A stretch of DNA of 39,792 nucleotides from Euryarchaeota archaeon TMED99 (GTDB lineage: Archaea > Thermoplasmatota > Poseidoniia > Poseidoniales > Poseidoniaceae). The stretch is taken from the NCBI GenBank assembly GCA_002170315.2, contig NHFA02000051.1, forward strand, positions 5,774 through 45,565, read 5' to 3'. This document shows, piece by piece, positions 1-39,792 of the stretch (its first letter is position 1; each line of letters opens with the position of its first letter). A model generated the notes under the pieces. It had not been told where the DNA came from and ran no database searches. It saw only the letters and a list, made by a program, of their open reading frames with translations. Position numbers and translations under genes: made by a program.

Positions 1-2
1 TC

Positions 3-914
3 GTTTATGGCCATTGTGAATGGATGGGTGGCAGTTCTCAAATGGAACAATGGTATTGTGCAGAAAATGAGCAATCAGTCTCCATGGACGGATATCCATA
101 TTCCAATTATTATTGTGAATCTCAGGCAATGCATTGGTATTGCACGGATTCCTTTGGCCAGAATTCGAGTTTTTCTGACACTTCCAATGAGACGCGTGCA
201 GGTCCAAATGTTCTCGATAATTGGATGTATTATTGTATGGCAGTGTCTATGAAGTCACCATTTGACGAGAACACAACAATGCAAGAAGTGATTGACGTTG
301 AAAGAAATGTAATTCTGCCAAATTGGTGTGATGAGACTCCAGTCTTTTTGGAAAATGAAAGTGCTGAACCGGTCTTACCCTTTTATGGTGAGGCGGTCTA
401 CTTGTATCCGAATGGTGATGACGATTACGGTTCAATAGATTCAATTCAATATTCACAAAACTCCTTTAGCTACCAAATGGTATCGTTGCACACTTACAAT
501 GCTGATGGTACTCTCACTGAAGTGAGCGAAAACGCTCAGGGAGGGCTGGGAATTATTGGAATGGTTCTGATCATTATGCTTTACCTTATTGGCGGATATA
601 CGGTGTATTTCCTTTCGACTGGAAAGCATCACATAGAGCATCTTGGAGTTGAAAACACGCTCGTTATTTCCAAAAGCTGGAGAAATAAGCCAAAGACGAT
701 GAAGTCGAAAATTTCTCTTGATGCATCATCCCTCTTGCATACCTATACTGTTACTTCGACGAGTACGGACTCGGAAGGGCATACAACGACATCAACCAGC
801 CAGCACCATCAAATTACGCACGCAGATCGTGCATCTGAGAAATTACCTGATGGGTTTAACACCGAGAAATTACTCATATTAACAGGATTAGACCTTTCTC
901 CTGATTCATATTGA
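3..914 (+). CDS. Hypothetical membrane-anchored Cys/Trp-rich protein, 5' truncated at window edge
   Basis: The frame is open upstream of the ATG at 24 (reads VYGHCEW-MGGSSQMEQWYC...). Cys/Trp/Tyr-rich N-terminal part, one TM segment (GLGIIGMVLIIMLYLIGGYTVYFLS), cytoplasmic-like tail. Confidence 0.6.
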   Translation, partial: VYGHCEWMGGSSQMEQWYCAENEQSVSMDGYPYSNYYCESQAMHWYCTDSFGQNSSFSDTSNETRAGPNVLDNWMYYCMAVSMKSPFDENTTMQEVIDVERNVILPNWCDETPVFLENESAEPVLPFYGEAVYLYPNGDDDYGSIDSIQYSQNSFSYQMVSLHTYNADGTLTEVSENAQGGLGIIGMVLIIMLYLIGGYTVYFLSTGKHHIEHLGVENTLVISKSWRNKPKTMKSKISLDASSLLHTYTVTSTSTDSEGHTTTSTSQHHQITHADRASEKLPDGFNTEKLLILTGLDLSPDSY

Positions 915-956
915 GCACATGCTTATTATCCTCAACCTACAGGAACAATTGATACC

Positions 957-1133
957 ATGTCCTTTCGAATTTGCATCGCTTGCTACGGAATACGAGTTTA
1001 CCCCTATGCTGGTTTCATGACCGGACAACGGTATCAATGCCAAGATTGTGATGAAATCATGGTTATTCCTCTTGAATTTGACAACGAGGCTGACTACAAA
1101 GCATTCCTTGAAGCCGTTTCTGATGACAGATAA
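957..1133 (+). CDS. Small (58 aa) zinc-ribbon-like protein
   Basis: Manual translation MSFRICIACYGIRVYPYAGFMTGQRYQCQDCDEIMVIPLEFDNEADYKAFLEAVSDDR; CxxC...CxxC pairs; absent from the ORF track, probably because of its length cutoff. Confidence 0.55.
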   Translation: MSFRICIACYGIRVYPYAGFMTGQRYQCQDCDEIMVIPLEFDNEADYKAFLEAVSDDR

Positions 1134-1205
1134 AACGGTGAAAAAACGCTCTTTTCTCCATCTTTTGGCGGGGAACCTTCATAATAGAATCAAACAGGAT
1201 TCAGT

Positions 1206-1721
1206 TTGGATGGGATGCGTATGGTTGAGCGAAAGCAGGATGCTTTGAGCACTAATTTTCTAATTGGATTGATGGATGATGAAAAACAAACGAAGGGTGA
1301 ATTGCATGTTGATGTGCGAAAAGCACCCAAGGTCAAAGGCGACCAATCAATCTCTCATCTTGCGAATCGAATTGTCGATGAAGTCCGAGTAACGACACCC
1401 CGACAACGGGCGCAGAAAGTTTTGTCGAATGCTGGGCTTGCACCGAAATCCAATGTTACAACAACCTTCAACACCCATCTCCAACATGTTGGTCAGCGTT
1501 CTCGAAAGATTCCCTTGAATCAGGAACCTGTTCGAAAGATTCGTCGAGTGAAAAAACAACCAGAGCCAATTCGCCGACGGCGTTCAATGCGTGGACCACC
1601 TCCAGCAACACGTTCACGCCCAGCCACTGGGATGGAAGATGAAGTGCGTCTTTCAGCGAGAGATGCTTCAAATTCGAGAGGAAAACGCCGAAAGCGTCGC
1701 AGTTTCTTAAGGCGTTCTTGA
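1206..1721 (+). CDS. Hypothetical basic protein, Arg-rich C-terminus
   Basis: 171 aa open frame between same-strand genes; C-terminal RRVKKQPEPIRRRRS...RGKRRKRRSFLRRS. The start could be the internal ATG at 1215 or 1221. Confidence 0.5.
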   Translation: MDGMRMVERKQDALSTNFLIGLMDDEKQTKGELHVDVRKAPKVKGDQSISHLANRIVDEVRVTTPRQRAQKVLSNAGLAPKSNVTTTFNTHLQHVGQRSRKIPLNQEPVRKIRRVKKQPEPIRRRRSMRGPPPATRSRPATGMEDEVRLSARDASNSRGKRRKRRSFLRRS

Positions 1722-1767
1722 CTTCAAACCCGACAAAGGGTGAAAAAGGAGAGTCACTCCCGATAAA

Positions 1768-2973
1768 ATGGGTGAGACGATGGATATAGCCAATCCTAGT
1801 GAAGAACACGCAATGCTCCGTGAGATGGTTCGAGACTGGACCAGAGAACATGTTGAGCCTCAAGCACTGGAACATGACCGTGATGAAGCATTCAATTTGC
1901 CACTGCTCCGTTCAATGGGCGAACTTGGTCTCTTGGGCATTAGTGCTGATGAGAAATACGGCGGAGCCGGTCTTGATGCGACTGCATGCGCAATTGTTCA
2001 TGAAGAACTCTCAGCATCGGATCCTGGCTTTGCCCTTGCTTACCTCGCTCATTCAATGCTTTTTGTCAACAATCTCTCGTTCAATGGAACTGAAGAACAA
2101 AAGGCACGTATCCTTCCTCTGGTTTGTTCAGGCGAATGGATTGGAGCAATGGCTATGTCCGAACCAGATGCTGGAACAGACGTACTTGGCTTATCGACCA
2201 CAGCTGTTCAACAAGAAGACGGAACTTGGTTACTCAATGGCCGTAAAATGTGGATTACAAACGGTTGTCTTGACGATAACGGTACACCCGCAGATGTTGT
2301 CTGGGTTTATGCAAAGACGGGTGTCGATGAACGAGGACGTGTTCAAATGTCGACCTTCTTGGTTGAGGCTGGAATGACTGGCTACAGCGTTGGTCAGAAA
2401 ATCATGGACAAAACTGGAATGCGTGCATCCAACACTGCTGAACTTGTTTTTGAAGATTGCATCGTACCTAATGCTAATCTTGTAGGCTCACCCGGTGAAT
2501 CACTTCTCCACATGATGGCGAACTTGGAAGTTGAACGTCTTACGCTCGCTGCTATGGCGCTTGGAATCTCACGTCGTGCTCTTAATGACATGAATCGTTA
2601 TGCTACAGAACGAACAGCCTTCAAATCTCAAATCCGAGACTTTGGTCAAATGCAACGGTATATTGGAGAATCCTGGGCGAAGTACCGCTCAATGCGTGCT
2701 TACATCTATGATACTGCTCAAAACATGACACTTGGTAAGCCTGGTCACCGACTTGATTCAGACGGTGTGAAATTATTTGCAGCAACAGCCGCTAAGGAAA
2801 TCGCAGACGCTGCTATGCAGGTCATGGGTGGATACGGCTATGTTGGAGAATACCATGTCGAGCGTTTGTGGAGAGATTCAAAACTGTTGGAAATTGGTGG
2901 TGGAACAATCGAATCCCATCACAAGAACATTACTCGTGATCTTTCCAAAGACCCTGAAGCCATCAATCGATGA
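1768..2973 (+). CDS. Acyl-CoA dehydrogenase
   Basis: 401 aa with ACAD family motifs: AMAMSEPDAGTD, WITNG, MGGYGYVGEYHVERLWRDSKLLEIGGGTIE. Confidence 0.93.
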   Translation: MGETMDIANPSEEHAMLREMVRDWTREHVEPQALEHDRDEAFNLPLLRSMGELGLLGISADEKYGGAGLDATACAIVHEELSASDPGFALAYLAHSMLFVNNLSFNGTEEQKARILPLVCSGEWIGAMAMSEPDAGTDVLGLSTTAVQQEDGTWLLNGRKMWITNGCLDDNGTPADVVWVYAKTGVDERGRVQMSTFLVEAGMTGYSVGQKIMDKTGMRASNTAELVFEDCIVPNANLVGSPGESLLHMMANLEVERLTLAAMALGISRRALNDMNRYATERTAFKSQIRDFGQMQRYIGESWAKYRSMRAYIYDTAQNMTLGKPGHRLDSDGVKLFAATAAKEIADAAMQVMGGYGYVGEYHVERLWRDSKLLEIGGGTIESHHKNITRDLSKDPEAINR

Positions 2974-3922
2974 TTTCAACAGTTTCTCGGATGCCTACCA
3001 ATTTCTTGGTTGATCGCCATGCAGTTGCGAGCATGCTGCTTCCAAGCAGTAAAGCAATTGCGAGAATTGTGCCCCATGTCCAAACATTGGATACTGTTGT
3101 CATCGAATCATCATTGAGCATTAAGCCCATGAGAGTCGTTATCCCAACAGCTAGAGAGGCTTGAACTCGAATCAATAACGGCATTTTCAATCCGGATTTA
3201 CCCAATCGATGTAAGAGATACATCACCCAAGTGAACGAACCAACAGACCATAGGAGCAAGTCTGCAGGATATGCTTCCGTGAGCATCAATTGTTTATCAG
3301 TAGCAAATTGGTCCATTCCCACAAGTGCAACGATCCATAACAGTGAAGCACCAAGAATGTGAAGCATTTCACCCATGGCCTCACTGGTTCCAATCATTTG
3401 CTTTACTTCGTTGGTTGTTTCTTGCTCCAATGAATATTCTTCGGACGAAATCAATTGATTGTTTGATTGTTTCACACTGTTTCTTTGCCTTCTTTCGAGT
3501 GTGTCGACTCTGGATGAAAGACGTTGCATTTCCTCGAGGAGAAGAAGTTGGTTTGTTTGCTGTTCATTGACGACTTCCATACGCACATTTTCAAATTCAG
3601 GAAGCGTGACCATTGCTGGTATGTCGTTGAGAATCGATTCGGACAACAACTCTTCTTTTGCTTTCTGAGCCTTATTTTCTCGCTTTTCATTACGTTTATC
3701 TTTCGAATCTTGAACTGCCTTCTTCACCTTTTCATTGGTTTTAGAAACTGCGCTCTTACTGGCTTTGGTTGCTGATTGTGCAACATCAATACTCACTTCT
3801 GTAGTTTTTATCACAGCACTCTTTGTAGCAGATGCCGCTTTTTTAGAGAGTTCCGCTAATTTTGAGCCAGTCGCATTGAGTCTGTCCGCCATAGTTGGGG
3901 TATCTTCAACTTCATCGCTCAT
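2963..3922 (-). CDS. Hypothetical membrane protein with Lys/Ala-rich N-terminus and coiled coil
   Basis: Start set at MSDEVEDTPTMADRL (3922), not 3988, to avoid overlap with the upstream glycosylase. Coiled-coil LLLEEMQRLSSRVDTLERRQ and about four C-terminal TM segments. Confidence 0.6.
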   Translation of the reverse strand: MSDEVEDTPTMADRLNATGSKLAELSKKAASATKSAVIKTTEVSIDVAQSATKASKSAVSKTNEKVKKAVQDSKDKRNEKRENKAQKAKEELLSESILNDIPAMVTLPEFENVRMEVVNEQQTNQLLLLEEMQRLSSRVDTLERRQRNSVKQSNNQLISSEEYSLEQETTNEVKQMIGTSEAMGEMLHILGASLLWIVALVGMDQFATDKQLMLTEAYPADLLLWSVGSFTWVMYLLHRLGKSGLKMPLLIRVQASLAVGITTLMGLMLNDDSMTTVSNVWTWGTILAIALLLGSSMLATAWRSTKKLVGIRETVEIID

Positions 3923-3962
3923 AGGACTCCGTAGGAGTAGTACATTGTCAAATCTTCTATGG

Positions 3963-4574
3963 CTAGTATTCGACTGGAACAGGGTCAAGCATCCGCCACA
4001 GATACCATGATGCTGCGGTTCGATACGGTGCCCATCGTTGAGATATTTCGAGTACTTCCTCTTTGGTTTCTGCTTCTGGAACCAGTTTTTGTACAGCCCG
4101 AATCAATCCTATGTCTCCAATACTAAAGATGTCAGGTCGCATCAGTGTGAAAATGAGAATCATCTCTGCAGTCCATGGCCCAACACCTCGAAATTGGATA
4201 AAGTGTTTGAGCAATTGTTCATCATTCAACTCGTCCCAATTGTCAAGAATCAGCGCTTTTGCTTCCAGTGCGAGTCCATGAATATAACTCGATTTTGGCC
4301 GAGAAAGTCCACATGAAGCGAGCTGTTCAGGAGTAAATTTCCGCAAGGATTCCGGTGTTATATCACCGACAAGGTCAACCAAACGCCCCCACACAGCATC
4401 GGCTGCGATGACAGAAATTTGTTGACCAACGATTGAACGAACCAGTGTTGAGAATAAATCGCCTCTCCCCACGAGGCTTTCGTCGGGGTAAGAACGAACG
4501 ACTGGGCCAAGGATTTCGTCGTTACTTAGAACGGCATTTGCTTCATCCCACCACGTCGGCTTACCGGTCTGCAT
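3963..4574 (-). CDS. DNA-3-methyladenine glycosylase II / HhH-GPD family
   Basis: VGQQISVIAADAVWGRL, HhH FRGVGPWTAEMILIFTLMRPDIFSIGDIGLIRA (catalytic Asp region). Confidence 0.88.
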   Translation of the reverse strand: MQTGKPTWWDEANAVLSNDEILGPVVRSYPDESLVGRGDLFSTLVRSIVGQQISVIAADAVWGRLVDLVGDITPESLRKFTPEQLASCGLSRPKSSYIHGLALEAKALILDNWDELNDEQLLKHFIQFRGVGPWTAEMILIFTLMRPDIFSIGDIGLIRAVQKLVPEAETKEEVLEISQRWAPYRTAASWYLWRMLDPVPVEY

Positions 4575-4624
4575 GCGTCAATCTTAGGCGTCGAGGTTTT
4601 GAGTGCTTGTCTTATCGCATAACC

Positions 4625-5098
4625 ATGCGGGGCGAGTTAAAAGAGATACTTGGGCTGAAAAACGTCCTGCGAACGGGATGGGTTCGTTCAGGCGTAGATT
4701 TACCAGAATCAGTAGCTGCACATTCGTGGGGTATGTCGATGTTAGCGCTCAAACTTACTCCGAGTCACCTCAACCTCGAACGTGTTCTTTCAATGTGTAT
4801 TGTTCACGATGTTCCTGAAGTTCGAGTGGGTGATCTCACGCCTCATGATGATACTTCGACAAAAGCAGAAGATGAACATAAGGCAATGCAGGAACTTGCT
4901 CCTGAATGGGTCGCATTGTTTGAAGAGTATGAGCAAGGAGAAACTCCAGAATCAAAATTTGTCAAACAACTGGATAAATTAGACATGGCACTTCAAGCAG
5001 AAATATATCAAGCGAACCAGGGGATTTCACTTGAAGAGTTCATAGAAAGCGCTCGACTGCGCATTGAGGATGAAGAATTGAGAAACCTTCTTCCTTGA
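4625..5098 (+). CDS. HD-domain phosphohydrolase (YfbR/HDDC2-like)
   Basis: AAHSWGMSMLAL...VLSMCIVHDVPEVRVGDLTPHD; start set at MRGELKEILGLKNVLRTGWVRSG rather than 4433, which overlaps the divergent glycosylase. Confidence 0.85.
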   Translation: MRGELKEILGLKNVLRTGWVRSGVDLPESVAAHSWGMSMLALKLTPSHLNLERVLSMCIVHDVPEVRVGDLTPHDDTSTKAEDEHKAMQELAPEWVALFEEYEQGETPESKFVKQLDKLDMALQAEIYQANQGISLEEFIESARLRIEDEELRNLLP

Positions 5099-5159
5099 AC
5101 GAATTTGATGTTGAAGTTCCGACAAAAACAAAAGGGTGAGCCGACCGCCTGTGTATCAT

Positions 5160-5232
5160 AGCCCGATAGTGTAGGGGTCCATCATAACGGGTTTTGGTCC
5201 CGTTGACCTCGGTTCAAATCCGAGTCGGGCTA
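5160..5232 (+). tRNA. tRNA-Gln (anticodon TTG)
   Basis: Acceptor AGCCCGA/TCGGGCT, anticodon arm ACGGG-TTTTGGT-CCCGT, T-arm CTCGG-TTCAAAT-CCGAG; CCA not encoded; no intron. Confidence 0.93.
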
Positions 5233-5249
5233 CCTCTAACATGATGATG

Positions 5250-5843
5250 TCAATTTTCATCAGCGCCGTTCGAACAGTCCCATTCGCCATCGTTGACAAA
5301 CATCTCAGGTACTGCTTCTCCATTGCCACAATCAAACCACCCGTCTGCGACAATATCACCTGTCTCAGCAAACACAAAGATGAACACAAGCCAGAATATC
5401 TGAGGTAAAACAGTTAGAACGAGGGAAACAAGAGAAATAATCCAACCGGCCTTTACCATTCCTGCGTCTTTGTGTCCTTCCATATGTTGAATTTTTGAAC
5501 GGCTCATATAGGCCAAAATAACTGCTGGAATTACGAAGAGAAGATTACACAATCCAAAGAGAGGAACCCAAGCACCACCAAGTGCACCCATGAGAGCCAA
5601 TCCTGCAAAAACAATGGCGACAATAGCAATCGTGTTTGTCTCCGCATTTGCCTGAATTGGAATATATTGCTGGCCCGGCTGGTTTACAATTATTCCATCA
5701 TCGACCTCATCCATGAATGAGTCCAATTCGTCTTCCACTCCCCATTCAAATTCTCCATCGCAATGTGGGCACGCAAATTCGCCAACTGCATCATCATCTA
5801 GCTCAATTTCTTCTTCACAATGAGGACAGAGTATTTCGACCAT
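5250..5843 (-). CDS. Zinc-ribbon + DUF4190-like membrane protein with C-terminal LDLa-like motif
   Basis: N-terminal CPHCEEEIEL...FACPHCDGEFEWG, 3 TM segments, C-terminal WFDCGNGEAVPEMFVNDGEWDCSNGADEN. Start at MVEILCPHC (5843). Confidence 0.7.
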   Translation of the reverse strand: MVEILCPHCEEEIELDDDAVGEFACPHCDGEFEWGVEDELDSFMDEVDDGIIVNQPGQQYIPIQANAETNTIAIVAIVFAGLALMGALGGAWVPLFGLCNLLFVIPAVILAYMSRSKIQHMEGHKDAGMVKAGWIISLVSLVLTVLPQIFWLVFIFVFAETGDIVADGWFDCGNGEAVPEMFVNDGEWDCSNGADEN

Positions 5844-5865
5844 GAGCCCATTTTTGCATGTTTCC

Positions 5866-5879
5866 ATTTAAAATTATAG
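5866..5879. promoter_or_regulatory. Candidate TATA-like element in divergent intergenic region
   Basis: AT-rich atttaaaattatag about 25-30 nt upstream of the minus-strand start at 5843, consistent with a leaderless archaeal promoter; not verified. Confidence 0.35.
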
Positions 5880-5940
5880 CCGTCAATTGCTGAATAAACC
5901 TCGGGCAGGTTCATCAATCAATTCGTCGTGGGAGGGTTGA

Positions 5941-6798
5941 GTGAGTCATATGGATATCAAGAAAATAGCAGTTCTCGGAGCCGGACAAATGGGGAATGGA
6001 ATCACACAAGTGGCTGCATGCGCAGGCTATGATGTGACGATGATTGACATCAAGCAAGAGTTCGTCGACCGTGGAATTGCCGCTATCGAAAAGTCACTTG
6101 CCAAACTCGTCTCGAAAGAACGCATGACACAGGAAGATGCAGACGCATCACGTGCTCGGATTTCCCTCTCTATCGACAGGGCAGTTTGTGCAGACTGTGA
6201 TCTTGTCATCGAGGCAGTCCCCGAGATTCTCGACTTAAAAATCAGTATTTTTCAAGAACTTGATGAGATTTGTAAACCAGAAACGATTCTAGCCTCAAAC
6301 ACTTCTTCAATATCGATTTCAACGATTGCTGATTCGACCAGTCGTCCTGACAAAGTGATTGGTATGCATTTCATGAATCCAGTTCCAATCATGAAATTGG
6401 TGGAAATTATCAACGGTAAGGATACCAGTGAACAGACGAACAGTGCTGTGCTTCAAGCATCAGAGACGATGGGGAAAACGCCTCTTTCATGCAACGATTC
6501 GCCAGGTTTTGTCTCCAACCGTATCCTTTGTCCTATGCTGAATGAAGCGATTTTGACCTTCCAAGAAGGGGTTGCACAGCCTGAAGCTATCGATGGCATC
6601 ATGAAACTTGGAATGAATCACCCAATCGGACCGCTTGCACTTTCAGACCTTATTGGATTGGATACCGTTTTGCACATCATGAATGTCTTGCATGACGGAA
6701 TGGGCGATGATAAGTATGCTCCGGCGCCATTGCTCATCCAAATGGTTGCAGAAGGCAAACTTGGGCGAAAATCAGGTCAAGGTTTCTATACGTATTGA
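5941..6798 (+). CDS. 3-hydroxyacyl/3-hydroxybutyryl-CoA dehydrogenase
   Basis: Rossmann [59 protein letters not shown]; start GTG 5941 or ATG 5950. Confidence 0.93.
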
Positions 6799-6853
6799 GG
6801 GTGTAGGATTGGGCCTAAAAGATACGTTACAATTTTGGGCTATTGGCCAATTT

Positions 6854-7876
6854 ATGTCCACGGTTATCTCTTCTCCTGAACAGCCGATTACCAACCGTAA
6901 AGAGGCAGATAAACGCCTCGATTTGCTTGGTCGTCTCGCCGTAGTTCGGGCGGGTTTGTCAGGCCTTCTTTCTGGTCTCATTGTTGTTGGAGTTGCTTTA
7001 TTCATCAAAGACTGGGAAGGTGCTGCAGGCTTGAGTGGGTGGAGTTTCATTCTCATCATTACTCTTGTGAGCAGCTTAACCACCGCATTCGAATTGGTAT
7101 TTCTCTATCGAGATTCGCTCAGTACTGCTGCTCGAATGGCCAAGATACTCAACATTCCTGAAGAGGAACTTTTCCAAGCAGAACTTGAGAACTCCATACC
7201 TCACTGGCTTGTTCATGCTGCTCTAGGTGCTCCAGGATTCCAAGGCACAATGTTTGGTATTGACCCACTTGCAAAAATTGGTAAGATGGGGATGATGCTA
7301 CGAAAAATACTCAAAAAGTTGAGAATTATAGCAAGCGCAACCATCTTCAAAATGATTCTGCGACGTATGTGGGTCCGACTTCTCGGGCGTGTTGCACTAC
7401 GTGCCTATGTTGAACTGATTTCTTTACCGGTTTTTGTTTTGGTCAATATGATTGGAATGAACTCGATGATGAAGGACATGCGCTCACGGTTGGTTGGCCA
7501 TGAGTTGACACCCAAATTGGTTGCCCATGCATTCCCTGAAGGTTTGAAAGACTTGGAACCTGGATTACGCAGTGCCATACATTCAGGAATAGAAGAACAA
7601 ATTACGACTGCACGATTCATCCATCCGAATCAAATTCGGGTGCTCGAATTACTGGATGCAAAAGGGGAGTTCGTGCCTCCAAACAAAGACCAGCAACGCC
7701 GTGCGAACCGTTTTCTGTTAGCTGTTTTTTCAATGTCTGGGAAGAATTCCCCTCGATGTAGAAAATTAATTCACCGCATTGAAGTTGAACTGGGTAAAGA
7801 AGAGGTTGAGATGGTTCATCAGGAAATCGATGATGCGATTTATGATCTCTCACCACTCACTCGTGCTTGGGTATAG
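6854..7876 (+). CDS. Conserved-looking membrane protein of unknown function
   Basis: N-terminal pair of TM helices and basic amphipathic central part; start at MSTVISSPEQPITNRKEADKRLD (6854). Confidence 0.6.
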   Translation: MSTVISSPEQPITNRKEADKRLDLLGRLAVVRAGLSGLLSGLIVVGVALFIKDWEGAAGLSGWSFILIITLVSSLTTAFELVFLYRDSLSTAARMAKILNIPEEELFQAELENSIPHWLVHAALGAPGFQGTMFGIDPLAKIGKMGMMLRKILKKLRIIASATIFKMILRRMWVRLLGRVALRAYVELISLPVFVLVNMIGMNSMMKDMRSRLVGHELTPKLVAHAFPEGLKDLEPGLRSAIHSGIEEQITTARFIHPNQIRVLELLDAKGEFVPPNKDQQRRANRFLLAVFSMSGKNSPRCRKLIHRIEVELGKEEVEMVHQEIDDAIYDLSPLTRAWV

Positions 7877-7917
7877 GGAAGGAATCAGTTTATTATTCGT
7901 CAATCACTGGCAAGTGT

Positions 7918-10900
7918 ATGACCTCGCCTAATAAAATCTCAATTCGTAGCCAAAGTGTACTGCTCATCTTCATCTTACTTTCATCCGGAATGCTTGGAAT
8001 CCTTCCGATTCAATCCGTCGATGCTGATGCTGGACGTTCGACCGGTACTGAGACACTTACCGTTGATGTGCTCGGAGATTATTACGACCGTGGAACAAAT
8101 ATGACCTTGGTTGCAACGGCATCGAATTTGGACACAACTGCAGAGTATGCACTCGAATACACGTTGTGCAGAGCCACGGGAACTTGGGATGATGAAATGG
8201 AAGTCATGAATGTTGAATGTACTGAATGGTTCGACCAAGTTTCCGGTACTGTGGATTTAGGTTCAGGAAACTTAGTGTCACTTTCAGCAACCTCAATTGC
8301 CGATACTGGATGTTGCGATAACTCAAACTCCGCAGAAAACTTTGACAACGGAACAATGATGTTTTTGGTAAATCTCACTTCTCAAAGCATTCCAATTGCA
8401 TCCGAATCCACTGAACTCTTCGCTTTGGGCAGTGAGGTCGTTGGTATGCACCTTGGCGTTTCAAACAAGGACATTCTTTTGGGAATGGATTACGGTGTTC
8501 ATGCTTTCTTTGATTTAGAGTATTGGAACCTTGAAGTACTGTCTCATTCGGTTAATTGCTCTTTAATCGACCCCAACGGCACTGCTGTTGATTCAACAGT
8601 TAAGATTTGGAATGGTGATTATGATATTGTCGACCCTTATTTCGATCTTGTGGCAACTGGTGAAGGAATGCATTATCCACATTGTGATTTGATACGAAGT
8701 GCCGATTCGACAATTCTTGCAAGTCAAATCGGAGCATCATTCGATGTTATTGACAGTGATTATTCTGGCTATGAGGCAGTGAGTGGACAGACCGATACAA
8801 TCCTGTATGAGCATAACGATACCGTCTCTCTCACCGTTCCTATGACAAATTTGTTTATCGGTGCTGAATACGTTTTGACATACACTATGTGTTACACACA
8901 TGTCTACTACGACAATCACATTCGAGATTATGTTCTTGAATGTGGCGCTGATGTACGGTATGGTCTGCTTGATGATCCTTTGACCACGACAGTCGATGAG
9001 TCCGAAGTAATTTCTTTCCAAGGCGAGATAACGTTCACACCAACTGCTTCTACTCATGTTGAGCAACTCACATTCACACTGCCGAGTTGCTGTGGTGATG
9101 AAAAAGCTCAGTTCAACAACAATGAAATGCTCAGTGTCAACTCACTTGAAAACGAATCTCTCACTTTTGACTTAGATATCAGCACTCGCAATGTGAGTCT
9201 TGACGCCGATATTTCCAACACCTTCATTCTTGGAGGAGAGGTCGTAAATGACCATCTAAACTTCCAACGCAATCGAATATTGATTGGCATGAACTCAGTC
9301 TCGCACAGCCGTTGGACTTTGGACACAATGAACAGTTTCACGCTTTCCTACACCATTCAATGCAGTTTATTCAACAGCACAGGTGTTGCAGTGGACAACC
9401 GTACCTCTACATGGAGTCACAACGGTCACCCAGCAGTTGATGTTGGACTCTACCCACCAACTCCGGGTACTTTCCACACAGAATGTAACTTGACTCGAAA
9501 CTTGGACAGCAAGTTTATGGGAAGCCAAACCAGTGGAATTATTACTGTTCTGGATGAAAATTACACGGGTAATGAACGTCATTCAATCACAACCGATTCA
9601 GTTTTCTATCCTCACAATTCAAGTATTGGGCTGAGTATTGAAACGACCAATATGTATCCCGGTACAACCTACACGATTGAATACACCATGTGCAGTGTTG
9701 AAACAGATTATGAAGACGGAATCTTTGAATCCGAATGCAAGGGTCAACCTTCCACTTCTTCTTACAATATCCCTGCTGAAAACCAAACTCTTCTCTCAGG
9801 TAGTATCGACTTTACGCCAACCAGTTCATCATACACAGAAGTGGCCTATATCACCGTACCTGAATGCTGTGGAAATTATGCCAACAATGTGTCTTGGTGG
9901 TTTGAAAACTCTTCTGTTGGGTTGAAGTCGCGCTACTTTATTCAAGATGTCCAATTAAACAGTCCACAAGATGAGAGTAATTACTTCGGTATTGGCGGTA
10001 GTGTTGAATCTTCACAAATGCTTCATTCTTCGTTCCAACTGTTACCAAACATGAATGTCTATATCGATATGCTTTGGATGCTTGACCACCGTAATGAGTT
10101 TATTCAGACCTACCAAGAACAATGCAATTTCTTCGATGCTTCAGATGATTCAATACTCGATTCTACGACGGCTACATGGAACCATCGACCAGAACAAGTC
10201 AACACCATGAATTCGGTGTTCTCGCCGCCAGGAGAGGGTGAGTATTATGTTGAATGTTCATTGACACGTGTGGCTGATTCTACTGTTCTCTCAACCCATA
10301 GAGGTGATGACATTACCGTGCTTCCACCACTTGGCAGTCAAGATGATGCAACCATTAGCGTCAACGCAATGGTGAAACCTGATGGATGGGCACTTGTGTT
10401 GGTTTCAATGGCTGAACTTGACGCAGGTCAACAATATTCCTTCACATGGGATGTCTTGGATGTCTCTACTGGTACTGGGACTGTGATGGATTCAGGCGAA
10501 TACACGTGGGTTGAAGGAACGGATTCAACCGAGAATAAGATTCTCGAATTTAATGCGCTTGCGGATTCCACATTTGCCTGCATTTCAGTCGAATTGAGTG
10601 CTGCTGATGAAGTTCTCGTTACACTCAATGACACCTCTTCTTCCTCCAATCTATGCTGGATACAAAACTCAGTTTCTGACATTGATTCAGATGGAGTTTA
10701 TGATAAAGATGACGAGTGTCCTGCAACTCCATACGGTAGTATCGTTCAATTGAATGGATGTTCCGATACTGACCTTGATGGCTGGGATGACAGCGTTGAA
10801 ATTGATTGCAATTCCGATTTCCAAAACCCTACCTCGGTTCCAGTGGATTATGATCAAGATGGAATCTGCGACCCGATGGATGATGATGATGACGACGATG

Positions 10901-11445
10901 GTTTTACCGATGAAATTGAGTATCTTCGAGGAACCAACCCGTATGATTACAATGATTTCCCAATCAACCAATTGCCAGTATGCACCTTCTATTACACTCT
11001 TGAGATCGATGGGATGCCGGCTGCGAACGCCCTTTCCGGAGATGTTGAAGTTTCCACATTGGTAATCGGTTCATCTTCGGTTCCAAATCTAGGAACGGGT
11101 ATCACACCGATTCTAACGGTTCCTTCTGGAGATTATTTCCTCATCGTATCGTGTCAAGATTTGGACAATGACCCTGTAACGATATCTGTGAATGATGTCG
11201 TTGTTGGTCCTGCACTCGGAGAGGTTACTGCTTCCGCAATAATCACGCTCTCTGCTGACATTTCAGAGTCTGTTGATGCGAACATCACATGGAGTGATGG
11301 AACCAACTCAGCAACCACTCTTGTCACTGTGAATCTCGAAAATACATCTGCGCCTGCGACGTATCTCCCTGGTTTTACTGCATTCATCGGCATGCTCGCT
11401 CTTTTGGGAGCAACCGTTGTTTCCAGAAAATCCAGCGACGAATAA
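7918..11445 (+). CDS. Large secreted/surface protein with three internal repeats, TSP3-like acidic segment and PGF-CTERM-like tail
   Basis: Signal peptide SVLLIFILLSSGMLGILPIQSVDADA; three homologous ~250-aa segments with conserved CC and C pairs; DIDSDGVYDKDDECP...DYDQDGICDPMDDDDDDDG; C-terminal LPGFTAFIGMLALLGATVVSRKSSDE. Confidence 0.8.
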   Translation: MTSPNKISIRSQSVLLIFILLSSGMLGILPIQSVDADAGRSTGTETLTVDVLGDYYDRGTNMTLVATASNLDTTAEYALEYTLCRATGTWDDEMEVMNVECTEWFDQVSGTVDLGSGNLVSLSATSIADTGCCDNSNSAENFDNGTMMFLVNLTSQSIPIASESTELFALGSEVVGMHLGVSNKDILLGMDYGVHAFFDLEYWNLEVLSHSVNCSLIDPNGTAVDSTVKIWNGDYDIVDPYFDLVATGEGMHYPHCDLIRSADSTILASQIGASFDVIDSDYSGYEAVSGQTDTILYEHNDTVSLTVPMTNLFIGAEYVLTYTMCYTHVYYDNHIRDYVLECGADVRYGLLDDPLTTTVDESEVISFQGEITFTPTASTHVEQLTFTLPSCCGDEKAQFNNNEMLSVNSLENESLTFDLDISTRNVSLDADISNTFILGGEVVNDHLNFQRNRILIGMNSVSHSRWTLDTMNSFTLSYTIQCSLFNSTGVAVDNRTSTWSHNGHPAVDVGLYPPTPGTFHTECNLTRNLDSKFMGSQTSGIITVLDENYTGNERHSITTDSVFYPHNSSIGLSIETTNMYPGTTYTIEYTMCSVETDYEDGIFESECKGQPSTSSYNIPAENQTLLSGSIDFTPTSSSYTEVAYITVPECCGNYANNVSWWFENSSVGLKSRYFIQDVQLNSPQDESNYFGIGGSVESSQMLHSSFQLLPNMNVYIDMLWMLDHRNEFIQTYQEQCNFFDASDDSILDSTTATWNHRPEQVNTMNSVFSPPGEGEYYVECSLTRVADSTVLSTHRGDDITVLPPLGSQDDATISVNAMVKPDGWALVLVSMAELDAGQQYSFTWDVLDVSTGTGTVMDSGEYTWVEGTDSTENKILEFNALADSTFACISVELSAADEVLVTLNDTSSSSNLCWIQNSVSDIDSDGVYDKDDECPATPYGSIVQLNGCSDTDLDGWDDSVEIDCNSDFQNPTSVPVDYDQDGICDPMDDDDDDDGFTDEIEYLRGTNPYDYNDFPINQLPVCTFYYTLEIDGMPAANALSGDVEVSTLVIGSSSVPNLGTGITPILTVPSGDYFLIVSCQDLDNDPVTISVNDVVVGPALGEVTASAIITLSADISESVDANITWSDGTNSATTLVTVNLENTSAPATYLPGFTAFIGMLALLGATVVSRKSSDE
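8053..10332 (+). repeat. Three degenerate intragenic protein-level repeats (about 8053-8790, 8791-9591, 9592-10332)
   Basis: Aligning blocks: YALEYTLC/YVLTYTMC/YTIEYTMC; TGCCDN/PSCCGD/PECCGN; VNCSLIDPNGTAVDST/IQCSLFNSTGVAVDNR/EQCNFFDASDDSILDS; HCDLIRSADSTILAS/ECNLTRNLDSKFMGS/ECSLTRVADSTVLST. Confidence 0.75.
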
Positions 11446-11510
11446 CTGACGTTCACACAGTGAGCTTTTGATTGGGTCAGGATGAAAGACCCTCTGCACA
11501 GGCGAAGGGT

Positions 11511-12257
11511 ATGGCGAACGGACCATACATCGTCACCGGTGCATCGAAAGGAATAGGGAGAGAGATTTCTCTGCAATTAGCAGCACAAGGCCATCCAGTA
11601 ATTGGCCTTGCACGGTCTTCAGAGGAGTTGAAGAAAGTCGGAGAATCGTTAGCAGAGTCATGCTCAGGTTCTTTTTCTATCGCTTGCGATTTGTCACTTT
11701 CTTCGGATATTCAAGCTGCTGCCGAGCAAATATGTGAGCAATTTGACTGGATTGCAGGAATTGTTCACAATGCGGGCACAATTTTTCCGATCAACTCGAT
11801 GGCAGGTTCGGATATGGCACAGTGGACCCATTCAATTCAAGCGAATCTCATTGGTGTACAAGACTTGACTCAACGACTTATGCCGCTGATGGGAGGTTCT
11901 CAACAATCTCGTGTGACGACCATCTCGAGCGGGGCTTCTCTTCGACCGATTCAATCATGGTCTGCCTATTGTGTCTCAAAAGCCGGTCTTGACATGTGGG
12001 CAAAGTGCTTAGCTGCTGAAGGTGCAGATGCAAACATCAGCGCTATTGCCATTGCACCGGGAGTGGTTGACACAGGTATGCAGTCAGATATTCGTTCGGC
12101 AAATCCAGAACAGTTTCCATCACATGGGGATTTTGTTTCCCTATACACCGATGGCCACCTGACTCAAAGTAAAGACGTTGCAGAACAATTATGTCCTCTC
12201 ATTTTGAACCATTCTATGGAACAGTCCGGTCAACGGTTTGATGTTCGTGAACTGTAA
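11511..12257 (+). CDS. SDR-family oxidoreductase
   Basis: VTGASKGIGREI, VHNAGTI, TTISSGAS...YCVSKAGLDMW (YxxxK). Confidence 0.9.
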   Translation: MANGPYIVTGASKGIGREISLQLAAQGHPVIGLARSSEELKKVGESLAESCSGSFSIACDLSLSSDIQAAAEQICEQFDWIAGIVHNAGTIFPINSMAGSDMAQWTHSIQANLIGVQDLTQRLMPLMGGSQQSRVTTISSGASLRPIQSWSAYCVSKAGLDMWAKCLAAEGADANISAIAIAPGVVDTGMQSDIRSANPEQFPSHGDFVSLYTDGHLTQSKDVAEQLCPLILNHSMEQSGQRFDVREL

Positions 12258-12322
12258 TATCAATGGGAAAAAGAGCGAAGGGTGATAAGCCAGCACCTTA
12301 ACAGCGCAATTAGAGGGATTGT

Positions 12323-12703
12323 ATGCCAGGAACAGACCGTGTTGAAATTCGAACTTTGAAAGTAGGACGCTTTTGTGTTGTCGATGAAGAGGCTTACAAG
12401 ATATTGAGCATTTCCAAGTCCAAACCAGGAAAGCACGGTTCAGCAAAAGCTCGTCTTGAACTTGTCTCTCTGTTTTCTTCGAAGAAAATCTCTCACGTTG
12501 GCACCGTTACCGACAGCATCAACGTTCCTATGATTGAAAAGGGCAAGGCTATGGTAACTCACATTGATGGTGAAGAAGTTCACGCCATGAATATGAAAGA
12601 CCACTCCATGATGATTCTTCCAGTTGACCCCGACATTGAAGTCGCATCAGGTCAAGAGATTCTCTGGATGGAAGCACTTGGTCGCTACAAGATCGAACGT
12701 TGA
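12323..12703 (+). CDS. Translation initiation factor aIF5A
   Basis: 126 aa; hypusination loop SKSKPGKHGSAKARLELVSLFSSKK and C-terminal OB domain. Confidence 0.95.
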   Translation: MPGTDRVEIRTLKVGRFCVVDEEAYKILSISKSKPGKHGSAKARLELVSLFSSKKISHVGTVTDSINVPMIEKGKAMVTHIDGEEVHAMNMKDHSMMILPVDPDIEVASGQEILWMEALGRYKIER

Positions 12704-12796
12704 TTGAATTGACGCTTTCACTCGTAAATGTGAAACATCATTTTTTTGCCGTTGTCCGGTATTGTATTCATAAGCCTAAAGAGTTCATCATCGTCT

Positions 12797-14845
12797 ATGT
12801 CCGAAGTCGGAACAGCAACTGCAACTGAAACTTTTTCAGTTGATGCAGCAATGGAAAACATGAGTGATGCCGATAAGAAATCCTTGAAAAGTTGGTATTT
12901 CTTTGACTGGGCGAACCAAGCTTATGCTCTTACGGTCATGACCGTTATCGCACCTCAAGTGATGTCAGGTTTGTACAACTACGCAACAGGAACACAAACT
13001 GGTGACGCATTTTATGCTCAAGTACTCACCTTTTCCATGCTTTTCGTTGTTGTGACTGCGCCGGCTCTCGGTGTTATTGCAGACCGTATGCCGATTAAGA
13101 AATCATTACTCAAATGGTATACTGTTGCAGGAGTTATCTTTACTGCACTCATGGGTGCTGCCCCTTACTTCGGTTCTGATGGTTACAAAATCATGGCAGT
13201 AATGTATGTCATAGGTACTGTTGGTTTTACTGGTGGTAACGTCATTTACTATTCCTTTATGCCTTATTTGGCTGAAAAGCGATGCATGGATCATGTCTCT
13301 TCGAAAGGGTATGCATATGGTTTCATGGGCGGTTCAATGCTTCTCATCTTCCACTTGATTATTCTCTTGGGTCCGTTCGGCTGGGATTCGAACTTCCGTT
13401 TGTCGACCATTTTCGTTACTTCTGCGCTGTGGTGGTGGGGCTTTGGTTACCTCATGTTCAAGTGGACTCCAGAACCTGAGATTCCAAATGAAATGGAGTG
13501 GGAAGGACTTGCTCACGCAACGAAAGTGGCATACAGCCAAGTCTTCACAACCTTCAAAGAAATCAAGAAGTTCAAGATTTTAGCCATGTATCTTCTCGCT
13601 TATCTTCTGTTTTATGATGGAGTTAACACCATCGCAAGTATGGCAAGTGCATACGGTGACTCCGTTCTTCGATTGAGTCTTCAATTGAACATCTATTTGC
13701 TGCTTACAGTCAATATCGTAGCAATACCTATGACTTTGGTGTTCGGTAAACTTGCGAACATTAAGGGTACAAAGTTTGCATTGATGCTTTCGCTGATGAT
13801 CTATTGCTGTGTTGCTGTCGTTGCTGCTGGCTTTGCTCCGCTTGAACTGGATTCAACAGTCAATGTAGACGACGAGGGAAATCCAACAGTGGATGATGCA
13901 GACCGATACGATTTCACCTTCACCTGGAATGAAACGTCTTCAATGTATGAAATGACGACACTTTACGGTAAGGGATACGAAGGTTGGATCAGTGAAGAAG
14001 GCGCTGGTGACAATGAATTCCGTGATGCTTATCAGAGTTATTTCCCTGCCGAGTCTACCGATTATGAATCGAGTTCTTCTTCATCTGGCTCAATGGGCGC
14101 AGGTATTCTCATGTGTATCGCAATCCTTGCAATCCTTGGAACATTCGGCGCAGGAATACTTTACATTCAAAATCTCGAAATGGGTTGGAAAGGTGCACTG
14201 CTAGCATTCCTTTTGGTTGGCTCAGGACTCTTGGGTGTCTCGATGCTTGCTGAAGAAGAGACAGTGAATGCGGTCGTAACACCATCCATTGATGCTGAAA
14301 ATGCCACTGCAATGGTCGCTGCGTTTGATAGTACGAATGACCACCGTTGGTCAATTATCTTTGTAGGTGGCCCGGAAAGTGGTGCTGATGAAATTGGCGA
14401 TACTCACCCGACGAATGTCGATCAAGGTGGTCTTGCTGATGGCTATGCCTCCTGGATGCGTTCGAATCTATGGGAGCCTCTCGGAATGGGTGTTACTGCT
14501 CAATGGATTACTCTTGGAATGTTTGTTGGTGTTGCAATGGGTGCAGCAGGTGCTCAAGCACGTTCGATGTTCTCTATGCTTATCCCCGAAACACGGACTT
14601 CAGAATTCTTCGGATTCTTTGGTTTCCTCGGTAAGTCAGCTGCAATGATTGGAACTTTCCTCTATGCCCTTGCAAGTACTCAGTTTGACAGTCGAGTTGC
14701 AATTTTGACCATTACGATTGTTATTCTGATGGGAACCTATCTCACGAGTCGCATCGACTTGGAAGAAGGTATGCGAGTTGCTGCAGAAGAGGATCGCATC
14801 GCTCGAGAGAATGGAACTCACCCAGAACAAGCAGTTGCTGAGTGA
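12797..14845 (+). CDS. MFS transporter, Atg22/UMF1-like, with two large polar insertions
   Basis: SWYFFDWANQAYALTVMTVIAPQVMSGLYN and multiple TMs; non-membrane insertions in the middle and near the C-terminus; start at MSEVGTATATETF. Confidence 0.8.
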   Translation: MSEVGTATATETFSVDAAMENMSDADKKSLKSWYFFDWANQAYALTVMTVIAPQVMSGLYNYATGTQTGDAFYAQVLTFSMLFVVVTAPALGVIADRMPIKKSLLKWYTVAGVIFTALMGAAPYFGSDGYKIMAVMYVIGTVGFTGGNVIYYSFMPYLAEKRCMDHVSSKGYAYGFMGGSMLLIFHLIILLGPFGWDSNFRLSTIFVTSALWWWGFGYLMFKWTPEPEIPNEMEWEGLAHATKVAYSQVFTTFKEIKKFKILAMYLLAYLLFYDGVNTIASMASAYGDSVLRLSLQLNIYLLLTVNIVAIPMTLVFGKLANIKGTKFALMLSLMIYCCVAVVAAGFAPLELDSTVNVDDEGNPTVDDADRYDFTFTWNETSSMYEMTTLYGKGYEGWISEEGAGDNEFRDAYQSYFPAESTDYESSSSSSGSMGAGILMCIAILAILGTFGAGILYIQNLEMGWKGALLAFLLVGSGLLGVSMLAEEETVNAVVTPSIDAENATAMVAAFDSTNDHRWSIIFVGGPESGADEIGDTHPTNVDQGGLADGYASWMRSNLWEPLGMGVTAQWITLGMFVGVAMGAAGAQARSMFSMLIPETRTSEFFGFFGFLGKSAAMIGTFLYALASTQFDSRVAILTITIVILMGTYLTSRIDLEEGMRVAAEEDRIARENGTHPEQAVAE

Positions 14846-14916
14846 TGGATGCTTGATTGGCCTTTCCACGTAAAGTTCGTGGCTAGTCTTATGAAGCGCG
14901 TTCTCAACCGCTGGCT

Positions 14917-15645
14917 GTGAAAGCATTCAATCTACTCCAGACTGTAGGGTCTTTCGTAGTCATTTTGGTTATGGTCATCGTATGGGGTGTTCCACTGGCG
15001 CCAGCAATTGTTTACTTCAACTGGGTTGAATCGTTGTTTTCTTATGACCATGAATGGGCTCAAGCATTGGCGACTGGACTTGTGTTGTCAAGTTCATTTG
15101 TCGTATATACGATTTCTCTTCTGATATTTTCGTCTTTTCTGCAATTCATCCTTCATCTCAGAATCAAAGAGAAAACCGTTGTTCCTTTAGCATCTTTCAA
15201 GACCATCCGGTGGGCCTTCTGTGGGCAAATTCTTCGTTCGACTCAACCCTTCCTTCAACACTTTGTTCCGTCTTTTTTGGCCACAGCTTATTTCCGTGTC
15301 TGTGGTGCGAAAATTGGCAAGAATACCCAAATCAATACAGTACGATTAAACGATCCTTGCTTGATACGTATCGATGATGATTGTGTGGTTGGTGGGGGTG
15401 CGATTTTCAATGGCCATTTAGTCGAAAAAGGGCAGATGGTTTTTGCTCCGATTCACATGCAAAAAGGCTCATTGGTCGGTGCTCGTGCAACGGTTCAACC
15501 CGGTGTAGTCGTTGAAGAACATGCAGTGGTAGCAACCAATGCGCTCATCCCCAAATATCGTACGATTCCTGCTGGAGAAGTATGGGGCGGATTGCCGGCT
15601 GTCATGATTCGTGACAGTTCATCGAGAGATGATTTATCGCTTTAA
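14917..15645 (+). CDS. Membrane-anchored left-handed beta-helix (hexapeptide) acyltransferase-like protein
   Basis: Two N-terminal TM segments then GAKIGKNTQINTVRLNDPCLIRIDDDCVVGGGAIFNGHLVEKGQ...GSLVGARATVQPGVVVEEHAVVATNALIPK; GTG start. Confidence 0.7.
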   Translation: MKAFNLLQTVGSFVVILVMVIVWGVPLAPAIVYFNWVESLFSYDHEWAQALATGLVLSSSFVVYTISLLIFSSFLQFILHLRIKEKTVVPLASFKTIRWAFCGQILRSTQPFLQHFVPSFLATAYFRVCGAKIGKNTQINTVRLNDPCLIRIDDDCVVGGGAIFNGHLVEKGQMVFAPIHMQKGSLVGARATVQPGVVVEEHAVVATNALIPKYRTIPAGEVWGGLPAVMIRDSSSRDDLSL

Positions 15646-15738
15646 ACACGGAATAAATTGGTTCCAAACAACAGCAACCTATTCAAACGGATTGCTCCAC
15701 CTTGTCACATACGCGTAGCGTATACCGAGTGTGATTCC

Positions 15739-18054
15739 ATGGGTGTCGAAAAATCTGCATACCGCCAACCAGTAACTCCTCAGGGTTTGAAAGCCATTGA
15801 AAAGGGTACACTGACTTGGCTTGATGACGACATGTATAACAACCTCAATACCGGTGTTCTTGAGCAATATTTGGAAGAGAAAAATCTCGAAGAGTCCTTT
15901 GAAGTATCGCACTGGAGCACTCCAAAAGTCATCTACGGTATTGCGATTGGAGCAGTCTTTTCTGGCGTTACTGCATATATTGGATTAAAACTTGGTTTGG
16001 CAATATCGGCTGCGTGGTATATCGCTTACCTTTTGGGTATGGCTCTCAGGTGGTCGCCATCTGAAGTGAACATCGCTACTTCTGCAACCACTGGCGCAAC
16101 CCACGCTTCAACGGGTTTTATTTTCACTTTCCCTGCAATTTTCCTTTTGGCTTCTGATTCTCGATATTTTTTGGCAGATGGCCCTCTTATCAGTAATGCG
16201 GACACGTTTAATCTAGCATTTGTAGGAATTGTTGCAAGTATGTTTGCCGGTTTCTTGGGTATTATGTATTTCATCATCTTTCGACGTGTTTGGCTTGTCG
16301 AAGACCCGCTGCCGTTACCTGGTTTTGAAGCAACACTCAAGATGCTTGATATCGCATCTGACGTGAATACCGGGGCTGTAGAACATGCTCATGCTTCTTT
16401 GAAAACGATTGGTTGGTGGACGACCATCACCATGGGTGCTTTGTTCTTGGTTGAATATCCTTTGATTTGGGCGAACGGTAAGAAATTAGCTCTTCTTGAT
16501 TTCTTAGCCGAATCAGGACACATTGGTGATTATGGTCTTGCCACTTTTTATTCAAACGGAAAGATTCACCAGCCGAGTGGAATAGAAGATGGCGTCTCAC
16601 TCAATTACACTCATTGGTCTGCCGATACTCAGTGGAATCCATTTGCTTACACCTACATTGGCGTAGCACTTACCCCCTCGATGTTTGCTATTGGCTGGTT
16701 CATGAAAACCCGAGTAGCATTCCTTGTTAACCTTGGAACACTTGTTGGTTGGTTCTTTTTGGTTCCTCTCGTTGTTTACTTCAATTTCCCAATTTACGAT
16801 GCTTCACAGCAAGCCAATATACCAATCCAACAATACGCTGCAGGTGGTTCAGCATCACTGCAAATGATTGCCTTTTCTAAGACGGTCCGTACGATTGCGA
16901 TCGGTTCGATTGTTGGAGGCGGAATGTTTGGTCTGGCAAAAATGTGGAAAACTTTTGTCAATATCTTTGCTGATATCGGCTCAGCATTCAAAGGCGATGG
17001 TAGTCAAGAATACATGGAAGGAAAAGGTTGGTATGAATGGCCACTCAAACACATTCCTATCTTCATGGGAATCACATTCCTTGCAATGATTGGAATTTTC
17101 ACAGTTGGTGGATTTTCGGTTCTTGCTTCATTGGTGTTTGCTACCGTTCTTATCTTTACCACGTTTTTACTCGGTGCGATTGCGGTCCGTGTTATGGGCG
17201 AAACTGGAATAGAGCCAGTATCCGGAACCTCATTCATCGTTCTTCTGATGCTGCTCGGTGTTTTCTTGAATGCTCAGGACCTCCTACAATTGAACACCCA
17301 AGATGCGGTTCTCCTCGGTCTGGTTGGAACAACCGTGTTTGGTTCAGCGATTTCAATGTCGGGAACGGTCATTGGAGACTACAAAAACAGTCTCTACATC
17401 GGTAACCGTCCATATCATATATCGAAAGGAAACATCATGGGTGTTATTCCTGGTGCAATTATTGGTGCCGGTGTTGCTATCTTCCTTTCGAAGCAACTCG
17501 CTGATGGAACCATCGATTTGATGGCTCCTCAAGCCAACGCTTTTGCGACATTCTCTGTCATTTTTGCTGAACGTCAAGGCGATTTGAACCTCCTTGCACT
17601 CGGATTCCTTCTTGGAATGTTCGTCGAATGGGGTACCGGTATGGGCACATCGTTCGGCCTCGGAATGTATCTCGATATCCCTCACACATTGCCAATGCTC
17701 ATTGGCGGTTATTCACGAGATAAATGGGAAGACAAGAAACTGCGTCCGAAGATTGAGGCGATCAAAGAAAAAGAAGGTGCAACAGTTGCTGAAAAGCAGC
17801 GTGCACTGATTCTCTTGAGTACGTTCATGGTTGCAGCGGGTCTACTGACTGGCGAAGCTTTCTTTGGCACAGAATCGAGTATTCTTTCGTTCCTCGACAC
17901 ATTGGTTCCGAACCCTGACGGCACAGCATGGTATGTCGGACGCATGTTTGGATTCATTGGTCTGAATGTTCTCATTGGTGGTGGAATCTATTTGTTGTTC
18001 AAGCGGGCAGGTGTCATCGGCGGCGACAGCGTAGATGCAGTGCTTGAAAACTGA
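15739..18054 (+). CDS. OPT-family (oligopeptide) transporter
   Basis: Multi-TM protein; SATTGATHASTGFIFTFPAIFLL, VMGETGIEPVSGTSF, GTGMGTSFGLGMYLDIPHTLPMLIGG; start set at MGVEKSAYRQPVT. Confidence 0.88.
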   Translation: MGVEKSAYRQPVTPQGLKAIEKGTLTWLDDDMYNNLNTGVLEQYLEEKNLEESFEVSHWSTPKVIYGIAIGAVFSGVTAYIGLKLGLAISAAWYIAYLLGMALRWSPSEVNIATSATTGATHASTGFIFTFPAIFLLASDSRYFLADGPLISNADTFNLAFVGIVASMFAGFLGIMYFIIFRRVWLVEDPLPLPGFEATLKMLDIASDVNTGAVEHAHASLKTIGWWTTITMGALFLVEYPLIWANGKKLALLDFLAESGHIGDYGLATFYSNGKIHQPSGIEDGVSLNYTHWSADTQWNPFAYTYIGVALTPSMFAIGWFMKTRVAFLVNLGTLVGWFFLVPLVVYFNFPIYDASQQANIPIQQYAAGGSASLQMIAFSKTVRTIAIGSIVGGGMFGLAKMWKTFVNIFADIGSAFKGDGSQEYMEGKGWYEWPLKHIPIFMGITFLAMIGIFTVGGFSVLASLVFATVLIFTTFLLGAIAVRVMGETGIEPVSGTSFIVLLMLLGVFLNAQDLLQLNTQDAVLLGLVGTTVFGSAISMSGTVIGDYKNSLYIGNRPYHISKGNIMGVIPGAIIGAGVAIFLSKQLADGTIDLMAPQANAFATFSVIFAERQGDLNLLALGFLLGMFVEWGTGMGTSFGLGMYLDIPHTLPMLIGGYSRDKWEDKKLRPKIEAIKEKEGATVAEKQRALILLSTFMVAAGLLTGEAFFGTESSILSFLDTLVPNPDGTAWYVGRMFGFIGLNVLIGGGIYLLFKRAGVIGGDSVDAVLEN

Positions 18055-18065
18055 GCGTGAAGAAC

Positions 18066-19055
18066 ATGTCACAATCACCCAAGGCTCCGCTTTGGGTCTG
18101 GGGATTACTCGTAGCAGCAGTTTGTGGTGTCTCAAGTGCTGGAGCATTGTTTCAGCATGTTGATTCTGTTCCTCCATTACTTCGAGCTTCATGGCGATTA
18201 CAACTCACATCACTTGTCCTTGCACCGTTTTTCATCTATCAATGGCGTCAGCAGAACGATTCAATAAAAGCAAGAATGTTTGAGCAGAAAACGCTTGTTA
18301 TCATTACGCTAAGTGGCTGTGCTTTAGCACTTCATTTCGGCTCATGGGTGGCCAGCCTCGATGCAACTTCACTCACACATTCACTGCTGTTTGTCACTGC
18401 CCATCCACTCATCATCATTGTAGGAATGGGTGTATTGGGTACATTTTTCATTGGCCACCGACTTCCAAACCGGCGAGAGATTTTGGGTGCTATCATCGGT
18501 TTCTCAGGTGCTGCTCTCACACTACTCGACCAAGGGCACCAGCAGGGTGGACATACAGTTACGCTTTGGGGTGATGCTCTCGCTTTTTTCGGAGCGGTCT
18601 TCGTAGTGGGATACATTATCAGTGGGCGAATACTTCGTGAATGGATGCCAATTTTTCTCTATGCATTTCCGGTTACGCTTCTTGCCTCAATTCTCCTTGT
18701 TCCAGCATCGTGGATTATTGAGCCTCAATTCGACTCATTTGGAGTATTCGGTTGGGCTGAACCTGAATACTTTCCTTGGTTTTTGGCACTTGCCCTGATC
18801 GCAGGATTACTTGGCCATACTGGTCTCAACACCTGTCTGCGTTACATCTCTCCGCTGACTATTTCGACCAGTGTGACGCTTGAACCTTTAATCGGCTCGT
18901 TCATTGGATGGGCGTTCTTCGAAAGTGGTGTTCCTGGTCAGTGGACTTGGGTAGGTGGTCCAATTCTCATACTTGGTGTGGTCTTGGTTATCCTCGGTGG
19001 GCGTGATATGGAGAATACGAACAATCAAACCCATCCGGCAACCGGAGAGGAATGA
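18066..19055 (+). CDS. EamA/DMT-family transporter
   Basis: About 10 TM helices in two EamA-like halves; VEPLIGSFIGW-type block (TLEPLIGSFIGWAFFESG). GTG at 18057 is an alternative start. Confidence 0.82.
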   Translation: MSQSPKAPLWVWGLLVAAVCGVSSAGALFQHVDSVPPLLRASWRLQLTSLVLAPFFIYQWRQQNDSIKARMFEQKTLVIITLSGCALALHFGSWVASLDATSLTHSLLFVTAHPLIIIVGMGVLGTFFIGHRLPNRREILGAIIGFSGAALTLLDQGHQQGGHTVTLWGDALAFFGAVFVVGYIISGRILREWMPIFLYAFPVTLLASILLVPASWIIEPQFDSFGVFGWAEPEYFPWFLALALIAGLLGHTGLNTCLRYISPLTISTSVTLEPLIGSFIGWAFFESGVPGQWTWVGGPILILGVVLVILGGRDMENTNNQTHPATGEE

Positions 19056-19061
19056 GGCGAG

Positions 19062-20054
19062 ATGATGTCAGCACCAAATGAGCAGGGGTGGATTTTACTT
19101 ACCAATGACGATGGTATTGAGGCACCGGGTTTCCGATTACTGGTTCAAGCGTTAAACAAAGCAGGTCACAATTTAGTGGCCTTTGCACCGCATGAAAACA
19201 ATTCTGCAGCTGGTATGCGCATCAATCTCGGCACTCCTATGGAATTACGTAACAGAGACGATCTTCTTTCAGAATGGGAATTGGATGGGGGCAAAGACAA
19301 AACGCTCTTGTTTGAGTTGGAAGGAACGCCATGTGATACCATGATTGTGGCCTTGGATGGTGGTTTAGAGCATGCCGTTCCAGGCATACGCCCTCGTTTG
19401 GTTGTCTCAGGAGTGAATCTTGGACCGAACATGTCACAAGATTCGTATCACAGTGGCACGATGGGTGCTGCTCGAGAGGCCGGTTTGTATGGCATGCCAG
19501 CAATCGCTTCTTCGTTTACCTCGTTTGAACCAGAGGGCATGGAAGATGCTGTTGAAGCAACCGTTCAACTCATCGAAGTGGCGCTCGGAATCCTTCCAGT
19601 AGAACCTGTCAATCTTCGACGCCCCAAAGTCGACTTATCTGCAACACATCTCAGCCGTTGGCCCGATATTCCAGAACATCCAGCATGGGAAAGCGACCCA
19701 AAATCCGCTCTCCGAGTCGCTTTTCAGCAAGGTGAACTGATGCTCAACCTCAACGTGCCGCCTGGTTGGAATGGCGAAGTTTCAACAACCCGATTGGGAA
19801 TGCGATGGTACCGTGATGCTGTCTCGTTCAGTTCTATAGAGTCGGATGAAGCGGCCACTTTTACCATCGGCGCAGCCTCTATCGATCATTCAATCGTCGC
19901 TCAAAGCGATTGCGATACGGTTGCCAAGGGAATGGCCAGTGTCTCCTGTCTTCCGGTGTGGCCCCAGACGCATCCTCTTGCTCTGGACGACACATTGCTC
20001 ACATGGGCATTGGAGTCTTGCGAGGGTGGTTACCCTGCTTGGCTTTATGATTGA
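19062..20054 (+). CDS. surE: 5'/3'-nucleotidase SurE
   Basis: ILLTNDDGIEAPGFRLLVQALNKAGHNLVAFAPHENNSAAGM; GTPCDTMIVAL; VSGVNLGPNMSQDSYHSGTMGAAREAGLYGMPAIASS. Confidence 0.94.
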   Translation: MMSAPNEQGWILLTNDDGIEAPGFRLLVQALNKAGHNLVAFAPHENNSAAGMRINLGTPMELRNRDDLLSEWELDGGKDKTLLFELEGTPCDTMIVALDGGLEHAVPGIRPRLVVSGVNLGPNMSQDSYHSGTMGAAREAGLYGMPAIASSFTSFEPEGMEDAVEATVQLIEVALGILPVEPVNLRRPKVDLSATHLSRWPDIPEHPAWESDPKSALRVAFQQGELMLNLNVPPGWNGEVSTTRLGMRWYRDAVSFSSIESDEAATFTIGAASIDHSIVAQSDCDTVAKGMASVSCLPVWPQTHPLALDDTLLTWALESCEGGYPAWLYD

Positions 20055-20707
20055 CCAAGATTCAATGGCATCCCTTGGTCGAGTAAAAAGTGGCATACTG
20101 CGATGGCCATGTGTCCTTGGAGCCATTCGCTGCCAAGAGATCGAGCGAGGAGATTATCTGAAAGTTCATCACTCAACGGTTTGTCATCACTCAGTACAAA
20201 ACCAATATCCATTCCTGAAATTGTAAAGTTCCCATGTTCCCCTTCAAACATCGAATGAGGATTTCCATCGATAGGGAGTTCCTCCTCGCTCATCCACAAT
20301 CGTGGAGCATTTGCATCAAGACAAACCACGTTTACATCTTCCCATTCAGAAAGGGTGTGGTGTATGTCGCCTCCACTGTCAAAAATTCCAGAAGACCGTT
20401 CAGTCCAATGTCCTCTTGCAGGAGTTGGTTCTTTGATGACTTTGGCGATTTGTCCAGCGACAGCTCGCTCTTCAGCATGAACGCCTTTCAGTAAAGAGCC
20501 GACGAATTTGATTCTTCGTGAAGGACCCGGTCCACCCATGAGGTGGAGAATAATTTCCGTATCGTGTCGAATTCCGTGGCTGGTTAGCAATCCTGCCATC
20601 AGCGCCCGAACCAGAACATCCATCCGACCTGCACCACCTGCCATGTCGTTGAGCGGCAGTTTCCCTTGGGACATGGCTCGGTTACCAAGAATTGCAAACC
20701 GGCGCAT
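20045..20707 (-). CDS. trmY: tRNA (pseudouridine(54)-N1)-methyltransferase TrmY
   Basis: MRRFAILGNRA...AGGAGRMDVLVRALMAGLLTSHGIRHDTEIILHLMGGPGPSRRIKFVG, SPOUT-type C-terminus. Confidence 0.85.
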   Translation of the reverse strand: MRRFAILGNRAMSQGKLPLNDMAGGAGRMDVLVRALMAGLLTSHGIRHDTEIILHLMGGPGPSRRIKFVGSLLKGVHAEERAVAGQIAKVIKEPTPARGHWTERSSGIFDSGGDIHHTLSEWEDVNVVCLDANAPRLWMSEEELPIDGNPHSMFEGEHGNFTISGMDIGFVLSDDKPLSDELSDNLLARSLGSEWLQGHMAIAVCHFLLDQGMPLNLGQS

Positions 20708-20716
20708 AGCATGACC

Positions 20717-21952
20717 TCAGATTCCTCGTTCGACAAAAGTTCGAATCGCTTCACACATTTTTGGCGTATCGTCCAAAACAAAATGGCTGCCCAGTGAATC
20801 GACCAGATAACCTCTCGGCTTACTCTTCTCACCAAGGTCCTCAAGCCGGTTTGCGACAACTGCCGTCATTCCTGCTTTTTCGATTTGAGCGGTTGCTCGG
20901 TAAATCAAGTCTTTTTGTTTAATGCCAGATTCGAGTTTGAATCCAATTCGTACGGCGTTTTTGCACGAATCACGAATCGCTTCAATATGCTTTTCTCCTT
21001 CGATAAGTTCGATGTTAAGCGAACCTTGCTGACTTGCAATTTTACCCTCTGCAGGTTGAGCTACGAGATAATCCAAAACCGCCGCTGTATGAATCCATGC
21101 TTGAATCGAATCTTTTGACAAGACCTGAAGTTCTTTGAGCATTGCATTGGGTTCAGGCACCTCAAGAATCAATGGAAGCCATTTTGGCGCAGGTACCGTC
21201 GTTATTCCCGCTACGCACGTGACATCGTGTCCATGACGATACAGATCATCTGCAATGGCATAGCCAGTAGCGCCCGAACTGGTGTTTTGCACATATCGAA
21301 TATCGTCGATTGCAGAACGTGTCGCACCTAAGGTGATGACGACTTCTTTGCGATTCTTCTTCTCACGATTCATATGGTGGGCAAATCGAGCTACAATTTC
21401 TTCATGGTGGGGCGTTTTTCTTTTGCCTTCTTGCTCTTCGCCCCAAACAACATGAATTCCATGTTTTCGAACTTCGTGGACGATGTCGTCGGTTACAGGG
21501 TCATTGGCCAAATCCAAATGCATACTTGGAATCATCATGACTGGGCAGTCTCGACTTCGAGCAACACTGAGTGCCATCATGAGTGGGCCGTGTTGCAATC
21601 CGTGAACATAACTCGCCATTGTGTCGCGTGTGGCAGGGGCAACAAGAATACCGTCGACTTGGTCAAGAACTTCCATGTTCCCATCCCAATCGGTAATCAC
21701 TTCGCCTTGCGTTGCCCATTCCACTGCCAGTGGTGTGATGATTCGTTGGGCTGAATGGGTCAAGGCAACTCGAACATCTGCGCCATGTCGACGTAATTCA
21801 CGTGCTAAACGAACGGTGTCAACTGCAGCAATACCACCGGATACGCCAAGCAAGATTGTCCGTCCAGAGAGACTATCACCTCGCTGATTGACATCGGTAT
21901 CACGAATCGCCATGTCTACTGGGAGCATGGTCACCATCATGACTTCTTCCAT
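20717..21952 (-). CDS. coaBC: Bifunctional phosphopantothenoylcysteine decarboxylase/phosphopantothenate-cysteine ligase CoaBC
   Basis: ILLGVSGGIAAVDTVRLARELRRHGADVRVALTHSAQRIITP, APATRDTMASYVHGL, VVITLGATRSAIDDIRYVQNTSSGATGYAIADDLYRHGHDV. Confidence 0.92.
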   Translation of the reverse strand: MEEVMMVTMLPVDMAIRDTDVNQRGDSLSGRTILLGVSGGIAAVDTVRLARELRRHGADVRVALTHSAQRIITPLAVEWATQGEVITDWDGNMEVLDQVDGILVAPATRDTMASYVHGLQHGPLMMALSVARSRDCPVMMIPSMHLDLANDPVTDDIVHEVRKHGIHVVWGEEQEGKRKTPHHEEIVARFAHHMNREKKNRKEVVITLGATRSAIDDIRYVQNTSSGATGYAIADDLYRHGHDVTCVAGITTVPAPKWLPLILEVPEPNAMLKELQVLSKDSIQAWIHTAAVLDYLVAQPAEGKIASQQGSLNIELIEGEKHIEAIRDSCKNAVRIGFKLESGIKQKDLIYRATAQIEKAGMTAVVANRLEDLGEKSKPRGYLVDSLGSHFVLDDTPKMCEAIRTFVERGI

Positions 21953-22013
21953 TGGACTCTTCGCCGGGTAGAATTGAGCAATCCTTCAAACACCATGAAC
22001 AGTAGCGACCACT

Positions 22014-22619
22014 ATGGCAGGCCGAGCAGACGAGTTGGTCATTGCTGGAATGAAGCCCAGTACTGTGGCGAGTCACTCGGACTCATACCTCCGTCTGCAT
22101 CGTGGAGTTACATTCATTCTTCTTGTAGACAGTTTCATTGTTTTGTTGATGATTGCAAATGTCACCTATGTCTTCACGCCAAATGCTCAAAATGGAATTG
22201 TTGGTGTCTCAGCGATTCTTCTTTTGGTCAACTTCCTTGCCTATCGCAAAAGAAGTCCAATGGCCTATTGGTCAGGCGGTGGAGTCATAGGATTTGCAGG
22301 AGTTATTTTCGGATTTTTAGCATTGGCCAATCTTTTCAGTGGAGGTTTTCTCATGGCGTTTTTGTTTATTTGGGCAATGTTTGGTTCTGGTCGTCGAGCA
22401 CTTTCACATTTCCATCCAGGATACAAAAGTGCTTATCTGGGCCAAGACGAATCTCTTCCAGCCCTCGAACTTGAGGCTGGTGAAATGCTCGCTGCATGCC
22501 CCCACTGTATGGCCGTTCTTGCCATTCGCCCAGATTTGCTCAATCCGAAAGACAACTGCCCTTACTGTAAATTGCCATTGGTGAGTAAAGAACTCGCCTC
22601 AAGATTTGAAGAAGAATGA
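22014..22619 (+). CDS. Membrane protein with C-terminal zinc ribbon
   Basis: About 4 TM helices then ACPHCMAVLAIRPDLLNPKDNCPYCKLPL. Confidence 0.65.
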   Translation: MAGRADELVIAGMKPSTVASHSDSYLRLHRGVTFILLVDSFIVLLMIANVTYVFTPNAQNGIVGVSAILLLVNFLAYRKRSPMAYWSGGGVIGFAGVIFGFLALANLFSGGFLMAFLFIWAMFGSGRRALSHFHPGYKSAYLGQDESLPALELEAGEMLAACPHCMAVLAIRPDLLNPKDNCPYCKLPLVSKELASRFEEE

Positions 22620-22622
22620 GGC

Positions 22623-25352
22623 TCATTCCTTTGGCTGGAATGCATCTGCAGAAGGTGGTGCCATTGGTCGTTGAACTGAGTTTTCTTCGCTCATGAATTG
22701 TTGAGTTTGATGTTCAAAAGAATCCCATTCGTCTTGGTCACTGGTTGATTGCTGTCTCTGAAACAGCAGCACTCCACCACCGAGAAGTGCTGCTAAGAGT
22801 CCTATTCGAAGAATCAAATCAAACCAAGAATCCATGTTTTTGTTATCTGGAAATGGGTCATAGGCATTCGCAATTCCGTCACCGTCTGTATCGTATTGAG
22901 CATCTGAATCAAAGGGAAACACATCGGCATTATCACCGATTCCGTCGCCATCTGAATCAAGCCACTCGTAAGCGCTGAACGGAAATGCATCAGCATTATC
23001 GCCGACCCCATCATAATCTTGGTCGTAGCATTCAAGAGAATTGTTTGGCCAAACATCGATGTTATCTCCACAACCATCACCATCAGAATCTATCCATTCT
23101 GTGGCGTCATTCGGAAACACATCGCCATTATCCCCGACACCGTCACCATCGGTATCGTTCCATTCGTTTGAATCATAGGGAAAGACATCTCTGTTGTCGC
23201 CATAGGAGTCATTGTCTCTGTCGGCCCAGTCGCTTGGATCATCTGGGAACAGGTCTGAAAAATCTCCTACTGAATCATTGTCTCGGTCATTCCATTCGTT
23301 TTCATCAAGAGGAAATGCATCAGCAACGTCTCCAAACCCATCACCGTCGCTGTCTATACATCCAAGGGGGATCAAAGCATAGCCTTGCTCGAAAGGGCAT
23401 TCATCTTCGTTATCTCCATAGCCGTCAAGGTCAGTATCTGCCCATTCTGTACTGTCAACAGGAAAGACGTCTGCATTATCGCCGACACCGTCTTCATCAA
23501 CGTCATTACAATCGACAGGGTCGTTTGGAAACAGGTCGGAATTATCACCACAGCCATCACCATCTGAATCTGCCCATTCACTGCCATCAAGTGGGAATGC
23601 GTCATCTCCATCTGATACGAAATCATCATCTGTATCATAATCTCGCTTATCGGTGCCTATGGCGATTTCATCTGCATTTGAAAGTCCGTCACCATCGGTA
23701 TCGTCATCTTCGATATCATGGCACCCATCGTCGTCCAAATCATATGCATGAACACCAATCAATCCCTTCGGACAATTATCGGTATCATCTTCGATACCAT
23801 CATTGTCGTCATCAAGGTCGACCTCATCACTGCAACCATCTTCATCATAGTCCAATGAAGATTGTGAGAATGGACAGGGGTCAATAGAGTCATTGAGTCC
23901 GTCACCATCGGAGTCACGTTGAGAGGCAGAGCATCCATTTTCGTCGACACTCTCACCAAAACCAGTGTTTGGACACGAATCCAAAAGATTCAGTACACCG
24001 TCGTTATCCTCATCTTGTTGTTCCCAAGAACAACCGGTAAGGTTGGTGGTTGAAATCGATACTGTCCAGGCGCATGTATCGTAGAGGTTGATGACGCCAT
24101 CTCCATCAGTGTCAGGTTCACCTACGCTTTCGACAGCGTATCGGCCGATGAAACGGTGCATCACTCGAGTTGGATGTGCTTTGTCAAAGAAAAGATATTG
24201 GTCAACGTTTGAAGCAACCGTATCACCACTGCTGCAAATAGGAAGTGGGAGAAGGGAGACTCCTCCGGAACAAGCAGCATCCTGAACATTCGACAGTCCA
24301 AGCGACTCTTTGTTTTGTAAAATATCGTTAAAGATTGCCCATGCATCGATTGAATGGATAGTGATTCCTAATTCTGCACGCAGGTCTGAAACAAGGGTTG
24401 CTAACTTTTGGTTGTACAGGACGACTTCTGAAGCGATGTTGTTCTGCTGATTTTGACTGCGACTCATGACCTCAGGAGTACTTTCCAGCGGTGGAAGATT
24501 CGGTATGATAAATTCATCAGCACCCGCTCCTTCAAGTTGGCGAATATGTGCTTCCATATTGGTTGCAATCGTATTGGCATTTCCAGTTCCATAGAGGAAA
24601 TCATTGCCACCAGACCAAAGTGAGACGACAGCACTCGAGGGAATTGTAGCTTGAACATTGGCGAGGTAGTTGCTTATTTGAGTCCCGACATTTGGTAGCA
24701 GAACATAGGAATATCCTGCTCCGGTTTGTGAACCACCGAAAGCTCGGTTATCGCCTGCGGAATTTCCAGAACCAATGGTTGTTGTCAATCCGTATGCATC
24801 AGACATGTATTCAAGCCAAACTTGACCGTTTGAAAACCGCCCTTGCCAGTATGGAGGTACATCAGGTACGTTGAGGATTGAGTTCTTTCCATTCCCCATA
24901 TCACTTAATGAATCTCCAAAGGCGATGAGATTTGATGGTGCTGTTACCACGGCATTTTCAAAGACAGTGAAAGCGTGTTGCTCATCATTCAGGATATTGT
25001 TTGAAGAATCCTGTATCTCTACTTCAAACAGATAAAAATGGGCACCGTTGTAGAAGTGTTTGAGTGGAATTTGAAATTCAGTCACAGTTCCAGATGCAAG
25101 AAAAGAATGTGTTCCGTTGAGAAGGATCACGCCACTTTCGTCGTCGACAAGAGTCCAATCTGCGAAGAGGTCGATACTGTAAGGAGCATTGGTAATTTCA
25201 ACGGTGATCGATACTGTTTCATTTGAAAGCCAATCGAACTTGGCGGTAGAGAGCACGACAGTTGACGAGCGTCCTTCAGCCATCACGACACAAGAGCTGC
25301 TTTGCAGCAGCACCATGGTGATGAGGAAGAAAACAGTCTTGCGCACATGCAC
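22623..25352 (-). CDS. Secreted SGNH/GDSL-family hydrolase with TSP3-type repeats, acidic 22-aa repeat array and C-terminal TM anchor
   Basis: IAFGDSLSDMGNGKN (block I), GGNDFLYG (block III), FDKAHPTRVMHRFIGRYAV (block V DxxH); many DxDGDGxGDNxDxFP repeats; TM LILRIGLLAALLGGGVLLF. Track start 25421 overlaps SRP54; likely GTG at 25352 or 25346 followed by signal peptide. Confidence 0.87.
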   Translation of the reverse strand: MHVRKTVFFLITMVLLQSSSCVVMAEGRSSTVVLSTAKFDWLSNETVSITVEITNAPYSIDLFADWTLVDDESGVILLNGTHSFLASGTVTEFQIPLKHFYNGAHFYLFEVEIQDSSNNILNDEQHAFTVFENAVVTAPSNLIAFGDSLSDMGNGKNSILNVPDVPPYWQGRFSNGQVWLEYMSDAYGLTTTIGSGNSAGDNRAFGGSQTGAGYSYVLLPNVGTQISNYLANVQATIPSSAVVSLWSGGNDFLYGTGNANTIATNMEAHIRQLEGAGADEFIIPNLPPLESTPEVMSRSQNQQNNIASEVVLYNQKLATLVSDLRAELGITIHSIDAWAIFNDILQNKESLGLSNVQDAACSGGVSLLPLPICSSGDTVASNVDQYLFFDKAHPTRVMHRFIGRYAVESVGEPDTDGDGVINLYDTCAWTVSISTTNLTGCSWEQQDEDNDGVLNLLDSCPNTGFGESVDENGCSASQRDSDGDGLNDSIDPCPFSQSSLDYDEDGCSDEVDLDDDNDGIEDDTDNCPKGLIGVHAYDLDDDGCHDIEDDDTDGDGLSNADEIAIGTDKRDYDTDDDFVSDGDDAFPLDGSEWADSDGDGCGDNSDLFPNDPVDCNDVDEDGVGDNADVFPVDSTEWADTDLDGYGDNEDECPFEQGYALIPLGCIDSDGDGFGDVADAFPLDENEWNDRDNDSVGDFSDLFPDDPSDWADRDNDSYGDNRDVFPYDSNEWNDTDGDGVGDNGDVFPNDATEWIDSDGDGCGDNIDVWPNNSLECYDQDYDGVGDNADAFPFSAYEWLDSDGDGIGDNADVFPFDSDAQYDTDGDGIANAYDPFPDNKNMDSWFDLILRIGLLAALLGGGVLLFQRQQSTSDQDEWDSFEHQTQQFMSEENSVQRPMAPPSADAFQPKE
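22838..23636 (-). repeat. About twelve tandem 66-bp (22-aa) acidic repeats, consensus D.DGDG.GDN.D.FP.D..EW.
   Basis: For example DVDEDGVGDNADVFPVDSTEWA, DSDGDGFGDVADAFPLDENEWN, DRDNDSYGDNRDVFPYDSNEWN, DTDGDGVGDNGDVFPNDATEWI: constant 22-aa register except one 28-aa unit. Confidence 0.85.
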
Positions 25353-25383
25353 GCTATGCGTCCTTGCTTGAAAGCAGTTCGCT

Positions 25384-26754
25384 TCACATTCCGAACGATG
25401 AAGGGTCGATATCCATATCACCGTCTTTCATCATCTTGCGCATCTGCTTGTTCAACTTGCGATTTCCACCCATGCCCTTCATCATCTTACGTGAGCGGTT
25501 CCACTGAGCAATCAACTCACGGACATCTTTCTCACGAACCCCAGCGCCACGAGCAACTCTTCGGATTCTGTCAGCTTTGATCTTTGCAGGCTCATTCTTC
25601 TCCCATGCAGTCATGCTGTCCATTATTGTACGATAGCGGTCAAGGTTACCCTGCATGGCCTCTTTTTGGCCTTTGGACATTGCACCCATTCCTCCAAGCA
25701 TGTTCCCTGGCAAAAACGACATGAGTTTGTCAATAGTGCCAACTTTTGACATCATCTCCATTTGTTTATACATGTCATTGAGCGTAAATCGTCCACTCAT
25801 CAAGCGTTGGGTTAGTCGCATGGCTTCTTCTTCATCCATGTCTTCAGGAGCCAAATCGATGAGGCCCTGAATATCTCCCATTCCAAGGAGCCGAGAGATG
25901 AATCGGTCGGATTCGAATTTTTCAAGGTCAGGAACATTTTCTCCTGTTCCGATGTGAACAATCGGCGCTCCAGTTGCGGCGACAGCAGATAATGCACCAC
26001 CGCCTCGAGCAGTTCCATCCAGTTTGGTGATAACAATGCCAGTCACGCCGGCAAGAGAGTGGAACGAAGCGGCAACTGGTCCTGCGGCTTGGCCGACTTG
26101 AGCATCGATAACCAACCAACGTTCACTGGCTCGCGTAATGGATGAGATTTGTTCCAATTCATCGACCAATTCTTGATCGAGTTGATGCCGTCCAGCCGTA
26201 TCAACAATGACCAAATCAGCAGCAGCACACGCTGCTAATCCATTGCGGACAATGGTTGGTGCATCTTTTGTCTCAGGTTCGCCATAGACTTGAACTGTCG
26301 AATCTTCTAACAACTGCGTAAGTTGAGCATAGGCACCAGGACGGTGAACGTCAGCTTCAATCACCGCAACACGCAATCCATGCTTTCGTCGATACCATTC
26401 AGCTAATTTGGCAGTTGTTGTGGTTTTTCCTTGACCATACAATCCTACGAGTAGAAGCGTTGCGCCATGGGGTTGAAACTCATGAGCAGGGCCGAGCATT
26501 CGAACAAGTTCTGTATAGAGAATGTTCATTGCATGCGTTTGCAGATTAATACCTGGACGAGGCTCTTCGTCTCGAAGACGTGCCTCCATCTTTTCGACTA
26601 AATCCTTCGTTTGTCGAACGTTAAAATCCGCTTCTTGCAATGCTCTGCGAAGACTGCGCGTCATTTCACGTAGTTCTTCTTCATCCAACTTGCGTTTATT
26701 CTTGAGCAACCCAATGGAGCGGAAAATACCCTTTGAGAGGCCTTCGAGTGCCAT
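25384..26754 (-). CDS. srp54: Signal recognition particle 54 kDa protein
   Basis: LLVGLYGQGKTTTTAKLAEWYRRKHGLRVAVIEADVHRPGAYAQL, DTAGRHQLDQELVDELEQI, TKLDGTARGGGALS, Met-rich M domain. Confidence 0.96.
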   Translation of the reverse strand: MALEGLSKGIFRSIGLLKNKRKLDEEELREMTRSLRRALQEADFNVRQTKDLVEKMEARLRDEEPRPGINLQTHAMNILYTELVRMLGPAHEFQPHGATLLLVGLYGQGKTTTTAKLAEWYRRKHGLRVAVIEADVHRPGAYAQLTQLLEDSTVQVYGEPETKDAPTIVRNGLAACAAADLVIVDTAGRHQLDQELVDELEQISSITRASERWLVIDAQVGQAAGPVAASFHSLAGVTGIVITKLDGTARGGGALSAVAATGAPIVHIGTGENVPDLEKFESDRFISRLLGMGDIQGLIDLAPEDMDEEEAMRLTQRLMSGRFTLNDMYKQMEMMSKVGTIDKLMSFLPGNMLGGMGAMSKGQKEAMQGNLDRYRTIMDSMTAWEKNEPAKIKADRIRRVARGAGVREKDVRELIAQWNRSRKMMKGMGGNRKLNKQMRKMMKDGDMDIDPSSFGM

Positions 26755-26807
26755 GACCTATCCTGTTGGCTTTCCCATTTCAACCCACCCATTGAAGAAA
26801 ATGGGTT

Positions 26808-28067
26808 TTACTCTTCAGTGAGCGGGATGTCAAGTTGGAGAACGTCATTTTCCAGTTTTGCTTTCACTCGGCTGGCTTTTGTTGGTACTTGAGTTTCGAC
26901 TTCTCTCTCACGTCCATTGAGGCCGACAAACAGAACTCCTTCGTGGCTTCGGAGAGAAAGTTCGTCTCTTTTTATTCCGGGATAATGCAGAAAAATCCGT
27001 TCAATATCACCAATGATTTCCCTCTTCATGCCCCGATGTATAGAATGTTTGAGTGCATTTCCTATGGGGTGCGGTCCGAGAGAATCATCGAGTTTCTGGA
27101 CCTCACCGTACAGCCGAACGCCAACATCTCTCAATCGTTCCAGTCCGACCACTTCATCATCCATCAGTTCCATTGTTGCGATATCGACATCACTCAATTT
27201 CTCTTTCAATTCATCAATTCGTTCCAGTTCAGCATTTCTTCTGTTCATCAAAAACGGGTGTTCAAATTCAGGTGTGACTCGATTGACCAAGCAGTTAGGA
27301 ACTGGGAGTTGGTATTCTCGAAGTGACTCATGGGCGCGCAGTGTTTCGTTGATTCCCATTCTTTCAGGAATAGTGACGAGTGTGAACGATGTAATATCCT
27401 CATTTGAAAGCACACGTCGAACATGGAGAACGCGCCGCCTAAATCGCTCTAATTCTTCCTTCATTGAATCGCTTTCCTTACGTCCAAAGAGCATTGAACG
27501 CAATCCTCCCGAGACCCTCATCATACGTATCAGTCGATCAGACCAAGCCTCGATGAGTTCAGGAAGTGAAAGGAAACGAAGGGTGTGGCCAGTCGGTGCA
27601 GTGTCGAATACAATAACGTCCCAAGTCGGGTCTTCGACATGACGGAGCAATTCATCAAAAGCAAGGGCTTCATCGAGACCAGGAATGACCATGTCAGAAG
27701 TTTGAACCTCAGAACGCATCTCATCCATTTCTTGTTTAGCGTTCGGGTCAAGCATCATGCTGAGGCTTCCAAGTCCGCCCATTCCGCCGCTTGAACCCAT
27801 ATTGTTCATCATGTCGCCTAATTTTGGCAAGACTGAGGAAATTTTTGATTCTGGATCCATTTCTAATCCAAAGAGGCCATCAACGCCTTCAATTGGTGTC
27901 GGTGTAGGACCAATTTCTACACCGAGCGAATCTGATGTAGAGTGGGCTGGGTCACTTGAAACCAACAGTACTCGCAGTCCAGAATCAGCAAGCCATACCG
28001 CAGTTGCAGCAGATGTTGTGGTTTTACCAACACCACCTTTTCCTCCGAATAAGAACAGTCGAGCCAT
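26808..28067 (-). CDS. ArsA/Get3-family ATPase with C-terminal HSP20-like domain
   Basis: GGKGGVGKTTTSAATAVWLADSGLRVLLVSSDPAHSTSDSLG, FDTAPTGHTLRFLSLPE; C-terminal RDELSLRSHEGVLFVGLNGREREVETQVPTKASRVKAKLENDVLQLDIPL resembles the ArsA_HSP20 domain. Confidence 0.92.
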   Translation of the reverse strand: MARLFLFGGKGGVGKTTTSAATAVWLADSGLRVLLVSSDPAHSTSDSLGVEIGPTPTPIEGVDGLFGLEMDPESKISSVLPKLGDMMNNMGSSGGMGGLGSLSMMLDPNAKQEMDEMRSEVQTSDMVIPGLDEALAFDELLRHVEDPTWDVIVFDTAPTGHTLRFLSLPELIEAWSDRLIRMMRVSGGLRSMLFGRKESDSMKEELERFRRRVLHVRRVLSNEDITSFTLVTIPERMGINETLRAHESLREYQLPVPNCLVNRVTPEFEHPFLMNRRNAELERIDELKEKLSDVDIATMELMDDEVVGLERLRDVGVRLYGEVQKLDDSLGPHPIGNALKHSIHRGMKREIIGDIERIFLHYPGIKRDELSLRSHEGVLFVGLNGREREVETQVPTKASRVKAKLENDVLQLDIPLTEE

Positions 28068-28156
28068 ACCTCGTCGAGGTCATGGTGGTCTTTGAATACA
28101 GCGGATGAGTTTTTTTGGAGCAACGACTTGATGAAGGAAAACACAGCCCATGACAC

Positions 28157-28948
28157 ATGGCCTCGACCTTTCTCCTGTTTCAGGTGGCCAGTGTTTCGGC
28201 TTTAGTTGGGATGACGCTGGGCTGGCGCGGTGTGATGACTCGTTATTCTGGCTTTTATGACCTGCCTACCGCTTGGAGTAACGTTTTTTGGGGAATTTTA
28301 ATCGGTGGTTTTTACGCTTCTTTTACCTACAATAACATCGTATTGCCCTATATTGTGATGGTCAATGATAATCAAGCTGCAGTTGTCAATCCTCTGAATC
28401 TTCTTCTCCTCTGCTTAATGGCTTCTGTCGCCGTACATTTTCTCTTGAGAAGAGACCGAGTTCGCAGAGGCAGTTCCCAGCCAACCAGTGGTTGGGCATT
28501 GGGCCTTGCAATGGGTGGAATGATGTCGTTGGTGTTTATCCTAAGTATTCTCGAAACGGAGTTCAATATCAGTCTTGTTGTAACGATTGCCTGTCTTGCT
28601 TTGTTCGGTCCTCGGTGTGAAGCGCTTATCACTTCATTTCAAGGTCATTTGATGCTTCAAGGAAGACGATGGGGGGCTGTTCTGCGTGGAACCTTTTGGC
28701 GCTGTGCATATGTAGTCATGTTTGCTTTTGCACTGGTCAATCTTTCCGCTTGGTTTTTCATCATTCCAGCAGCACTTCTCTTCAATCGCTCATCTGAAAC
28801 TTGGATTTGGGATTCAATTCCAAAAGAAGGAAAGAAAAGGCTTCGAAAGATTTGGGCTCGTAATGCACGGGAAAGTTTGCAAAGTAGCGAGGATGTAAAT
28901 CTCTCAAATCCCTCCTCTGGCGAAGATAAAGCATCCGAAGAAGAGTAA
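28157..28948 (+). CDS. Hypothetical multi-pass membrane protein
   Basis: 263 aa, about 6 TM segments, charged C-terminal tail; no family recognised; start could be downstream (MTLGWRGVMTRYSG). Confidence 0.6.
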   Translation: MASTFLLFQVASVSALVGMTLGWRGVMTRYSGFYDLPTAWSNVFWGILIGGFYASFTYNNIVLPYIVMVNDNQAAVVNPLNLLLLCLMASVAVHFLLRRDRVRRGSSQPTSGWALGLAMGGMMSLVFILSILETEFNISLVVTIACLALFGPRCEALITSFQGHLMLQGRRWGAVLRGTFWRCAYVVMFAFALVNLSAWFFIIPAALLFNRSSETWIWDSIPKEGKKRLRKIWARNARESLQSSEDVNLSNPSSGEDKASEEE

Positions 28949-28973
28949 GAAAATACTTACTTAGTGACTGGAG

Positions 28974-28992
28974 TCTCTTTTTACGATATTTT
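28974..28992 (+). terminator. Candidate T-rich terminator downstream of 28157..28948
   Basis: tctctttttacgatatttt directly after the stop, before a separate gene at 29070; archaeal T-run logic only. Confidence 0.3.
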
Positions 28993-29069
28993 ACTCACCC
29001 ATCGCAAATAAGCATTCTCGGGGTGTTCCGCACGCAACCGTTATACAACGCCGGCATAACCAAATTGTT

Positions 29070-30671
29070 ATGGGTACGTGTCCCTATTGCCAGAGTGTCA
29101 CCTATACGGGTGATACGATTTGCTACTCATGTGGTAGAATTTTGGCAAATATCCGTTCCGACAAGTTCGCAATGGAACAGCAATTTCATCGTGGAAGTTT
29201 AGATACGACTTTCAAAATGACCAAGAAGCCGACAAAGGGCGGTGTTGTTCAAACACATACAGGTCGTGCAGTAAACATCATGAAAAATCGGAGAAACAGA
29301 ACGCGTCATCTTGTTTTGCTTTTCTTAGTTGCATTCATCATGTTAGCACCTCAGGTTCGAGAAAATCTGTTCGAAAAGTGGGCACCTGGGATTCAAGAGT
29401 ACTTGATGCTGATACCTGCTCAATACCACCTTTACGACAACGAAGCGACCTATACACTCGAACGAGAGGTTGTCGTGTTCAATTCAAATTCTGTTGGGTG
29501 GTTGTATGAGGATATTGTCATTCCGACTGATGTCGAATCACTCTATGGTCATGATTCTGATTTCAGATACACAAATGGAGATTTACCAAGCAACACGACG
29601 ACCATTCAGAAAATTCAATCTGTGAATCTCGTATTTTCTGATTCATCAGGTTTCTATGAGGATTTTATTTCGATACCTACAGATGGCTCAACGCTTAGTT
29701 TTGAGGATAAAATTGTAACTTCCAACGGCCACTATGCTTGGTGGCCCGGTTACGGCGCTGATAACCTTTCATGCCATGTAGGGAATTGTGTGAAAGTTGA
29801 ACTCCATCTTCAACCGGGTGAATCGGCTATTTTCTCTTTACAAGTCACTCTTACCAGCACGTCATACTCATGGTGGGACGATTCTTTCCGTGTCGATTCT
29901 CGGGTAGCTGGAATCGATGAAGGAATCAATGTCGAGAACAGTGGCGACTTTGACGACATTGCATTGCGTGGCGGTGGCCAAAGAACACAAGAATTCACCA
30001 GTGCGAATTGGTATGATCGAGGAACGCAAGGCGGTGTTGCCCATGGATATGCCATCAATTCTCAAGTTGATATCGTCGAATCGACTGCTGCATTGATTTC
30101 CTCAGACTTGCCTGAAGGTCTACAAGACAATGCCTATGCTTACGCTCGTGCAGCATTCGATTATCTCCATGCACATGTTACTTATGACAAGAATGCACCG
30201 AATCCAGCTCGCAGCGGTCCACTTTGTTTAGAAGAATCTACGGGTGACTGTGATGAACAAACGAATGCCTTCTTGTCTCTCTTACGGGCGAAGGGGATTC
30301 CTGGCTGGTATGTATTCGGAGCTTTGACTGATACGAAATATGACTATTGGGAAGCACATGGATGGGGCTACATTTTACTGCCAATGAGTGATTCGTGGTG
30401 CAATGAACGTGACATAGAATTGGATTCCTGCTTTGTAGAAGCATCTGTGGATGTTGTCAATAACAAATGGTTACTACACACTCCGAATGCTTACATCGCA
30501 TGGATTGAAGAGCCAGACAGTACAGGTTCTCTTTTGAACAGTTACTACTCGCCGGGGAAGTATTCTTCGAACGGTCTGGAACGCTGGCCTCCATCTTATT
30601 CTACGCTCGGTGATGTCGATGAAAGTGGTGGTAAGCATCAAGTCAAGTCTCTAGCCGAGAATTTGCGGTGA
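29070..30671 (+). CDS. Zinc-ribbon/TM protein with extracellular transglutaminase-like domain
   Basis: N-terminal CPYCQSVTYTGDTICYSCGRIL, TM LVLLFLVAFIMLAPQV, transglutaminase core LEESTGDCDEQTNAFLSLLRAKGIPGWYVFG...EAHGWGYILLP. Confidence 0.8.
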   Translation: MGTCPYCQSVTYTGDTICYSCGRILANIRSDKFAMEQQFHRGSLDTTFKMTKKPTKGGVVQTHTGRAVNIMKNRRNRTRHLVLLFLVAFIMLAPQVRENLFEKWAPGIQEYLMLIPAQYHLYDNEATYTLEREVVVFNSNSVGWLYEDIVIPTDVESLYGHDSDFRYTNGDLPSNTTTIQKIQSVNLVFSDSSGFYEDFISIPTDGSTLSFEDKIVTSNGHYAWWPGYGADNLSCHVGNCVKVELHLQPGESAIFSLQVTLTSTSYSWWDDSFRVDSRVAGIDEGINVENSGDFDDIALRGGGQRTQEFTSANWYDRGTQGGVAHGYAINSQVDIVESTAALISSDLPEGLQDNAYAYARAAFDYLHAHVTYDKNAPNPARSGPLCLEESTGDCDEQTNAFLSLLRAKGIPGWYVFGALTDTKYDYWEAHGWGYILLPMSDSWCNERDIELDSCFVEASVDVVNNKWLLHTPNAYIAWIEEPDSTGSLLNSYYSPGKYSSNGLERWPPSYSTLGDVDESGGKHQVKSLAENLR

Positions 30672-30676
30672 TCTTT

Positions 30677-32095
30677 ATGAGGATAATTATTGGTGGAGCA
30701 GGTCGAGTTGGTACCGACATGGCACGTGCATTACGTGCTGAAGATATGGACGTCGTTCTTGTTGATTCAGATTCACGAGCAGTAAAAAATGCTCAAAATT
30801 TGGATGTGCTGGTCATTCATGGTGATTTGACGACACGTCACAAATTACACGAAGCAGGAATTGGAGAAGCAGAAGTTTTTGTTGCTGCAACCAATTCTGA
30901 TGAACGAAATCTTCTCGCTTGTGCTTTAGCGCAACATGCCCATGATGAATTAAATGGCTCAAAACCCAAACCACTCTTGACAATTTGTCGAGTCCGAAAC
31001 ATGAATTATGTCGAAGAACAAGATGAAGGTAAATTGGCGCAGTGGGCAAAAGTCGACTATGTGGTTAATCCACTCGAAGGCGCAATACGCCGGCTTCATT
31101 CAGGTTTGCGTTCATCAGCCATTGAGGAAGTTATACCGTTTGGCCATGATGCGTTTATCGTTGAAATGGATGTTACCAGTGATGCTTCTCAAATTGTGTT
31201 CCAAAGTCTTCGTGATGCAAGCAAGAACATCGAAGGTGGAATGCCGTTGATTGTTGGGCTAAAGCGCGATGGTGAGAAAAGTCTCGTGCCAGATGGTGAT
31301 TTTATGTTGATGCCCAACGATAGAATTGCTGTAGCAACAACCGGTCTTTCGAGCTTTAATCGTATTTTGAATATTTTTGGCCATGAAGCGACAGATTTCC
31401 CAATACAACCACGCGTTGCTGTAATCGGAGCGAACCATATCGGGCAGCGTATTGCAGATGATTGGTTGAATGCTGGAGCCACAGTCACTGTTATCGAACG
31501 AGATTTACAACTTGCAAACATGTTGTCTGGAACTGAAACAGGTTCTCATCCAAAACTTGAGGTCATTCATGGAGATCATTTAGACCGTGACATCCTCACT
31601 GAAATCGGAATTTCTGAACATCACATAGCCATTGCAGCACTTGAAGATGATTTAGCCAGTATTGCTGCTGCATTACTGGCCAGTGATATGGGCGTTTCAA
31701 GAACAGGGCTGTTACTCTATGATGCAGACCTGGTCAAAGTTACCCAACGAATGGGAATTACTTTTGCAGTTGACCGTAAGCGAGTAGCGGTTGATAACAT
31801 GCTTGCTCAAATTCACACGAAGACTGCAGGGGGCTATGCAATCTTGTCGAACATTCCTAACATCATTGGTGTCAGTATGTTGGTTTCAGATGAAGCAAAG
31901 TTTGCAGGTAAGAGGGTTGTTGAGGCTTCATTCCCTGATTGGATGCGTATTGCCTTTATTCAACGTCTTAATACGAACGGTACTTGGGAATCACTTCGAC
32001 CATCTCCGGACAAAACTTTGCTTGAAGGTGACCGTTTGATCATCTTCTGCAGTCCAGAGCGTGTTGTTGAGCTCGAAAAACGGTTCAAGGTGTAA
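30677..32095 (+). CDS. trkA: Trk potassium uptake regulatory protein TrkA
   Basis: MRIIIGGAGRVGTDMARALRAEDMDVVLVDSD, second Rossmann RVAVIGANHIGQRIADDWLNAGATVTVIERD, TrkA-C domains. Confidence 0.92.
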   Translation: MRIIIGGAGRVGTDMARALRAEDMDVVLVDSDSRAVKNAQNLDVLVIHGDLTTRHKLHEAGIGEAEVFVAATNSDERNLLACALAQHAHDELNGSKPKPLLTICRVRNMNYVEEQDEGKLAQWAKVDYVVNPLEGAIRRLHSGLRSSAIEEVIPFGHDAFIVEMDVTSDASQIVFQSLRDASKNIEGGMPLIVGLKRDGEKSLVPDGDFMLMPNDRIAVATTGLSSFNRILNIFGHEATDFPIQPRVAVIGANHIGQRIADDWLNAGATVTVIERDLQLANMLSGTETGSHPKLEVIHGDHLDRDILTEIGISEHHIAIAALEDDLASIAAALLASDMGVSRTGLLLYDADLVKVTQRMGITFAVDRKRVAVDNMLAQIHTKTAGGYAILSNIPNIIGVSMLVSDEAKFAGKRVVEASFPDWMRIAFIQRLNTNGTWESLRPSPDKTLLEGDRLIIFCSPERVVELEKRFKV

Positions 32096-32097
32096 GT

Positions 32098-33744
32098 ATG
32101 CGTTTTGATGTACTCTATCTCATCCTCGGATGGACGCTTATTGCGTTGACGTTGCCATTGTTCCTTTGTGGCCTTATCACTTGGTGGCTCGATGACCTTG
32201 AGTTGGCGCTGTATGCATTTGCACTTCCAGCAATCGTATCACCGACCATTGGCTTGCTTATGCTGAGTCTTGGAACCCGTATGGATACGACTGAGCGTTT
32301 GCGTGATAGAGAAGCTTTTGCCGCAGTTGCATTGGTTTGGCCAATTGCAGTATTCATCGGCTCGCTTCCTTTTTGGCTCGGAGGAGTGTTTGTCGGTCCG
32401 TTTACCCCTGATGCATCGTTTGCAGATATCGCTCGAGGTGCAGTAAATTCTTGGTTTGAATCAATGTCTGGATTTACGACGACCGGTGCAACTGTAATTA
32501 CTCACAACATGAGTCCAAATTGTATTCCAGGAACTACTGTTGATTGTATCAATGCACAACCACGAGGCTTGCTCATTTGGCGTTCACTGACGCAGTGGTT
32601 TGGTGGAATGGGTATCATTATGCTCGGAATGATGATTCTTTCACGTGTTATTGGAGGAGGAATGGCTCTTGCACGAGCAGAATTAACCGGTCCTTCGCTC
32701 TCCCGTCTGCGCCCAAAGTTAAAACAAACCGCATTTGCATTGTGGGGTTTGTATTTGTTCCTCACTCTTTTAGAGTTCTTACTGCTGTATTTTTCCGGTT
32801 CTATGAATCTGTTTGATTCAGTGAATCACGCTCTCACTACAATGCCATCTGGAGGTTTCTCAACTCGTGATGCGAGTATTGGATTCTATGATTCGTTCTT
32901 AGTAGAATCGATTATTATCATTTTCATGTTCTTGGCAGGAGTCAATTTTACGCTCCTTTGGTTCATACGTGATGGTGACTTCAAGAGAGCTTTTGGTGAT
33001 GAAGAGTTCAGAAATTATGTCGTGTATGTCACGGTTGGTATTCTCGCAGTCTTCGTTGCTTTAGTCGCTTCAGGCACCTCGGCAGGTCGAGCACTGCGAA
33101 ACAGTATGTTCCAAGTGGTTTCTATTGGAACCAGTACTGGATATACTTCGACGGACTACATGGATGCATCTTGGCCATTGGTAACGCATCTTATTCTCTT
33201 CATTCTCATGGTTGTGGGTGCGAGTGCCGGTTCGACCAGTGGTGGATTGAAACTTTTGAGAGTCACCTTGGCGTTCAAAGTAGCGATGAGGGAACTTGTT
33301 CGAATTGCTCAGCCACGAAAAGTTGAGCAAATCCGAATGAATGGGGAAGTGGTCGAACAAAATCAGATCGGCCTCATTGTTGGTATGCTGTTTGTTTGGG
33401 TCGGTCTGTTTTTCATCTCGAGTCTAATTTTGGCGATTTTTATGCCAGGTGATACGTTTGAAAGCGTAACGATGGTCGTTGCCTCATCACTTGGTAATAC
33501 GGGTCCTACATTGGGAGATTATGGTCCAAGTTCTACATGGGCAGGAATGAATTCTGGTGCCCTCTTGATTACATCCGTTTTGATGTGGTTTGGCCGTCTT
33601 GAGTTACTCACTGCAGTTATCTTGATTCATCCAAGAACATGGAGACGTGAAAGCCGGGTGCATTCAGACCGTTCCGCAATTGCCTTATTCCGTAGAATAA
33701 TGGAAGAAAAGGACGAGAAGAAAAACCGCGATGAATCAAAATAA
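32098..33744 (+). CDS. trkH: Trk potassium uptake membrane protein TrkH
   Basis: Multi-TM; SMSGFTTTGATV, WFGGMGIIMLGMMIL, TMPSGGFSTRDASIGFYDS, IGTSTGYTSTDY, GASAGSTSGGLKLLR, SSLGNTGPTLG (selectivity-filter repeats). Confidence 0.93.
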   Translation: MRFDVLYLILGWTLIALTLPLFLCGLITWWLDDLELALYAFALPAIVSPTIGLLMLSLGTRMDTTERLRDREAFAAVALVWPIAVFIGSLPFWLGGVFVGPFTPDASFADIARGAVNSWFESMSGFTTTGATVITHNMSPNCIPGTTVDCINAQPRGLLIWRSLTQWFGGMGIIMLGMMILSRVIGGGMALARAELTGPSLSRLRPKLKQTAFALWGLYLFLTLLEFLLLYFSGSMNLFDSVNHALTTMPSGGFSTRDASIGFYDSFLVESIIIIFMFLAGVNFTLLWFIRDGDFKRAFGDEEFRNYVVYVTVGILAVFVALVASGTSAGRALRNSMFQVVSIGTSTGYTSTDYMDASWPLVTHLILFILMVVGASAGSTSGGLKLLRVTLAFKVAMRELVRIAQPRKVEQIRMNGEVVEQNQIGLIVGMLFVWVGLFFISSLILAIFMPGDTFESVTMVVASSLGNTGPTLGDYGPSSTWAGMNSGALLITSVLMWFGRLELLTAVILIHPRTWRRESRVHSDRSAIALFRRIMEEKDEKKNRDESK

Positions 33745-35274
33745 TTTCATTTGACCGTTTGATGCCGGAGGGTCGTCATCTTTCTTTTCTTCGACAGTCT
33801 CTACTTTTTGTTCAACTTTCTCTTCAGGAATTGGCTCAAAGTTTTGTTCATCCAACAATTCTTCGTAACGTTGGTCATACTTCGCAATGAGCGCTTTTGT
33901 TGCCTTACGGCTAAGTGGTAGTCCTGCGAGAGATGCATGCTCTTCTCCACTGAATCCAAATCGAAGGGAGAGGTCAAAATTCTCTGAGTCGCCAAGTTGT
34001 GGTGAATCTTTGAGCATTGCCGAAAGCAGAGGGAGTATTTCTTCACGAAGTGCTGACTGACTCATTCCTGAATAACTGACCATTCGTTTGATGATTGAAG
34101 GCCGAGTGCGGGATGATTGGCGGCGCAAAAAGTGAGGATATGAGGGGAATATTCTCCCAGTAAAAGGAGTAGAATTTGTCACTGAAGCTGAAAGACTTGC
34201 AAGTTGTCCACTCCAATACCAAGACCTATGGGCAGTACTTCGAAACTGACCCATGTACATTTTAGAAGCGGTTGAAAGACTCTGGGAGCCTCGCTGAATA
34301 GATTGCGAATGAGGAAATAAACCAGCATTATTCCAGTGAACCCAATTGATCATGTCAGGCGGTGACTTTTCTATAGAACGCCCAATTCGAACTGCTTCTT
34401 CGGCATTCACTGAACGGTATAATTTGTCAAGGCCAGGAAAAACCCCTTCGGATGTATCTCGGTGCCCAGCAAGTGCTTGACTTGCAACCATCTCCTTGGT
34501 GAGCATACCTTTTGAGGTCGAAGAAAGAACTTGCAAGTCTCGAACCAAAGCACGTAAATCGCCGGGGTTATTCTCCACTAATGTTTCGATAGCAGCATCT
34601 TCAAACTCCAAATTCTCTTCACGCAAAACCCTCCGAGCAATACGGCGAAGTGCTTCATCACTTGCCCTTTCAAACGTAATGGTTTGAAGGTGTTTTGTGA
34701 ATCGGTCTCGAGTCGAACTCCACGAAGAGCCTCTTCCCCATAGGCCCATTATTTCATTGCAAGCCAGAATGACCGGTTGCCGAGTTTCTGCAAGGAGATT
34801 GAGTAATTCCGCTTTCCCTCCGGAGTCTCCCTTTAATGAAACATCTTTTCCGGTATCGTCATTTCCTTGAATTGCTTTTTCAATCCTATCTTGGCTCACT
34901 GCTCTCAGTCCACCAGAAAGATGATCGACTTCATCGAGCAAAACCAGTGTTCGTTGCTTTTTTTCATTCGGATTATGGAATAACGATCGGTGCGTAGAAC
35001 CGTGAGTGGCAACCTTTCGTATTGCAGCAGCATTTCGTGCATCCGAAGCATTGAGTTCAATGACATTCCAACCCATGTCTTGTGCAATAGCTCGAGCTAC
35101 AGATGTTTTACCAACACCTGGAGGGCCTACTAACAACAGTGCTTTCTTTCGAGGCGTGCCGTTTTTCCATTCGTCCAACCAGGCCCGAATTTTCCGGCGC
35201 TGAACTTCATTTCCCTCGAGGTGGCGTTCCGATGATGGCCGGTGTCGCTCCGTCCAATCGGTAATACCAGCCAT
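33736..35274 (-). CDS. rfcL: Replication factor C large subunit
   Basis: DWTERHRPSSERHLEGNEVQRRKIRAWL, LLLVGPPGVGKTSVARAIAQDMGWNVIELNASDARNAAAIRKVA, LLDEVDHLSGG; start set at MAGITDW. Confidence 0.92.
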   Translation of the reverse strand: MAGITDWTERHRPSSERHLEGNEVQRRKIRAWLDEWKNGTPRKKALLLVGPPGVGKTSVARAIAQDMGWNVIELNASDARNAAAIRKVATHGSTHRSLFHNPNEKKQRTLVLLDEVDHLSGGLRAVSQDRIEKAIQGNDDTGKDVSLKGDSGGKAELLNLLAETRQPVILACNEIMGLWGRGSSWSSTRDRFTKHLQTITFERASDEALRRIARRVLREENLEFEDAAIETLVENNPGDLRALVRDLQVLSSTSKGMLTKEMVASQALAGHRDTSEGVFPGLDKLYRSVNAEEAVRIGRSIEKSPPDMINWVHWNNAGLFPHSQSIQRGSQSLSTASKMYMGQFRSTAHRSWYWSGQLASLSASVTNSTPFTGRIFPSYPHFLRRQSSRTRPSIIKRMVSYSGMSQSALREEILPLLSAMLKDSPQLGDSENFDLSLRFGFSGEEHASLAGLPLSRKATKALIAKYDQRYEELLDEQNFEPIPEEKVEQKVETVEEKKDDDPPASNGQMKLF

Positions 35275-35345
35275 AGTTCGACAATTCTCCGAAGGTTCTT
35301 CAACCTTCACTGGGGATTCTACCGATTTCTTGTGGAATCCTGCAT

Positions 35346-37016
35346 TTACAGCGAATCGATAGCGACGCGGTGCTGCTCTCCAGAATCTCTGTCTCGTATG
35401 GTAACTGTTCCATCTTCGAGAGATTGATGGTCGACGGTAATGCACTTTGGTACTCCAATTTCGTCTGCTCGTGCATAGCGTCGTCCAATCGAACCACTCC
35501 CATCATACATTGAAACGATGTTTGGCTTTGAACACATGGTCGTATGAATTGTTTGAGCGAGTTTACCCATTCCATCTTTTTCAAAGAGCGGGAATATACA
35601 GTAGTCGACAGGAGCGACATTTGCACTCAAATGCATTGTCGTGTATGTCTCGCCGTCTTTACCCGACTCGTCATAGGCGTGGTCAAGAATATGCCAAATG
35701 ATTCTGTCAATTCCAAAGGCTGGTTCAACAACATGTGGGATATACCATTCTCCAGTGACCGTTTCTGTTCGCTGGTCCCGTTTGACATGCTCTTGCTCAA
35801 CGGTTACTTTTTCTCCATTTGCCAGCGTTAACTCGAGCGGGAAAGTCGAGGAGGATGAGAGTTGTTCAACCGCTTCTTTGACTGCACCTGCCAATGCTCT
35901 GAATGCCGGACCTGCTTTTGATCCTTCAGTGGTCCAACCATCGATTTCAAGAATTTCCGGTTCACTAAACTCTCGACGAGCACGGAGAGATTTCCCAGTT
36001 GCTTTCTCATGTGATTCCAAGTCGTAGCATCCACGATGTGCGATACCCACACATTCAACCCAGCCATATGACCCATGAATTTCAGCATCCCAGCAATCTG
36101 TTGCATAATGCGCCATTTCATCGGATTCATGCTGACGGAAACGAATTCGTTGTGAATCGATTCCAACTTTGGTCAAGAAATCAAATGTCTTCGCCATGAA
36201 ATATCCAACGGTTGCGTGACGGATGACATTGTTTTCAACGGCGTGTTTGAAACTCATTTCAACTTCACCTTCATTGTCCGCTAAAAGTGTGATGTTGTGT
36301 CCATCCCATGGAGTGAAGTCGTGGGATGGCTCCTCATGGGGGTTGATGAAATATTCAAGTTCAGCCATGTTAAATTCCCGTAGTCGAATCATACCTTGGC
36401 GTGGTGATATTTCGTTTCTGTAGCCCTTTCCAACTTGGATTGCTCCAAAGGGTAGTCGCTCACGATTATGTCGATACAAAGCAGGAAATGATGTGAACAT
36501 TCCTTGAGCTGTTTCTGGACGAAGAAAACCAGGTCTTCCTGATGCACCTGCACCAATGGTTGTGTTGAACATCAAATTTTGAGCAGTAATCGGTGACCAT
36601 TCAGGTTCTTGACAGGATGGGCAGGGAGGGTTAGACTGGTCCAGAAGGGATTGAAGTTCAGATTTGGTGAGAGCATCAGGATTCGAATGATGTGATTCCA
36701 GCAATGTATCTGCTCTACTTGCCTCGTCACATGTCGTACAAATGGTCATGAAGTCGGAAAACTCACCAACGTGCCCTGATGCTTCAAGCACTGCATAGGG
36801 AGTGACGGTTGGACATGATATCTCAACAATATTTCCAAGTGAAAGCCAGTGATTGAGCCATGTTTGGTTGACTTTGTTACGCAGCCTTCCACCAACGGGG
36901 CCAAAATCATACAATCCTTTGGCACCACCATGGATTTCAAAGGCAGGAAGCAATATTCCTCTTCGTTTGAGCATACCAGACAAACGCTCCAAACGGCTCG
37001 TATCAGGTTCTGTCAT
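35346..37016 (-). CDS. glyS: Glycyl-tRNA synthetase (archaeal/eukaryal type)
   Basis: GMLKRRGILLPAFEIHGGAKGLYDFGPVGGRLRNKVNQTW, RPETAQGMF, ISPRQGMIRLREFNMAELEYFI, HVVEPAFGIDRIIW; start at MTEPDTSRLERLSG. Confidence 0.94.
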   Translation of the reverse strand: MTEPDTSRLERLSGMLKRRGILLPAFEIHGGAKGLYDFGPVGGRLRNKVNQTWLNHWLSLGNIVEISCPTVTPYAVLEASGHVGEFSDFMTICTTCDEASRADTLLESHHSNPDALTKSELQSLLDQSNPPCPSCQEPEWSPITAQNLMFNTTIGAGASGRPGFLRPETAQGMFTSFPALYRHNRERLPFGAIQVGKGYRNEISPRQGMIRLREFNMAELEYFINPHEEPSHDFTPWDGHNITLLADNEGEVEMSFKHAVENNVIRHATVGYFMAKTFDFLTKVGIDSQRIRFRQHESDEMAHYATDCWDAEIHGSYGWVECVGIAHRGCYDLESHEKATGKSLRARREFSEPEILEIDGWTTEGSKAGPAFRALAGAVKEAVEQLSSSSTFPLELTLANGEKVTVEQEHVKRDQRTETVTGEWYIPHVVEPAFGIDRIIWHILDHAYDESGKDGETYTTMHLSANVAPVDYCIFPLFEKDGMGKLAQTIHTTMCSKPNIVSMYDGSGSIGRRYARADEIGVPKCITVDHQSLEDGTVTIRDRDSGEQHRVAIDSL

Positions 37017-37291
37017 TGGCACACCTAAACACCGGTAGAAGAACTGGCCTTTCAACCTCACCGTCCGAGAAGCCCAAAAGAACTCAAGTCCGGAGTGAAA
37101 AATAAACGCCATCAGTATACCTTCTTTTGCGAATATGCTTCTGGGAGGGGAATGATTCTGCGCTAGGAATTGTTTTTTCATAATTTATAGAGACTTTTAT
37201 ACAGTTACAGTTTATGTTTTGTTTCTTGTAAAAAACGATACATTGATTTACTCGTTGCATACGAATGACGAACACGGAGTGTAGAAAATAA

Positions 37292-39792
37292 ATGGCAGAT
37301 ATTCACTACTTAGAGAATCCTCTTGAAACAGAGGAACTCTTAGAGTTGTTATGTCCTCCAGTTCGTAACTGGTTCAAAGATAAATTCCCCGATTTTACTG
37401 AACCGCAAAAATTAGCAATCCCTGCAATAATGAATCAAGATCATTTGTTGTTATGTTCTCCAACTGGTTCTGGTAAAACATTAACCGCATTCCTTTCAAT
37501 TATCGATCAACTGGTTCGTCGAGCACTGGATAATAAATTGGATAAACGAGTCTATTGCGTATACATTTCACCAATTAAAGCGCTTGCAAACGATATCGAA
37601 CGTAATTTAATTGGGCCATTAACTGAAATCAAAGAATCATATTTACCGAGCAGGGCACAAGAAATTAAAGTCGGACTCCGAACGGGTGATACACCGCAAT
37701 CAGAGCGTCAAAAGATGCTCAGAAATCCTCCTCACATCCTCATTACGACCCCTGAAAGTTTAGCGATTGCCATTACTTCTCCAAGATTCCAACCTATTGT
37801 CAGCGAAGTTGAATACATGATTGTCGATGAATTGCACTCTTTAGTTCCAAGTAAGCGTGGTGTTCACCTTGCATTGACGCTTTCTTATCTCGATACTCTT
37901 CTTACCCGTCCAGTCCAACGAATTGGGATTTCTGCAACAATGGAACCTCTTGAAACGGTCGCTGAATATTTAGTTTCCAGCGATGATCGAGAAAGTCGAG
38001 GTGAAAATACCAGTGTTTCTATTGCAAAGATTTCCGGTTCAAGAGAACTCGATTTGGATATATTGCTTACAGACCCAAAGTTTAGCGACCTTTCTGTTCT
38101 CAAGATTTTTGATAAAAACGTTGACGCCATAGCCGATTTAATTGCTGCACACACCACGACTTTGGTTTTTGCCAATACGAGAAAAATGACCGAAAATATT
38201 GTTCTGAAATTACGACCTTATCTGGGTGATTTGGTTGCTGGTCACCACGGTTCGATGGATAAAAAAATACGGCTCGATGTTGAGAAGAAGTTGAAGCATG
38301 GCCACTTACGTGCAGTGGTTACCTCATCTTCTCTAGAAATGGGAATTGACATCGGTTCAGTTGACTTAGTCTTACAAATTGGCAGTCCTGGTGATATTGC
38401 TACAGCTCTGCAACGTATTGGACGAGCAGGACACCATGTTGGTGGGATTCCACGTGCACGCTTTTTGCCTTCAAGCGTTGATGACCTCATCGAACTTGCT
38501 GCTTTACAATCTGCCATCCAAACCGGCGACATGGACCGACTTGATTTCCCAGAAAACTGTTTAGATGTCGTTGCCCAATTCATGATTGGCTTGGTTATCA
38601 TTAATGATATCGATATTGATGAGGCGTACGAAGTTATTGTCAATGCTTGGTCTTATCGTAATTTTGAATACGATGATTTCATTGAAGTTCTCGACATGCT
38701 TGAAGATGAGCGACGAATTTGGATTGATTGGGAAGAAAATATCTACGGAAAGCGAGGCTATTCTCGTATGATTTATTACCAAAACATCGGAACAATTGCT
38801 CCTGATAATTCCTACTTAGTCTTCAACGCTGAAGGCTCAATTCTTGGACAACTTTCTGGTTCTTTCGTCTCGAATCTCCGCGGTGGAGATGTCATCTTAC
38901 TCGGTGGTTCAACATACAGAGTCACCAACATCCAAGGAACTCGAGTCAATGTCGCTTCAGTCACTGGACACCGCCCTACAGTTCCTTCCTGGTCTGGAGA
39001 GGCACGTTCTCGTTCGAGAGAACTGTCTAATGCACTCCTCAATCTCATTGGTCACTGTATTGTCGCTTTACGTCGTGAACAAGACCCTCGGATATTGTTA
39101 CGTGATGCTTACGGGCTTTCTTCAGGTGTCGCAAATGCAATTGCCCGACATTTGGAAGAGCATTCAATAGACTCCTTCCAAGTTCCAGACCCGAATCGAA
39201 TTTTGGTTGAACAAGTTGTCTCTGGAGGCCATCCAACATACATGATTACGACATGCAGAGGCCGAGGATTTAACACTGCACTTGGCTATTTCATGGCCGG
39301 TTTAGCCGAATCAAACAATATCTCTGTCATCGAATTATCATTCGATGAAAATGGTTTATTGATTCGAACTTCTGAAGAAGTCGATCCTGGACAAATGTAT
39401 CAGGCTTTCAGAGATAATGATTACACTGAAGTGATTGAACGCTACATCGTCAATACTCAAATATTTGCAAAGAGATTTCGAGAAGTATCAGGTCGCTCTA
39501 TGATTATTCCAAAGCGAATTGGTTCTGATGAGATTAGCCCTCAACAATTCCAACAACGGGCTGATGCATTGTTGAATAAACACAGAACAATCGACGACAG
39601 TCTTCTGATGAGGGAAGCCAAAAACGAAATCATGTTTGGAGATATTGACATGAAGAGTCTTCAACAATTTTTGAGTCTCTGCCTCACAGGTGACGCACGA
39701 ATTGTTCACAACAAAGTGACCGTCCCCTCTCGACTTGGCATGTCACTTTTCATGTCAGCTTTCGAAGATTTGATGGCAATGAAAACCCGTGC
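37292..39792 (+). CDS. Lhr-type large ATP-dependent helicase, 3' truncated at window edge
   Basis: Manual translation MADIHYLENPLETEELLELLCPPVRNWFKDKFPDFTEPQKLAIPAIMNQDHLLLCSPTGSGKTLTAFL...; VDELHSL; SSLEMGIDIGSVDLVLQIGSPGDIATALQRIGRAGHHVGG. Sampled stretches show the frame open, including the last codons to 39792; missing from the ORF track, probably because no stop occurs before the edge. Confidence 0.92.
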   Translation, partial: MADIHYLENPLETEELLELLCPPVRNWFKDKFPDFTEPQKLAIPAIMNQDHLLLCSPTGSGKTLTAFLSIIDQLVRRALDNKLDKRVYCVYISPIKALANDIERNLIGPLTEIKESYLPSRAQEIKVGLRTGDTPQSERQKMLRNPPHILITTPESLAIAITSPRFQPIVSEVEYMIVDELHSLVPSKRGVHLALTLSYLDTLLTRPVQRIGISATMEPLETVAEYLVSSDDRESRGENTSVSIAKISGSRELDLDILLTDPKFSDLSVLKIFDKNVDAIADLIAAHTTTLVFANTRKMTENIVLKLRPYLGDLVAGHHGSMDKKIRLDVEKKLKHGHLRAVVTSSSLEMGIDIGSVDLVLQIGSPGDIATALQRIGRAGHHVGGIPRARFLPSSVDDLIELAALQSAIQTGDMDRLDFPENCLDVVAQFMIGLVIINDIDIDEAYEVIVNAWSYRNFEYDDFIEVLDMLEDERRIWIDWEENIYGKRGYSRMIYYQNIGTIAPDNSYLVFNAEGSILGQLSGSFVSNLRGGDVILLGGSTYRVTNIQGTRVNVASVTGHRPTVPSWSGEARSRSRELSNALLNLIGHCIVALRREQDPRILLRDAYGLSSGVANAIARHLEEHSIDSFQVPDPNRILVEQVVSGGHPTYMITTCRGRGFNTALGYFMAGLAESNNISVIELSFDENGLLIRTSEEVDPGQMYQAFRDNDYTEVIERYIVNTQIFAKRFREVSGRSMIIPKRIGSDEISPQQFQQRADALLNKHRTIDDSLLMREAKNEIMFGDIDMKSLQQFLSLCLTGDARIVHNKVTVPSRLGMSLFMSAFEDLMAMKTR

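Follow-up and report, generated by a model that had tools for sequence, protein, structure and literature searches.

An open reading frame that runs from ATG to stop over exactly positions 7918–11445 (+) of the window, i.e., the whole 39,792-nucleotide stretch of DNA that was analysed, encodes a 1175-residue protein of a Candidatus Poseidoniaceae (Marine Group IIa) archaeon, whose named relatives fall in Candidatus Poseidoniales/Poseidoniaceae. With a probability of about 0.6, we read this protein as an accessory adhesin or ligand-binding surface protein that is anchored by archaeosortase A (ArtA) and borne on a calcium-binding stalk. Pointing to this reading is the combination of a signal peptide, a sorting tail, the presence of ArtA, the stalk, the beta-sandwich repeats, the restriction to a single lineage and an accessory distribution. 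In such a protein, the signal peptide would direct export, ArtA would process the PGF tail to yield a membrane tether, and the acidic thrombospondin-3 (TSP3)-like segment, probably stiffened by seawater calcium, would serve as a stalk holding out a rod made of three double (A + B) beta-sandwich repeats and a fourth A-type domain. The old repeats, each conserved in its own right, would then probably act as separate units for spacing or for binding, whether of glycans, particles, partner cells or the protein itself. Counting against this reading are the TSP3 and PGF matches of the protein itself, which fall below the curated cut-offs, the low structural similarity scores of its repeats, and the fact that Ig-like folds serve many roles; nor could a function be assigned from a ligand, a catalytic motif or a partner gene.

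Marine Group II comprises the most abundant planktonic archaea of the surface oceans, which are uncultured (PMC6461757). Thrombospondin genes are widespread in Poseidoniales, and cell adhesion has been proposed as their role (PMC6461757). The family described here offers candidates for the anchor, the stalk and the binding head that might be expressed and tested.

Architecture, export and anchoring

The architecture of a surface protein is well supported and comprises, from the N- to the C-terminus, a signal peptide, three repeats, an A'-type domain, a TSP3-like stretch, a membrane-proximal domain and a PGF-CTERM-like tail. The first-pass annotation had picked out the repeats, which stand, but missed everything beyond residue 846, i.e., the A'-type domain, the D.D.DG segment, the membrane-proximal domain and the stalk-and-sorting-tail arrangement, and it was also without the Ig-like fold class, the CC motif as an optional vicinal pair and the presence/absence pattern; its epithet "giant" is generous for 1175 residues. 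The signal peptide (residues 1–36; 7918–8025, +) has a hydrophobic core at about residues 11–30, with the 19-residue hydropathy windows above 1.5 starting at residues 7–17. Export, which had been proposed from the outset, is supported by this peptide, the PGF-type tail, an acidic composition (15.5% D+E versus 2.5% K+R) and the genomic ArtA.

Immediately after the repeats comes the fourth, A'-type beta domain (residues 847–917; 10456–10668, +; LDAGQ.Y...W.V and TWVEGTDS), which shows a weak hhalign match to domain A of the repeats (76.8%, E 2e-5 over 26 columns) and has beta strands in a full-length AlphaFold2 model that is itself poor (overall pLDDT 64). The succeeding acidic segment (residues 918–1016; 10669–10965, +) carries four D.D.DG motifs and is the best conserved part of the protein among the orthologues. 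As its matches to TSP_3 (16.6 bits) and TSP3_bac (13.0 bits) both lie under the 25-bit cut-off, it is, to judge by its motifs, better called TSP3-like than a Pfam-level TSP3 member; it is probably a calcium-binding stalk. Elsewhere in the window, thrombospondin type 3 repeats accompany a GDSL lipase domain in a 932-residue protein (22623–25421, −).

The membrane-proximal beta domain (residues 1017–1145; 10966–11352, +) and the tail are conserved together in 28/146 Poseidoniales genomes. The tail (PGFTAFIGMLALLGATVVSRK; 11353–11442, +) carries a PGF motif, then a hydrophobic transmembrane helix and a basic RK. While it scores 15.7 bits against the PGF-CTERM model TIGR04126 (cut-off 24.5), the orthologues L012 and L014 score 28.0 and 24.4 bits, and the PGF is invariant in 15/15 relatives aligned. 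The genome has an ArtA gene (G000:C48:52088-52939; 93.2 bits, cut-off 75), which lies on the same contig as the surface-protein gene at a distance of about 35 kb.

Three old repeats with a predicted beta-sandwich fold

The three repeats, at residues 40–284 (8035–8769, +), 285–562 (8770–9603, +) and 563–846 (9604–10455, +), align end to end, with lengths of about 245, 278 and 284 residues that run slightly above the ~250 claimed earlier for the three copies. Their Smith-Waterman scores (235 for repeats 1 and 2, 288 for 2 and 3, and 164 for 1 and 3) compare with shuffle means of 37–38, corresponding to z values of 28, 40 and 22, respectively, with 0/500 shuffles per pair reaching the real score. 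Self-alignment thus bears out the internal similarity on which the first-pass annotation depended (z 22–40). The signature motifs that it listed are also present with small departures: Y.L.YT.C appears in repeats 1, 2 and 3 as YALEYTLC, YVLTYTMC and YTIEYTMC; the CC motif as GCCD, SCCG and ECCG, with repeat 1 having G rather than the T proposed before the CC; the CSL....AVD region as CSLIDPNGTAVD, CSLFNSTGVAVD and CNFFDASDDSILD, with the third copy deviating from the pattern; and (H/E)C.L.R..DS as HCDLIRSADS, ECNLTRNLDS and ECSLTRVADS. In a tree of 35 repeats, the copies cluster by repeat position and not by genome, the placement of the long-branched copies of L014 being unsure. This supports a triplication that predates the split of the three-repeat orthologues, in keeping with the old internal triplication originally surmised.

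Searches of Pfam, NCBIfam, PHROGs and PDB sequences returned nothing above cut-off over residues 40–846; accordingly, the earlier failure to recognise the module holds against these libraries, and no known Pfam domain accounts for the repeats. A TQ ester-bond domain was considered and set aside (E 0.21, under cut-off). The AlphaFold2 model of repeat 2, built from 35 sequences, is all beta (pLDDT 89.1, pTM 0.80); its strands could form two sandwiches, the CC lies in an inter-strand loop, and each repeat is read from this model as two Ig/FnIII-like sandwiches, A and B. Domain B does not appear to be a copy of domain A, to which it has no profile similarity (hhalign 0.2%). The PDB neighbours of the repeat model found by Foldseek are multi-domain beta-sandwich proteins, among them factor XIII barrels, RbmA, PECAM-1 and InvE, with E values of 1e-6 to 1e-8; on the strength of the model, these matches would denote a fold class and not a family, and homology is not demonstrable from them. 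The inclusion of a biofilm-matrix protein (RbmA), a cell-adhesion protein (PECAM-1) and a bacterial adhesin (InvE) among them (TM 0.3–0.45) favours the adhesin reading. A viral link drawn from the structural matches was rejected as generic beta-sandwich similarity to viral proteins. The repeats contain 16 N-glycosylation sequons versus 11.0 expected, an excess that is not significant (p 0.067).

Cysteine pairs and the optional CC motif

Each repeat has six cysteines that occupy the same alignment columns in all three copies, with the adjacent pair at residues 132–133 (8311–8316, +), 391–392 (9088–9093, +; in the inter-strand loop of the model) and 650–651 (9865–9870, +). Across the family, C1 and C2 occur together in 54/54 repeats covering domain A, and C5 and C6 are kept as a pair in 46 repeats and missing as a pair in 3. 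Of the 54 domain-A repeats, 30 have the complete CC, 23 have neither of its cysteines and a single divergent one has just one of them. Since the pair comes and goes as a unit, a vicinal disulfide, a rare kind of bond, is implied; the state of the CC needs about three changes on the repeat tree, and the independent evidence therefore amounts to a few events rather than 54. The retention of C1 and C2 in the 23 repeats that have neither CC cysteine indicates that the CC is not required as their partner, which disfavours bonds between the CC and C1 and C2. The simplest reading of these patterns is three separate disulfides per repeat, C1–C2, C5–C6 and the vicinal CC, whereby C1–C2 would pin a hairpin of domain A, C5–C6 would staple domain B, and the two CC cysteines would bond with each other in a loop of domain A. 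In repeat 2, the predicted pairs would be C325–C342, C482–C523 and C391–C392. Pairwise co-retention in this way lends weight to the earlier suggestion of disulfides in an exported protein.

The possible roles described for vicinal disulfides are ligand binding, stabilisation of structure and conformational switching; where they contact a ligand, it is usually through the undecorated face of a ring, and they may function on mobile loops (PMC12102755). Domain A might, on a long shot, be an archaeal lectin-like module of a new kind, whose glycan site would have the optional vicinal disulfide as its floor, with CC and CC-less repeats recognising different algal or microbial glycans. Whatever its role, the CC, present in some repeats and lacking in others, offers an unusual chance to compare natural forms of one domain that differ in having a probable vicinal disulfide.

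Distribution and the CC-less arrays

The repeat profile finds matches in 30/171 genomes of the family, spread over 7/11 genera, and in 11/293 genomes sampled across the phylum, all of them Poseidoniaceae, with none among these 293 lying outside that family. Full or partial three-repeat orthologues are present in 10/63 genomes of the genus; as many of the genomes are 60–90% complete, such counts of absence are approximate. No phage or IMG/VR homologue of the repeat was found, and a viral or mobile origin was rejected.

This sparse distribution bears on whether the protein might be an S-layer-like structural coat, i.e., an Ig-like array that self-assembles into a protective lattice and is anchored by ArtA as in haloarchaea. 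S-layer proteins often have repeated Ig-like domains, the logic of export and anchoring would be identical, and the tail end of L012 also matches the models of ArtA-dependent S-layer glycoproteins. A main coat protein, however, should be nearly universal, whereas only those 10 of the 63 genomes of the genus carry the three-repeat form and the site is empty in most of the examined congeners; nor does NCBIfam give an S-layer family match across the whole protein. A coat of this kind is hence unlikely, and the accessory adhesin or ligand-binding protein is preferred.

Other Poseidoniaceae have CC-less repeat arrays (L016–L019, L026 and L113–L118), whose repeats are homologous to those of this protein (E down to 1e-82) and several of which share its C-terminal module. 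They differ in having no CC and a C1–C2 hairpin shorter than that seen here, and in that the copies within one protein are most alike, suggestive of concerted evolution, unlike the position-wise grouping of the three-repeat orthologues. Contigs often break inside the repeats, mostly in the CC-less ones (L114–L116, L118–L121 and L124–L126). The likeness within proteins and these breaks are both as expected of homogenised longer arrays, and suggest that the CC-less arrays are long, nearly identical and uncrossable by short-read assembly. A distant relative (L025/L128) has LDL-receptor-A-like stretches (C.DGS.I...DC.DGSDE) inside its repeats, and a small protein in the window (5250–5867, −) has weak matches to DUF4190 and LDL-receptor class A (22.2 bits, cut-off 24.1).

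Genomic context, selection and allele replacement

The surface-protein gene lies between conserved housekeeping genes that are colinear across the orthologue-bearing genomes: on one flank are genes for an acyl-CoA dehydrogenase, an HhH-GPD protein, an HD-domain protein, a 3-hydroxyacyl-CoA dehydrogenase (a name read from the sequence and not from a domain scan) and g6770, and on the other those for an SDR enzyme, an IF5A-like protein and an ATG22-like MFS protein. This context may be set against the possibility that the protein is a surface binding module for polymeric nutrients, either proteins or polysaccharides, that supplies an uptake system. Poseidoniales have indeed been described as degrading peptides, with lineage-specific capacities to break down and transport sugars and peptides (PMC6461757), and vicinal disulfides can touch sugar rings (PMC12102755). 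Nevertheless, the conserved neighbourhood, made up of the two dehydrogenases, the SDR enzyme and the IF5A- and ATG22-like proteins, has no clearly linked transporter, glycosidase or peptidase, and we consider a role in nutrient capture very unlikely.

Among 20 congeneric loci around IF5A, 16 have no room for the gene, two have unrelated genes in its place, one is rearranged and one ends too early on its contig; these loci were picked mostly from genomes lacking the gene and so display the empty site and not its frequency. At one locus (L050:2979-7877, genome G059), two large reading frames that look nuclease- or helicase-like by eye occupy the position of the surface gene between the SDR gene and g6770; at another (L063:2402-5197, genome G043), its site holds a predicted 932-residue lipoprotein with an HExxH-type motif (HEYVH). 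On the tree of the flanking genes, presence and absence need three changes. The window MFS gene is 95% identical to that of L037 and 71% to that of L036, while for the surface protein the corresponding values are 69% and 83%; the flank tree is thus itself touched by recombination and was left out of the dating of gain or loss.

The closest orthologues are 83–86% identical with a dN/dS of about 0.05, and in close pairs, where synonymous sites are near saturation, dN is 0.08 in the surface protein versus 0.075 in its neighbours. The protein is under purifying selection in these pairs, and a general tendency to rapid or diversifying evolution is rejected for them, L043 (genome G008) standing apart. 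At this locus, the SDR and IF5A-like proteins are 85% and 99% identical, and the flanks are little more diverged than those of L035, yet identity falls to 34% in the surface protein and the upstream neighbour gene, g6770, is missing, a combination that makes replacement of the allele by recombination likely. Presence and absence at a colinear locus, together with this probable replacement, might be taken as the mark of an exposed decoy or receptor that is kept polymorphic at one site, through gain, loss and allele replacement, by the pressure of viruses or grazers. The closest pairs, however, evolve no faster than their neighbours and so give no sign of an arms race; that the repeat has no viral homologue is informative about viral origin only. 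A decoy or receptor is thus improbable relative to the accessory adhesin or ligand-binding protein.

Comparison with known systems

Apart from the CC-less arrays, three known kinds of protein come closest. The TSP3-bearing surface proteins of Poseidoniales (Rinke et al., PMC6461757) belong to the same order, have a D.D.DG TSP3-like segment and have a proposed role in adhesion; thrombospondin genes are counted in the available part of that text, which does not describe the repeat module, and the TSP3 match of the present protein is below the Pfam cut-off. With the PGF-CTERM/ArtA substrates, such as the haloarchaeal S-layer glycoproteins (TIGR04126, TIGR04216), it has in common a signal peptide, the PGF motif, a transmembrane helix, a basic end and an ArtA gene in the genome; it differs from them in its unrelated ectodomain and in being accessory rather than universal, and its tail is below the cut-off that its orthologue L012 passes. 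To the tandem Ig/FnIII-like adhesins and matrix proteins Vibrio RbmA, Yersinia InvE and PECAM-1 it is alike in its predicted tandem beta-sandwich domains (by Foldseek), the identity of 7–12% and TM of 0.3–0.45 to the repeat reflecting only the fold class. The repeat module is a coherent, previously uncatalogued family, absent from the public domain libraries and restricted to Poseidoniaceae, within a known kind of surface protein rather than as a new kind of system.
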